A stretch of 64,000 bases of DNA from Beroe forskalii. Lineage: Eukaryota; Ctenophora; Nuda; Beroida; Beroidae. The notes beneath the pieces were generated by a model. That model saw only the letters and a program-made list of their open reading frames with translations. It was not told the origin of the DNA and did not search any database. Location of the stretch: assembly GCA_011033025.1 (NCBI GenBank), contig WFMF01000042.1, positions 284,501 through 348,500 on the forward strand, in the 5' to 3' direction. Positions 1-64,000 of the stretch are shown piece by piece. The first letter of the stretch is position 1; each line of letters starts with the position of its first letter. A program made the position numbers and the translations under genes.

Positions 1-880
1 TATCCGTATCGATCAGATAACGTAATCCTTGGCTTATCACAAGGCGTCTCAAGCAGAGCTGAGACGTAAGTGATAACCACAGTGTTCAACATCATGAGAT
101 AATCAAAGTACCTATCCTTACACCTAAATAGGGTTCAGTACAAGGCGAACAGTGTCCGTAGAGACTCTATCACGAGTATTTCACCCAGCTATGATATCTT
201 ATCATGCCCGTGTAGTATTCTGTGAATTAATTCATAGTTACTTACCGCGTCTATTGAAATTAGCATACAAATTGGATTAAATATCAGTTGGACTGAATTG
301 AAATGACGGAGTGCCGCATTGATATGAAAATAATAAAAGTATATCTAGTATATATATATATATCATCGCAGAATGATTTAATTCAACCAAGGTTTTTGTG
401 AACAACAAAATGAGATCGAATATTGGCCTATGAAGCGAGTTTTTCAAATTGATCGTTAGCTGGAGTATAATTCCAGTATTGGTGGCAGGAACCTGGCCAG
501 TATTCCTATCAACCTAGATCTAATTCTATAATCCTGATCGTTGAAAACCAAATCTCGCCCTTTTAGGACAAATTTAGTGTTCACGATTTATGTGCGAGGG
601 TATTTTAATCAATCTGAGCTAGCTCATAACGTTATGGCTATGTTATTATCTATTGTTCAGCTGATGTCGGATTGACTCGAAAGGAGTAATAATAATGCTC
701 ATGTTAATGGAAATCCATAGAAATTTAGAAGTTGCTATTCATACTAGGTTATGAATCAATGCATTGATTTAGGCATCCCGTTTAATCCCGGTGTGGCCTT
801 CGACTTTCAAAATCCCTACATTGTTCACCTGTAGTGCCCTATAAAGCAATGAACAACCGTTTGCGTTTTCAAGTTTGCTG
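1..880. other. No gene recognised
   Basis: AT-rich unique-looking DNA with a short (TA)n stretch near 350-363. Reading frames are short and show no family resemblance. No RNA gene or promoter is evident to me. Confidence 0.4.
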
Positions 881-1110
881 TCAGCTTGTGAACAACCCGT
901 CTCCATTGTTCACATAATGCTATAATGCTAATTTTTGGCGAGTGAACAACCCGTTTATTGTTCAACTTATGTCACCTATTGGCGAGTGAACAACCCGTTT
1001 TCATTGTTCAACTTAAGTCACCTATTAGCGAGTGAACAACCCGTTTTCATTGTTCAACTTGTGTCACCTGTTGGAGAGTGAACAATCCGTTTTCATTGTC
1101 CATCTTTATG
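881..1110 (+). repeat. 46-bp degenerate tandem repeat
   Basis: Four to five imperfect copies of a unit of about 46 bp. The unit contains GTGAACAACCCGTTTTCATT followed by GTTCAACTT and GTCACCTATT. Well-aligned starts fall at about 940, 983, 1030 and 1076, with weaker copies upstream. GTGAACAA and TTGTTCA within the unit can pair, so each copy may form a small hairpin. Confidence 0.75.
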
Positions 1111-3110
1111 CCACACCCTTCGGCTTAAAAATGCTCATTGCAATTATTCCTATGGTTAGTGCCGGTGATAAACAAAATATTCGGGGAATTAATCAATATA
1201 TATTGCTCTAAATAAGTCTCGCCGAGTCATCTACACTGGTACTACACCAGGTAGGCATCCCGAAGTATTCATTTCAGTTGCATTCATGATATTATACCCA
1301 TTATGGTCATTAGAATCAACGGAGCTGACAGCTTGTAAAACTCGGCGAGCTGCGATGGGACGTTTAGCTAATATTACATTAGAGAGAGAGGTAGGTTACG
1401 TTCATCCGGTCGAAATTGCACAGCAATCCATTACATTGCTGTGAGTCCCATTTACGTTCGTTGATACTGCAGTATTATTTAGTTTCGTTGATAGAGCATT
1501 CGTTAAGTAACATATTTGATATTTCGACCGGGAGGATCCTAGTTTTGACGTGATTGTTGTTTACACGTATGTATTCCAATGGAATTCGTATACTCACTTA
1601 CCTGGTACCAAGGCTGAAGTCGTCCTTCGTGAGCAGTCCTTCGTGTACAATGTGCAAAATATACTGGAATTATAGTGCTATGCGTACTCCTATATCGTGA
1701 CGTCTATCTTAAGTGAATCAAAGTAGTTTCACTGTTTAAGCAATAATATTTCCCGGGATTTATGCTTTTTCGTTTGACGTAATTGTTGACGTGATAATAC
1801 ATACGTATAGCTACAATATTCAGATAGTATGCTGATGTACATTGTGCAAATTCTGGCAAGGTAAATTTGGCACGGTTGGGAGAGGGTGGGGTAGTACGAA
1901 TGGGGGAGAGTGCTCAAAATTGACTGGAATTTGAAAGTTTGGGGTTCTTTTTGTACAGCTCCATTTGTGAGCGGGGGATTTCTAAGTTTTATCGTTAGGA
2001 GGAGAGTCTTATTTGGAAGAGTAGATAAGGGAGATAAAGTAGTAGAGTGGAGGTAGAATGTCAGTACCGAGTCCCTTATCTGCGCCTTGGTTAACCCAGT
2101 CCGCTCACTAGATATAGATATATCCAGCCGAGTCGGCACTCGCACCACGAGGCTCTGAAACCTTGGTGGTGTACGCGCTACCAGTTCCCCTGTAAATCAT
2201 GATCAAGCAATAAAGTCAACAATTTTAATCACGAGGACTTATTATGCCTCTAGTGATGAGCGCGCTACCCTTTTCCCTGGTTTCCAGTGTAGATAGGAGT
2301 AAAACAAGGTTTGCAGAATAATGAGGAAAGGTGAAAGGTTAAAAGTAGAATTTCGTCTTTTCATATGTCAGGTAGTACTACATCGGTTTATTCCTTCGCT
2401 ATCAATCAAAGTACTAAATAAACTGTATCGATAGCGAACATGGCAAGCAAGGGGATTTATTCAGGGAAAGTTTGAAGTATCACTGCAAGGAGAAGAGTGA
2501 AATTGTCTCTAACTTAAACGGAGTGGGGTTCTAGGTAGACTTTGGTTTGGTGACCAGAGTAACATGATCACACGGGGAGCCTGCTGGGAATGCAGGGAAT
2601 CCTTCATGCAGAGGTAAAGGATTGGTTTGATCTGGGGATTTTTGGTTTAAAAAGGGTAACGCAACTGGTGTTGGGCGAGGGTCGTCGCAATGTCCTCGGA
2701 CCAATCAGCATTTCTTACGTCAAACTTGGGCCAATGGACGACTCATAGGTCAAACCACGTCAAACGTGTCGACCAATCAAATCCGTCGAAGATAAAGCTT
2801 TTACCTCAGATAATTGCTTTTATTTATTTTCCCACGTTTCCTATTATTTCGCTAATGAAAGTGATGTTTTCATCGAGCCGCAACTGTCAACTGTAATTGC
2901 TCTTTTATCAGAACGGGTATAATCGTCCCCAGGATACTAATGGAAATTTCCCTCGTTTCTTATGATCTTATGATATTTATTAATGGGGGTGATTTAACAA
3001 AAGTCTTCTCGTGATCAGAATTGAGATTTCTGACGTAAGTTAAGGGCTCCACGTGACCAAAATTGATATTGTCTCCTACTTATCCCAACGCGTTGAAGCA
3101 AACCACTATT
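1111..3110. other. No gene recognised
   Basis: No supported gene in about 2 kb. The longest open frame (minus strand, 1729-2148) is rich in Leu/Ser/Thr/Pro and has no recognisable motif, so it is probably chance. Confidence 0.4.
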
Positions 3111-6100
3111 TTGATATACTACAACATTCACTTATTTCCTTGATATACTACAACATTCACTTATTTCCTTGATATACTACAACATTCACTTATTTCCTTG
3201 ATATACTACAACATTCACTTATTTCCTTGATATACTACAACATTCACTTATTTCCTTGATATACTACAACATTCACTTATTTCCTTGATATGCAAAATTC
3301 ACTTATTTCCTTGATATACTACAACATTCACTTATTTCCTTGATATACTACAACATTCACTTATTTCCTTGATATACTACAACATTCACTTATTTCCTTG
3401 ATATACTACAACATTCACCTTTCCTTGATATACTACAACATTCACTTATTTCCTTGATATACTACAACATTCACTTATTTCCTTGATATACTACAACATT
3501 CACTTATTTCCTTGATATACTACAACATTCACTTATTTCCTTGATATACTACAACATTCACTTATTTCCTTGATATATACTACAACATTCACTTATTTCC
3601 TTGATATACTACAACATTCACTTATTTCCTTGATATACTACAACATTCACTTAAATTATTACTTATTTATCACTTATTTCCTTGATATACTACAACATTC
3701 ACTTATTTCCTTGATATACTACAACATTCACTTATTTCCTTGATATACTACAACATTCACTTATTTCCTTGATATACTACAACATTCACTTATTTCCTTG
3801 ATATACTACAACATTCACTTATTTTTGATTTCAACTTGATATATATACAACATTCACTTATTTCCTTGATATACTACAACATTCACTTATTTCCTTGATA
3901 TACTACAACATTCACTTATTTCTTGATATACTACAACATTCACTTATTTCCTTGATATACTACAACATTCACTTATTTCCTTGATATACTACAACATTCA
4001 CTTATTTCCTTGATATACTACAACATTCACTTATTTCCTTGATATACTACAACATTCACTTATTTCCTTGATATACTACAACATTCACTTATTTCCTTGA
4101 TATACTACAACATTCACTTATTTCCTTGATATAATACAACATTCACTTATTTCCTTGATATACTACAACATTCACTTATTTCCTTGATATACTACAACAT
4201 TCACTTATTTCCTTGATATACTACAACATTCACTTATTTCCTTGATATACTACAACATTCACTTATTTCCTTGATATACTATAACATTCACTTATTTCCT
4301 TGATATACTACAACATTCACTTATTTCCTTGATATACTACAACATTCACTTATTTCCTTGATATACTACAATATTCACTTATTTCCTTGATATACTACAA
4401 CATTCACTTATTTCCTTGATATACTACAACATTCACTTATTTCCTTGATATACTACAACATTCACTTATTTCCTTGATATACTACAACATTCACTTATTT
4501 CCTTGATATACTACAACATTCACTTATTTCCTTGATATACTACAACATTCAATTATTTCCTTGATATACTACAACATTCACTTATTTCCTTGATATACTA
4601 CAACATTCACTTATTTCCTTGATATACTACAACATTCACTTATTTCCTTGATATACTACAACATTCACTTATTTCCTTGATATACTACAACATTCACTTA
4701 TTTCCTTGATATACTACAACATTCACTTATTTCCTTGATATACTACAACATTCACTTATTTCCTTGATATACTACAACATTCACTTATTTCCTTGATATA
4801 CTACAACATTCACTTATTTCCTTGATATACTACAACATTCACTTATTTCCTTGATATACTACAACATTCACTTATTTCCTTGATATACTACAACATTCAC
4901 TTATTTCCTTGATATACTACAACATTCACTTATTTCCTTGATATACTACAACATTCACTTATTTCCTTGATATACTACAACATTCACTTATTTCCTTGAT
5001 ATACTACAACATTCACTTATTTCCTTGATATACTACAACATTCACTTATTTCCTTGATATACTACAACATTCACTTATTTCCTTGATATACTACAACATT
5101 CACTTATTTCCTTGATATACTACAACATTCACTTATTTCCTTGATATACTACAACATTCACTTATTTCCTTGATATACTACAACATTCACTTATTTCCTT
5201 GATATACTACAACATTCACTTATTTCCTTGATATACTACAACATTCACTTATTTCCTTGATATACTACAACATTCACTTATTTCCTTGATATACTACAAC
5301 ATTCACTTATTTCCTTGATATACTACAACATTCACTTATTTCCTTGATATACTACAACATTCACTTATTTCCTTGATATACTACAACATTCACTTATTTC
5401 CTTGATATACTACAACATTCACTTATTTCCTTGATATACTACAACATTCACTTATTTCCTTGATATACTACAACATTCACTTATTTCCTTGATATACTAC
5501 AACATTTCCTTGATATACATTTCATTTATTTCCTTGATATACTACAACATTCACTTATTTCCTTGATATACTACAACATTCACTTATTTCCTTGATATAC
5601 TACAACATTCACTTATTTCCTTGATATACTACAACATTCACTTATTTCCTTGATATACTACAACATTCACTTATTTCCTTGATATACTACAACATTCACT
5701 TATTTCCTTGATATACTACAACATTCACTTATTTCCTTGATATACTACAACATTCACTTATTTCCTTGATATACTACAACATTCACTTATTTCCTTGATA
5801 TACTACAACATTCACTTATTTCCTTGATATACTACAACATTCACTTATTTCCTTGATATACTACAACATTCACTTATTTCCTTGATATACTACAACATTC
5901 ACTTATTTCCTTGATATACTACAACATTCACTTATTTCCTTGATATACTACAACATTCACTTATTTCCTTGATATACTACAACATTCACTTATTTCCTTG
6001 ATATACTACAACATTCACTTATTTCCTTGATATACTACAACATTCACTTATTTCCTTGATATACTACAACATTCACTTATTTCCTTGATATACTACAACA

Positions 6101-6127
6101 TTCACTTATTTCCTTGATATACTACAA
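3111..6127 (+). repeat. 29-bp minisatellite, about 100 copies
   Basis: A near-perfect head-to-tail array of a 29-bp AT-rich unit (TTGATATACTACAACATTCA followed by CTTATTTCC) runs for 3.0 kb. Copies are very homogeneous. A few irregular units lie near 3290, 3410, 3650, 3825 and 5505, with deletions or partial units. Homogeneity suggests recent expansion or ongoing homogenisation. Every reading frame is closed, so it is not coding. Confidence 0.97.
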
Positions 6128-6154
6128 CAGGCTTGAATACTTCCAACATTCTTG

Positions 6155-6300
6155 ACCATTCTGGCCGGCCGGCTAGCCAGTTAGCCGGCCGGCATGGCTT
6201 TTTCGGCTATTCGGCCGGCTTTCAATCAGGTGTCGTCTTGTGTTCTCCCGGCTTGCCAGTTAAACAGAACCGGCCGCCAAGCCGGTTATACAGTGAGGGT
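6155..6300. repeat. CCGG-rich palindromic patch
   Basis: Repeated GGCCGGCTAGCC-type palindromes. It pairs with the larger block at 6680-6910 and resembles a short patch at 50700-50765. Confidence 0.7.
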
Positions 6301-6679
6301 CGGTGATCACGAGAGGTGATGTGATACGAGACCTGATCAGTCCGTGATCCTTAACGAGATGCGTATGAGACCGATGTTACTATTCTGTTGGAAGTATTTT
6401 CATCCTGCAATCAGTCATATTCACGTAACACACGTAAGTGAATGCGATCCCAAGTAGGAGAGCGATGTTCTCATCTTGATAAGGCATTACATGACGCGAG
6501 ATACGTAGGTATACCGCGAGAATACGTTAACCCACTGAAGTACCGATTGAGAGGCAGTCCTGAAAATTTGGATACGCTGATTTCGAATATTTTGCTCTTA
6601 ATACTGTCAGATGCCCGAGAAGGAAGGCAAACGAAGGTTTGGAGAAGGAAGGCAAAGGGGTGTTGGACTGTTGGAGTAG

Positions 6680-6910
6680 GGGTTAGCCGGCCGGCTAACC
6701 GGCTGGCCGGTCGGCTAGGCGGTTGGCTCACCGGCTAGCCGACCGGCTAACCGACCGGCTAGCCGGCCGGCTAAATGGCAAGTCGGGCGGCTAGCCGACC
6801 GGCTGATTGACTAGCTGGCCGGCTAGCCGGTTGGCTCACCGGCTGGCCGGCCGGCTAGCCGACCGGCCAGCCGGCCGGCTAACTGGCTAGCCGGCCGGCC
6901 AGCCGGTCGT
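6680..6910. repeat. CCGGCTAGCCGG palindromic array
   Basis: Dense array of self-complementary units such as GGCCGGCTAGCC and GACCGGCTAGCC, strongly GC-rich against an AT-rich background. It directly borders the 346-bp satellite. The unit is close to palindromic, so either strand can fold on itself. Confidence 0.8.
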
Positions 6911-9900
6911 GTCGGAATAGTTCAAGAGTTAATTTAGGGTTCCTAGACACTAAATCAACCATTCCCAGCCCGTGGCCACGCCCAGATTCCACGCCCCATA
7001 AATGCGCGAAATGTCGCAAGCTGTGTGACAAAAATGTGACAAATGTCGCCTGAGGCGACATGGGGTTTTAAGGCCTCAAATGTGCTTGATATGAGTTTTT
7101 ATGGTTAGATGTCATGTTTGAGAGTTGCCAGGCCATCATAGGAGCCACGCCCAGCCTTGAGCCACGCCCAAAAGTCCCATCTTTCCTGCCAATCTGGGGG
7201 CAAAAAGGACAAGTGTGGACATGGCGATTTCAGCCGATAAATCAATCCAAATCATTTTATTTCGATCCAAAAAGTTAATTTAGGGTTCCTAGACACTAAA
7301 TCAACCATTCCCAGCCCGTGGCCACGCCCAGATTTCACGACCCATAAATGCGCGAAATGTCGCAAGCTGTGTGACAAAAATGTGACAAATGTCGCCTGAG
7401 GCGACATGGGGTTTTAAGGCCTCAAATGTGCTTGATATGAGTTGTTATGGTTAGATATCATGTTTGAGAGTTGCCAAGCCATCATAGGAGCCACGCCCAA
7501 CCTTGAGCCACGCCCAAAAGTCCCATTTTTCCTGCCAATCTGGTGGCAAAAAGGGACAAGTGTGGACATGGCGATTTCAGCCGAAAAATCACTCAAAATC
7601 ATTTTATTTCGATCCTAAAAGTTAATTTAGGGTTCCTAGACACTAAATCAACCATTCCCAGCCCGTGGCCACGCCCAGATTCCACGTCCCATAAATGAGC
7701 GAAATGTCGCAAGTTGTGTGACAAAAATGTGACAAATGTCGCCTGAGGCGACATGGGGTTTTAAGGCCTCAAATGTGCTTGATATGAGTTTTTATGGTTA
7801 GATATCATGTTTGAGAGTTGCCAGGCCATCATAGGAGCCACGCCCAGCCTTGAGCCACGCCCAAAAGTCCCATCTTTCCTGCCAATCTGGGGGCAAAAAA
7901 GGACAAGTGTGGATATGGCGATTTCAGCCGATAAATCGCTCCAAATCATTTTATTTCGATCCAAAAAGTTAATTTAGGGTTATTAGACACTAAATCAACC
8001 ATTCCCAGCCCGTGGCCACGCCCATATTCCACGCCCCATAAATGAGCGAAATGTCGCAAGCTGTGTGACAAAAATGTGACAAATGTCGCCTGAGGCGACA
8101 TGGGGTTTTAAGGCCTCAAATGTGCTTGATATGAGTTTTTATGGTTAGATATCATGTTTGAGAGTTGCCAGGCCATCATAGGAGCCACGCCCAGCCTTGA
8201 GCCACGCCCAAAAGTCCCATCTTTCCTTCCAATCTGGTGGCAAAAAAGGGACAAGTGTGGACATGGCGATTTCAGCCGAAAAATCACTCAAAATCATTTT
8301 ATTTCGATCCTAAAAGTTAATTTAGGGTTCCTAGACACTAAATCAACCATTCCCAGCCCGTGGCCACGCCCAGATTCCACGTCCCATAAATGCGCGAAAT
8401 GTCGCAAGCTGTGTGACAAAAATGTGACAAATGTCGCCTGAGGCGACATGGGGTTTTAAGGCCTCAAATGTGCTTGATATGAGTTTTTATGGTTAGATAT
8501 CATGTTTGAGAGTTGCCAGGCCATCATAGGAGCCACGCCCAGCCTTGAGCCACGCCCAGCCTTGAGCCACGCCCAAAAGTCCCATCTTTCCTGCCAATCT
8601 GGGGGCAAAAAAGGACAAGTGTGGATATGGCGATTTCAGCCGATAAATCGCTCCAAATCATTTTATTTCGATCCAAAAAGTTAATTTAGGGTTATTAGAC
8701 ACTAAATCAACCATTCCCAGCCCGTGGCCACGCCCATATTCCACGCCCCATAAATGAGCGAAATGTCGCAAGCTGTGTGACAAAATAGACAAATGTCGCC
8801 TGAGGCGACATGGGGTTTTAAGGCCTCAAATGTGCTTGATATGAGTTTTTATGGTTAGATATCATGTTTGAGAGTTGCCAGGCCATCATAGGAGCCACGC
8901 CCAGCCTTGAGCCACGCCCAAAGTCCCATCTTTCCTGCCAATCTGGTGGCAAAAAGGGACAAGTGTGGACATGGCGATTTCAGCCGAAAAATCACTCAAA
9001 ATCATTTTATTTCGATCCTAAAAGTTAATTTAGGGTTCCTAGACACTAAATCAACCATTCCCAGCCCGTGGCCACGCCCAGATTCCACGCCCCATAAATG
9101 CGCGAAATGTCGCAAGCTGTGTGACAAAATGTGACAAATGTCGCCTGAGGCGACATGGGGTTTTAAGGCCTCAAATGTGCTTGATATGAGTTTTTATGGT
9201 TAGATATCATGTTTGAGAGTTGCCAGGCCATCATAGGAGCCACGCCCAGCCTTGAGCCACGCCCAAAAGTCCCATCTTTCCTGCCAATCTGGGGGCAAAA
9301 AAAGGACAAGTGTGGACATGGCGATTTCAGCCGAAAAATCACTCCAAATCATTTTATTTCGATCCTAAAAGTTAATTTAAGGTTCCTAGACACTAAATCA
9401 ACCATTCCCGGCCCGTTGCCACGCCCAGATTCCACGCCCCATAAATGCGCGAAATGTCGCAAGCTGTGTGACAAAAATGTGACAAATGTCGCCTGAGGCG
9501 ACATGGGGTTTTAAGGCCTCAAATGTGCTTGATATGAGTTGTTATGGTTAGATATCATTTTGAGAGTTGCCAAGCCATCATAGGAGCCACGCCCAACCTT
9601 GAGCCACGCCCAAAAGTCCCATCTTTCCTGCCAATCTGGTGGCAAAAAAGGGACAAGTGTGGACATGGCGATTTCAGCCGAAAAATCACTCCAAATCATT
9701 TTATTTCGATCCAAAAAGTTAATTTAGGGTTCCTAGACACTAAATCAGCCATTCCCAGCCCGTGGCCACGCCCAGATTCCACGACCCATAAATGCGCGAA
9801 ATGTCGCAAGCTGTGTGACAAAAATGTGACAAATGTCGCCTGAGGCGACATGGGATTTTTAAGGCCTCAAATGTGCTTGATATGAGTTTTTATGGTTAGA

Positions 9901-10310
9901 TATCATGTTTGAGAGTTGCCAAGCCATCATAGGAGCCATGCCCAACCTTGAGCCACACCCAAAAATCCCTTCTTTCCTGCCAATCTGGTGGCAAAAAAGG
10001 GACAAGTGTGGACGTGGCGATTTCAGCCGAAAAATCACTCCAAATCATTTTATTTCGATCCTAAAAGTTAATTGAGGGTTCCTAAACACTAAATCAACCA
10101 TTCCCAACGCGTGACCTCGCCAAAATTCCACGCTCCATGAATGCACGAAATGTCGCAAGCTGTGTGACAAAAATGTGAAAAATGTTGCCTATTCATTCTA
10201 TTTTGATCATAAAAGTTATTTTAGTGCTTCTGGACACTAAATTAATCATTCTCAACCAGTGGTCACGCCCAAATTCCTCGCCATTAAAATGCACGAAAAG
10301 TCGCTAGCGA
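6911..10310 (+). repeat. ~346-bp satellite, forward block (about 10 units)
   Basis: About ten head-to-tail copies of a 344-349 bp unit. The marker GTTAATTTAGGGTTCC recurs near 6928, 7275, 7620, 7969, 8315, 8679, 9023, 9370, 9718 and 10067 (variant). Each unit carries a perfect 17-bp palindrome, TGTCGCCTGAGGCGACA, and repeated GCCACGCCCA boxes. Several units keep a 95-101 codon open frame, but frames break in others and no family is recognisable. The last unit (10067-10310) is the most diverged. Confidence 0.95.
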
Positions 10311-11200
10311 AAAAGGGAAATGATTGGCAGGAAAGATGGAACTTTTGGGCGTGGCTCAAAGTTGGGCGTGGCTCCTATGATGGCCTGGCAACTCTCAAAC
10401 ATGATATCTAACCATAACAACTCATATCAAGCACATTTGAGGCCTTAAAACCCCATGTCGCCTCAGGCGACATTTGTCACATTTTTGTCACACAGCTTGC
10501 GCCATTTCGCGCATTTATGGGGCGTGGAACCTGGGCGTGGTCACGGGCTGGGAATGGTTGATTTAGTGTCTAGGAACCCTAAATTAACTTTTAGGATCGA
10601 AATAAAATGATTTGGGGTGATTTTTCGGCTGAAATCGCCATGTCCACACTTGTCCCTTTTTGCCACCAGATTGGCAGGAAAAATGGGACTTTGGGCGTGG
10701 CTCAAGGTTGGGCGTGGCTCCTATGATGGCCTGGCAACTCTCAAACATGATATCTAACCATAACAACTCATATCAAGCACATTTGAGGCCTTAAAACCCC
10801 ATGTCGCCTCAGGCGACATTTGTCACATTTTTGTCACACAGCTTGCGCCATTTCGCGCATTTATGGGGCGTGGAATCTGGGCGTGGCCACGGGCTGGGAA
10901 TGGTTGATTTAGTGTCTAGGAACCCTAAATTAACTTTTAGGATCGAAATAAAATGATTTGGGGTGATTTTTCGGCTGAAATCGCCATGTCCACACTTGTC
11001 CCTTTTTTGCCACCACATTGGCAGGAAAAATGGGACTTTTGGGCGTGGCTCAAGGTTGGGCGTGGCTCCTATGATGGCCTGGCAACTCTCAAACATGATA
11101 TCTAACCATAACAACTCATATCAAGCACATTTGAGGCCTTAAAACCCCATGTCGCCTCAGGCGACATTTGTCACATTTTTGTCACACTTTTGTCACATGT
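10311..11200 (-). repeat. ~346-bp satellite, inverted block
   Basis: About 2.5 copies of the same unit in opposite orientation; the inverted copies of the GTTAATTTAGGG marker lie near 10585 and 10934. The junction with the forward block at about 10310 is abrupt. The array is therefore a large head-to-head structure that could form a giant hairpin. Confidence 0.93.
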
Positions 11201-11589
11201 CGCGTAAAACATCGCCTCAAAATCAAAAATTGCGCCCTTAGTTCCTTTTGTGTGGTGAGACTGAGTGAAAGGGACAAATGCCCGATGTTAGCAGCTACCG
11301 CAATTAGTCGCGTGTCAATGATTATGTCATTATCATGGTTTAAGATGGCGAATTGATGATCAAAGTCGCCTAATATTCGCCATATCGGGGTACTGTCAGC
11401 TTGTTAGCTTGTTTAGGCTATTGTAATGCGCGCCTAATACATGCTCTAGACTGAGCAATACAAAGAGCGTGCAGTGATGTTTAGTGTGTGAGTATAACGG
11501 AAAGTCAAGAGAAATATTGACCTTAAATGATCAAAACAGATTATCGTGATAATTTGATGATAATCATGAGATGAAATAAGTTTAAACTG
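11201..11589. other. No gene recognised
   Basis: Unique-looking sequence between the satellite and the next minisatellite. A 62-codon open frame at 11168-11356 starts inside the satellite and has no support. Confidence 0.35.
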
Positions 11590-11870
11590 GTCACTGGTAC
11601 CAGTGTGAACTGGTGTGATAGTGACCTGGTGTCAGATTGTACTGGTGTCATTGTGAACTGGTGTCAGTGTGAACTGCTGCCAGTGTGAACTGGTGACAGT
11701 GTGAACTGGTGTCAGTGTTAACTGGTTTCAGAGTGTACTGGTGTCAGTGTGACCTGGTGTCCGTATGAATTGGTGTCAGTGTGAACTGGTGTCAGTTTGA
11801 ACAGGTGTCAATGTGAACTGGTGCAGGCCAATGTGAACCGCTACAGTGTCAGTGAGAACTAGTATCAAAG
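11590..11870 (+). repeat. ~16-bp minisatellite
   Basis: About 16 imperfect copies of TGTGAACTGGTGTCAG and variants (GTGTACTGG, GTGACCTGG). Individual copies are diverged, unlike the 29-bp array. Confidence 0.85.
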
Positions 11871-12275
11871 TAAGCAGAACATAGTAAACACATCACTAAC
11901 TTGTTCCAAGATAAGATCATGTACCACGAGCAATGCTACAGGAATAACTAATAGTATTGCCGTGTGTTGGTTAGTTAGTGATAGACCACTCAGTACTGAT
12001 AATCGTGTTGCTAGCTGAAATTATCAATAAAATTATCTGCAATTATCAAGTTAATGATCAATAATTAATATATCAAGTCATTGTAGCTTTTTGTGAACGA
12101 TTGATAATGTGGAACCACTTTTTGCGTGAGTTTCGATGTGTAAGTAATGCTGAACATTTTACCTTTAATTTCTGGACGGTGTTTGTTTCCACACAGAACC
12201 AATGAAGGTAAAGCAGGAGTGCCATGCACAGAGCATTATTCAGAGAGAAAACTTCCCCTGGGAATAGTGGGAATT

Positions 12276-12505
12276 AGGGGTCATTCATAATAACTAAGTA
12301 TTTCTCGAGTAATTACTAGCGAATAATTACTTAAGTTTTTATGAATACCGATTTGAGCATGAGTTTAAATTTTGAGGAATTACTCGCGACAAAATACTCA
12401 GGCTAGTAATTACTAAGTATTATGAATAGGAAACGTCTACTAGTACTTAGAATTGTAAGAAAATCTCACAATTTGAGTATGAGTTTTGGTTTATGAATGA
12501 CCCCT
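12276..12505. mobile_element. MITE-like hairpin with 3-bp target duplication
   Basis: A 230-bp segment bounded by perfect inverted ends AGGGGTCATTCATAA and TTATGAATGACCCCT, with ATT flanking both sides (12273-12275 and 12506-12508). The interior is also partly self-complementary around AGTAATTACT motifs. Non-coding. A 3-bp duplication is typical of PIF/Harbinger-type elements, but ATT is not their usual TWA target, so the superfamily is left open. Confidence 0.75.
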
Positions 12506-13266
12506 ATTGGTTAACACTTACTCTGTTAGTGGGCCTGGTTATGAATACTTACTATGGTAGTGACTTACTCACTCTGGTTGTGGTCAAAAGCAGTAAAAAG
12601 CGGTGCCCTTGTTACTTTGAAGCATGACAGAATGGAATTTCAGTGACATTGCACCAATTCATTACCGCGGTTCAATGCAATCAACTCCGTTTTTGGTTTT
12701 TGGAAAATAATAACTTAATAATGAAATGCTCGTTGCGTACATATTACTGATTATGTCTAAATATATTTATTCTTATCATGTATGCGACACAAAATGGTGC
12801 ATATCTCCGATGTTTTTCTTTGAAATTTTGAGATATTTCAGGATATTTCAGGCATGATTAGAGAAATATGGCACTCAAGTCTAGATGAGGTCGAAAAACC
12901 GGTTTATTGTTGATGAATCGGACATTTTTTTTGAAGAATGAGTATTTTGAGCTTGAAACTTTTTGCTGCAAGATTGTGTTGTACCGAATTGAAAACACTG
13001 CACAACTTTATAAGTGTGCACCAACTACCAAATCCACATACCAGTTATATTCCATATCCAGAATATTCTAGAAAATCCAACCATTCCACATATCAAGAGT
13101 GTGACGAGGGGATTTCTGGAGATATCCATGAGACAAATACCAAGCAGCGAGTTGGCGACACTGCCTGAGAATGATAGAAAGACTAGTCATTTCAAATTGA
13201 TTCAGTCACAAATTAATTAATTTCGATCAAGTTGCATAAATAGGTACAGCGGAATTTTTTCCTTTG

Positions 13267-13430
13267 CCATCGTTCACCATAAATTTACCACAAGTTTACC
13301 ACCAGATTACCATAAGTTTACAATTAAGTTTACTTACGGTAAAGTGAGTGTAACCTTATAGTAACCTAAAGCGTAATCTTATGTAGTAAACTTATGGTAA
13401 GCTGGTGGTAAACTTTAAATGGTTAACGGA
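13267..13430. mobile_element. Hairpin MITE-like element
   Basis: Inverted arms of about 27 bp around TTTACCACCAGATTACCATA (13294-13320) and its near complement (13387-13412), with weaker outer pairing. It lies 20 bp beyond exon 2 of the TMEM260-like gene, inside its second intron. No target duplication was resolved. Confidence 0.6.
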
Positions 13431-13450
13431 AAGTCTCCATCATGGCTTAC

Positions 13451-13583
13451 CTGACAAACAGGACAAGAGATTGACCTTAAAAGCAACAGATCCATAAGGA
13501 ATGACTGTAATGATGATTTTAGCAAGGATGGTGAAAAGGGGGTAGCCTGGTGGGTGAGCTGATCCAAACTCCTTTGCAGTTAC
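13451..13583 (-). CDS. TMEM260: TMEM260-like gene, exon 2 (partial gene)
   Basis: Minus-strand exon with a good acceptor (TTCAACATTCAG) and donor (GTAAGC). It is 133 bp long, entering in phase 0 and leaving in phase 1. The peptide contains [14 protein letters not shown] and [12 protein letters not shown], which match the conserved [10 protein letters not shown] and PFGSIAYRVNLL region of TMEM260 (DUF2723). TMEM260 is a multipass ER O-mannosyltransferase acting on IPT domains of plexins and related receptors. The residues follow directly on the GGDSGEL motif ending exon 1. No third exon was recognised in the 13.4 kb to the left; the following intron holds a MITE. The gene may continue outside the window or be truncated. 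Confidence 0.85.
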
Positions 13584-14150
13584 CTGAATGTTGAATTGCT
13601 GTGAGCTATAAATACTAATCATTTGTTTTCCTTATAATGATATGGTCGGGATTATGTCCGTCATTTATTCTGTTTCAATATGTCATATACAGTAGGGTGC
13701 AATATGTTTTCGTAATGTAATGTCGGTTTGCTTTTTAGCCTTTTTTAGTTTAATAAATTTCCACCGTGTAAAACTGTGTAATAATTGCAGGTCTTGATAG
13801 CTTATGATACCATAAGATTAACCATTGCCCTGAGTAAGTGTGAAAAACTTCTAAAATTTGCAAATGAATAAGTGAGTTAGGGCCAAATAAACGAGGGTAA
13901 TTGAAATGTCCATGTTTCGATACGAAAAATGCTACAACTTCTACAATCTTCTGAATTTTTCTGTAATTTGAATAACGTTTGGAAGCTGATTGTGTTCGCC
14001 TCTTGCTGCTAAAATTTCAGGAAAATCTTATTTAAAGGGGGGAATGTCACTGTCCCAAATGTCCCTGTCTCAATTTACTTTTTTGAGTTTGGGACTGGTT
14101 TTTGGGACAACTGGAACATGAAACTTTAAAATGAGTAGATAAACTCTTAC

Positions 14151-14360
14151 CATAAGTTCACCTGAGTCCCCACCAGGGAGGGAGTTGAACATTGTACACA
14201 CATAGACCAACAGTGATGTCACAAAAATGAAAAGAACATAATGTCTGCAATGAGAATCAGGAAATGGGTTATAGTTCTTCTTTTCATATGCATCATCTAA
14301 TCTAGTTGTAATTATCTCTTGAGAAGAATTCTTCGAATATTTTGACTTTGTCTTTGCCAT
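14151..14360 (-). CDS. TMEM260: TMEM260-like gene, exon 1 with start codon
   Basis: Begins with ATG at 14360 and encodes 70 residues up to a GTAAGA donor. A charged Lys/Ser-rich N-terminus is followed by a predicted first membrane segment (YVLFIFVTSLLVYVCTMF) and the family signature LPGGDSGEL, an acidic luminal motif typical of this glycosyltransferase fold. Exon 1 ends in phase 0 after Met; exon 2 continues with [15 protein letters not shown], as in animal TMEM260. Translation past the donor is spurious. Identification comes from remembered family motifs, not a database search. Confidence 0.85.
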
Positions 14361-16120
14361 CTACAAGCCTTTTGAGGCTACCTAGTAAAAATAATAAAAT
14401 AGATGAAAGAATTCATAAATAGTCAACTACCTATAGTTCATTACATTGATAGTATCAATGTTGTACTCTAGTAGCCTAGTCAAATTCAACATGCCATGTT
14501 TGAGTGGAGAGATCTAAGGGTCCTTTATCTGAAAATGAATTGACATCCTGATGGGTGCTTCAGGTCATGCCCATTTTTTCCACTGAAGCATGCAATGTGA
14601 GGGTGTAAACCCATAACTTGGCTCAGGAGAGTCATACAGATGTCACACTCTGTTTTGGACTCAAAAAAATCACAGTAGCAATGTTACATATGACTTTTCC
14701 ATAAACATGAGTAAACAAAATACATAATACGTCCTAAAATGCTCATAAACCAAGTTATGGACAGAAACCATTTTTGCGCCTAAATGCAGGCCCCAATTTG
14801 GCTCTTTTTCATAACTCAAGCAAGGAATAGGTGAAAGGGTCACAGGAGTTGTGAATTTTGTCCAATGGATCCATTGGATCACTGGACACTGGACAGGTCC
14901 AATAGACATCCATTAAACATCCAATGGACATAAAATCTGAAATATCAGTGCTTCCATTACTTAATCCAAGGTCTTATCTATAAAGGTGTATGGGTATATT
15001 ACAAACATATCAAAGTACTGCGAACCAATTTTATACTTCAAGGATCCAAACAGGAGGAGGAAGAAACTAAACTGTGAATCATCAGCGGTTACCCTATAGA
15101 TGTAAGGTCCTCCCTTGTCAACTGCAATGAGAATGTCTTCATCAGCAGGTGGCAAGAGAGAATGGAGAAGTTTTAGCCCACTGTACCTCTCACAGCTTAC
15201 AACTGCAAGGCTGGGCCACCTGGAACTCCCGAAATTCCGAGCATCACAGTTTAGAGAGGAAGGGGAGGAAGGACATAGAGTTCAAAAGAAGTGGAAGATT
15301 AGTGGGAGAGACAAATCTTGATACTAAAGTGACTAATGTTGGTTTAAAAGACAAATGATGGTTTTTGAAGTATACAACTGCTAAAATCTCCAGTGTTATA
15401 AGAGATAAACTAGTAAATAAAATATGGGACAAGATTAAGATAGAAAGAATAGGGTAGGTATCTCCCTACTTCAGTTCCCTATCCACACTCAGTACCATGC
15501 AAGCTGTAACAAAAGCTGCCCCAAGTAAGCTTTCTCCCTATAACAATTAAATTTCATTCTTTGGCATGTTATGAACATGCATCTCTGGCAAGTGATGTGT
15601 CCCCTGTGCAAGCTCTCCTGCACTAGCCAATGGAGAACGTGCACAGCACTACCAATTGAGCATGTTGATGCAGCAGTTGGAGCATGAGGAATTAACCGAA
15701 CACTGGATCCAGTCTAGTTAGAGAAACCCCATGTCCTACCTGGTTTCACAAAACAGGGCCAACTGCAGTCATTACAATCATATATCTGCACTAGAGCTAT
15801 GCTAATGCAGATACATACTCACCAAAGTACTAAATATGATTTCAGCTCCCATACCACTAAGGAAGCTTTACCCGGCAGTTGGGTGGCCTCAAAACCACCC
15901 TGGAGTTCACACCCTTGGCCTAGTGTATAGGGAAGTCTCTATGCTCTGCATGGCTGCCACTGGTCAGGATGATTAATCGGACCATGGCCATTTCTTACAA
16001 AGACTACTACCACTAAGGAACCATGTCAGCCAATGTTTCTGGAAGGGTATGGTTGAATATATATATGTCCTCCAATCCTGTGTGTTGGGGCACTATGAGG
16101 GCTTTAGTAAGCCTTCTGTC
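14361..16120. other. Intergenic or upstream region of TMEM260-like gene, nothing certain
   Basis: About 1.8 kb without a supported gene. One minus-strand frame (about 15060-15270), containing PPADEDILIAVDKGGPYIYR, looks protein-like. It lacks a convincing acceptor and I could not place it in a family. Confidence 0.3.
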
Positions 16121-16121
16121 A

Positions 16122-16143
16122 ACTATCTATCTATCTATCTATG
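16122..16143 (+). repeat. (CTAT)n microsatellite
   Basis: Short CTAT run of five to six units. Confidence 0.9.
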
Positions 16144-16646
16144 CTGCGCATGGAAAGCTACACACATGAGTTTAGCACAACCCTGTAAAATCCTGCAAAG
16201 AAGAAGAAACTTGTCATGAATACAATGTTCAATAAATAGTACAAGCAGTACTTACTTTGAAAATGTTGAGCACTATCAACAACTCCTGCATATTTGGGCT
16301 AAAAAATTGGTTAACTTGAGTCTGCAGCGGAACTGTAGCAGGTCCATCCAGAACCCAGCAGTCCACTGCAGACTCCACTGATACCCACCATAACATTCTT
16401 AGGTGAACTTAAGTGGACTCCCAGCAGACGGAGTGGTGGATCCCCTTTGGGTCCGATCACAGTCCACCCTGGACTTGTCAGGCGTCGCCTGACCCCCTCA
16501 GGACGTCAGACAACCCTGGACTGGTGGACAGTCCCAAAAAAGTCCACCAAAAAAGTCCTCCATGGACTAAAAAAATCGCGGAGCAAGTAAACTCCATGTA
16601 GTTTGCAGATTGGGATGTTTGATATAAGTAGCATGATAAATGTATT

Positions 16647-17240
16647 TTAAACCAAGGTTTCTTGAAATTTTGATTGACAATTTTGCAACAAGATAAACTG
16701 CTCTTTAAGGGAGTCTTAAATGTTTCGATGTGACAAACATACATCATCTTCAGTTCTCAAATTTGATTGCATAAAGTAGTGTTGTAAAGTTTTAAAACTT
16801 TACAACACTACTTAGGGGCCATCCATAAAGGACGTCCGCAAAATTTTGGCCACAAACGTAGCTGCATTTCAGAAACCCCTCTCTCACCCCAGGACGTCCG
16901 CATTTTTCTTGAAAATCTTTCGGGTCATCATTTTTGGGCTTGAAATTTCACGATTTTCTAGTGAAACAACCGTCAAAGGGAAAAGATATCCATAAATTGC
17001 GGACGTCCGCATTTGGCCAAACACCCCCTCCCCTATGTCCGCAAACTTCCGCATTGGCCAGACTCCCCCTCCCCCCTCGTTGCAGACGTCCTTTATGGAT
17101 GGCCCCTTTATACAACCAAATTTGAGAACTGAAGATGATGTATGTTTGTAACATCGAAACATTTTAAGACTCCCTTAAAGAGCAGTTTATCTTGTCGCAA
17201 AATTGTCAATCAAAATTTCAAAAAACCTTGGTTTAAAATA
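16647..17240. mobile_element. Large inverted repeat enclosing a second TIR element
   Basis: Two arms of about 115 bp (16647-16762 and 17115-17240) are near complements and share CATCATCTTCAGTTCTCAAA and ACTGCTCTTTAAGGGAGTCT. Between them sits an inner element. The arm tip contains CTCAAATTTGATTG plus AGTAGTGTTGTAAAG, a motif that recurs near 61545 and 61850. This shows it is a dispersed family. Confidence 0.8.
16815..17106. mobile_element. Inner MITE with 22-bp TIRs
   Basis: Bounded by AGGGGCCATCCATAAAGGAC and its complement GTCCTTTATGGATGGCCCCT, followed internally by GTCCGC motifs. About 290 bp and non-coding. It is nested between the arms of the larger inverted repeat; the target duplication is ambiguous (TT or TTA). 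Confidence 0.75.
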
Positions 17241-17265
17241 AATTAGTAAACTCCGCCACAGAGTC

Positions 17266-17653
17266 TTGCTCTAACCAGATCCCTAGTTTTACGCGCGCGC
17301 GCCGCGCCTTGCTCCAAACCACCCCTGGTTAGGGGAACAGTCCGCCGAAAAGTGGTCGGTCTCCCATATAAACAGGAGCCTTCATTATCTTCCCCTAACC
17401 AGGGGTGCGCGAAACCAGGGCGCTGGTTAGGGCAATTCATTATCTATGACAATGACGTCACCCAGAAAAATATTATTAAGCGCACCTAGCGCTTTAAGGA
17501 CTAGGGTTAGGGTCAGGATTAGGGTCAGGATTTGTTAGGGTTAGGGTTAGGATTAAGGTTAGGGTTTTGGTTAGGGCTATGGTTCGGTTTAGGATTCCCC
17601 TAACCAGGGGTGTAGCGGCGCGCGCGCGTAAAACTAGGGATCTGGTTAGAGCA
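17266..17653. mobile_element. TIR element with (CG)n inner ends
   Basis: Inverted ends of about 36 bp: TTGCTCTAACCAGATCCCTA plus GTTTTACGCGCGCGCG on the left and the complement at 17617-17653. The interior contains paired CCCCTAACCAGGGG motifs and a short TTAGGG-like patch (17505-17580). No open frame. Confidence 0.7.
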
Positions 17654-18120
17654 ACCTAGCGCGCAACACTCTTCCTAAACACGTATATCCCTGTCTGCGT
17701 TGCGCGGCGCGCTTCCTCAGGGTAGCGCGGCCGCGGCGCGCGTACGCAAACCTATGCGGGCTTAGGTGCATGTAACGTTCGTCGGCCGATCGAACGGAAC
17801 CGGTCGATCGATTCCTAAGCCCGCATAGGTGTGCGTACGCGCGCCGCGCTACCCTACGGGAAGCGCGCCGCGCAACGCAGACAGGGATTTCCTAAGCCCG
17901 CATAGGTGTGTGTACGCGCGCGGCTTGCTAAACACGTATATCCCTGTCTGCGTTGCGCGGCGCGCTTCCCGCGTAGGGAAGCGCCGCGCGCTTCCTAAGC
18001 CCGCATAGGTGTGTGTACGCGCGCGGCGCTTCCCTACGCGGGAAGCGCGCCGCGCAACGCAGACAGGGATATACGTGTTTAGCAAGACAGGGATATACGT
18101 GTTTAGCAAGTCGATCGATC
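17654..18120. repeat. GC-rich palindromic repeat cluster
   Basis: Alternating direct and inverted copies of GCGTTGCGCGGCGCGCTTCC, CCTAAGCCCGCATAGGTGTG and ACACGTATATCCCTGTCTGC. GATCGATCGA-type palindromes lie around 17785, 18110 and 18260. Strong alternating CG tracts make Z-DNA or cruciform formation likely. Overlapping minus-strand frames here are by-products of the repeats. Confidence 0.7.
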
Positions 18121-19299
18121 AACTTCATTTGATCGACTGATGTGTTTTTAATAGAAAATCTTTAAGCTAGTAGGGAAACAACTAAATATTGCTCATTTAA
18201 ACACGATTCAAGTCAACAGGGAGCATTAAAACACATCATTCGTTCAAATGGAGTTGATCGATCGACCAACTCCATTCGATCGACCGACGAACGTTACGGG
18301 CGCCTTAGGAAGCAACACTCGGAAATTTGGAGGGTCGTGTTCCCCGCGGAAAACGTTGTGTGCGCGGCGCGGCGGAGGGTAGTATAGGGTAACATCCTAC
18401 AATTTTGATTGCAAAAGGATGTTTATTCAGACAACTGATTCTAATACTGACATTGGACAATTTCGTTTTGTTCACATTGATCCAGGCCAGGAAATGTCTT
18501 CATAATCTATTAATCTGCTACACCTATCTATTTGACTTGATTAAATGGTACACTTTTGTAAACTTAACCTTAATGAATTTCATTTAACTGTAAATTTGTA
18601 AACTACAGTTTCTACTGATATCTGCATGATCATCAACTGACCACAGTTTGATGAAAACAAACCATCTGAAATATCCTCCATTATTGAAGCTTTGTCCATT
18701 CTCCATCTTGAGATCTTGAACTTAAAGTAAAGAAAAACAGAAGTGTCAAATTTTTAAAAACTATGGCTCAGCATTTAACTGTAAAAGCATAATAGAATGG
18801 ACTCTTAAAGAACTGATAATCATCTGCACAGTGCACATGCAGATAAAATGATTTCCATAGCTACAATGCCCCTTTTTTTCCCGTTTGCCTTCATTTCTCC
18901 GATAATTTCTTGGTAAGATCAAATTTAAAAAAATTATAACACTATTCAAGAATAAAGTGTCAATTTATATATTTGAATTAAAAAGAAATCTTTCTTCAAG
19001 ACATCAATCTGCAAGACTTTTCTCCAACTCTGTACTTGAACACCAACATGATCCCAACATGGTAATGCAATGTTGAGAGCAGCAGGATCTAAGTGAGTCA
19101 CACCAAGATGAGTGGTGTACAGGCATCTTCAGTCCAATACCTACCTCAGCTTTGGGGGTGTTTAAATTGTGAGAGCTTTTCATGAGGTAGGCCCCCCAGC
19201 AGTGCCAATTATTGAAGATAATCAATTATATTCATTCTGTAGGTTTTCTGTTTGATCATTCAGTAGGTTTTGTGATTGATCATTGATGCTGTGAAACAA
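18121..19299. other. No gene recognised
   Basis: About 1.2 kb of AT-rich sequence with no supported exon or RNA. Confidence 0.35.
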
Positions 19300-21351
19300 A
19301 CAATTTTGGCAAAATACTACCATAGGAACATGACGAAAATTAGTCTCCATTAGCCTCCATGGAGGCTGAGTGGAGCCTGAGTGGAAGCTTAGTGGAGGCT
19401 AATTTCAACAAGAATTGCTCCTGCAACATACTTGAATTAATGCATGCATGTAATGGCACATGGGCCAATTCGGTCAGATATACATGCCAAATCATTGCAC
19501 AGGCTCCCCCAATTCGTAGAACTCTTTGGCCATTTTGTTTGCAAGCGCCATTTTTGTTACGCATCACATTTTCTTTTATGTCGATATCGAATGACAAACC
19601 ATTGTACAATTGTTCCACTTTATGGTTCATGTTGCGTCACACCATCCCTTTACATGATTTCATGAAGTCAAGACATTGAAAAGATTGATGAATTGATAGA
19701 TACTTCATTCTGTTCAAGATTGACAATTCTGATATGATTACCAAGACAAATTTTTCATCGGAAGCCATGGTCATCATTGATTGCACTGAAATTGCTCATT
19801 GTCAATTGTTTCTAAGCTACAAGGTCACTTGAAACCCAATAAGATACTGATGAGGAATTCCGTGAGAGTGTGATAGTTGATAGATATTTCACCCTACTTA
19901 TCCATGGAACTGGGCAAGTCTTATCATTTAAATTAATAAACCAAGTTTTCAAAACTTAAAAAGGAATAAAAATTTTCAAGGTTAGGATCACTGGAGCATT
20001 GAACCCAAATAGCTGTAAGCTAGCTGCTGTGAGAACTGCACACAATGCCACTACACCAAACTGAGGCACTTCACTGGTGCAAATGATTTTATAAAGGAGC
20101 AGTTGGTTAATGCACCTTTTGCCTGTGATGGTACCTTGTTGACGAAATCTCCCTCAAATATAAGGACATCTCCCTCAAATTTATAGACATCTCCCTCAGA
20201 TTTTGTGGACATATCTCCCTCAAATTTCCGGTCACTTTCCAGAAATTACATTAGTTGTATTGCAAATCTGGACATGCTATGCACATATCCTATTTCTCAT
20301 TATGTTCCCAAACAAGATCTCTGCTAACCCTCTCATTTACCTTTTTGTAAAACAAAAACGCAATAGGAGAGGGAAAATTAGCCTCCATGGTGGCTAATGG
20401 AGGCATGAGACTAATTTTTGAAAAATAGTGGAGGCTAATTAGCCTCCACTAGCCTCCATTAGCCACCACTAGGCTCCACTCAGCCTCCGTCTCTCCATGG
20501 AAGCTAAAATATTGGTTTAGCCTTCACAGAATAATTAGCCTCCATGAGCCTCCACGGTAACTGAAATATAACATTTTTGTGGAGGCTAAAGCTTAAATAT
20601 GGTGGCTAATGGAGGCTGAGTGGAGCCTTAATCAATTAGCCTCCAAAAACAAAATTTCTTGCTGAAAATGGTGATTTATGTGCACTAATGTGAAAAACAA
20701 TATATAGCTTCAAACTTTCAGACAGCTCCAACTATCCTACACTCAGCCTCCACTAGGCCCCACTCAGCCTCCACTAGGCTCCATTAAGCCTCCACTAGGC
20801 TCCATTCAGCCTCCACTAGGCTCCGCTCAGCCTCCACTAGGCTCCACTCAGCCTCCACTAGGCTCCACTCAGCCTCCACTAGGCTCCACTAGCCTCCACT
20901 ATGCTCCACTTGCTTCCACTAGACCCTACTTAGCCTCCACTATGAGCCTTGTGGAGGCTAGCATATTATCTGTGTTTTTTCGTGATTTTAGCTTCCATTT
21001 GGAGGCTATAGCCTCCACTAGCACTGTCAAAATAGCTTCCATAGAATCCAAAAATGACTTTTAAATTTCCGTGGAGGCTAATTCTTCAATGGAGGCTAGT
21101 GGAGGCTAAACCAAAATTTTAGCCCCCATGGACGCTGAGTGGAGCCTGAGTGGAGGCTAGTGGAGGCTAGTGGATGCTAATTAGCCTCCATAGTGGAGGC
21201 TATTTTTCAAAAATCAGCGTCATTCCTCCAATAGCCTCCATGGAGGCTAATTTCTGAAATTAGCCACCACATAGCCTCCACTCAGGCTCCATGGAGGCTA
21301 ATGGAGCCTAAGTTTGGTCATGTTCCTGTGGTACCATTTTGCCACAATTTT
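19300..21351. mobile_element. Foldback-type element FB1 with AGCCTCCACT arms and 8-bp target duplication
   Basis: The element proper is 19308-21343. The left end reads GGCAAAATACTACCATAGGA and the right end, complemented, GGCAAAATGGTACCACAGGA. Both are then followed by AACATGAC and runs of AGCCTCCATTAGCCTCCATG and variants. ACAATTTT occurs on both sides (19300-19307 and 21344-21351) as an 8-bp target duplication. The right arm (20380-21340) is a long two-way minisatellite of GGAGGCT/AGCCTCC; the left arm is short. The middle has no transposase and contains a small repeat of ACATCTCCCTCAAAT near 20150-20230. It ends about 75 bp before the LRR gene start. Confidence 0.85.
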
Positions 21352-21415
21352 CAATAAAGGAATCTAATCCACACTATTCAGTAGGTGGTATGAATGAAAT
21401 ATCTTATTTCCATTA

Positions 21416-24400
21416 ATGATTCAATTAGATGTTATGAAGGTGGCAATTATCTTTGCATTGATTGTATCTTCAACAGAATCTGCAACTGCAAGCATTAAAG
21501 CATCTATAAAGGACAAATTTGACAAAAACAATAATGCATTCTGGACTGCAGAAGAAACTCAGCATCTCTCGGATGACACAATGGATATATTTTCCTGTTT
21601 TGTGAAAGAAAAGGGGGAATGTGAATATTATCAAGATGGTAGCTATGAGACAAAAATAACTGGATGTGAAGTTATTGACTCAGTATTTTCATTCAAGAAT
21701 CCATCCACCACTGTTGTTATAACAGATGGTACAATAACTCATATCGATGCTTCTTCCCTACCTGCACCAGTAACTACAACTAGAAAGCTTCACATAGTTA
21801 AGTCTCCTAATCTTATCTATATAGGCCATGATATCTTTGAAAAGTTTCCCAATCTTGAAGAATTAATCATATTTGAAACAGGTATCACATCCATTCCACA
21901 TTTTGCTTCTGAACTCTCTCTGCTCACCAAGATGGCTATCATGATGAATGGTAATTTGGAACGAGTCAATGATTATGATTTCATGAACACCCCAAACTTA
22001 GAAAGAATGAACCTGGCTTGTAATTCAATTTCTTATGTGGCAGACCATGCGTTTAAAGGTCTTAATAGTTTAGAAAGAATAACTATTGGCAACAATGGCC
22101 TGACTGTGATGCCTCCAGCTTTACATTCTTTGTCTCAAACGATTAATTACATTGGATTAGAATGCAACAAAATCCATTTGCTACCATATTTGCCTTTGAG
22201 AGAAATGAATGAGTTGCTTCACTTGAATTTAACATCAAATTCAATCACGAAAATTGAAAGTGATTGGGTACATGGGTGTCCTAACTTAAAGTTCCTTGAA
22301 TTAAGTTATAATAATATCATAGAACTTGAAACAAACTCAATAAGCAGCTTGAATCAGCTTGTATATGTTCAAGTATCTGATAATAATGACCTTGTTTCAA
22401 TAAATGGCGATGCTTTTAAAGACCTCACTTCACTAAAAGTGTTAGATTTATATGGAAACTCAAAGCTTGGTTCAATTGATTTTAGAACTTTTTTCAATGT
22501 CCAGAATTTGAAGTATCTTGACTTATCGAGAAATAATATTAGGAAATTTCCTCATGATGTTTTTGTCTATGCAAACTTCAATAAACTAGAGAAACTTTTT
22601 CTCCGTCAAAATAAGATGTCAACTCTCACTGACCTCAGCCCAAAATCATTTAATGAAATCACAAAGATTTTGCAACTAACATTGAGGAATATAAATCCAT
22701 TATCTGTCAGCTTTAATAGCATGGAAAAGCTGAATTTCTTAGATCTGGGAAATAACAATCTTAAGGAGATTCCTAATAATGTTTTAGACTGTCTGAAAGG
22801 CGAAGATTCCATTCTTGATCTTTCATTTAACCTTATAAGCACTATAGAAGATGATGCATTTATTGGCATGACACTAAGTGAATTGTATCTTAATAACAAT
22901 CGTTTGAAGGAAGTTCCTAAGGCATTATTCAAGGTGGAAAATTTGGAAAAGTTGTGGCTTAATAGAAACTTGCTGACTTTTCTTGAAGAAGGGACCATGA
23001 GTAACCTTGGTCAAACAAAAGAAATTTACCTTCAGGATAATCAAGTTCTCTCCATTGAAGATGGTGCATTGCCAGAGAACATTGAATTCATAGACATTTC
23101 AAATAATGCATTTGATTTCATAGATGAAAATCAGTTCAATAATAAGCCTAATTTAGTGAGATTAAAATTTGATAACAACAGGATAAGTTATTTGCCAGTC
23201 AATGTATTCCAAAATAATGAGCAACTCTCATATATCATTTTGAATCATAACAAAATAGCTTGGATCAATAATGGAGTGTTTACCACTTGTAGTGATACAT
23301 TGAACTTGATTAATATGGAGCAAAACTCCCTTGCTCATATTGATCATGGCAGCTTGGCAAGTAAAAGTATTGTTGAAATGCTCATGAAAGAAAATGATAT
23401 TCATGACTGGCCAGCAGATGGTTCTTTTTCTGATCAGACCCAACCATTCTATGTCGATTTTAAAGAAAACAAATTTGAAGTGATAAGATCAGAAATGTTT
23501 TCTAATCATGAAAATTTTCGAAAAGCTGATTTTGAAGCAAACCATATTTCAGATGTCAGAGGGAATGCTTTTAAAGATCTCAATGTTGACTATCAAGGAG
23601 GTTATAATGATGTTTATGGCATTATACTTATTGATAATCCAATTTCAAACTTAGAACCATTCAGTTTCAATAATATCATCTCATCAAATGTGGGAAAAGG
23701 AATGAATAACCATGCTGGACTGCACCTTCAGAATATAGCAACATTAAATACCTTAAGATCCAACACATTTACAAATATTGAGCTTGACTATATATTGCTT
23801 AATGATGGACAGGTAAAGATGATACAAACTCATGCTTTTTATCAGATTTCTTTGAACTTTGCCCTGCAAATGAACAATGGACCATTGAAGTATATTGCTA
23901 AAAATGCTATAAATGCCAAATATATTCGTTACATACAATTAAATGAAAATGAAATAGTGAAATTGCCATTTGGTGCTCTGGCAGAAATAGAGAGCTGCCA
24001 GAATTTCAACATATATAACAATAAAATAAGTTTCATTGATAGTGATTCGCTGCCAGACTGTAGTGACAAGTATAACTTTCAAAACAATCTGATAACACAT
24101 ATTGTTGTTGATGCTTTCCGTCTGGCTGAATCAATCAAAAGACTTCAGTTGCATAACAACAAAATCATTAAGATCGAAAATGGAGCTTTTAATACTGTTA
24201 CAGCAATGCTCAAGGAGCTTGAGCTGCCTGGAAATCCACTACCAGAACTTCCTAATAATCTTTTGGACTCAGCTTCTATGAACAAAGTCAATCTTAACAG
24301 CATAACCATGATAAGAACAGTAGGTTCACAGACTTTAACCAACTCAAAACTAGGTGTTCCTCAGGTAAGAGATGGACAACAAGCATATGTTCATGCATCT

Positions 24401-24681
24401 ATCTATCAAAGAATTGAGAGGAACAAAAAGAATATTCCATTGTATAATGCTGTCAGTTGTACATGTAACCTTCTCCAATCAATTGAATATATAACTGATA
24501 GGAGTGGTACAATCAGTGTGAAAGGACCAGCAAAATGCTCATTTATAAATGTCAAAAATGGAAACAATGAAAATCATGCAGTAAAAATTGGGTCAGTGTC
24601 TTCCTTATCAGAAAAGCTACCTTGTGAGCCATATACCGTTAAAACTGTGAGAGAGTCCATCTCCTTTGAGGATCAGATGCC
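21416..24681 (+). CDS. Giant LRR/fibro-slime/cadherin/EGF/TSP3 secreted protein, first exon 5' part (LRR region)
   Basis: Opens with ATG at 21416, or more likely Met7 at 21434, which starts a good signal peptide (MKVAIIFALIVSSTESA). Residues about 120-965 form a long array of leucine-rich repeats (more than twenty, LxxLxLxxNxIxxI pattern). A Cys cap follows (SCTCNLLQSIEY...KCSF, about 1008-1060). Role inferred: an extracellular recognition or matrix protein. AATTAG just before the Met7 region could be a splice acceptor, so an upstream non-coding exon is possible. The frame is interrupted at codon 1089 (..DQMP) by element FB2; it resumes in the same frame at 28399. I know of no named protein with this exact domain order. 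Confidence 0.9.
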
Positions 24682-27600
24682 CGTTGATACTAAAAGGTGG
24701 AACCACCCGAAACCACCCGAAACCATCCGAAACCACCCAACCCACCCGAAACCACCCCGAAACCACCCAACATAACCCGAAACCACCCGAAACCACCCGA
24801 AACCATCCGAAACCACCCGAAACCATCGAAACCACCAACCACCAAACAACCCAACCCACCCAACCCAGCCAACGGTGGGTTGGGTGGTTTCGTGGTTTTC
24901 AAATGGTTTCGGGTCACTACATTTAAGTAAAATTTTGGGTTGTTTCGGCTGGTTTCGGGCTGGTTTCGGGATGGTTTCAAAATTTAGCATAAATTGGGGT
25001 TCTTAAAACACCGAAACCACCCGAAACCACCCAAAACCACCCGAAACCACCCGAAACCACCCAAAACCACCCGAAACCACTCGAAACCACCCAAAATTCA
25101 TATTTTGGGTTGGTTCGGTGGTTGGGTCAAGCTCGGTAGTTCCAAAACAAAGGTAAAATTTTGGCTCGTTTCAAAATTTTTGCATAAATTGGGGAATTCT
25201 AACCACCAAAATGACCCAAAACAACCCAACCCACCTGAAACTATCCAAAATCCATATTCTGGGTGGGTTTGGGTGGTTTCGGGTAGTTCAAATTTAAAAT
25301 TTTGGTTCGTTTTGGCGCTAGTTTCGAAATTTTTGGTAAATTGGGTATTCAAACCACCTGAAACCAGCCGATTCCACAAAATATGAATTATGCACTTTGT
25401 GCTGTTTCGTATGGTTTCGAAACAGCCCGAAACAACCCAAAACAACCCACAACAATCCGAAACCACCCAAACGATGAATTTTGGGTTATGGTGGACTGAC
25501 GGTTTCTAAACTGGCAATTGTGATCATATCAATCATTCTCCTCCGATATGTACATTTTGATACTCTGTCGATTTTACGTTAACTTAGTGTGTAGGTACCA
25601 TTACTCCAATCTCCATTATATGATGTATAGCTCTGTTACCAAAAACAAAATGAGGAAATTTGGTAACTTTCCGAAATTTAATGATCACATGCAATGATGA
25701 ATCATGAACTGATCATGTGCCACGTGCAATGTGCATGGATTACGTTTACGAGCACAATTGCATGGAAGTAGTGGCATAAAGCTCTGCAAATTCTCAAATA
25801 TTACGTAGTCATAGACCAGAGATTGTAGACATCTGAATCCGAAATTTATATCAACAGCCGTGCTGTAATTCAGCTTGCTGTAGGTACGATATAAGTTATT
25901 GGATCATGCTGAAAATCAAAGAGAGGCTTGCAAAAGAGATGAAATATCACCCACAAACTCGTCCACTCGTTAGGTATAGTTTTTTATTTTGTTACAATTA
26001 CATGCGCTGTTTCTTAATTAGTTAATTGCCAAAACCTCGACATACAATTCAAGGGCTGCCTGTAATAACTTATCATTGCACAATACACAAGTAACATTTG
26101 ATACACGTCTGTAAGTGTACATTGTGGGGATTTCTATAGTCCCACCGCCCACGTGATTATATATCAAGTAACATTAACAACAAAATATAATGTTGGAATG
26201 TAGTATTTGAACATTTTCATAAAGGTGAATAAGATGAATAAGATGAACGTACGGTCGAATTACATGCAAAGGTGAATATAAGTGCACGGGCCGTCTGAGC
26301 AATGAAAAATACTGTAATGCAACGAAATGAAAAGTTCTTACGCAACCAATGACACATTCGCGATATATCCCTAACTGCCGCTGAACTTGCCGGGCATGTT
26401 ATGCGTCACGCGAAAAAATAGGCTGGGAATTGTTTGTTACTGACAGTGTCCATATTGTTCGTGTGGACTTACCATTCGTGCGCGATGTTACCCTCGGCAA
26501 AATCTTCCATCATTTCAAACAAAAGTCAGATGTTTCGTTGTGAATTATATTTTGAATGTTTTAATGAATCAGAATTTGCACACTGGGCTCAAGTAAGTGA
26601 TGCAATCATCATAAGTGATAGTGTTGTTTTAAGAACATTTTGGGTCAAAAAGTGTTACCACGCATGATTTTCAAAAGTTCAAAGCACCTTTGCTCCTTTA
26701 CTCTTTTACAGTAAAACTTCTCAAACGTTGAATGGTTGTTTGGTTTGCCATAGACTACAGCCCCAGTGTGGACGATTTTCTTTACAAGAACTACCTATTT
26801 CTCTGTAGATTAAAACCACCATATATGCAATTACCCGGCCACTGAGGATCTTTCGTGAGCCATTTCACCCTTTCAACTTATTTTACAATCTGATGCCTCT
26901 GACCTATGATTTATGAAGATACATATCAATAACGAGCTAGGCCGTCGGGCTCGTTCTTCGTAGCTCAAGCTGCCACAGGTCATCAATAAGTCAATACACG
27001 TCTTGTTCCTGATTAACGATTTTAAGTCGATAATATAAGTGATAATATAATAATGCTGTTATTTCTCCGAACCTCGCTCTTGCATTGAATAGTCGTTGTA
27101 TTTTGCCACAAAAACTTTCTGTTGGTTTTAAAATTCTTTGAAGATTTATACTCAAACTTTCAACATTTCCTTTCTAGAAGGGTAAATCTCTCAAATAAGC
27201 TCCCGAGAATGACAGGTATTGGATAATGGATATATCACAGTCAATTCATTGGCCCAGACTATTATTCAGTGTCACATGAATATAAAATATGCCGCAAAAT
27301 TCGCTCTCCAGGTATTATACATATTATTGATACACGTATGGATTGGGTCACGCTGAATTTGAGCAGAGCCGTGGACACTGGACATATCCATGAGGAATCT
27401 CAATTCTTACTTGCACACACGAAGTGAAATAGCCCATGTCAGTGTCAACTGTGCAAATATGCTGAGGATGGAAGTCACGCTACTGATACTGTACTACAGT
27501 TATACCATCCGAATTGGAAACTTTTGCCATGGGCTTTCCTTGAATTCACAGTGTATCGGGTTGATTCACGTGGGTTGGGTGGTTTCGGGTGGGTTGGGTG

Positions 27601-28398
27601 GTTTCGGGGCTATATTGGGTGGTTTCGGGTGGGTTGGGTGGTTCCACCTTTTAGTATCAACGAAAATGTTGTAACAGAGGTGCTACACTTTTAGACGATA
27701 ATCAGATTTTCCAACCTTATCCAGACCAATTAAAAAGTTTATTGACAGGCAATAGTATCAACAGTCAAAACTGGGTGGTTTCGGGTGGGTTGGGTGGTTC
27801 TAGGAAGGTTGGGTGGTTCCGGGAAGGTTGAGTGGTTTCAGGTGGGTTCGGTGGTTTCGTGATTCGGTGGTTTGGGTGGTTTCGGGTGTTTGGGTGGTTT
27901 CGGGTGGGTTGGGTGGGTTGGGTGGTTTCCGGGTGGGTTAGATGGTTTCGGTGGGTTGGGTGGTTTCGGGTGGGTTGGGTGGTTTCGGTGGGTTGGGTGG
28001 TTTCTGGTGGGTTGGGTGGTTTCGTTTGGGTTGGGTGGTTTCGGGTGGTTTCGGGTGGTTTTGGGTCGTTCCACATTTTACTTAAATATCAGCTGGTTTC
28101 GGGCTGGTTTCGGGCTGGTTTCGTATTTTTTGACAAAATGTTATAGTAAAAACAATGTTTTTGGGTGGTTTCGGGTGGGTTGGGTGGTTTCGGGTGGTTT
28201 CGGGTGGGTTGGGTGGTTTCAGGTGGGTTGGGTGGTTTCGGGTGGTTTCAGGTGGTTTCGGGTGGTTTCGGGTGGTTTCGGGTGGTTTCGGGGCTATGTT
28301 GGGTGGTTTCGGGGGTGGTTTCGGGTGGGTTGGGTGGTTTCGGGTGGTTTCGGGTGGTTTCGGGTGGTTCCACCTTTTAGTATCAACGATCAGATGCC
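24672..28398. mobile_element. Foldback-type element FB2 inserted in the LRR gene exon, 10-bp target duplication
   Basis: The element proper is 24682-28388 (3707 bp). Ends are perfect complements: CGTTGATACTAAAAGGTGGA left and TCCACCTTTTAGTATCAACG right. They run into arrays of the 10-bp unit GGTTTCGGGT (with GGTTGGGT variants). The target duplication ATCAGATGCC is perfect (24672-24681 and 28389-28398). Left arrays occupy about 24690-25490 in mixed orientation; right arrays about 27570-28375. A third internal copy of the end sequence stops at 27662, so the element is compound or has an internal duplication. The centre (25500-27500) shows no transposase. A duplication of 8-11 bp fits MULE- or foldback-type transposition. 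Confidence 0.93.
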
Positions 28399-30098
28399 AA
28401 CATCAGAAACTGTGACAGTATTCTGGCAATTTCCTCAGCCAAGTGCAGTTTGGGATGACAACAGTAAGAAGTACTGCTGTTCAGATTCAGGTGGCGGTTG
28501 TATTAACCAAGTTAATGTAATTATGCACTGTCAGAGACAAGCAGTTGGATCAAATGATAAGATGGATGTTATCACTACTGATCCTTTCTCAGTATCACTA
28601 TCCACATCAGATGCATGTAATAAGGAATTTAGCCATTCTGAAAATATTGATTTCTCAACTCCAGATTTCATATTTTGCACTGTACAGTTAGAAATCCCTG
28701 GTAATGATGGCCTTTACTCATCTTTTGGTCCTTGGCGTGTTGGATACCAAGAAGAACTGAAAGCATTTGAGGGGATATCATGTAATGATGAATCTAAGTC
28801 ATTTCATGCAACTTACTTTGACTTAACAAATGATTTTGCCGACTTTCAAAATATAGGTTATGATGTTATTTTCAAAGACCCAAAACTATACAATTCACCT
28901 AATCTTGGACCATATCTCTACAAGACAGACAAACTGAGTGGTCAAGATACATTAACTCAGTGGTTCACTCCAAATACAAATGTTATCAACATAAATCAAG
29001 AGAAGTTTTGTTTGTTGGAAAGTGCAGCTTGTGGAACTGGATCATCATGCATGTTTGCTAGAGAATGGTGGCCAGTAGATTCTCTTGTAGATACCCCCTC
29101 TGATACAACAGGAAACTTCCTGAGGCATAACATGTACTTCACAGCAAGGTTACAGATGCCTATTTCATTTTCTGGTGGGGAGACCTTTACTGTCGGTGGC
29201 CCTGATGATGTTTGGGTATTCCTAGATGGGCTGTTGATTCTTGAAGTGTTAGCCTTGGAAGATGACAGTGCAGATCTCCCTTGTGGCGAGGTAACCTTCA
29301 GTGGGGGTGGTATGGTCACCAAACATGGTACTCTGAATTTAGGTCAGTTGACTGATTATACCACAAGATGCACAGGGCTTACCTCTACCCCTAACAAAAT
29401 AGATCCCTCAAAGTTTACTATTTCTAAGGAAATGCAATTAGATATCTTCACAACTCAAAGGCGTTCTTTGAAGTCCAGGATATTCCTTCGTTTGAACAAT
29501 GTTCAACAGGCAGATTGGTCTAACTTTATTGAATTTTCAATGTCTGAAGAAAAACTGAGGAATGGCAAGATTGGGGAACTTAACCTGAATACAATCCTGG
29601 GTGCTAAAACCTACCAGTTCCAAATAATTGAAACAAATGAAAACTTTGAAGTGCAAGAGGAGGGTTTTGTTTTTGTGAATGATCCTGCTCCCCCTGCAGC
29701 CAATACAGATCCTGGAAATGACATACCAGCTCATTACAACTGTGTGGATCAGCCTGTCGTTGTGGCTCCAGTATCACCTTCAGCTGCAATCGCTGTTGAT
29801 ACTTCTTCAGCTTTAATTGTTCTGAAAAATGCCATTGACTATGACACCATTGAGCCAAAATTCAAATACTTGTTTTTGAAGATTGGCTATGAATATGATT
29901 CAGAAAATGAACGTAGTGTTTACAGTGAAATCAGGATAAAGATAAATATATTGGATGCTAATGACAACTGCCCACAATTTGCTGATGCAGCTGAAACAGT
30001 TGTTGATAGATCTCAAAAGTGTCTTGATTTGACTGGGAACCAATTGGTTGTTTCTGATGCTGATGATGGAAATAACAAGCTTATAGAATATTTCATAG
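28399..30098 (+). CDS. Giant LRR gene, first exon 3' part (fibro-slime and cadherin-like domains)
   Basis: Continues the LRR frame after FB2 (..DQMP joins TSETVTVF). Early residues form a Cys-containing beta-rich region. The segment at about 29130-29500 has the fibro-slime (PA14-like) signature GGPDDVWVFLDG, with preceding MYFTARLQM and following RIFLRLNNV. At 29830-29980 a cadherin-type strand pattern ends in the calcium motif LDANDNCPQF. The exon ends at ATAG/GTTAGT. The frame remains open across the right array of FB2, which only reflects the repeat. Confidence 0.88.
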
Positions 30099-30281
30099 GT
30101 TAGTTATTCTTGTGGAATCAGTGAGTGTTCAAATTCCCTTTCATGTTTTATAATCCATCTCCGGAATCATTTTGTTTCATTCCTTAATCATTAGGTAGGT
30201 ATTATAAGCTTATTATGATGAAGTTTTAATAATTACGTTAAGTGTCGTTCAACATACCCATAACATAATGCATCTCTTCAG

Positions 30282-30511
30282 GACAACACACAGTTCTAAA
30301 CCTGAGTGATGAAGATTACCTCACCTACAAGACTGTGAAGGACTACTTTACCTATGAAGAGTTTATGGTGGAATACCTGGTTGATGTCTATGCTGTTGAC
30401 AAGGGATCACCTGTTCACTTAGGAAGTGTCAATCAGTACAAGGTCAAAATAAGTGCATCGTGCATACAGGAAATGGTCTTCGTGATTGGACTTGATTCTG
30501 GAATATTCAAC
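30282..30511 (+). CDS. Giant gene exon 2 (cadherin-like repeat)
   Basis: Acceptor CATCTCTTCAG, donor AAC/GTGAGC; enters phase 1, leaves phase 0. It contains VEYLVDVYAVDKGSP, a cadherin-repeat A(x)DxG-like strand, completing a cadherin-type module begun in exon 1. Reading past the donor runs into a MITE and a stop. Confidence 0.8.
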
Positions 30512-30528
30512 GTGAGCTATCTGCCCAA

Positions 30529-30793
30529 CAGGCCCGCAGCCAGGATTTTTTCTGGGTAGGGCCCTTCACTGTGACCTAGCTACGGCAGGGGTTTTTGGGC
30601 CCAGCCCCGAAAAAATCTATGAAAAATTTTGTGTTCCATACTGTTTTTGGGGCTGAAATATAACAAGTTTATCATTCACGATGTCTTACACGAGTATTAC
30701 GATAATCGTTGAAATTAGAACAAAGTTTTGGGCGGTTCCAATTTTTCCGAGGGGGCCACAGCCCCCCACGGCCTCCCCCTGGCTACGGGCCTG
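30529..30793. mobile_element. MITE with CAGGCCCGTAGCCAGG-type ends
   Basis: Ends CAGGCCCGCAGCCAGG and CCTGGCTACGGGCCTG are inverted repeats. Flanks CTGCCCAA and CTACCAAA match at 6 of 8, suggesting a decayed 8-bp duplication as in hAT-type elements. About 265 bp, intronic, starting 17 bp after the exon 2 donor. Confidence 0.75.
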
Positions 30794-30981
30794 CTACCAA
30801 ACACTTGCTATATCAAAATGTCATAACAATACCCACTCTATTGTTTGTGCTTCCTTAAGTATTATTTTTCAACTTTGGTATCAAAATGTAATATTCTCGA
30901 TTTGCTTTGAAGTTTTAAATTGAAGAATTGAAGAGATTTCAAATTAAGAAGCTGGCATATTTTATGAGTCTATTGGTGCAG

Positions 30982-31094
30982 GTCAAAGCCCCTGGTTGGA
31001 TGATATCCACCTCCACTTTATCATACTGTGACACCTGCTCACTTGGCTACAGATGTACTGGCTTTGGGGATAGGACCCAGTGTAGCACTTGCAC
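30982..31094 (+). CDS. Giant gene exon 3 (Cys-rich)
   Basis: Acceptor CTATTGGTGCAG, donor AC/GTATGT; phase 0 in, phase 2 out. Encodes YCDTCSLGYRCTGFG and QCSTC, the CxxC spacing of GCC2/GCC3 (ephrin-receptor-like) Cys-rich modules. Confidence 0.8.
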
Positions 31095-31140
31095 GTATGT
31101 CAATTATCCAAATATATCATACTGGTTGATTAGATTATTA

Positions 31141-31294
31141 CACCACCAAAACCGTTGGATGTTGGTCAAGTAAGTAAGTAACCTCCATGGGATTGGATGT
31201 GGTTAGTCCATTTTGTCTCATTTAAAGTTCCCATTGTCGCATCCAACACTGTTGGGGTACCTACTTAACCAACTCACCAACGGTTTTGGTGGTG
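31141..31294. repeat. Intronic inverted repeat
   Basis: CACCACCAAAACCGTTGG (31141-31158) and its exact complement (31277-31294), with further pairing of GTAAGTAA/TTACTTAC-like inner segments. Likely a small MITE or hairpin. Confidence 0.7.
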
Positions 31295-31809
31295 ATATCT
31301 TGACAGATGCGGGCAGTTGGAACCCCTTTAACCTGCCCAAAAACAGTTCAATCCCACGTAATTTAACTTTTTGCAGTTCAAGCAAATTCCAAGCTGCTCA
31401 ATTTTTAGAGGCTATCCAAGGTAACAATTTTCGGCCAAATGTTAATTATAGCTAAATCTCGAGGTCTAAAGGAACGTAACAAAGTAAAACATGATCTGAT
31501 GAAAATCACAGGCGAAATAGATGGTCAAAGAAGCACAAAGTAACTAAATACTAGGTTCTATCACAAAATACTAAAATCAAAGTTTATATTGATGAAACCG
31601 AGTCCTTTAAACCTAAAATTTTAGTTTTACAATAAATCATTTTTGACATTATTTTTCCTGCAGAGGGTAACTGACCTGGCCATGGCAGGAAAATTGTGAC
31701 ATAAAATCTCTCCTTATAGCCCAGAAACTTCTCCGTGCATAACAAAACGGGGGGGAAAGGTTACCGCCCTGGCCTGGGCAAGAAAGAATCAATTCATGAT
31801 TAATTTCAG

Positions 31810-31918
31810 GAGGAGTTTTGCAAATCCAGATATTGACGCCTCAACATTTTCTGTACTTTCAAGAGATGAGGAAGGCTGTTCTAATCCAAGCAAGTGGGAA
31901 ATCTCCTTTGGGGCACAG
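31810..31918 (+). CDS. Giant gene exon 4
   Basis: Acceptor GATTAATTTCAG, donor CAG/GTATTT; phase 2 in, phase 0 out. Encodes about 36 residues (RSFANPDIDASTFSVL, GCSNPSKW). No domain of its own; it links Cys-rich modules. Confidence 0.65.
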
Positions 31919-32189
31919 GTATTTTAGCAGTGAATCAAAGAATTAAATGGGTTCAAACCGTTTGTGACTAAATTTCTGAATATGTTATAAACATATAACT
32001 TAACTAGAATAGGCCGTCTAGTATCTAGCTCACAGGCAATCTGGTCACAGAAACTCAGACCTCCTGACTCCTGTCTATCCAATGGATGGTAATTTTTAAA
32101 GCATTAAAAATCTCATCAATACATAGCTCAATCGGTACGTTGTTTGTAACTTTTGAACACACACTGTGTCATTAGTTGAAGCTGCAAGT

Positions 32190-32775
32190 CCTTAACCCAA
32201 ACCCGAACACCTCCCTTACCCTCTATATACTGAATGCATTTGGTCTTATTTTACAAAATCAAATTAACTCATTATGCAACTTCTAAAGAGGTTTACGCAG
32301 CGCTCCTCTGTGTAACATAATCAAATCAAATTAACATAATAGTTAATTTTGAAAAGGTGGAACCACTACACAGATAATAAAAAAATTTTGGCATTGTTCT
32401 CAAAACGTACCCACTATAGGAGAACAGAGGTGTTAAAAATGAACACTGGGGTGACAGACCGCAGATTTCACACTGATACAGTAGCTGCACTTTATTACAA
32501 TAGCTCAAATACAGTACTAGACATTTCTAATGTATGTGATAAGATGGCAGTTTGTATTAGTAAGCTTGAATTAAACATAATTACTTTGAATTTACATTTT
32601 ATTCTCATTGCTATTTAGTTGTGGGGTTTCGGTTTTGTAACTCGCAAAACTTGAAACCTTCCATTAAAAACTGATGTCTCACTTGGCCTGGTCTTAATCG
32701 TAAGTCCCAAATTTGCTTCGCGCCTACATAATATCGCGGTTTGCAATTTTGCTAGTTACAAAACCTCTCAACCCT
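32190..32775. other. Left flank of decayed SET/ORF-B element
   Basis: Sequence from CCTTAACCCAAACCCGAACA to about 32270 matches the flank at 55083-55175. Diverged terminal-like pieces (TGTGTAACATAATCAAATCA) follow at about 32310. Intronic within the giant gene. Confidence 0.55.
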
Positions 32776-33295
32776 TTATATTAAACTTTCACGCCCTTCA
32801 CATTTTGTGTAACATAATCAAATCATATTAACATAATGATTGAATATTCTTTCTCCATAGTCCAAAATCAAATCAAATCAACAATAAACAGATATTCACA
32901 CAAGGTCACAGCCTCATGCCACACAAACAAATCAAATCAACAATAAACAGATATTAATTGATCAATAGTTCTCTAATACTTCAGAAAAGGTGGTGTAATA
33001 TCCCTCAGTGTATTTCATATTTTATGATGTGAAATAATTTGATGGCAGTTTGTAATCTAGTAAGGATACAATTGAGTGCCTATTGAATGTGACATTTTAT
33101 TCTCATTTGCTGTTTAGCAGAGGCCTTGTTCATCGTAACCTGATGTCTCAGAAGAACAGGTCCTAAATTTCCATCTTCTTCTACACATTCTTCCCTTCCT
33201 GCAAACCCCACACCACTCCTGAAACTAAAGGAAAATGTATAATTTGTTGTGCTACTTTATTTGTGATTTTAAATGGCCAAAACTGTATTCAACCA

Positions 33296-33466
33296 GGAAG
33301 CCCACCTCAAAGCCTTGCAGCATATACAGTTAGCAGCCAATCGTGAGTGGTTGACGAGCCGACCCAGAGTTCCATCCTCCTTTGTGGCGTCGATGCAGAG
33401 GCCTTGTTCATCGTGGGAGAAAAAGAACAGGTAGCCTCCATCTTCTTCTGCACATGGGCTCTGTGG
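33296..33466 (-). pseudogene. SET-domain fragment (KMT5A-like)
   Basis: The minus-strand frame contains CIDATKEDGTLGRLVNHSRL and EEDGGYLFFFSHD, matching the core of the intact SET gene at 55335. The order is rearranged and both gene ends are missing. It lacks the GKGRG cofactor loop and the final DYG motif, so it cannot encode a working enzyme. Confidence 0.9.
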
Positions 33467-33470
33467 TGAC

Positions 33471-34755
33471 ATGATTACACTTTCCTCACATCGCAGACCA
33501 AGGAGTGGAGCAGCCAACAACATTCCTGAATCCCACCTCATCCTCACCTACCATCCCATCATGATATCCACCCTCAACAGAGATGACCTGAAAGACACCC
33601 TTCTAACGAGACTTCGGGAGAAGGGCTACACATCATTCAGTGATCAGACAACCAAAACCCTGGTCAGGCACACAAGACTAGTCCCCCTAAAGACCTGAAA
33701 GTGTAGGGTTGAAGGACTCATGCTGACAAACTATGGCATGAAGCAACCCGTACATGAGTCCACTCTCCATACCGACAACTACACCCCCATCACCCACACT
33801 CCTCCTCCTGGCTACCCTCCTAACACATTCGACATTTCCTTCTCATTCTTCCTCCCCACCCTCCTCACCGTCAGAATGAGAGATGCCCCTGGTCTCGTCA
33901 GATATTCCCTGTACTCACCTCTGGACCAGAGGCCGCCTCCCCGTAGATACAACATTGGTGGCACCTTTGTGAGGACCTTCGACTGCCCCAGTGACGCTAC
34001 AGAGCCAGCTGTCCTGCAGCACTTACAGCATCCTGCACCACTATGTCCTCCAGGCTACGGGCAAGGACATGCTGACAGCTCCAGGGAACGTCAGAACAGA
34101 CTGGAGACCTACCAGCAGCTGTACAGGGACTTCCTGGAGGTGGACTACGGACGACTGGGTGGGCTCAGGCATGAGAGCCGTGTGAGAGCTGTCACACCCT
34201 CTCTAGCTGTGCAGGCAGTCCAACGGAAGTGGCCCTGGGAGATTGCCAACTACAATCCTGAGGTCTTCCGGATGTCGGTGCAGGACTACCTGATAGCTCT
34301 TCCCCAGGTGCTAGACAGGGCTGTTGACGAGCTCTATGACCTGGGGTTCTCCCTCTCCCACAGAGCTCCACCTCCTGGACAGACTGCTACAATCACGATC
34401 CCTCAAAAGAACGTGTTTGGGGATTTGAGGAGACTGGTTGGGGAGACTGTTCGGCCTGGGCAGTGTGTGACGGACCCGATTGATGAGGATGCCTGGTGGA
34501 GGAGGAGATTCAGAGAAGACGACCCAATCTACGTCCCTCTTCCGCCAGTTATCCTGAGTTGGACAACAGACGAGCAACAGTGGAGAACTCCACATCAGAT
34601 CAGGAGTTCTTGAGGATCCTCAAGGCTGCTATCACTAACTCGTACAGTCGGAGGAGGGTGAACTGGGAACGTTCAGATGCTCGTTACAGGGATTGACAAA
34701 GGAACAGATTGTCAACCGTGGGAAGTGGCTGAAGAAGCAGGGACCTTTGATTGGT
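33471..34755 (+). pseudogene. ORF-B homologue, broken
   Basis: Two open segments (33471-33698 and 33720-34613) plus a frame-shifted tail to about 34755 align with residues of ORF-B from its N-terminal third to its C-terminus. Conserved blocks include RLGGLRHESRV, SPLDQRPPPRRYNIGG, LPQVLDRAVDELYDLG and DPIDEDAWWRRRFR. A stop near 33699, a shift near 33990 and another near 34580 break it. Protein-level conservation with many nucleotide changes indicates that the ancestral frame was a real gene. Confidence 0.88.
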
Positions 34756-34894
34756 CACGTTAATTGTTGCATATATTTGATTGTGTGAATATTTTATGTT
34801 AATTTGATTTGATTATGTTACATGAGGCTGCGACCTTGTGTGAATCCATTCTCTTTTGAATTTTCTCAGCAAAGAACTTACTTTTCAGTTTGTA

Positions 34895-35370
34895 AACAAA
34901 GTAAACAGAGTAAACAAAGTAAACAAAGTAAACAAAGTAAACAAAGTAAACAAAGTAAAAAAAGTAAACAAAGTAAACAAAGTAAACAAAGTAAACAAAG
35001 TAAACAAAGTAAACAAAGTAAACAAAGTAAACAAAGTAAACAAAGTAAACAAAGTAAACAAAGTAAACAAAGTAAACAAAGTAAAAGTAAACAAAGTAAA
35101 CAAAGTAAACAAAGTAAACAAAGTAAACAAAGTAAAAAACAAAGTAAACAAAGTAAACAAAGTAAACAAAGTAAACAAAGTAAACAAAGTAAACAAAGTA
35201 AACAAAGTAAACAAAGTAAACAAAGTAAACAAAGTAAACAAAGTAAACAAAGTAAACAAAGTAAACAAAGTAAACAAAGTAAACAAAGTAAACAAAGTAA
35301 ACAAAGTAAACAAAGTAAACAAAGTAAACAAAGTAAACAAAGTAAACAAAGTATACAAAGTATACAAAGA
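34895..35370 (+). repeat. (AAACAAAGT)n array
   Basis: About 52 copies of a 9-bp unit, AAACAAAGT, directly after copy C. All long frames here are three-residue repeats and not genes. An AAACTAAGT array sits at the same place after copy A, so the array travels with the block. Confidence 0.97.
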
Positions 35371-35376
35371 ATACAA

Positions 35377-35510
35377 AGTAGATTCTACGCAAAAAATACA
35401 TAGCTGGTGCAATTTTCGTGAACATTGAATAAAAGCAAGCTGAGCTATTCAAAACTCCCTTTTGGGCTCACGGTGTATAACCCTAACCCTAACCCTAACC
35501 CTAACCCTAA
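35377..35510 (+). repeat. Telomere-adjacent-like module (first copy) with short (CCCTAA)n
   Basis: ATTCTACGCAAAAAATACAT onward through CTATTCAAAACTCCCTTTTG, ending in CCCTAA repeats (35479-35510). The same module recurs at 36398-36510 before a longer CCCTAA array. Confidence 0.85.
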
Positions 35511-35512
35511 AA

Positions 35513-35860
35513 TTAGTGTCACAGACATTTGCTTTTAACTCAAAACGCTATTGATGAATCTCTCTGAAATTTTGAACAGATGTTTCACACACTAATAAAA
35601 CCTCAAAAACAAGATTTCAGAGAGATAGAGCCTTTACTTTTTGAGATATGTCCAAATTTCTGTAACACTTATGCATATAACTTTAACCCCTTAAAGCATA
35701 AGTGTTACAGACATTAGGTGATAACTGAAAGAGCATGGGATGAATCTTTCTGAAATTTTGAACAGATCTTTCAATAACCAATAGAACCTCACAAACAAAA
35801 TTTCAGAGAGATTCAACCGTTGCTTCTTGAGATATGTTCAAATGTCTGTAATGCTTATAC
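35513..35860. mobile_element. Two MITE-like units with GTGTCACAGACAT ends
   Basis: Units at about 35513-35668 and 35697-35860 start with AGTGT(C/T)ACAGACATT and end with the complement-like AAAT(G/T)TCTGTAA(C/T)(A/G)CTTA. Two further units lie at 59540-59690 and 59711-59868 with better ends. The shared interior is GAATCTTTCTGAAATTTTGA. Confidence 0.75.
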
Positions 35861-36397
35861 ATATGCTTGTCATATGCATTTCAGAAATTATTTTCTTACT
35901 CATACCTAGAAAACGAATAGTCAGATCATGATGAAACCTTCATCCGTACCCACTAATATGGCCATTCCAGTTCTTTAGAGCACATATAAAGCTGTGTTTG
36001 GAGATAAAATACGTTTCGAGTCACTCGGCTCTCGGCTCGCGTAATCTGACGGTTTTGTGTCTATAACTTAAAAAATAAAAGAGATATCAAAAAATAACAC
36101 CGTAGCGTATACTTTTCGCATCGAGATCTACAAGTATACAAAATTTCAGACCTCTAGCTCGAAAAAAAATTTGCACGTGCAAACGTGCGCAGGCGCGCCG
36201 AATATGCACGTTGACATTTCAAACTCTCAAAAGATGAAATTCCATCTTATATCTAAGTCCTAGTTTTGGAGGCATGCAAAAAGACCATTCAGAAGCCGAG
36301 ATAAGTCCAAGAGGGTCTAGCACCTATATGAGAAAATCTCCAAAAATTTGCACGTGCAATATCGCGCCACCTGATTGTCCAATCATCTTGAAACCTT
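35861..36397. other. No gene recognised (intron)
   Basis: AT-rich intronic sequence between the MITE pair and the second telomere-adjacent-like module. No supported exon. Confidence 0.4.
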
Positions 36398-36790
36398 CAC
36401 CAAAAGATTCTACGCAAAAAAATACATAGCTGGTGCAATTTTCGTGAACATTGAATGAAAGCAAGCTGAGCTATTCAAAAATCCCTTTTGGGCCCACGCT
36501 CTATAACCCTAACCCTAACCCTAACCCTAACCCTAACCCTAACCCTAACCCTAACCCTAACCCTAACCCTAACCCTAACCCTAACCCTAACCCTAACCCT
36601 AACCCTAACCCTACCCAAACCCTAACCCTAACCGTAACCCTAACTATAACCCTAACCCTAACCCTAACCCTAACCCTAACCCTAACCCTAACCCTAACCC
36701 TAACCCTAACCTAGACCTAGACCTTGACCTTTAACTTGACCTTGACCTTGACCTTGACCTTAACCTTAACCTTAACCTTAACCTTAAGCC
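36398..36790 (+). repeat. Interstitial telomere-like array (CCCTAA to CCTTAA)
   Basis: The telomere-adjacent-like module (36398-36505) is followed by about 33 CCCTAA units (36506-36712), then CCTAGA, CCTTGA and CCTTAA variants. The G-rich strand is TTAGGG, the animal telomere repeat. The graded change of unit suggests an old interstitial telomere. Confidence 0.93.
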
Positions 36791-37006
36791 TGCGAGAGAA
36801 CCTGATGATTTAAGATCACTTCATTAATTAACTAATTAAGATTGTTATTCACACCCTGGCCAGGGTGGTAAGGGTAACCCCATGCAGGAAAGAAATGGTA
36901 AGCTGGGACCCATCTAAAAATAAAATAAACCAAAAAACAAGGCCTGCCCTATTTTACGATTATTGGGTTGGGTTGTTTCCGGTTAGAAACCCCCCAATCT
37001 TCTCAG

Positions 37007-37161
37007 TCTGAATGTGGACCTTGCAAGCCTGGTTGGCAGTGCAAGGAGGGAGTGGGGACTCCTGTAGAGCAGCTTGAAAGAGAGGCAGGGGAAACTGTGG
37101 GAACTCACTTCATCAACCTTTGTACTGACGATCAGCCATCTTGTGAACAAGTCAAGACAGA
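37007..37161 (+). CDS. Giant gene exon 5 (Cys-rich)
   Basis: Acceptor CCAATCTTCTCAG, donor ACAGA/GTGAGT; phase 0 in, phase 2 out. Encodes ECGPCKPGWQCKEGVG, then an acidic linker and LCTDDQPSCEQ. Continues the Cys-rich module series. Confidence 0.8.
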
Positions 37162-37399
37162 GTGAGTTTTAGAGATCAGGAAACTTTAAATAAAAATAAG
37201 CTGAATTGCTGAGGGCCAATGACCATGTGGTATTTCATCCATGGATATATGCTTATATGGAAATAGGTTTGTCATGACGTAGATATTAGGTATTTGGTAA
37301 ACTTGGGCTATCTATTGAGCTCATATTGTATCGTTTTCTGAATTAGGATTACAGACCAATGTAATTGTAATGAACCATTACCATTGAAATCACCTTCAG

Positions 37400-37530
37400 A
37401 TGTGCTGCTGGGTATTCCTGTAGAGCAGGTATCACTGAGGCTTGTCCAGTGGGGCAGTACAGCACCCCTGGCTCCAGTCTGTGTTCCTTTTGTGACCCTG
37501 GAAAGTTTGCAGCTTCCACAGCCACTCAAT
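37400..37530 (+). CDS. Giant gene exon 6 (GCC2/GCC3-like)
   Basis: Acceptor AATCACCTTCAG. Encodes CAAGYSCRAGITEACPVGQY and GSSLCSFCDPGKFAAS, a clear GCC2/GCC3 pattern. The 3' end is ambiguous. A donor at 37531 (GTCACA) pairs with an acceptor before 37713; a donor at 37544 (GTATTT) pairs with one before 37707. Both keep the frame. Confidence 0.75.
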
Positions 37531-37712
37531 GTCACAAATTAGTGTATTTCAAACTAATTCTCAAATTCAAGATGTTTTTTTTTCGATGAATAATCTTTAA
37601 GAGGTAATATTTAGAAATAGGTGTCAAATGCACTAGGTATATCTATTTCTTTAAGGGTTTGAACCCTCCATATAACTTAGACCCTTGTATCTGCAACCTA
37701 TTTCAAGTTCAG

Positions 37713-37789
37713 CTGAGTGTGAATGCTGTGAAGGGGGAATGGAGTCCACCCACGGGAAGGAAAGCTGTGGGTACTGTCATGAGAACGAG
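37713..37789 (+). CDS. Giant gene exon 7 (Cys-rich), donor inside a minisatellite
   Basis: Encodes ECECCEGGMESTHGKESCGY then CHENE, and ends at GAACGAG/GTATTA. The last 15 exon bases and the donor form the first unit of the 47-bp array that follows. Start is 37713, or 37707 with the alternative exon 6 donor. Confidence 0.7.
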
Positions 37790-39412
37790 GTATTATAGGG
37801 GGTCACCGTCCTAATATGCCCTGTCATGAGAATGAGGTATTATAGGGGGTCACCGTCCTAATTGTCCCTGTCATGAGAACGAGGTATTATAGGGGGTCAC
37901 CGTCCTAATTGTCCCTGTCATGAGAACGAGGTATAATAGGGGGTCACTGTCCTAGTTGTCCCTGTCATGAGAACGAGGTATTATAGGGGGTCACTGTCCT
38001 AATTGTCCCTGTCATGAGAACGAGGTATTATAGGGGTCACTGTCCTAGTTGTCCCTGTCATGAGAACGAGGTATAATAGGGGGTCACTGTCCTAGTTGTC
38101 CCTGTCATGAGAACGAGGTATTATAGGGGGTCCCTGTCCTAATTGTCCCTGTCATGAGAACGAGGTATTACAGGGGGTCACTGTCCTAATTGTCCCTGTC
38201 ATGAGAACGAGGTATTACAGGGGGTCACTGTCCTAATTGTCCCTGTCATGAGAACGAGGTATTATAGGGGGTCACCGTCCTAATTGTCCCTGTCATGAGA
38301 ACGAGGTATTACAGGGGGTCACTGTCCTAATTGTCCCTGTCATGAGAACGAGGTATTATAGGGGGTCACCGTCCTAATTGTCCCTGTCATGAGAACGAGG
38401 TATTATAGGGGGTCACTGTCCTAATTGTCCCTGTCATGAGAACGAGGTATTATAGGGGGTCACCGTCCTAGTTGTCCCTGTCATGAGAACGAGGTATTAC
38501 AGGGGGTCACTGTCCCAATTGTCCCTGTCATGAGAACGAGGTATTACAGGGGTCACTGTCCTAATTGTCCCTGTCATGAGAACGAGGTATTATAGGGGGT
38601 CACCGTCCTAGTTGTCCCTGTCATGAGAACGAGGTATAATAGGGGGTCACTGTCCTAGTTGTCCCTGTCATGAGAACGAGGTATTATAGGGGGTCACTGT
38701 CCTAGTTGTCCCTGTCATGAGAACGAGGTATTATAGGGGGTCACTGTCCTAATTGTCCCTGTCATGAGAACGAGGTATTATAGGGGTCACTGTCCTAGTT
38801 GTCCCTGTCATGAGAACGAGGTATTATAGGGGGTCCCTGTCCTAATTGTCCCTGTCATGAGAACGAGGTATTATAGGGGTCACTGTCCTAGTTGTCCCTG
38901 TCATGAGAACGAGGTATTATAGGGGGTCCCTGTCCTAATTGTCCCTGTCATGAGAACGAGGTATTATAGGGGGTCCCTGTCCTAATTGTCCCTGTCATGA
39001 GAACGAGGTATTATAGGGGGTCCCTGTCCTAATTGTCCCTGTCATGAGAACGAGGTATTATAGGGGTCACTGTCCTAATTGTCCCTGTCATGAGAACGAG
39101 GTATTACAGGGGGTCACTGTCCTAATTGTCCCTGTCATGAGAACGAGGTATAATAGGGGGTCACTGTCCTAGTTGTCCCTGTCATGAGAACGAGGTATTA
39201 CAGGGGGTCACTGTCCTAATTGTCCCTGTCATGAGAACGAGGTATTACAGGGGGTCACTGTCCTAATTGTCCCTGTCATGAGAACGAGGTATTACAGGGG
39301 GTCACTGTCCTAATTGTCCCTGTCATGAGAACGAGGTATTACAGGGGGTCACTGTCCTAATTGTCCCTGTCATGAGAACGAGGTATTATAGGGGGTCACT
39401 GTCCTAATTGTC
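37775..39412 (+). repeat. 47-bp minisatellite built on an exon/intron junction, about 35 copies
   Basis: The unit is TGTCATGAGAACGAGGTATT plus ATAGGGGGTCACCGTCCTAATTGTCCC-like sequence. The first unit overlaps the end of exon 7 and its splice donor, so each copy repeats the exon end and GTATTA. Copies are highly similar; common variants are TATTATAG/TATTACAG/TATAATAG and CACCGT/CACTGT/CCCTGT. Confidence 0.97.
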
Positions 39413-39664
39413 CCTGTCCCAATCCACCTTTTCTTGAGTTAGGGAAATTTGGACAGTGTCACCCCTCATTCAGGTGGTGACATCATATTATAATGAAATT
39501 CGAGGAATTCAATTAATAGTGCCTGCTTGATCACGTAACCCAAATGACTATTTCAGTGCCAGTAAAAAATTGGCCGAAAAGGTGAACTGTGTCCATATTA
39601 ACCATTGTTTATTTAGACACCTGAGCAACAGAATGGGTGTATTATAGATTCAGCATAATAGTCT

Positions 39665-41240
39665 TTATTAGGTCCTGATGAGTAATGAGTAATGAATGAT
39701 TATTCTGATAATGAGTAATGACTGATAATGACAGTCAGCAACCCTATAATAATGACAGTAAGCAATGAATGATAATGACAGTAAATAACCCTGATAATGA
39801 CAGTAATGAATGATAATGACAGTAAGTAACCCTGATAATGACAGTAAGCAATGAATGATAATGACAGTAAATAACCCTGATAATGACAGTAAGTAATGAA
39901 TGATAATGACAGTAAATAACCCTGATAATGACAGTAAGTAACCCTGATAATGACAGTAAGTAATGAATGATAATGGCAGTCAGTAACCCTGATAATGACA
40001 GTAAATAACCCTGATAATGACAGTAAGTAACCCTGATAATGACAGTAAGTAATGAATTATAATGACAGTCAGTAACCCTGATAATGACAGTAAGTAATGA
40101 ATGATAATGACAGTAAGTAACCCTGATAATGACAGTAAGTAATGAATGATAATGACAGTCAGTAACCCTGATAATGACAGTAAGTAATGAATGATAATGA
40201 CAGTAAGTAATGAATGATAATGACAGTGATAATGACAGTAAGTAATGAATGATAATGACAGTAAATAACCCTGATAATGACAGTAAGTAATGAATGATAA
40301 TGACAGTAAGTAACCCTGATAATGACAGTAAGTAATGAATGATAATGACAGTAAGTAAATGAATGATAATGGCAGTAAGTAACCCCTGATAATGACAGTA
40401 AGTAATGAATGATAATGAATGATAATGACAGTAAGTAACCCTGATAATGACAGTAAGTAACCCTGATAATGACAGTAAGTAATGAATGATAATGACAGTC
40501 AGTAATGAATGATAATGACAGTAAATAACCCTGATAATGACAGTAAGTAATGAATGATAATGACAGTAAGTAACCCTGATAATGACAGTAAGTAATGAAT
40601 GATAATGACAGTAAGTTACCCTGATAATGACAGTAAGTAATGAATGATAATGACAGTAAGTTACCCTGATAATGACAGTAAGTAATGAATGATAATGGCA
40701 GTAAGTAACCCTAATAATGACAGTAAGTAATGAATGATAATGACAGTAAGTTACCCTGATAATGACAGTAAGTAATGAATGATAATGACAGTAAGTAACC
40801 CCTGATAATGACAGTAAGTAATGAATGATAATGGCAGTCAGTAACCCTGATAATGACAGTAAGTAATGAATGATGTAATGACAGTAAGTTACCCCCTGAT
40901 AATGACAGTAAGTAATGAATGATAATGGGCACAGATAATGACAGTAAGTTACCCCTGATAATGACAGTAAGTAATGAATGATAATGACAGTAAGTAACCC
41001 TGATAATAACAGTAAGAATGAAATGAATGAACCCTGATAATGACAGTAAGTTACCCTGATAATGACAGTAAGTAATGAATGATAATGACAGTAAGTTACC
41101 CTGATAATGACAGTAAGTAATGAATGATAATGACAGTAAGTAACCCTGATAATAACAGTAAGTAATGAATGATAATGGCAGTCAGTAACCCTGATAATGA
41201 CAGTAAGTAATGAATGATAATGACAGTAAGTAACCCTGAT
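39665..41240 (+). repeat. 45-bp minisatellite (ATAATGACAGTAAGTAA), left part
   Basis: Composite repeat alternating CCCTGATAATGACAGTAAGT and AATGAATGATAATGACAGTA. The period is about 45 bp, with many shorter variants. It continues at 45253-45412 beyond the retrotransposon. The long minus-strand frame (506 codons) is a by-product of a period divisible by three. Confidence 0.95.
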
Positions 41241-44200
41241 AACCCCCACAACCCCCGACCCCAAACCAAACCTTAACTTCTCCCCAACGCGGGGTGGGGC
41301 CCCTCTGCACGACCAACAGAGGAGCTACAAGTAAAGGTAAGCAAAATCTTCTATCAGTTACCCAAATCAACCTCAAGAAAAAGAAGAATGCATGGGACAC
41401 GTTAATCGTTTAATAAGAACAAAAAAAATTAACCCCATAATTCTTGCCACGGAGCCATACTCAAACTCCAACAACATCATCCCCAAAATCAATCCTCACC
41501 TGAAAACATACTACAGCACAGATAGGTCTAACAAACCACGAGCGGCTGTAGTAGTACACAAAGATTTAGATAACCATTGCCGAGAGCTGACACAGTTTAC
41601 CACCCCAGACCTCATAGCAGTGCTTCTGAAACATGAGGACAAAGAAATCATCTTCGTGTCATCCTACATGGACATAACACACAACATACCCCCCACCAAC
41701 TTCATACCTCTGGTTAACTACGCAAATAACAACAAACTTCCTATCATTATAGGCTCTGACACTAATGCACAGCACACCCTCTGGGGCAACAAAACCTGCA
41801 ATAACCGGGGAGAAAGCCTTGTTGATCTCCTCAGCAGCCTCGGCCTAAACTGGGTCAATAAGGGCACTACCCCAACTTTTCTTAACTCCAGAGGCCATGA
41901 ATCTGTTATTGACCTCACCATCACTAACAACACTGGTAACGACCAGGTCGAGAATTGGAAGGTTGATCTTAGCTACTCTAATTCCGATCATCACTACATT
42001 ACTTTCAACATAACTGAAGAGACTCAACAAGCCTCGGCAAGTCCGGCTTACCAAAAACACAGACTGGGATGTATTTGATACCTTCCTGAGAAATAACCCC
42101 ACTCCCATCCAGGACATTAACTCAAACAAAGACTTGGACACTGCTGCAACCAAACTCAACGAGCATCTAATTAAGGCTTTCAATAAAGCATGCCCAATTA
42201 CACACATCGCGAGCACCATCAAAAACCACCCTGGCTGACCGCTGAGGTGGAACAGGCACACCGCGACATGAAGCGGAAACTCATGACTGCACGTTCCAGT
42301 AAAACCCAAGAACACTGGGAATCCCTCAGACAGAGCAACAGAACTTACAACAAACTTCACACCAAAACAAAACAGGACGAATGGAGGAAATTCTGTGCCG
42401 ACACTGAGACAGTCAAGGAGTCGGCCAGAATGAACAAAATTCTCAAAAAATTGCAATGACAAGACAGAGAAGCTAGAATCTGTCTACAAATCAGATGGCA
42501 CCCTCACGACCACACCGGAAGAGACACTGAGGTTATGGAGAGAAGTCATTTCAAAGATGATGCTACCTCTAATCCTCATACAGACCATACTATCCCAGAC
42601 ACACATCTTCTAGACAATATTTACAGTGACACAAGAATGAAGGAAGCAATAATGTCCTTCGACCCCCTCAAAGCAGCTGGACCAGACACACTTCAGCCAA
42701 TCACAATTCAACAAGCGTGGAAGCACATCAATATCGCTGTGAAGGCAATCATGATCAAAAGTCATGAAATGCAGCATGTTCCCAAACCTTGGACCGAATC
42801 CAACGGCATCTTCATCCCCAAACCTGGAAAGACTGACTATAACAAACCCAACGCTTTCCGCACTATTACACTCTCACCCACTCTCCTCAAGCTACAGGAA
42901 AAGATAATCCTTTGGCATATGCAGCATGACCTCGGCATGGAGGACAAACTTAGCAAAAAGCAGTTTGGCTTCAAGAAAGGCACCTCAACTGAAACAGCTC
43001 TCCACAAAGTCATCCACAAGATCGAGAAGAGAATAGCCAACAAGGGATATGTTCTAGGCACCTTCCTTGACATCGAAGGGGCCTTCGACAATGTGTCCTT
43101 CAAAGCTATCTCGGAAGCCATCGATAAGTCCCCCCTAGACCCAAGCACAGCCGGCTGGATCAAGGAATGGTCACTAACAGAAATGTTACAATTTCACTCA
43201 AAAACTCCTCAAGAAGGATCAGAATTAAAAGAGGCTGCCCCCAAGGAGGCATTCTCTCACCCTTCCTCTGGAATCTTGTACTGGATGACCTCCTTCAGTA
43301 CACAGCAAAAAGCACATTCCAGGATATCTGCAGGCTTTTTGCTGATGACTTAATGTCACTAGCAGAAGGGGATGACCTCGATGTCATCTGGCAGAGAACA
43401 CAGACCACCATCAAGACTATAGAGACATGGTGTGAGTCGAAGGGACTCAACATCAGTGCTCTCAAAACCAAACTAGTCATGTTCACATGGAACAGAAAGT
43501 GGACCTTACGCCCAATCAAAGTAATGGGCTCAATTATTGAGCTCAGTAAAGAAGCAAAGCTTCTTGAGTAACACTGGACAACAAACTCAACTTTTAACTC
43601 ACACATCGACAACATTACCAAAAATGCATAGGGACTATCTTCCAATGCAAGCGAGCCATAGGCCCCACATGGGGACTTACTCCTAAAGTATGCAAGTGGA
43701 TTTACACCTCCATTGTTAGACCGGCGCTGGCATACAGCGCTGTTGTCTGGATCAAGGCAACTGACAACAAATCCAATACCAAGAAACTCGAAAGAGTTCA
43801 AGGACTCTCACTCAGGTATATGACTGGAGCCCTACCTTCTACACCTTACAACACTCTTAACTATCTCACTAGTATACCTCACATTACCACCTCAAAGGTG
43901 AAGCTGCCAAGGAGCAGTCAGGCTCATGGGGTACGGAGATTGGACCTAGAAACAGCCCCCACCGGCAAAGGAATCATCAAAGCTCATAGCACCATATCGA
44001 ACAACCTAATCTCTGAGCTCAAAGTCCCAGGGCACAACCAATGGGACACTATTAAACCCCATCTTATTCTTGACCGCAACTATAACATCACATACCCTCA
44101 AGACGCTCACTCTGACAACTACACCAACAACCTGGACAAAGATATCAAGCTTATCAGCGTCAACAACATTTGCTGCTACACAGATGGCTCTAAACAGACC

Positions 44201-45252
44201 ACGGGGTGGGCGGCGGCTACGTCATCAAGGACCCCACAACGAGAACACAACCGAGTACCACTTCAAGATGAAAGATCACTGCACGGTTTTTCAGGCCGAA
44301 ATAGCAGCACTTATGCATGCTGCTGACAGACTTAAACACTACAACAACAAGCTTATCACCTTCTGGAGCGACAGCCTATCGGCACTCCAAGCTCTTTCCA
44401 ACAGAATCCACAGGAACAAATCAGTTGCAGACTGTCACAAGTCACTCACCTCCCCTAGCTCATGACAACACAGTCCAAGTCAGATGGATAAAAGCCCACA
44501 TCGGACACTGGGGAAACGAGAAAGCAGACCAGCTTGCCAAGGCTGGCACCAAAGATGGTAACCCCGTCACCAGCCTTGTCCCCATTTCATTCATCAAACA
44601 CTTAATCAATACCAAGGTAACCAACCTCAGCCACGACAGGTGGATCACCAACAAACATGCTCACACTGACATGATCATAGGTAACCATCAGAAGAAGGTT
44701 TTCGCACACTTAACAACAACACTGGCAACCGTATCCGGTACCGAACTGCTATCTCCATTATTACAGGACACATAGGACTGAACAAACACTTGCACAGAAT
44801 AACACGCGCTGACACACCAAACTGCCCTTACTGCACTGACACTGAGGAGACAGTGGCACACTTCATTGGACAATGCCCTGCTTTTATGAGAATCAGAGGC
44901 AACACACTCGAGACATACTATGACTCCATTAACGACATCATGGACAACAACAGTATGGACGCACTGATCAATTACACACTCAAACCAAAAGACTACAGCG
45001 AACAGAGGAGGAGGCGGACAATACAGGGGTGACATAGCATCTACTCATCTCTCCGATAGCTCTGAAGTATCTGGTATTGTATTGGTAAAGGTATCCTCCC
45101 TCGCTAGCCACACCCTCATTTCACCCTCCACCACCTCCATCACCTTTCACCCTCACCCCCCGTCGCCTCGGCGACTAGAGGTAGGCACAGTCCCACTCCG
45201 GGACTATCCTCTTGCGGACCCCCGGGTCCGGCCTCTCTTTTGATGATGATGA
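41241..45252 (+). mobile_element. Non-LTR retrotransposon (I-group with RNase H), decayed
   Basis: A roughly 4-kb insertion inside the 45-bp minisatellite, which continues on both sides with CCCTGATAA. Domains in order are AP-type endonuclease, reverse transcriptase, RNase H and a CCHC-like zinc knuckle. It ends with a short TGATGATGATGA tail. No ORF1 is seen, so it is 5'-truncated or the family lacks one. The C-terminal RNase H points to the I group (I/R1/LOA/Ingi-like clades); the exact clade needs a tree. Because the flanks are repeats, a target duplication cannot be told from the array. Confidence 0.9.
41266..45032 (+). pseudogene. Retrotransposon polyprotein with multiple frameshifts
   Basis: The endonuclease begins in one frame (QINLKKKKNAWDTLIV, about 41357-41412) and shifts to the next (LATEPYSN, GSDTNAQHTLWGN, SDHHYITFNI; to about 42050). 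Linker pieces follow in three frames. RT motifs: FLDIEGAFDNV (motif A) at about 43065-43100, GCPQGGILSP at about 43230, FADDLMSL (catalytic DD) at about 43340. Thumb: YTSIVRPALAYSAVVW near 43710. RNase H: CYTDGSKQTTGW at about 44170, FQAEIAAL, FWSDSLSALQAL and WIKAHIGHWGNEKADQLA near 44485. A Cys/His knuckle CPYCTDTEETVAHFIGQC lies near 44823. At least six shifts or stops make it inactive. Confidence 0.9.
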
Positions 45253-45412
45253 CCCCTGATAATGACAGTAAGTAATGAATGATAATGGCAGTAAGTAACC
45301 CTGATAATGACAGTAAGTAATGAATGATAATGACAGTAAGTTACCCTGATAATGACAGTAAGTAATGAATGATAATGACAGTAAGTAACCCTACTAATGC
45401 TAGTAAGTAATG
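45253..45412 (+). repeat. 45-bp minisatellite, right part
   Basis: The same units as 39665-41240 resume immediately after the retrotransposon tail. Confidence 0.95.
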
Positions 45413-45425
45413 ATAACCTCTGCAG

Positions 45426-45510
45426 ATATCTGGTGGATGTGAAATGTGCCGGCCCTGTACCAGTGTTACTGAGTGTCCCTGTATAGGAAGTCCTCGACCT
45501 TGCTCAACAG
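45426..45510 (+). CDS. Giant gene exon 8 (Cys-rich)
   Basis: Acceptor ACCTCTGCAG, donor ACAG/GTACAA; phase 0 in, phase 1 out. Encodes ISGGCEMCRPCTSVTECPC. The preceding intron is 7.6 kb and holds both minisatellites and the retrotransposon. Confidence 0.75.
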
Positions 45511-45631
45511 GTACAACTTTACAGTGATTTCAAGATGAAATAACTCATTACACTGAATTCTATTTGGAGGAATAAACCTGTTTGATAATGTTATAATATC
45601 ATCAGAACTCTAGAATTCTTCATTTTGCCAG

Positions 45632-45783
45632 GCGTGCAATGTGTCAACCTGCCAAGTAACTCCCACAAGTGTCTCTCTTGCCCCCCTGGATTCCAGGACT
45701 CTGGGGGTAGTTGTGTGGATATTGACGAGTGTGAGGAGTTCACTCCGTGTTACCAGCCCCTAGGGATCGTCTGTACCAATGAT
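45632..45783 (+). CDS. Giant gene exon 9 (EGF-like, DIDEC motif)
   Basis: Acceptor TTTTGCCAG, donor GAT/GTGAGT; phase 1 in, phase 0 out. Encodes CPPGFQDSGGSCVDIDECEE, with a calcium-binding EGF motif (DIDEC), then PCYQPLGIVCTND, as in thrombospondin type 2 (EGF) repeats. Confidence 0.88.
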
Positions 45784-45996
45784 GTGAGTAGCTATCTGGC
45801 ACACTTCCCCAGAAATAAGTTGCTTGCTGTTCATGAATATGCGTCAATAAATTAGGAATAGTGGAATATTGTTTTAGGTTTTCATCAATAGCTTCAATAC
45901 CTATTAGGTAGAAAAGTTTACTAAGTTAATACTATAGTACTATAGAGTATTGAATATCCTGAAATTAGAAACTTTGTCGTGATCCTATGATGGAAG

Positions 45997-46090
45997 GTTC
46001 CAGGTTTTAGGTGTGGACCTTGTCCTGACGGCTACTCTGGCAACGCTCCTGAAGGAATAGGGCAACCGGAGGAGAACCAGATCTGCACTG
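45997..46090 (+). CDS. Giant gene exon 10 (thrombospondin EGF)
   Basis: Encodes VPGFRCGPCPDGYSGN, the hallmark GFRCGPCPxGYxGN of thrombospondin/COMP EGF modules. The acceptor is GATGGAAG rather than the nearby TTTTAG, because only this choice keeps the frame with exon 9. Donor ACTG/GTCAGT. Confidence 0.85.
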
Positions 46091-46264
46091 GTCAGTGATT
46101 CGTCATCTACTGTGATTATACCATCATGACTTTTTAATCAAATGAAATTTAAATCTCATCAAATTACTTAATTTTAACTGGTCTAAATAATACACAAATT
46201 GAAGTGTATGAGATAATGAGAAGGTCATTGTACCCCTCTTATTTGGTAATATCTTCCCCTTCAG

Positions 46265-46340
46265 ACATAGACGAGTGTGCTACTGATAACGGTGGTTGTG
46301 ATATCAACTCCGTGTGTATAAACGAGCCTGGAACTCACAG
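46265..46340 (+). CDS. Giant gene exon 11 (calcium-binding EGF)
   Basis: Acceptor CCCCTTCAG, donor CACAG/GTCAGA. Encodes DIDECATDNGGCDINSVCIN, the calcium-binding EGF start. Confidence 0.88.
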
Positions 46341-46759
46341 GTCAGACATGTAACATGTTTACTAACAGCATCTGCTCTTCTATGTAAATTATTCTGGATT
46401 TAGGTAGACTTGAGGGATCAATAAAACAGTAAAACTAACCAATATAGCCAAGAATAAAGCCCCTCAAAAATATTATTTTGTTATGATTCTGAATTTTGCA
46501 CTGTGCAACCGAGCTTCCGTCTCGACGGCGTCTCGGTGGTTAATGCTTTAATGGTTATGTACCTTAATTTATGATGCAGTGGATAAATATAGGCAGAAGG
46601 TTTTGGTTTTTGTGACTGGGTTTCCTTTAACCTAAAAGGCCCATCGGGCCCTCTGGTTTTTTATAATTCTGAATTTAGGTTTAAAACATTGGGTTAAATA
46701 AAACAATAAGAATAAACCCCACCTTATTAATCCCTCCCCCATGAAACTTCCATATACAG

Positions 46760-46875
46760 GTGCGGCTTCTGCTTCGGTAACTACGTTGGTATAGGCACAG
46801 TGCCGTGCAAGTCTGGTGACTACTGTGCAACAAACCTTGACAACTGCCATCAGGACGCTGTCTGCATTGTCACAG
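46760..46875 (+). CDS. Giant gene exon 12 (EGF continuation)
   Basis: Acceptor CCATATACAG, donor CACAG/GTTATT. Encodes RCGFCFGNYVGIG then CKSGDYCATNLDNCHQDAVC, completing one EGF module and starting another. Confidence 0.85.
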
Positions 46876-47301
46876 GTTATTGAAGTATATCAGTATATTG
46901 TCTGATTTATTACCTGAATCACTAATATCTGGTGTCACGCCATGAGCACCAGAAGCACTTATTCAGTTCTGGTGTCACGCCATGAGCACCGGTTTCACGC
47001 TTTCAGCTTATTAAGAATAATATCGTTGCATACAGTGTACTATACCAGTGTTACATAACTCATACCAGCATACCTGCATAATAGCAGCGTGTTTTCAACT
47101 TGAACTGCTTTCTCGTTGAAAACAAATCATTATTCAACTCAGCCTTCGGCTTCGGTGAATAATGCGATTTACGCAACTCGCTTCGCTCGTGGCGTAAATC
47201 ATGTTTCTTCATGATTATTAGTTAAGTAACTCTAAAACACTTCCATTTGAGAGCCATGCAATGCCCTCGCCCGGCTCCGTCCTTACAGTTCTCAAGGAAA
47301 G
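46876..47301. other. Intron with short direct repeats
   Basis: Contains two copies of TCTGGTGTCACGCCATGAGC (about 46930 and 46970) and small hairpins around CAGCCTTCGGCTTCGG and CTCGCTTCGCTCG. Confidence 0.5.
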
Positions 47302-47411
47302 TATTATGTTGATTTCAGGTCCGGCAGGTTTCACCTGTGAGTGCAGTGTAATGCTGTATTAAGATGATTTCAGGTCCGGCAGGTTTCACCTGTGAGTGCA
47401 GTGTAATGCTG
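47302..47411 (+). repeat. 55-bp tandem duplication of a 3' splice site
   Basis: Units 47302-47356 and 47357-47411 differ at two positions. Each holds 17 bp of intron end (GATTTCAG) and 38 bp of exon start. Use of the first acceptor runs to a stop (TAA) at the unit junction; the second gives the open exon. Confidence 0.95.
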
Positions 47412-47534
47412 GCTGGCAATGGAACTGATTGCGGAATAGACTCAGACGGAGACGGCTTGCCTGACACCTCGCTCAACTGCCAGGGTCCCAGCTGTGTGGC
47501 GGATAACTGCCCCAGTCTACCTAACTCTGATCAG
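47374..47534 (+). CDS. Giant gene exon 13 (EGF end and first TSP3 repeat)
   Basis: Second acceptor GATTTCAG, donor ATCAG/GTGACA. Encodes GPAGFTCECSVMLAGNGTDC then DSDGDGLPD and ADNCPSLPNSDQ, the classic thrombospondin type 3 calcium repeat. Confidence 0.9.
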
Positions 47535-48896
47535 GTGACAAAATGTTGGGTCATCACAAGTTTAAGGGTTGCACTTTCAATTCTGTTTTTCCAATAAGTA
47601 GGACTTAACTACTAAGGGTCACACTGATACTAAAATACTTTATTGGCTTATTGCATGAAAATAGAAGCACTCAGAAAATTAAGCACCAATGCCTCAAAAA
47701 GTGCTTATTAATTTCATGGTGCTTAGTAGTTAGTTACATGCTATCTTAATTTTTGTATGCCTTAATTTTGAATTAATTTTTTGATTTCTAAATGGTATAA
47801 AATTTTCAATATTTTGCTCTATGTGTAGTGTTTCGGTTTAGCTTCTGACGTTGCGCGCAACAAGAGAGATAGAAAGTAGGGCGTCATATTATGCTTCAAA
47901 TGGTGAATTGCTGGGAACAACCTGCATCCACGAGAACTGTGAAATTGGTGTGGTTTGTTTGTTATCATAATAGAGATATTAAGATGATATAAAGGATGCT
48001 TACTTAATAACTTAATAAGATAACTTAATCTGAGTAGCTACAATATCTAGTGTTAGAGTAAAACACCGGGTACATAGTGTTACCATGACAACCAGCCTAA
48101 CAACATGCCTTAATTTGATAAAACATTTCGTTATTTTATTAACTTTTTATTACAACAGCTGCCATCATGAAGAAACAAACTGTCGAAATGACGGCAGATT
48201 TTGAACATTATTATAGTGAAAATCTAGCTTTCCAACGCTCATAGCTCATAGTTGTAAGCTCTTAGACACCAGGAAAATTAAAGTGTTTCCTAAGTATGAA
48301 GGAATTGATTGGTTGAGAGTTGTCGGTGTAGTTTAAGCCCGCTCAGCGCCCATGTTATTGTTCATTACTTCAATACGATGCCCGTTTCAAGGCGTGGAAG
48401 CCTGTGAGTGTATGAGCTAATTGTGGACTCTATCTAATCTTGTAATCTCTACAATGTGGAGATTACTTTTTTACTTAGAGGTACTTTCAGCAGACCATGC
48501 ACCTGTCTTACAAATAAGCAAATTACCACAATCTTCTAACATTGCTAAACTAAAACTGCAGAATCACTAAAAGGGTAAAATTGTCCAATCATTAGTGAAT
48601 AAGTAAATGGGTAACAACATCGATTGGAATACATGATAAATGACATATACTACATGATTAACTCATCTTTTGGCAAATTCAGAGGCCAGGGAGTTCAAAA
48701 GACCGTACACATCTAGCATCAATTGACCTGCTACCATTTCAGTCAGACTTTAATCCTCCAAACAAATGTTGACAATGAAATTTTAAAACGTTTCGTCCAT
48801 GGATACAGTTTAAAAAGATTTTGTATAAATTCTATGAAGTCTAACTTCTATTCCATCTATTGTTGAAGGAAAATGTCCCATAACAGCAAGTAAACC
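47535..48896. other. Intron, no element identified
   Basis: 1.4 kb AT-rich intron without a recognised gene or repeat family. Confidence 0.45.
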
Positions 48897-49006
48897 CGGA
48901 TTTCAGACTGACACAGACTCAGATAAGCTGGCAGACGAGTGTGACTCTGATCTGTTTTCAGACTGACACAGACTCAGATAAGCTGGGAGACGAGTGTGAC
49001 TATGAT
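48897..49006 (+). repeat. Second 55-bp tandem duplication of a 3' splice site
   Basis: Units 48897-48951 and 48952-49006 differ at four positions. Each carries TTTCAG plus 45 bp of exon 14. The first acceptor leads to a stop (TGA) just after the duplicate boundary. Confidence 0.95.
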
Positions 49007-49133
49007 TTGGACAATGACAAAGCAATCAACTCTCTGGACCTGTGTCCGTATAACCCCGCTGTGAACCACGAGGTGGCAGATAACACTGATACTGACGGGG
49101 ATGGCTGGGTCGACGTGTGTGACAACTGTCAGA
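48962..49133 (+). CDS. Giant gene exon 14 (TSP3 repeats), last recognised exon
   Basis: Encodes TDTDSDKLGDECDYDLDND, LDLCPYNPAVNHE and DTDGDGWVDVCDNCQ, two TSP3 calcium repeats. Donor CAGA/GTGAGT, phase 1. Summed exons reach about 2,200 residues. More TSP3 repeats and a thrombospondin C-terminal domain would be expected next; none was found to the right, so the 3' end is missing, distant or lost. Confidence 0.88.
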
Positions 49134-50690
49134 GTGAGTGCAGCTGAGATTCACACTAATACGTTTCTGCAGAGTGAGTGAACATTCCATTCACAGAAAG
49201 ACAGAATAACCCTTCATAGTACTTGTCCAAATGAGACTGTAGAATATTAGTATGGATCACCCTCAAACAACATCCAATTAAGACTAAGAGTCGCTGTTAG
49301 GGTGCGCCCTTTTTTCAAAGTTTTTTAGGCTCTTTGACTCGATTGTAGATCTCAGTGAGCTGATCACGAGGATATCAAGTTTTTGAAAATGGACAATGTC
49401 TTCCTTGCCTCTGGGCGTTTTTATGTTTCAGATGTCACACTCACGACCCAATCACGATCCGCCTGCTAGTACTTTTGTGCGCTCTGATTCCGCGCGCAAT
49501 TGTAATTGCTATGTTCGCGGATCTGAGTTGTCTGTGTCAATCTGTGCTATCTATGGCATTGGTAAGACTTATCTTTATTGAATTATAGAATTTTCTGTTA
49601 CCAATCTATGATAGACGCAGATAGCAAATAATTTAAGGATCAGCTTATCTTGCCAGTGACATTTTCAAGCTGATAATAGCGATTACTTGGAGTTGGAAAA
49701 TGGAAGCTCAAGTTTATACATTGAGAGCTGGGAAGTACATTAGCACTATACAGGGTTAAAATTGTACATTCCAATCAGGAGTCAGGGTGCATGTGACTGC
49801 TGAGTGTCCTCAGTCAGATCACATGACAAAGCAGAGGACACTCTCCCTCAACCAATGACCGAGCAGAACAAGGTTCTCGTGACTGATAGAGGAGGAAGCA
49901 AGCAGTATCTCTTTGACCATGAAGAAATCCAGTTAACAGTGAACTAGTTTGTTATATTTCAACGAGTAGGCACTCTTGCTAATTCTATTTCATCGTTCGG
50001 CAGTCTTGAAGCTTATTCCGATCCCGAGATTTGTGAAAAGTGAAACACAAAAAAATCCGTTTTATTGTTTTGTACTTTTTTAATCATGAGTTATGGAAGT
50101 ATGCAGGAATTATTGTTCCCGCAGATTCCAAAATTAGCAAGTATAACTCCAAGTCCAGGCTCCTAGGGTATTAGTAATAAGGTACCATGATTATGATACC
50201 AGAATTGCAGACTAGCAAGAGTCCACAATTAAAGGGGGTACTCACGGAACAGCTGGGAACACGCCACACAGATTATGATTATTTCAGTCAAGAAGGGATT
50301 ATGTCTGGCGTTGCTACACCCCCTGGGTCTGAAAAAGGCGGACAAAGCGGATTCAAAACGAAGGAATGTCGCTCGGAATAATGGGAATCGAGTTCTAATC
50401 CCATAGTCATGGATTAGACCTGCACTTCTGTTGTCTGAGATCGCGAATTCGTACTCTTCTGATTTAGATGATTAGGAAACGGCCAAGATAACGGTATACA
50501 AGTTCCTCAGGATTTTGAACCGTCGCTCATAATCGTGACACTATAATGTAATTTTCTGATACCAATCTACTAATTCTACGATAGACGCAGATAACAGATA
50601 ATTTTAGAATCAGCAAGTTCTACAGTGCCATTTTCAAGCCGATAATTGCGGGACATGGAAGTCTTGACAATTACCGGCTGACACCACTGC
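49134..50690. other. No exon recognised; contains a ~100-bp dispersed direct repeat
   Basis: Segments 49590-49680 and 50549-50652 are related (CAATCTATGATAGACGCAGAT-like, CATTTTCAAGC(T/C)GATAAT). They are in direct orientation about 960 bp apart and may bound an element or a duplication. No coding sequence supported. Confidence 0.5.
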
Positions 50691-50699
50691 TGGCAGACT

Positions 50700-50770
50700 T
50701 GCTGGAGCCAGCCAGCTATGACAGCCAGCTAGCCGGTTAGCGGGCCGGGCGGTTTGGTTTGGCCGGGTTT
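50700..50770. repeat. CCGG-rich patch
   Basis: CCAGCTAGCCGGTTAGCGGG resembles the palindromic DNA at 6160-6910. Confidence 0.55.
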
Positions 50771-50787
50771 TTGGAAAAATTTTTTAC

Positions 50788-52680
50788 CTTAACCCTAACC
50801 TTAACCTAACCTAACCTTAACGCCAACCCTAACCTTGACCTTAACATAACCTTAACAACATAACCTTAACGCCCAACCTTAACGCTAACCTTAACGCCCA
50901 ACCTTAACCTTAACCTTAACCTTAACGCCCGAGCCTTAACCTTAACGCCAACGCAACATAACCTTAACCTTAACCTTAACCTTAACATAACATAACATAA
51001 CCTTAACCTTAACCTTAACCTTAACGCAACATAACGCCAACATAACCTTAACCAACCTTAACCTTAACGCCCAACGCCAACGCTTAACCCAACGCCTAAC
51101 TTAATAACCTAACAACGCTAACCTTAACCTTAACCCAACCTAACCTTAACCTTAACGCCAACCGTAACCTTAACCTTAACCTTCTAACCTAACCTAACCT
51201 TAACCCTTAACCTTAACCTTGACCTTAACCTTAACCTTAACCTTAACCTTAACCTCAACCTTAACCTTAACAACATAACCTAACGCCAACGCTAACCTTA
51301 ACCTTAACCTTAACGCCAACGCCCAACGCTTAACCTTAACCTTAACGCCAACCTAACCTTAACCTTAACCTTAACCTTAACCTTAACCTTAACCTTAACC
51401 TTAACGCCAACCTAACCTAACGCAACGCCAACCTTAACCTTAACCTTAACGCAACCTCAGCGCAACATAACCCTAACCCTTCTTCAACCTAACCTTAACC
51501 TTGACCTTGACCTTAACCTTAACCCAACATAACTTAACCTTAACCTCAACCTTAACCTTAACCTTAACCTTAACCTTAACCTTAACCTAACCTTAACCTA
51601 ACCTTAACCTTAACCTTAACCTAAACCTTAACCTAACCTTATCCCTTAACCTTAACCTTGACCTAACCTTAACCTTAACCTTAACCTTAACCTTAACCTA
51701 ACCTTAACCTTAACGCCAACCTAACCTAACCTTAACCTTAACCTTAACCTTAACCTAACCTTAACCAACCGCCCAACCTTACCTAACCTTAACAACCTCA
51801 ACCTTAACCTTAACCCTAACCCTAACCCTAACCCTAACCCTAACCCTAACCTTAACCTTGACCTTGACCTTAACCTTAACCTTAACCTTAACCTTAACCT
51901 TAACCTTAACCTTAACCTTAACCTTAACCTTAACCTTAACCTTAACCTTAACCTTAACCTTAACCTTAACCTTAACCTTAACCTTAACCTTAACCTTAAC
52001 CTTAACCTTAACCTTAACCTCAACCTTAACCTTAACCTTAACCCTAACCCTAACCCTAACCCTAACCCTAACCTTAACCTTAACCTTAACCTTGACCTTA
52101 ACCTTAACCTTAACCTTAACCTTAACCTTAACCCTAACCCTAACCCTAACCCTAACCCTAACCCTAACCCTTAACCTTAACCCTTAACCTTAACCTTAAC
52201 CTTAACCTTAACCTTAACCTTAACCTTAACCTTAACCTTAACCTTAACCTTAACCTTAACCTTAACCTTAACCTTAACCTCAACCTTCACCTTAACCTTA
52301 ACCTTAACCTTAACCTTAACCTTAACCTTAACCTTAACCTTAACCTTAACCTCAACCTTAACCTTAACCTTAACCTCAACCTTAACCTTAACCTTAACCT
52401 TAACCTTAACCTTAACCTTAACCTTAACCTTAACCTTAACCTTAACCTTAACCTTAACCTTAACCTTAACCTTAACCTTAACCTTAACCTTAACCTTAAC
52501 CTTAACCTTAACCTTAACCTTAACCTTAACCTTAACCTTAACCTTAACCTTAACCTTAACCTTAACCTCAACCTTAACCTTAACCTTAACCTTAACCTTA
52601 ACCTTAACCTTAACCTTAACCTTAACCTTAACCTTAACCTTAACCTTAACCTTAACCTTAACCTTAACCTTAACCTTAAG
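50788..52680 (+). repeat. Interstitial degenerate telomere-like array (CCTTAA/CCTAA/CCCTAA)
   Basis: 1.9 kb of CCTTAA units mixed with CCTAA, CGCCAA and ATAACATAA variants at the left, then near-perfect CCTTAA with short CCCTAA islands (51812-51850, 52040-52070, 52130-52170). Homogeneity increases from left to right. Long VKVKVK, RLRLRL or LTLTLT frames are by-products. Confidence 0.95.
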
Positions 52681-55092
52681 TCCCCTGTGACTAAAAGCTT
52701 GTCCCGATGTCCCGGACATTAGTCGAAATCGTAGTCACCAACGTAATTTTTTGAGTTGATACGTATAAATTTAGTGGCAAAATAAACGAAAAGTCTTTTC
52801 TGGAAGTGTTTTGCGTAACGCGCGACGCCCTTCTTCTATAACATATGCATTGTGTGTATTATGTTTAAATGCGCGTAAATTCTCTGCGTGCAAAACTAGT
52901 CTAAACTAGGAAATTCCAAAAATGTCTCGCGCTTTAGAATAACAGGCGCGACATTTCTAAACTGGAACTCCGAATTCAGTACTGTTAAATCGCAATACCA
53001 GGACATAAGTGAATTAGTCGATTGGTGCGGCGCGAGTGGGAAGATGCGATCTCGGAGAAAAACTAGTCCCCAAGATCGAATCCACTTCGTGGGTTTTCAC
53101 TTTTTTCTATGACCAGTTATTATCTAAAGGCAACATGAAATGTCAACTTGGATTACAATAACGACAGTAGAATGATCATGATACGAGGGAAAGTAAGAGG
53201 AATAGAGACGATAAAGAACTTACATTAAAGCAGATCGCCAAACCATGAAGGGTAAACGATATATGATTCACATCCAATTCCACGAAGCACGGCTTATGAC
53301 TCCCATAGCAACCGTACGATAACCCATAGCAACCAGTATAAAAACTGAGGAGTTTTCAGCGAAGCTACGGCTTATGACTCCCATAGCAACCGTACGTCTA
53401 CCCATAGCAACCAGTCTAAAAACTGAGGAGTTTTCAGCGAAGCTACGGCTTATGACTCCCATAGCAACCGTACGTCTACCCATAGCAACCAGTCTAAAAA
53501 CTGAGGAGTTTTCAGCGAAGCTACGGCTTATGACTCCCATAGCAACCGTACGATAACCCATAGCAACCAGTCTAAAAACTGAGGAGTTTTCAGCGAAGCT
53601 ACGGCTTATGACTCCCATAGCAACCGTACGATAACCCATAGCAACCAGTCTAAAAACTGAGGAGTTTTCAGCGAAGCTACGGCTTATGACTCCCATAGCA
53701 ACCGTACGATAACCCATAGCAACCAGTCTAAAAACTGAGGAGTTTTCAGCGAAGCTACGGCTTATGACTCCCATAGCAACCGTACGTCTACCCATAGCAA
53801 CCAGTCTAAAAACTGAGGAGTTTTCAGCGAAGCTACGGCTTATGACTCCCATAGCAACCGTACGTCTACCTATAGCAACCAGTCTAAAAACTGAGGAGTT
53901 TTCAGCGAAGCTACGGCTTATGACTCCCATAGCAACCGTACGTCTACCTATAGCAACCAGTCTAAAAACTGAGGAGTTTTCAGCGAAGCTACGGCTTATG
54001 ACTCCCATAGCAACCGTACGTCTACCTATAGCAACCAGTCTAAAAACTGAGGAGTTTTCAGCGAAGCTACGGCTTATGACTCCCATAGCAACCGTACGAT
54101 AACCCATAGCAACCAGTCTAAAAACTGAGGAGTTTTCAGCGAAGCTGCGGCTTATGACTCCCATAGCAACCGTACGATAACCTATAGCAACCAGTCTAAA
54201 AACTGAGGAGTTTTCAGCGAAGCTACGGCTTATGACTCCCATAGCAACCGTACGATAACCCATAGCAACCAGTCTAAAAACTGAGGAGTTTTCATTGAAG
54301 CTACGGCTTATGACTCCCATAGCAACCGTACGACTACTCGTAGCAAACAGTATAAAAACTGAAGAGTTTTCAGCGAAGCTACGGCTTATGACTCCCATAG
54401 CAACCGTACGATAACCCATCGCAACCAGTCTAAAAACTGAGGAGTTTTCAGCAAAGCTACGGCTTATGACTCCCATAGCAACCGTACGTCTACCCATAGC
54501 AACCAGTATAAAAACTGAGGAGCTTTCAGCGAAGCTACGGCTTATGACTCCCATAGCAACCGTACGATAACCCATAGCAACCAGTCTAAAAACTGAGGAG
54601 TTTTCAGCGAAGCTACGGCTTATGACTCCCATAGCAACCGTACGTCTACCCATAGCAACCAGTCTAAAAACTGAGGAGTTTTCAGCGAAGCTACGGCTTA
54701 TGACTCCCATAGCAACCGTACGTCTACCCATAGCAACCAGTCTAAAAACTGAGAAGTTTTCAGCGAAGCTGCGGCTTATGACTCCCATAGCAACCGTACG
54801 ACTACCCATAGCAACCAGTATAAAAACTGAGGAGTTTTCAGTGAAGCTACGGCTTATGACTCCCATAGCAACCGTACGTCTACCCATAGCAACCAGTCTA
54901 ATGTTAATGTTATGCACAGTAACATACTTACCAGAGGTATTGCAATTCATCATTGAATTTACAGGTCCAATTTTACTAAAGCTAGTCAGAACAAGATCAA
55001 GCATTGGAATTAGTCGATTTTAGCCGGAAACTAGTCAAAACGTGCCTCTTAATCCAGGAAATTAGTCAAAATGAAAACTTTAGTCACTGGCA
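52681..55092. mobile_element. Possible TIR element carrying the 78-bp array, inside telomere-like DNA
   Basis: The left edge GTCCCCTGTGACTAAAAG and the complement of the right edge, GTGCCAGTGACTAAAG, are similar. TTAGTCGA/ACTAGTC motifs recur just inside both ends (for example GAATTAGTCGATT near 53009 and 55008). Both flanks are CCTTAA-type sequence. No transposase seen; the interior is mostly the 78-bp array. Confidence 0.4.
53285..54900 (-). repeat. 78-bp tandem array A, about 20 copies
   Basis: The unit reads CGGCTTATGACTCCCATAGC, then AACCGTACG(ATAA or TCTA)CC, CATAGCAACCAGTCTAAAAA and CTGAGGAGTTTTCAGCGAAG. The period, 78 bp, is exactly 26 codons, so one minus-strand frame stays open for the whole array (RTVAMGVISRSFAENSSVF repeated). 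No signal or known family, and the same unit is repeated at 59973. Confidence 0.95.
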
Positions 55093-55334
55093 CCTTAACC
55101 CAAACCCTAACACCTCCCTTACCCTCTATATACTAAATGTATTTGGTCTTATTTTACAAAATCAAATTAACTCAACATAGCGATATATTAAACTTTCACA
55201 CAAGGTCACAGCCCTGTGTAACATAGTCAAATCAAATTAACATAATAGATTGAATATTTACACAAGGTCGGTGCCTTATGTTACAAAATCAAATCAAATC
55301 AACAATAAACAGATATTAAATAATCAATAGTTCT

Positions 55335-56081
55335 CTAAAACTTCAGAAAAGGAAAATCCTTAAGAACGTTTGTCCTTCTTTCTCCGTAGTCAAACAAGAG
55401 TTCGTCTCCAGGAGAAATTGGATTTGCAGCCACAAAGTAAATATGAGGCTGCCCATCAACCACAATCTTCTTGGGAGTACAGTTAGCAGCTAATCGTGAG
55501 TGGTTGATGAGCCGACCCAGTGTACCATCGTCCTTCGTCGCGTCGATGCAGTAGGATTGTCCATCGTGGGTGAAGAAGAACAGGTAGCCTCCATCTTCTT
55601 CTGCACATTCTTCCCTCCGCAGTCCCTCACTCCTGGAAATGAGCTCGCCACTATATTCAACCAGGAAGTCTCCCTCCTCGAAGCGTTCTGTAGCATATAC
55701 TCCACGCCCCTTTCCTCTGGAAGTTTTGACTTCTAACCCGCTGTTGTCGGGGTGCCGGATCTTCTGACACAGCTGCTCCATCTTCTCAGCTGTTGTCATC
55801 TTGGACCGTGTAGATCTTCTGATCACAGGAGCCTGAGGTGAGGAGGGGAGGGGAGGCTGCACGAGTTGTTCAGTTGCTGGAGAAGGAATTGCAGCTCCGG
55901 GAGATAAGGCGGATGGTTGAAGGGAGGATTCCTTGGAGCCTGAAGTGCCGTCTCTCAATTCCCTCTGCTGCCGTCTCTTCAGTCTTTTCCGTTCCCTGTC
56001 TCGTCTCTTCATCTCTTCATACTGCTCCTCTGTCTGGTTGTCTCTCCACTTCCGTGTACGATATTTTGAAGTTGTAGACAT
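55335..56081 (-). CDS. SET-domain lysine methyltransferase, KMT5A (SET8)-like
   Basis: Encodes 248 residues from Met at 56081 (MSTTSKYRTRKW); the in-frame upstream Met at 56177 falls at or upstream of the TATA-like site and is less likely. A basic Lys/Arg-rich N-terminus (KRRDRERKRLKRRQQRE) and a Ser/Pro linker precede the SET domain. SET motifs: GKGRGVYA (cofactor loop), GDFLVEYSGELI, YCIDATKDDGTLGRLINHS with the NHS catalytic/cofactor motif, and GDELLFDYGER. These match KMT5A, which monomethylates histone H4 Lys20, closely. All key motifs are present and the frame is intact and intronless, so an active enzyme is plausible. Presence inside a repeated element suggests it is cargo rather than the host KMT5A gene. 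Confidence 0.9.
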   Translation of the reverse strand: MSTTSKYRTRKWRDNQTEEQYEEMKRRDRERKRLKRRQQRELRDGTSGSKESSLQPSALSPGAAIPSPATEQLVQPPLPSSPQAPVIRRSTRSKMTTAEKMEQLCQKIRHPDNSGLEVKTSRGKGRGVYATERFEEGDFLVEYSGELISRSEGLRREECAEEDGGYLFFFTHDGQSYCIDATKDDGTLGRLINHSRLAANCTPKKIVVDGQPHIYFVAANPISPGDELLFDYGERRTNVLKDFPFLKF

Positions 56082-56533
56082 CTTCAAACAATCGAGAGGT
56101 ATCAATCTGTAGGTTTTGTAAAAGCAAAAAGAACGATGCTGCCCTCCAATTGCATTTCCTTTTATCCATTTTTTCACAATGAACTTCCTTGTTAAGTGAT
56201 TGACTTAAGTGGATCATATGTCACCAAGGTGATGCTGTCTCACATGCCGCATTCGTTGCTTGAATCAAGTTCTTGACAGGAATTAAACAGGATGAGTGGA
56301 TCACATATCACCACTTAACGACGTAGCTCGTTGTTCTTCCTTAGGGTGTATTCCATGACACCACTTTAGCACTGTGAAGTTTATGCTCCTTCTCGTCATG
56401 AGCTGACACCATGTCTCACATGTCGATGTGTGACGAGTTGGTGATAAGGATTGACACTTAGCATCATGCTAACGAGCTAGCCAATATCGAATATATAAGC
56501 CAAGTTGAAGTTCAAAGAGTATCGTCTTCCATT
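56082..56533. promoter_or_regulatory. Divergent promoter region of the SET/ORF-B element
   Basis: 452 bp between the two start codons. A TATA-like GGATAAAAGG (complement of 56158-56167) lies about 80 bp upstream of the SET start; ATATATAAG (56491-56499) lies about 35 bp upstream of the ORF-B start. Repeated GTGGATCA(C)ATATGTCACC, ATCACATATCACCAC and TGTCTCACATG motifs could be binding sites. Copy B shows no difference from this region (offset 7302, no gaps). Confidence 0.6.
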
Positions 56534-58039
56534 ATGCCTTCATCATTTGTCCAGACAACGTACAACGAATACCTCGAAGCATGCCCTCCTTCTGATCCAG
56601 CCCTGCAACGCCCTGACCTCGATTACTACCGAGTTTCTGTGGCGGTGAGATCCCCCTCCTCCCCCATCTTGGACCTACTCCAGGCGCTCTGCGGGGAGAT
56701 GGTGACCCTCTCATCTAAAGGGAGTCCACGTTCTGGAGCTGAACAGAACATTCCCGAAGACCACCTCATCCTGACGTTCCACCCTATTATAATCTCCACC
56801 ATCAACGTCGGGGACCTAAAGGACCGTCTGCTGAAGAGACTCACCTTGAAAGGCTATCCCTCCTTCAAGGATCCGACCACAAGAACTCTGGTGAGGCAGA
56901 CTAGACCCGTTCCTGTCAAAGTATTCCTGAAGGCCCTCCAGAAGTGCGGCGTACCTGCAGTCTCCCTCACCAATTATGGGATGAAGAACCCCCTAATGGA
57001 CTCCCCTCTTCATCTTCATTCTGATGCCCTGCTGTCCCACCCTCCCCCAGCTGACTACCCCCCCAATTCCTTCGACGTGTCCTACTCCTGCTACCTCCCA
57101 ACCCTTCTCACCATTAGGATCAGAGCTGCACCTGACATCACCCGATACGTCCTCTTCTCACCCCTGGATCAACGTGTACCCCCTCTACGGTACAACATGG
57201 GAGGATCGCTGAAGAGGGTGCTGGTGGACAATCCCGACCCTGCTGATTCCTGCGTGGTGTCCTGCAGCAAGTACTCCCCCCTCCACCACCACGTGATCCA
57301 GGCGACTGGGAAGGGGATGCTGACGGCACCTGGGAGCATCCGGAATGGACAGAAGAGATTGGAGACTTACCAGACGCTCTACAGAGACCTCCTAGGCGTC
57401 GACTACCGTCGGTTGGGTGGGCTGCGGCACGAGAGTCGGGTGCAAGCCCACACTCCTCTCGTGGCTCTACGGCTGGTTCAGGAGACGAAGCCCTGGCAGA
57501 TCTCCAACTACAACCCGGAGATCTTCAAGATGTCTGTGGAGGATTACCTGGTGGCCCTCCCTCAGGTGCTGGACCGTGCGGTGGACGAACTTCACAGCCT
57601 CGGGTTTACACTGGCTCACCGGGCACCTCCTCCAGGTCAATCGGCGACTTGCACCGATGCTCACAAGTCGGTGTTCGGTGACCTGAGGAGGCTGTTCGGT
57701 GAAACGGTGTTACCCGGGGGGTTTTTGACGGACCCCATCGACGAGGATGCCTGGTGGAGAAGGAGATTCAGAGTCGAAGTAGACTACGTCCCTCTTCCCC
57801 AGGTCGTCCTCCCGCCTGCCCCTGACGCGGAGAGGCCCACCACAATCCCTCCCATGGACGACGAGGACTTCTTAGGGCACCTGAAGTCTGCCATCACCAA
57901 CTCTTACAACCGGGGGAGGGTAGACTGGGGACGGGTCCAAATGCTCGTAACCCAGGTATACCCTGGCCTTACGAAAAATCAGATCTGTAATCGAGGAAAA
58001 TGGCTGAAGAGGCAAGGAATTTTTGATTGGACATTGTAA
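56534..58039 (+). CDS. ORF-B, 501-residue protein of unknown family in the SET element
   Basis: An intact intronless frame from ATG at 56534 to TAA. I recognise no established transposase, integrase, polymerase or HUH signature. Conserved blocks shared with the decayed copy C: ILTFHPIIIST, SLTNYGMK, SPLDQRVPPLRYNMGG, RLGGLRHESRV, ISNYNPEIFKMSVEDYLVAL, HRAPPPGQSAT and DPIDEDAWWRRRFR. The last about 50 residues (AITNSYNRGRVDWGRVQMLV ... ICNRGKWLKRQG) look like a Myb/SANT-type helical DNA-binding unit. It is divergently paired with the SET gene. Role unknown; a DNA-binding or transposition function is inference only. Confidence 0.85.
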   Translation: MPSSFVQTTYNEYLEACPPSDPALQRPDLDYYRVSVAVRSPSSPILDLLQALCGEMVTLSSKGSPRSGAEQNIPEDHLILTFHPIIISTINVGDLKDRLLKRLTLKGYPSFKDPTTRTLVRQTRPVPVKVFLKALQKCGVPAVSLTNYGMKNPLMDSPLHLHSDALLSHPPPADYPPNSFDVSYSCYLPTLLTIRIRAAPDITRYVLFSPLDQRVPPLRYNMGGSLKRVLVDNPDPADSCVVSCSKYSPLHHHVIQATGKGMLTAPGSIRNGQKRLETYQTLYRDLLGVDYRRLGGLRHESRVQAHTPLVALRLVQETKPWQISNYNPEIFKMSVEDYLVALPQVLDRAVDELHSLGFTLAHRAPPPGQSATCTDAHKSVFGDLRRLFGETVLPGGFLTDPIDEDAWWRRRFRVEVDYVPLPQVVLPPAPDAERPTTIPPMDDEDFLGHLKSAITNSYNRGRVDWGRVQMLVTQVYPGLTKNQICNRGKWLKRQGIFDWTL

Positions 58040-58189
58040 TAATATATTATGTTGATTTGATTTTATTATATTATGTTGAATATATTATGTTGATTTGATT
58101 TTATTATGTAACATGAGGCTGCGACCTTGTGTGAATTTTATAACATTTTGACATTCTCCCTGCAAAAACATTCTTTCTTTCAAACAAAG

Positions 58190-58530
58190 TAAACTAAGTA
58201 AACTAAGTAAACTAAGTAAACTAAGTAAACTAAGTAAACTAAGTAAACTAAGTAAACTAAGTAAACTAAGTAAACTAAGTAAACTAAGTAAACTAAGTAA
58301 ACTAAGTAAACTAAGTAAACTAAGTAAACTAAGTAAACTAAGTAAACTAAGTAAACTAAGTAAACTAAGTAAACTAAGTAAACTAAGTAAACTAAGTAAA
58401 CTAAGTAAACTAAACTAAGTAAACTAAGTAAACTAAGTAAACTAAGTAAACTAAGTAAACTAAGTAAACTAAGTAAACTAAGTAAACTAACTAAGTAAAC
58501 TAAGTAAACTAAGTAAACTAAGTGGGCTAA
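58190..58530 (+). repeat. (AAACTAAGT)n array, first block
   Basis: About 37 copies of the 9-bp unit AAACTAAGT start 55 bp beyond the right end of copy A. Confidence 0.97.
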
Positions 58531-59100
58531 GTGGGCTGGGTGGGCTAAGTGGGGCTAAGTGGGCTAAGGTGGGCTAAGTGGGCTGGTGCTAAACTAAAAC
58601 TAGCAAACTAAGTAAACTAAACCAAAACTAAGTAAACCAAGTAAACTGCAAACTAAGGTGGTGGGCTAAGGTGGGCTAAGTGGGCTAAACAAAGCTAAGC
58701 AACTAAGTGGGCTAAGTAAACTAAGTAAACTAAGTAAACTAAGTAAACTACTAAGTAAACTAAGTAAACTAAGTGGGCCAAAACTGGTGGGCAACCAAGC
58801 AAACTGAGTGGGGCAAGGTGGGCTGGTAAACCAAGTGGGCTGGGTGGGCTAAACTACAAACTGCAAACCAAGTGGGCTAAGGAACTAAGTGGGCTAGCAA
58901 ACTAAAACCAAGTAAACCAAGCAAACTAGGTGGGCCATAAACCAAGCAAAACCAACCAAACCAAGTGGGCTAAGCAAACTAAGCAAACTGAGTAAACCTA
59001 AACTGGGCTAACTGGGCCTAAGGTGGGCTAAGTAAACTAAGTAAACTAAGTAAACTAAACTAACTAAATGGGCTAACCTAAACCAAGTAAACCAAGCTAA
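58531..59100 (+). repeat. Degenerate middle of the AAACTAAGT array
   Basis: Mixed units in which GGGCTAAGT, GGGCTGGGT and AAACCAAGC replace AAACTAAGT. The switch between AAA and GGG in the same register is notable. Confidence 0.85.
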
Positions 59101-59530
59101 CCAAGGGCTAAGTAAACTAAGTAACTAAGTAAACTAAGTAAACTAAGTAAACTAAGTAAACTAAGTAAACTAAGTAAACTAAGTAAACTAAGTAAACTAA
59201 GTAAACTAAGTAAACTAAGTAAACTAAGTAAACTAAGTAAACTAAGTAAACTAAGTAAACTAAGTAAACTAAGTAAACTAAGTAAACTAAGTAAACTAAG
59301 TAAACTAAGTAAACTAAGTAAACTAAGTAAACTAAGTAAACTAAGTAAACTAAGTAAACTAAGTAAACTAAGTAAACTAAGTAAACTAAGTAAACTAAAT
59401 GAACCAAGTAAACTAAATGAACCAAGTAAACTAAATGAACCAAGTAAACTAAATGGACCAAGTAAACTAAGTAAACTAAATGAACTAAGTAAGCTAAGTA
59501 AACTTAATGAACTAAGTAAGCTAAGTAAAC
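59101..59530 (+). repeat. (AAACTAAGT)n array, second block
   Basis: Again near-perfect AAACTAAGT for about 33 units, then AAATGAACCAAGT variants. Repetitive LSLLSL or VYLVYL frames are by-products. Confidence 0.96.
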
Positions 59531-59539
59531 TGAGAAACA

Positions 59540-59868
59540 GACATTTGCTCATAAATCAGAAAGCTATCAATGAATCTTTCTGAAATGGCCATTCCGGCTA
59601 TTTTGAGCACATATGAAGCTATATACAAAATTTAGGAGAGATTGAGTATTTGCTTTTCAAGATAGAAATAAATGTCTGTGACACTAATCCTATCCCAAAA
59701 TCAACCATACTAAGTGTCACAGACATTTGCTCATAAATCAAAAAGCTATCAATGAATCTTTCTGAAATTTGGAAGTATTGTTTGAAACACAATTAATACC
59801 TCACATACAAAATTTCGGGTAAATTGAGCATTTAATTTTGGAGATATGTACTAATGTCTGTGACACTT
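59540..59868. mobile_element. Two MITE-like units with GTGTCACAGACATT ends
   Basis: Unit 59711-59868 has ends AAGTGTCACAGACATT and AATGTCTGTGACACTT, nearly perfect complements. Unit 59540-59690 lacks part of its left end. The family also occurs at 35513-35860, again next to an AAAC(A/T)AAGT array. Confidence 0.8.
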
Positions 59869-59946
59869 ATGCAAATACCAATCGTATGCATTTCAGAATG
59901 AGTTTTTCCTTTTATCTCGAAAATCTATAGTCAGAGCATGATGAAA

Positions 59947-59972
59947 CCTTAACCTTAACCTTAACCTTAACG
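59947..59972 (+). repeat. Short CCTTAA run
   Basis: Four CCTTAA units join directly to the 78-bp array. Confidence 0.9.
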
Positions 59973-61449
59973 GCTTATGACTCCCATAGCAACCGTACGA
60001 TAACCCATAGCAACCAGTCTAAAAACTGAGGAGTTTTCAGCGAAGCTACGGCTTATGACTCCCATAGCAACCGTACGTCTACCCATAGCAACCAGTCTAA
60101 AAACTGAGGAGTTTTCAGCGAAGCTACGGCTTATGACTCCCATAGCAACCGTACGTCTACCCATAGCAACCAGTCTAAAAACTGAGGAGTTTTCAGCGAA
60201 GCTACGGCTTATGACTCCCATAGCAACCGTACGATAACCCATAGCAACCAGTCTAAAAACTGAGGAATTTTCAGCGAAGCTACGGCTTATGACTCCCATA
60301 GCAACCGTACGATTACCCATAGCAACCAGTCTAAAAACTGAGGAGTTTTCAGCGAAGCTACAGCTTATGACTCCCATAGCAACCGTACGATAACCTATAG
60401 CAACCAGTCTAAAAACTGAGGAGTTTTCAGCGAAGCTACGGCTTATGACTCCCATAGCAACCGTACGATAACCCATAGCAACCAGTCTAAAAACTGAGGA
60501 GTTTTCAGCGAAGCTACGGCTTATGACTCCCATAGCAACCGTACGTCTACCCATAGCAACCAGTCTAAAAACTGAGGAGTTTTCAGCGAAGCTACGGCTT
60601 ATGACTCCCATAGCAACCGTACGTCTACCCATAGCAACCAGTCTAAAAACTGAGGAGTTTTCAGCGAAGCTACGGCTTATGACTCCCATAGCAACCGTAC
60701 GATAACCCATAGCAACCAGTCTAAAAACTGAGGAGTTTTCAGCGAAGCTACGGCTTATGACTCCCATAGCAACCGTACGATTACCCATAGCAACCAGTCT
60801 AAAAACTGAGGAGTTTTCAGCGAAGCTACGGCTTATGACTCCCATAGCAACCGTACGATAACCTATAGCAACCAGTCTAAAAACTGAGGAGTTTTCAGCG
60901 AAGCTACGGGTTATGACTCCCATAGCAACCGTACGATAACCCATAGCAACCAGTCTAAAAACTGAGGAGTTTTCAGCGAAGCTACGGCTTATGACTCCCA
61001 TAGCAACCGTACGATAACCCATAGCAACCAGTCTAAAAACTGAGGAGTTTTCAGCGAAGCTACGGCTTATGACTCCCATAGCAACCGTACGATAACCCAT
61101 AGCAACCAGTCTAAAAACTGAGGAGTTTTCAGCGAAGCTACGGCTTATGACTCCCATAGCAACCGTACGATAACCCATAGCAACCAGTCTAAAAACTGAG
61201 GAGTTTTCAGCGAAGCTACGGCTTATGACTCCCATAGCAACCGTACGATAACCTATAGCAACCAGTCTAAAAACTGAGGAGTTTTCAGCGAAGCTACGGC
61301 TTATGACTCCCATAGCAACCGTACGATAACCCATAGCAACCAGTCTAAAAACTGAGGAGTTTTCAGCGAAGCTACGGCTTATGACTCCCATAGCAACCGT
61401 ACGATAACCCATAGCAACCAGTCTAAAAACTGAGGAGTTTTCAGCGAAG
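59973..61449 (-). repeat. 78-bp tandem array B, about 19 copies
   Basis: The same unit and orientation as array A, again open for 500 codons on the minus strand. It ends at GCGAAGC and is joined without a gap to a SET-gene fragment. Confidence 0.95.
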
Positions 61450-61541
61450 CTGGTTGTCTCTCCACTTCCGTGTCTCTCCACTTCCGTGTACGATATTTGA
61501 AGTTGTAGGCATCTTCAAACAATCGAGAGGTATCAATCTTT
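61450..61541 (-). pseudogene. SET gene 5' fragment of partial copy B
   Basis: Matches 56034-56117 (start codon region of the SET gene), with an extra 17-bp tandem duplication (TCTCTCCACTTCCGTGT) and small changes; the start ATG is changed. After CAATCGAGAGGTATCAATCT the match stops; the remaining element sequence resumes only at 63467. Confidence 0.85.
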
Positions 61542-61880
61542 AAACTTTACAACACTACTTTAAACAATCAAATTTGAGGATGTCGAAATGATGAATATGT
61601 AAACCACGTGACGGGTACAGCGAAGGGGGATTGGGGGGCCATGGCGCTGAAAAGTCTCGGGGGCTAGTCTGCATGCGGTTGCCATTCTCTTCAGATCTGA
61701 CTTGGGCTTTGTGGGACGCACATTAAGAGGACTGGCAGACACCATCACAAATAAGATAAGTTTTTAATGTCTGTTGTGTGTTGGTTTCCACGCACATCAC
61801 CCAATCTAACCTCACTTAATGCAGACTAACCCCATAGCTCGACATCCTCAAAATTTGATTGTGCATGTAGTGCTGTGGAG
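61542..61880. mobile_element. Short TIR element related to the 16.7-kb inverted repeat
   Basis: CAATCAAATTTGAGGATGTCGA (61567-61588) pairs with TCGACATCCTCAAAATTTGATTG (61840-61862). Outer motifs are TTTACAACACTACTTTAAA and TGTAGTGCTGT. The same CTCAAATTTGATTG/AGTGTTGTAAAG motif is at 16755-16790. No supported gene inside. Confidence 0.65.
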
Positions 61881-61943
61881 GCGGGACTGCAATTGATAAA
61901 TAGATTAGTTGGTCGATCAACTGATTGATTGACTAATAACACT

Positions 61944-62130
61944 ATGGCAGCATGCAGGGTAATGTCTATTCGAGTCTACTTCAGTCAACTTGTTTACATG
62001 ATCAGTTCCCTGTTTTGTGGGCTGATTTTGCTGACATACTTGATACCTGAGCCTTGTTTTGGGCAGGGTTTGGACTCGTTAGTATTTCCGAAAAGTTCTT
62101 TGACTTTTGATAGTGGCCAAAAGGGTACGG
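61944..62130 (+). CDS. Possible first exon of a secreted or membrane protein
   Basis: From Met at 61944 (MAACRVMSIRVYFSQL) it encodes a hydrophobic stretch (MISSLFCGLILLTYLI) ending in a likely signal-peptide cleavage region (CFGQGLDS). Then comes SLVFPKSSLTFDSGQKG and a possible donor AAAAGG/GTACGG. No continuation exon was found and no family recognised, so this is tentative. Confidence 0.3.
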
Positions 62131-62149
62131 TTGAATCACACATCTAAAA

Positions 62150-62760
62150 ACTCTTAAATTGTGATGTACAAGGTACTGCTACGCAATTAAGCAATTAGAT
62201 GATGATCAGTTTAATAACGGCCACGGGTCTATAGTGTGTGTGGCAGACCTATAAAATTTGACTCTACTTTCAATTATCTTGATATCAATTGCCTTGACTG
62301 AAATAGAAATGTGTGATTCTCCCCAAGTTCCGATCCACTACTATTGAGGTAGAATTCTAAATCATATAAATATGTAAACATTAATGTACTTATTATTTTA
62401 GTTTTAACTTATTTTAAGACAATATTATTGTAATGATTTGATATTATGATATGAGATTTTGCTGCATGCTGCCATAGGTAAACAGTTATATTATGAGACA
62501 TTAGAAAATTTTAATAAAGGTTAAATCCTGTGTCAAAGTGCACAACCCTGCATAATGCACATTTGCAACCCAATTATCACCAACTCACCCACATGTTTGC
62601 TACTGTGTGTTGTCGGTATAATTGGAATATAAATGTAACAAATAAGCAAGGAATGGAAATGGCAGTGAAAACTATGTACATATGCTGATCTTTTCAATTT
62701 CATCAACTTTATAAACCTTGACTTAAAAACACCATATAAACTGCCAAAATGTTTATTTCA
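62150..62760. other. No gene recognised
   Basis: AT-rich sequence leading to a splice-acceptor-like GTTTATTTCAG at 62750-62760, just upstream of the PHD frame. Confidence 0.4.
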
Positions 62761-62880
62761 GGTGTCTGCCGGATTACTTTGCGTCTCATCTGCTGAGAGT
62801 GGCGATCGCTCCAGCTAGCTCCCCGTGCACGGATTGGTGCTCTGGTTCCCTTGTCCCCTGGAGCGCCTCCCTTCATCATC

Positions 62881-63501
62881 ATGACGAAAGGCAAACGACC
62901 AGCCCAATCTGGAGATTTGAAAACCCCTGCTGCAACCTTAACAGTCCCAAACAAGAGAGCTGCAAGGTCAGCTGGGAACTCACCTGCTTCTTCTCCAGTG
63001 AGTCGTAAAGACTCTCTCCCTCCCTCCAAGCCACCAACATCAAGCAGCTCAGTCGCTGAAGACCTTGATGAAACACTGCAGATAGATGTCCTAGAAACAA
63101 GCTTTATGTCCACACCAGCAAACAGCAGTCTGCTAGCACCCACCAAGCTGACAAACTGTCCCTGTGCTGTGTTTGACCGGAAAAGCACAGACATCACATG
63201 CTCCAAGTGCAACAGAAGCTGGCACACAGAGTGTTGTAACCTGAAAGGACTCACGCAAGCTGTTACCAAGAAATTAGGGCCTAAATGGGAATGCCCCTGG
63301 TGCTACCAGCCCTCAGTACCAAATCCTGATGTCAAAAATGGGAATGAGACTGCAGAGTCGTTGAAAGCATTCATGTCTGACATCTCACGACTTCAGAACT
63401 GTTCTGAGATGCTAAGGGATGGTGCCTCAAGTGTAGAGTTCTTCAATCACCACATCAAACATTTGCTCCATTTTTTCACAATGAACTTCCTTGTTAAGTG
63501 A
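62881..63501 (+). pseudogene. PHD-finger protein, truncated by copy B
   Basis: From Met at 62881 (MTKGKRPAQSGDL) it encodes a basic Ser/Pro/Lys-rich region followed by a C4HC3 PHD finger: CPCAVF, CSKC, WHTECC and CPWC (about residues 97-143). An alternative in-frame Met lies at 62851. The frame crosses into element copy B at about 63467 and stops at 63501, so the last about 11 residues are foreign. A PHD finger behind a basic Ser/Pro-rich region occurs in ORF1 proteins of some CR1/L2-type retrotransposons as well as in host chromatin proteins; I cannot decide between them. Confidence 0.7.
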
Positions 63502-64000
63502 TTGACTTAAGTGGATCATATGTCACCAAGGTGATGCTGTCTCACATGCCGCATTCGTTGCTTGAATCAAGTTCTTGACAGGAATTAAACAGGATGAGTG
63601 GATCACATATCACCACTTAACGACGTAGCTCGTTGTTCTTCCTTAGGGTGTATTCCATGACACCACTTTAGCACTGTGAAGTTTATGCTCCTTCTCGTCA
63701 TGAGCTGACACCATGTCTCACATGTCGATGTGTGACGAGTTGGTGATAAGGATTGACACTTAGCATCATGCTAACGAGCTAGCCAATATCGAATATATAA
63801 GCCAAGTTGAAGTTCAAAGAGTATCGTCTTCCATTATGCCTTCATCATTTGTCCAGACAACGTACAACGAATACCTCGAAGCATGCCCTCCTTCTGATCC
63901 AGCCCTGCAACGCCCTGACCTCGATTACTACCGAGTTTCTGTGGCGGTGAGATCCCCCTCCTCCCCCATCTTGGACCTACTCCAGGCGCTCTGCGGGGAG
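63467..64000 (+). mobile_element. SET/ORF-B element partial copy B, runs off the window
   Basis: Shows no difference from 56165-56698 with a constant offset of 7302 and no gaps, as far as I can check by eye. It starts inside the divergent promoter of the element, so it lacks the SET gene and left end here. The break point TCCATTTTTTCACA is where the PHD frame is cut. Confidence 0.92.
63836..64000 (+). CDS. ORF-B of copy B, 5' part
   Basis: The first 55 codons of the same 501-residue frame as 56534, apparently unchanged, with the same TATA-like ATATATAAG about 35 bp upstream. Continues beyond the window. Confidence 0.88.
   Translation, partial: MPSSFVQTTYNEYLEACPPSDPALQRPDLDYYRVSVAVRSPSSPILDLLQALCGE

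Follow-up and report, generated by a model that had tools for sequence, protein, structure and literature searches.

Organization of the locus

Analysis of a 64,000-nt stretch of Beroe forskalii DNA, hereafter the window (assembly GCA_011033025.1, contig WFMF01000042.1, positions 284,501-348,500, forward strand), revealed a unit of about 2.9 kb at 55195..58135 that carries inverted ends and two intact genes, and at whose ends the homology between copies falls off. The outer copy of the left terminal inverted repeat (55195..55257, plus strand; 63 bp) matches the right terminal inverted repeat (58073..58135, minus strand) in inverted orientation with 83% identity, and the outermost 13 bp, TTCACACAAGGTC at 55195 and, in reverse, at 58123-58135, are perfect. 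The left end has the terminal repeat twice in tandem: a second, inner copy preceded by ATA (55257..55304, plus strand) showed 88% identity over 48 bp with the right end and agreed at 25/29 positions.

ORF-A (55335..56081, minus strand; 248 aa) and ORF-B (56534..58039, plus strand; 501 aa) are divergent single open frames separated by an intergenic stretch (56082..56533) that, from its position, is likely to be the promoter region. The (GTAAACTAA)n array beside the right end occupies 58189..58500 (plus strand), and the 100 listed of its 127 exact genome matches are all on C492 and C436. Three further stretches of the element, all on the plus strand, were identified in the window: a decayed copy with both ends, an ORF-A remnant and an ORF-B remnant with stops (~32895..34844; the 33-kb copy), a short fragment corresponding to element bases 845-917 (61471..61542), and the start of a 98% identical partial third copy that lacks ORF-A and runs beyond the window end (~63467..64000). 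The matching ends, the two intact intronless genes and the decayed second copy had been reported in a preliminary description of this DNA, and all were recovered here.

Copies and ends across the genome

In the 216-Mb genome, ORF-B has relatives at 14 places, spread over 11 contigs. Intact genes were found only twice for ORF-B and twice for ORF-A, which speaks against a mobile family. Alignment of 11 ends revealed that 27-40 of the 40 bases inside the ends were identical, against 7-22 of the 40 bases outside, with the exception of one duplicated pair (40/40). A 21-bp end motif gave 11 matches in the whole assembly and a 29-bp end motif gave nine; all were at family copies, neither motif was found at any other place in the assembly, and the controls (reversed for the 21-bp motif) gave none. 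ATA directly precedes 8 of the 13 non-redundant ends; if each set of duplicated flanks is entered a single time, the figure is 7 of 10. This end count derives from 16 rows, omitting L029 (two rows, which coincide with places in the window) and L024 position 4243, whose score of 19/29 was also reached once in a shuffled control.

The boundaries are sharp in several genomic contexts. Neither a target-site duplication (both of the two-ended copies) nor a clean empty site was found, which weighs against the transposon reading given below, and the joined window flanks gave no row spanning the junction. A half site only was obtained: the left flank of the C436 copy recurs without the element at C492:353.07 kb, where a fold-back repeat sits.

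Several copies were duplicated together with their flanks, namely C892 with the 33-kb copy, C1035 with C28 and C658 with C1036. The right flank of the third copy is identical to that of the main copy over 40/40 bases beyond the end; the third copy is therefore a local duplicate, and its flank does not demonstrate a separate insertion. For the 33-kb copy, an 82-bp stretch located some 0.6 kb to the left of its left end is 96% identical to one flanking the left end of the main copy, a further end fragment adjoins this recurring stretch, and the right flanks of the two copies are similar, largely via a 9-bp tandem array. The near identity of the third copy stands, and the two additional copies named in the preliminary description are at least partly local duplications.

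Some matches were dropped from the copy count: a DNA match on C111 (78% over an A+T-rich stretch) and weak SET-gene matches on C303, C385, C500 and C422. Pfam searches with eight open frames around six copies and two beside the C544 genes gave no match in 10/10 cases.

ORF-A

The SET domain of ORF-A (residues 125-233; 55383..55709, minus strand) was recognized by Pfam (E 5.7e-21), and SETD8/KMT5A/SET8 entries were the best 14 of the 112 PDB sequences matched (E 4.9e-36). Judged by its sequence, ORF-A is a SET8/KMT5A-type enzyme, in agreement with its first assignment. A motif RRSTR (residues 88-92; 55806..55820, minus strand), placed by PDB-sequence alignment with a one-residue shift by eye, resembles the SET8 arginine anchor R188/R192, which binds the nucleosome acidic patch (excerpt of PMC7893823); the corresponding motifs are RRSSR in C436 and RRSGR in C544, so that RRSxR is kept as a sequence motif only.

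At the Phe/Tyr switch, window ORF-A has Phe230, C436 also has Phe and C544 has Tyr. Since Tyr at this switch marks a monomethylase in SET enzymes (excerpt of PMC3356298), Phe predicts di- rather than mono-methylation by ORF-A; structures of SET8 Y334F exist (excerpt of PMC3529403). Selection on both genes had been proposed as a check, and for ORF-A the comparison of window and C436 was not significant (p 0.26), which counts against the transposon reading given below, and the comparison with C544 was saturated.

ORF-B

Searches of ORF-B against five protein libraries, Pfam (whole and in pieces), NCBIfam, PHROGs, PADLOC and PDB sequences (the last with a single sequence and a two-row profile), placed it in no transposase or host family at an accepted score, as anticipated from the absence of a recognizable transposase signature. 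There was likewise no accepted match in phage records by tblastn, and scans of viral_contigs and genome_contigs gave no relative by exact short-peptide matching, which distant relatives would escape. Weak Pfam rows (ScsC_N, VMAP-M5, Reovirus_L2_N) and PDB rows with E 0.66-1.4 were rejected as sub-cut-off and inconsistent between copies.

No catalytic motif was recognized in ORF-B, which weighs against its being a transposase. Inspection by eye for a tyrosine recombinase revealed a GLRHE stretch but no HxxR box, and for a HUH nuclease the second His was not conserved. CACTA/CMCT transposases carry C(2)C and H(3-4)H motifs (excerpt of PMC12730594), while the invariant Cys of the two intact ORF-B copies are C17, C53 and C186 only, with no CxxC.

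The two intact copies are 45-48% identical, with conservation over the whole length. When the window copy was compared with nine others, dN/dS was 0.12-0.36, although synonymous sites were saturated in four of the nine comparisons, and purifying selection was indicated against C436 (pooled p 2e-9), C99 (p 1e-6) and the third copy (p 0.001). These substitution patterns indicate that ORF-B is under purifying selection between copies, and the proposal that it is a real gene, made from protein-level conservation, is borne out.

Two structure predictions of ORF-B (from 10 and 18 rows) were poor, with mean pLDDT 37.1 and 35.9, and since both resolve nothing outside the tail, no fold is claimed there. 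Both contain a C-terminal three-helix domain (residues 437-501; 57842..58036, plus strand). In the VIA lists, which cover the tail only, Myb/SANT rows appeared in the first only, and winged-helix rows were as good or better in both; the second list (C544 model) was headed by winged-helix with no Myb near the top, which argues against a firm Myb label. The Myb family of Pfam matched one ORF-B copy below the cut-off (E 0.034) and not the window copy. According to the models, ORF-B probably ends in a DNA-binding-like domain of helix-turn-helix (HTH) type (Myb/SANT or winged-helix); the terminal unit described at the outset is thereby retained, while its designation as Myb-like is weakly supported.

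Interpretation and rival explanations

The unit is repeated, with sharp inverted ends, in several genomic contexts, and its homology stops at terminal inverted repeats in the manner of cut-and-paste DNA transposons. The best reading is a new form of methyltransferase-carrying DNA transposon, in which ORF-B may be a new mobility protein; that it is a low-copy DNA transposon family, ORF-B being the mobility or end-binding protein and ORF-A a captured SET8 cargo, we hold to have an even chance. In its favour, the divergent order of ORF-A and ORF-B is retained at C436 and, across 48 kb, at C544.

On this transposon reading, ORF-B would bind the terminal repeats via its C-terminal HTH-type domain and would catalyse or organise excision and insertion, the latter favouring an ATA/TA site. 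ORF-A, a SET8-type enzyme captured by the element, would dock via its arginine anchor on the acidic patch of the nucleosome and may methylate H4K20 around the element, through which the element could alter its own chromatin state. SET8 acts in a cell-cycle phase, and alternatively the movement of the element might be tied to the phase of host SET8 action. The wider proposal, that ORF-B founds an undescribed eukaryotic family of transposases or end-processing recombinases, within a superfamily whose members bring along an H4K20 methyltransferase to shape the chromatin at their own loci, is doubtful.

A member of the Harbinger(S) lineage would account for the SET gene together with a very diverged Myb-like accessory ORF-B if the element were non-autonomous, its DDE transposase lost and supplied in trans. 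HarbingerS elements encode a SET methyltransferase and Harbinger-related elements make duplications of 0, 2 or 3 bp (excerpt of PMC12730594, the former citing Repbase Reports), and Harbingers encode a transposase and an end-binding Myb-like protein that is poorly conserved between families (excerpt of PMC9179366), to which the HTH/Myb-like tail of ORF-B would correspond. The genome contains at least 35 DDE_Tnp_4 matches, and one of these, a Harbinger-type transposase match at C356:70568, lies 1.8 kb downstream of the B-like fragment C356:68527 on the same strand, a point against an independent family. Only two of the 35 matches listed, however, are on copy-bearing contigs, that on C356 and one on C436 at a distance of ~294 kb. 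Each of two local Harbingers carries, besides its transposase frame, another frame whose Myb match is below threshold, and neither resembles ORF-A or ORF-B (best tblastn E 0.32); 6 kb of one contained no end-motif match of at least 13/19 and 6 kb of the other two 13/19 matches, taken as chance. The restriction of the ends to family copies and the full-length conservation of ORF-B also argue against this lineage, which we consider possible at a rather low probability.

The duplicated flanks, including those of the third copy, would also be expected if the two genes belonged to the host, or had once been mobile and were then taken into host use, and spread by segmental duplication of repeat-rich regions. 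The intact pair on C544 agrees with this: its genes are 48 kb apart, no such ends were found around them, and the sequenced interval, where read, contains an apparent host gene; the last two points also tell against the transposon reading. A 32-bp motif common to both C544 loci was dropped as a candidate end, the positions being non-equivalent. The ORF-A-like remnants on C715, which lack ORF-B and have no end motif in the 9 kb examined, also count against the transposon reading. Against a host pair, several copies with unrelated flanks show an abrupt loss of homology at the inverted ends, decay of the kind seen in transposons affects most copies, and both genes are single open frames, whereas the match to another KMT5A-type gene, at C526, is split into two stretches; we regard it as improbable. 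The 48-kb spacing, together with the C436 copy, in which the divergent order is kept and 4.4 kb separates the two halves, could finally indicate a larger mobile element in which cargo is bounded by ORF-A on one side and ORF-B on the other, the window copy being an internal-deletion form. The C436 insert, however, is by eye bounded by separate inverted ends, the part of the C544 interval (11.5-60 kb) at 50000-58600 contains a frame with a sub-threshold ubiquitin-binding zinc-finger match and a reverse-transcriptase-like frame (by eye; none by Pfam), and the lack of the end motif around the C544 genes bears against it too; such an origin is very improbable.

Comparison with known systems

Transposon-borne SET cargo is already in print: HarbingerS are DNA transposons with a SET methyltransferase (Kojima and Jurka 2014 Repbase Reports, cited in PMC12730594), and such cargo also occurs in Phytophthora MuDR (both from an excerpt of PMC12730594). 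No SET8 gene paired with an ORF-B-like protein was described in the open-licence papers searched; as to the earlier candidate of an undescribed element, SET cargo as such is not new. HarbingerS resemble the element in being DNA transposons with a gene for a SET-domain lysine methyltransferase and a possible Myb/SANT-type protein; unlike PIF/Harbinger elements with their DDE_Tnp_4-type transposase, ORF-A, ORF-B and the surroundings of the main copies had no DDE_Tnp_4 match among the matches listed. The two local Harbingers that were read also differ, as the end motif of the element was not found in them and their proteins are unlike ORF-B.

In fungal DNA transposons that carry TET/JBP, the cargo is thought to counter silencing (excerpt of PMC12730594). 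They share with the element a chromatin- or DNA-modifying cargo, but this is a dioxygenase and not a methyltransferase, in lineages with recognised transposases. SETMAR is a fusion of SET with the Hsmar1 transposase (excerpt of PMC9062482). It likewise joins a SET enzyme to a transposon protein, but as a host gene formed by fusion and not as a mobile two-gene element. The SET class of SETMAR also differs from the SET8 class of ORF-A. Human KMT5A/SET8 has the SET core and an arginine anchor like the motif of ORF-A, but it has Tyr334 where ORF-A has Phe, and the frame of ORF-A is uninterrupted and enclosed by inverted ends.

Should ORF-B prove to move the element, it would be a kind of transposase missed by current profile libraries; if the element is a Harbinger derivative instead, it would present a methyltransferase cargo of SET8 type whose partner protein is unusual. 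With a SET8 carried by a transposon and predicted to differ in product state, one could test directly whether H4K20 methylation serves mobile elements to escape silencing or to set the time at which they move.

Structure of the element and of its genes

Analysis of window positions 55195-58135 indicated two divergent open frames between inverted ends starting TTCACACAAGGTC, ORF-A (55335-56081, minus strand, 248 aa) and ORF-B (56534-58039, plus strand, 501 aa). Both frames were intact and the ends matched, as the preliminary description had reported: the outer 63 bases of one end were 83% identical to the reverse complement of the other, and the left repeat was doubled, its second copy beginning at 55257. 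Long arrays of a repeat of about 90 bp flanked the element on both sides (53268-55004 and 59967-61412) and read as long open frames on the minus strand.

Pfam recognised a SET domain in ORF-A (E 5.7e-21), and among 112 PDB sequences that matched it the best 14 were SETD8/KMT5A/SET8, in agreement with its earlier assignment to the KMT5A/SET8 type. Profile searches of Pfam, PHROGs, PADLOC and NCBIfam gave no accepted match for ORF-B, consistent with the reported lack of a recognised transposase signature, and neither did PDB sequences; phage records gave no match, and no relative turned up when viral and prokaryote contigs were scanned by exact matches of short peptides.

Nine Nei-Gojobori comparisons of ORF-B, each with the window copy, gave dN/dS of 0.12-0.36, with near-saturated synonymous sites in four (C544, C658 and two pieces of the decayed 33-kb copy at 32895-34844). 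The synonymous excess was significant against C436 (pooled p 2e-9), C99 (p 1e-6) and the partial third copy, which runs from 63467 past the window end (p 0.001), while ORF-B of C544 and its broken C658 relative gave a weaker signal (0.52, p 0.006). This excess across copies indicates that ORF-B is a real gene under selection, as had been proposed from conservation between diverged copies. Within ORF-B, 29 of the 32 differences between third copy and window lay in 57229-57760, and this clustering suggests that the third-copy tract may derive from another copy by gene conversion. The dN/dS check proposed for both genes bore out ORF-B and not ORF-A, whose synonymous excess against C436 was not significant (p 0.26) and whose synonymous sites were saturated against C544; conservation at about 50% identity and an intact frame argue, less directly, that ORF-A is also a real, selected gene. 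On C526 (C526:293-2071 and C526:10365-10841) a KMT5A-type SET gene, probably the host gene, was split over at least two stretches, and an open match to a Harbinger-type transposase lay some 8 kb away.

Copies in the genome

Searches of the 216-Mb assembly (1,134 contigs) placed ORF-B relatives at more than one locus, as had been expected: 14 places on 11 contigs, namely C492 (three), C436, C99, C892, C1035 (two), C28, C396, C544, C658, C1036 and, weakly, C356. The window spans C492:284501-348500. ORF-A and ORF-B were each intact in two copies, the window and C544. Compared with the window genes, those of C544 showed 50% and 48% identity and were likewise divergent, but they lay 48 kb apart and no recognisable ends were found; by our own arithmetic two such loci would lie so close in 216 Mb by chance about 5 times in 10,000. 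In the stretch between them at 50000-58600 lay what looks like a host gene, a frame that matched a ubiquitin-binding zinc finger below threshold.

Several copies were duplicated together with their flanks (third copy with window copy, C892 with 33-kb copy, C1035 with C28, C658 with C1036), so that there were fewer separate insertions than copies. The third copy of the preliminary description thus exists as a partial copy but is a flank-sharing duplicate, with 40 of 40 outside bases as in the window copy; an ORF at 62881-63501, one region of which resembles a PHD finger (PHD_4 in Pfam at E 0.00018, short of the cut-off), abuts it. Loci L044 (C658) and L047 (C1036) shared some 95% identity across roughly 2.9 kb and carried the same broken N-terminal piece of an ORF-B of the C544 type, forming a decayed lineage that has been duplicated. 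On C715, two decayed remnants resembling ORF-A lay some 2.6 kb from each other (L028:3758-4225 and 6407-6948), with neither ORF-B nor the end motif within the 9 kb examined.

Ends and mobility

Eleven ends were compared ungapped over 40 bases inside and 40 outside. Inside, 27-40 of 40 positions agreed in every pair; outside, 7-22 agreed (raw counts without shuffled control), save the window/third copy duplicates at 40, and the top values of 21 and 22 belonged to flank-duplicated copies (C1035/C28; 33-kb copy/C892). Homology therefore breaks off at one common base although several of the flanks are unrelated, the pattern that a mobile element leaves. A 21-bp end motif (up to 2 mismatches) had 11 genome matches, all at copies of the family, and a 29-bp motif (up to 3 mismatches) had 9, with none for the reversed control of the former or the control of the latter; definable ends were thereby established. 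ATA preceded 8 of 13 non-redundant ends (7 of 10 with duplicated flanks counted once), which would fit either a TA-type target or ends that are three bases longer. Counting against mobility, a target-site duplication was seen in neither of the two two-ended copies.

No clean empty site, the check proposed earlier for the boundaries, was recovered: the joined window flanks had no genome match spanning the junction, and C436 supplied no more than a half site. The left flank of C436, into which a high-copy repeat intrudes, recurred at C492:352.6-353.07 kb with 84% identity over the repeat-rich part and 98.9% over the last 88 bp, homology ending at most 4 bases from the element boundary. The site was occupied by a short fold-back repeat, TACTTTAGAGGC ... 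GCCTCTAAAGTA (L019:9071-9250), at the position matching the C436 left insertion boundary. The C436 copy had no right end, its ORF-B stop running directly into a (GTAAACTAA)n array with 127 exact matches, the 100 listed all on C492 and C436. By eye, its ORF-A and ORF-B were parted by the insertion of another element, some 4.4 kb in length, that has long inverted ends (AGCCCCCACCCAGAATGCGACATCG...) as well as large GATTCGTC/GACGAATC arrays (L020:3208-7655; C436:305207-309654).

Comparison with Harbinger and SET-carrying transposons

The observation of the window element is real, and its reading as a mobile element appears mostly right, given sharp ends, a family-specific end sequence, one clearly selected gene and one conserved gene. 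ORF-B as its mobility protein is putative and unproven, with a minority chance that it opens a new transposase family.

Harbingers carry a DDE transposase and a Myb-like end-binding protein poorly conserved between families (PMC9179366). The element might be a non-autonomous Harbinger(S) derivative with its transposase supplied in trans. The genome held at least 35 DDE_Tnp_4 matches, but none of the 35 listed lay beside the main element copies. In each of two local Harbingers a transposase frame was accompanied by a further frame whose Myb match fell below threshold. Neither frame resembled ORF-A or ORF-B, and 6 kb at each locus gave no convincing match to the element ends. The most diverged B-like fragment (C356:68527-68754), on the other hand, lay 1.8 kb upstream of a DDE_Tnp_4 match (C356:70568) on the same strand, a neighbourhood expected by chance at about 0.7% by our own arithmetic, which ignores transposon clustering; we therefore retain a Harbinger derivation as a less likely alternative.

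We regard the element as a methyltransferase-carrying DNA transposon, a kind with precedent. SET methyltransferase cargo is in print for HarbingerS and Phytophthora MuDR families, as cited in PMC12730594, and the element resembles HarbingerS in that a SET methyltransferase gene, here ORF-A, is carried by a DNA transposon.
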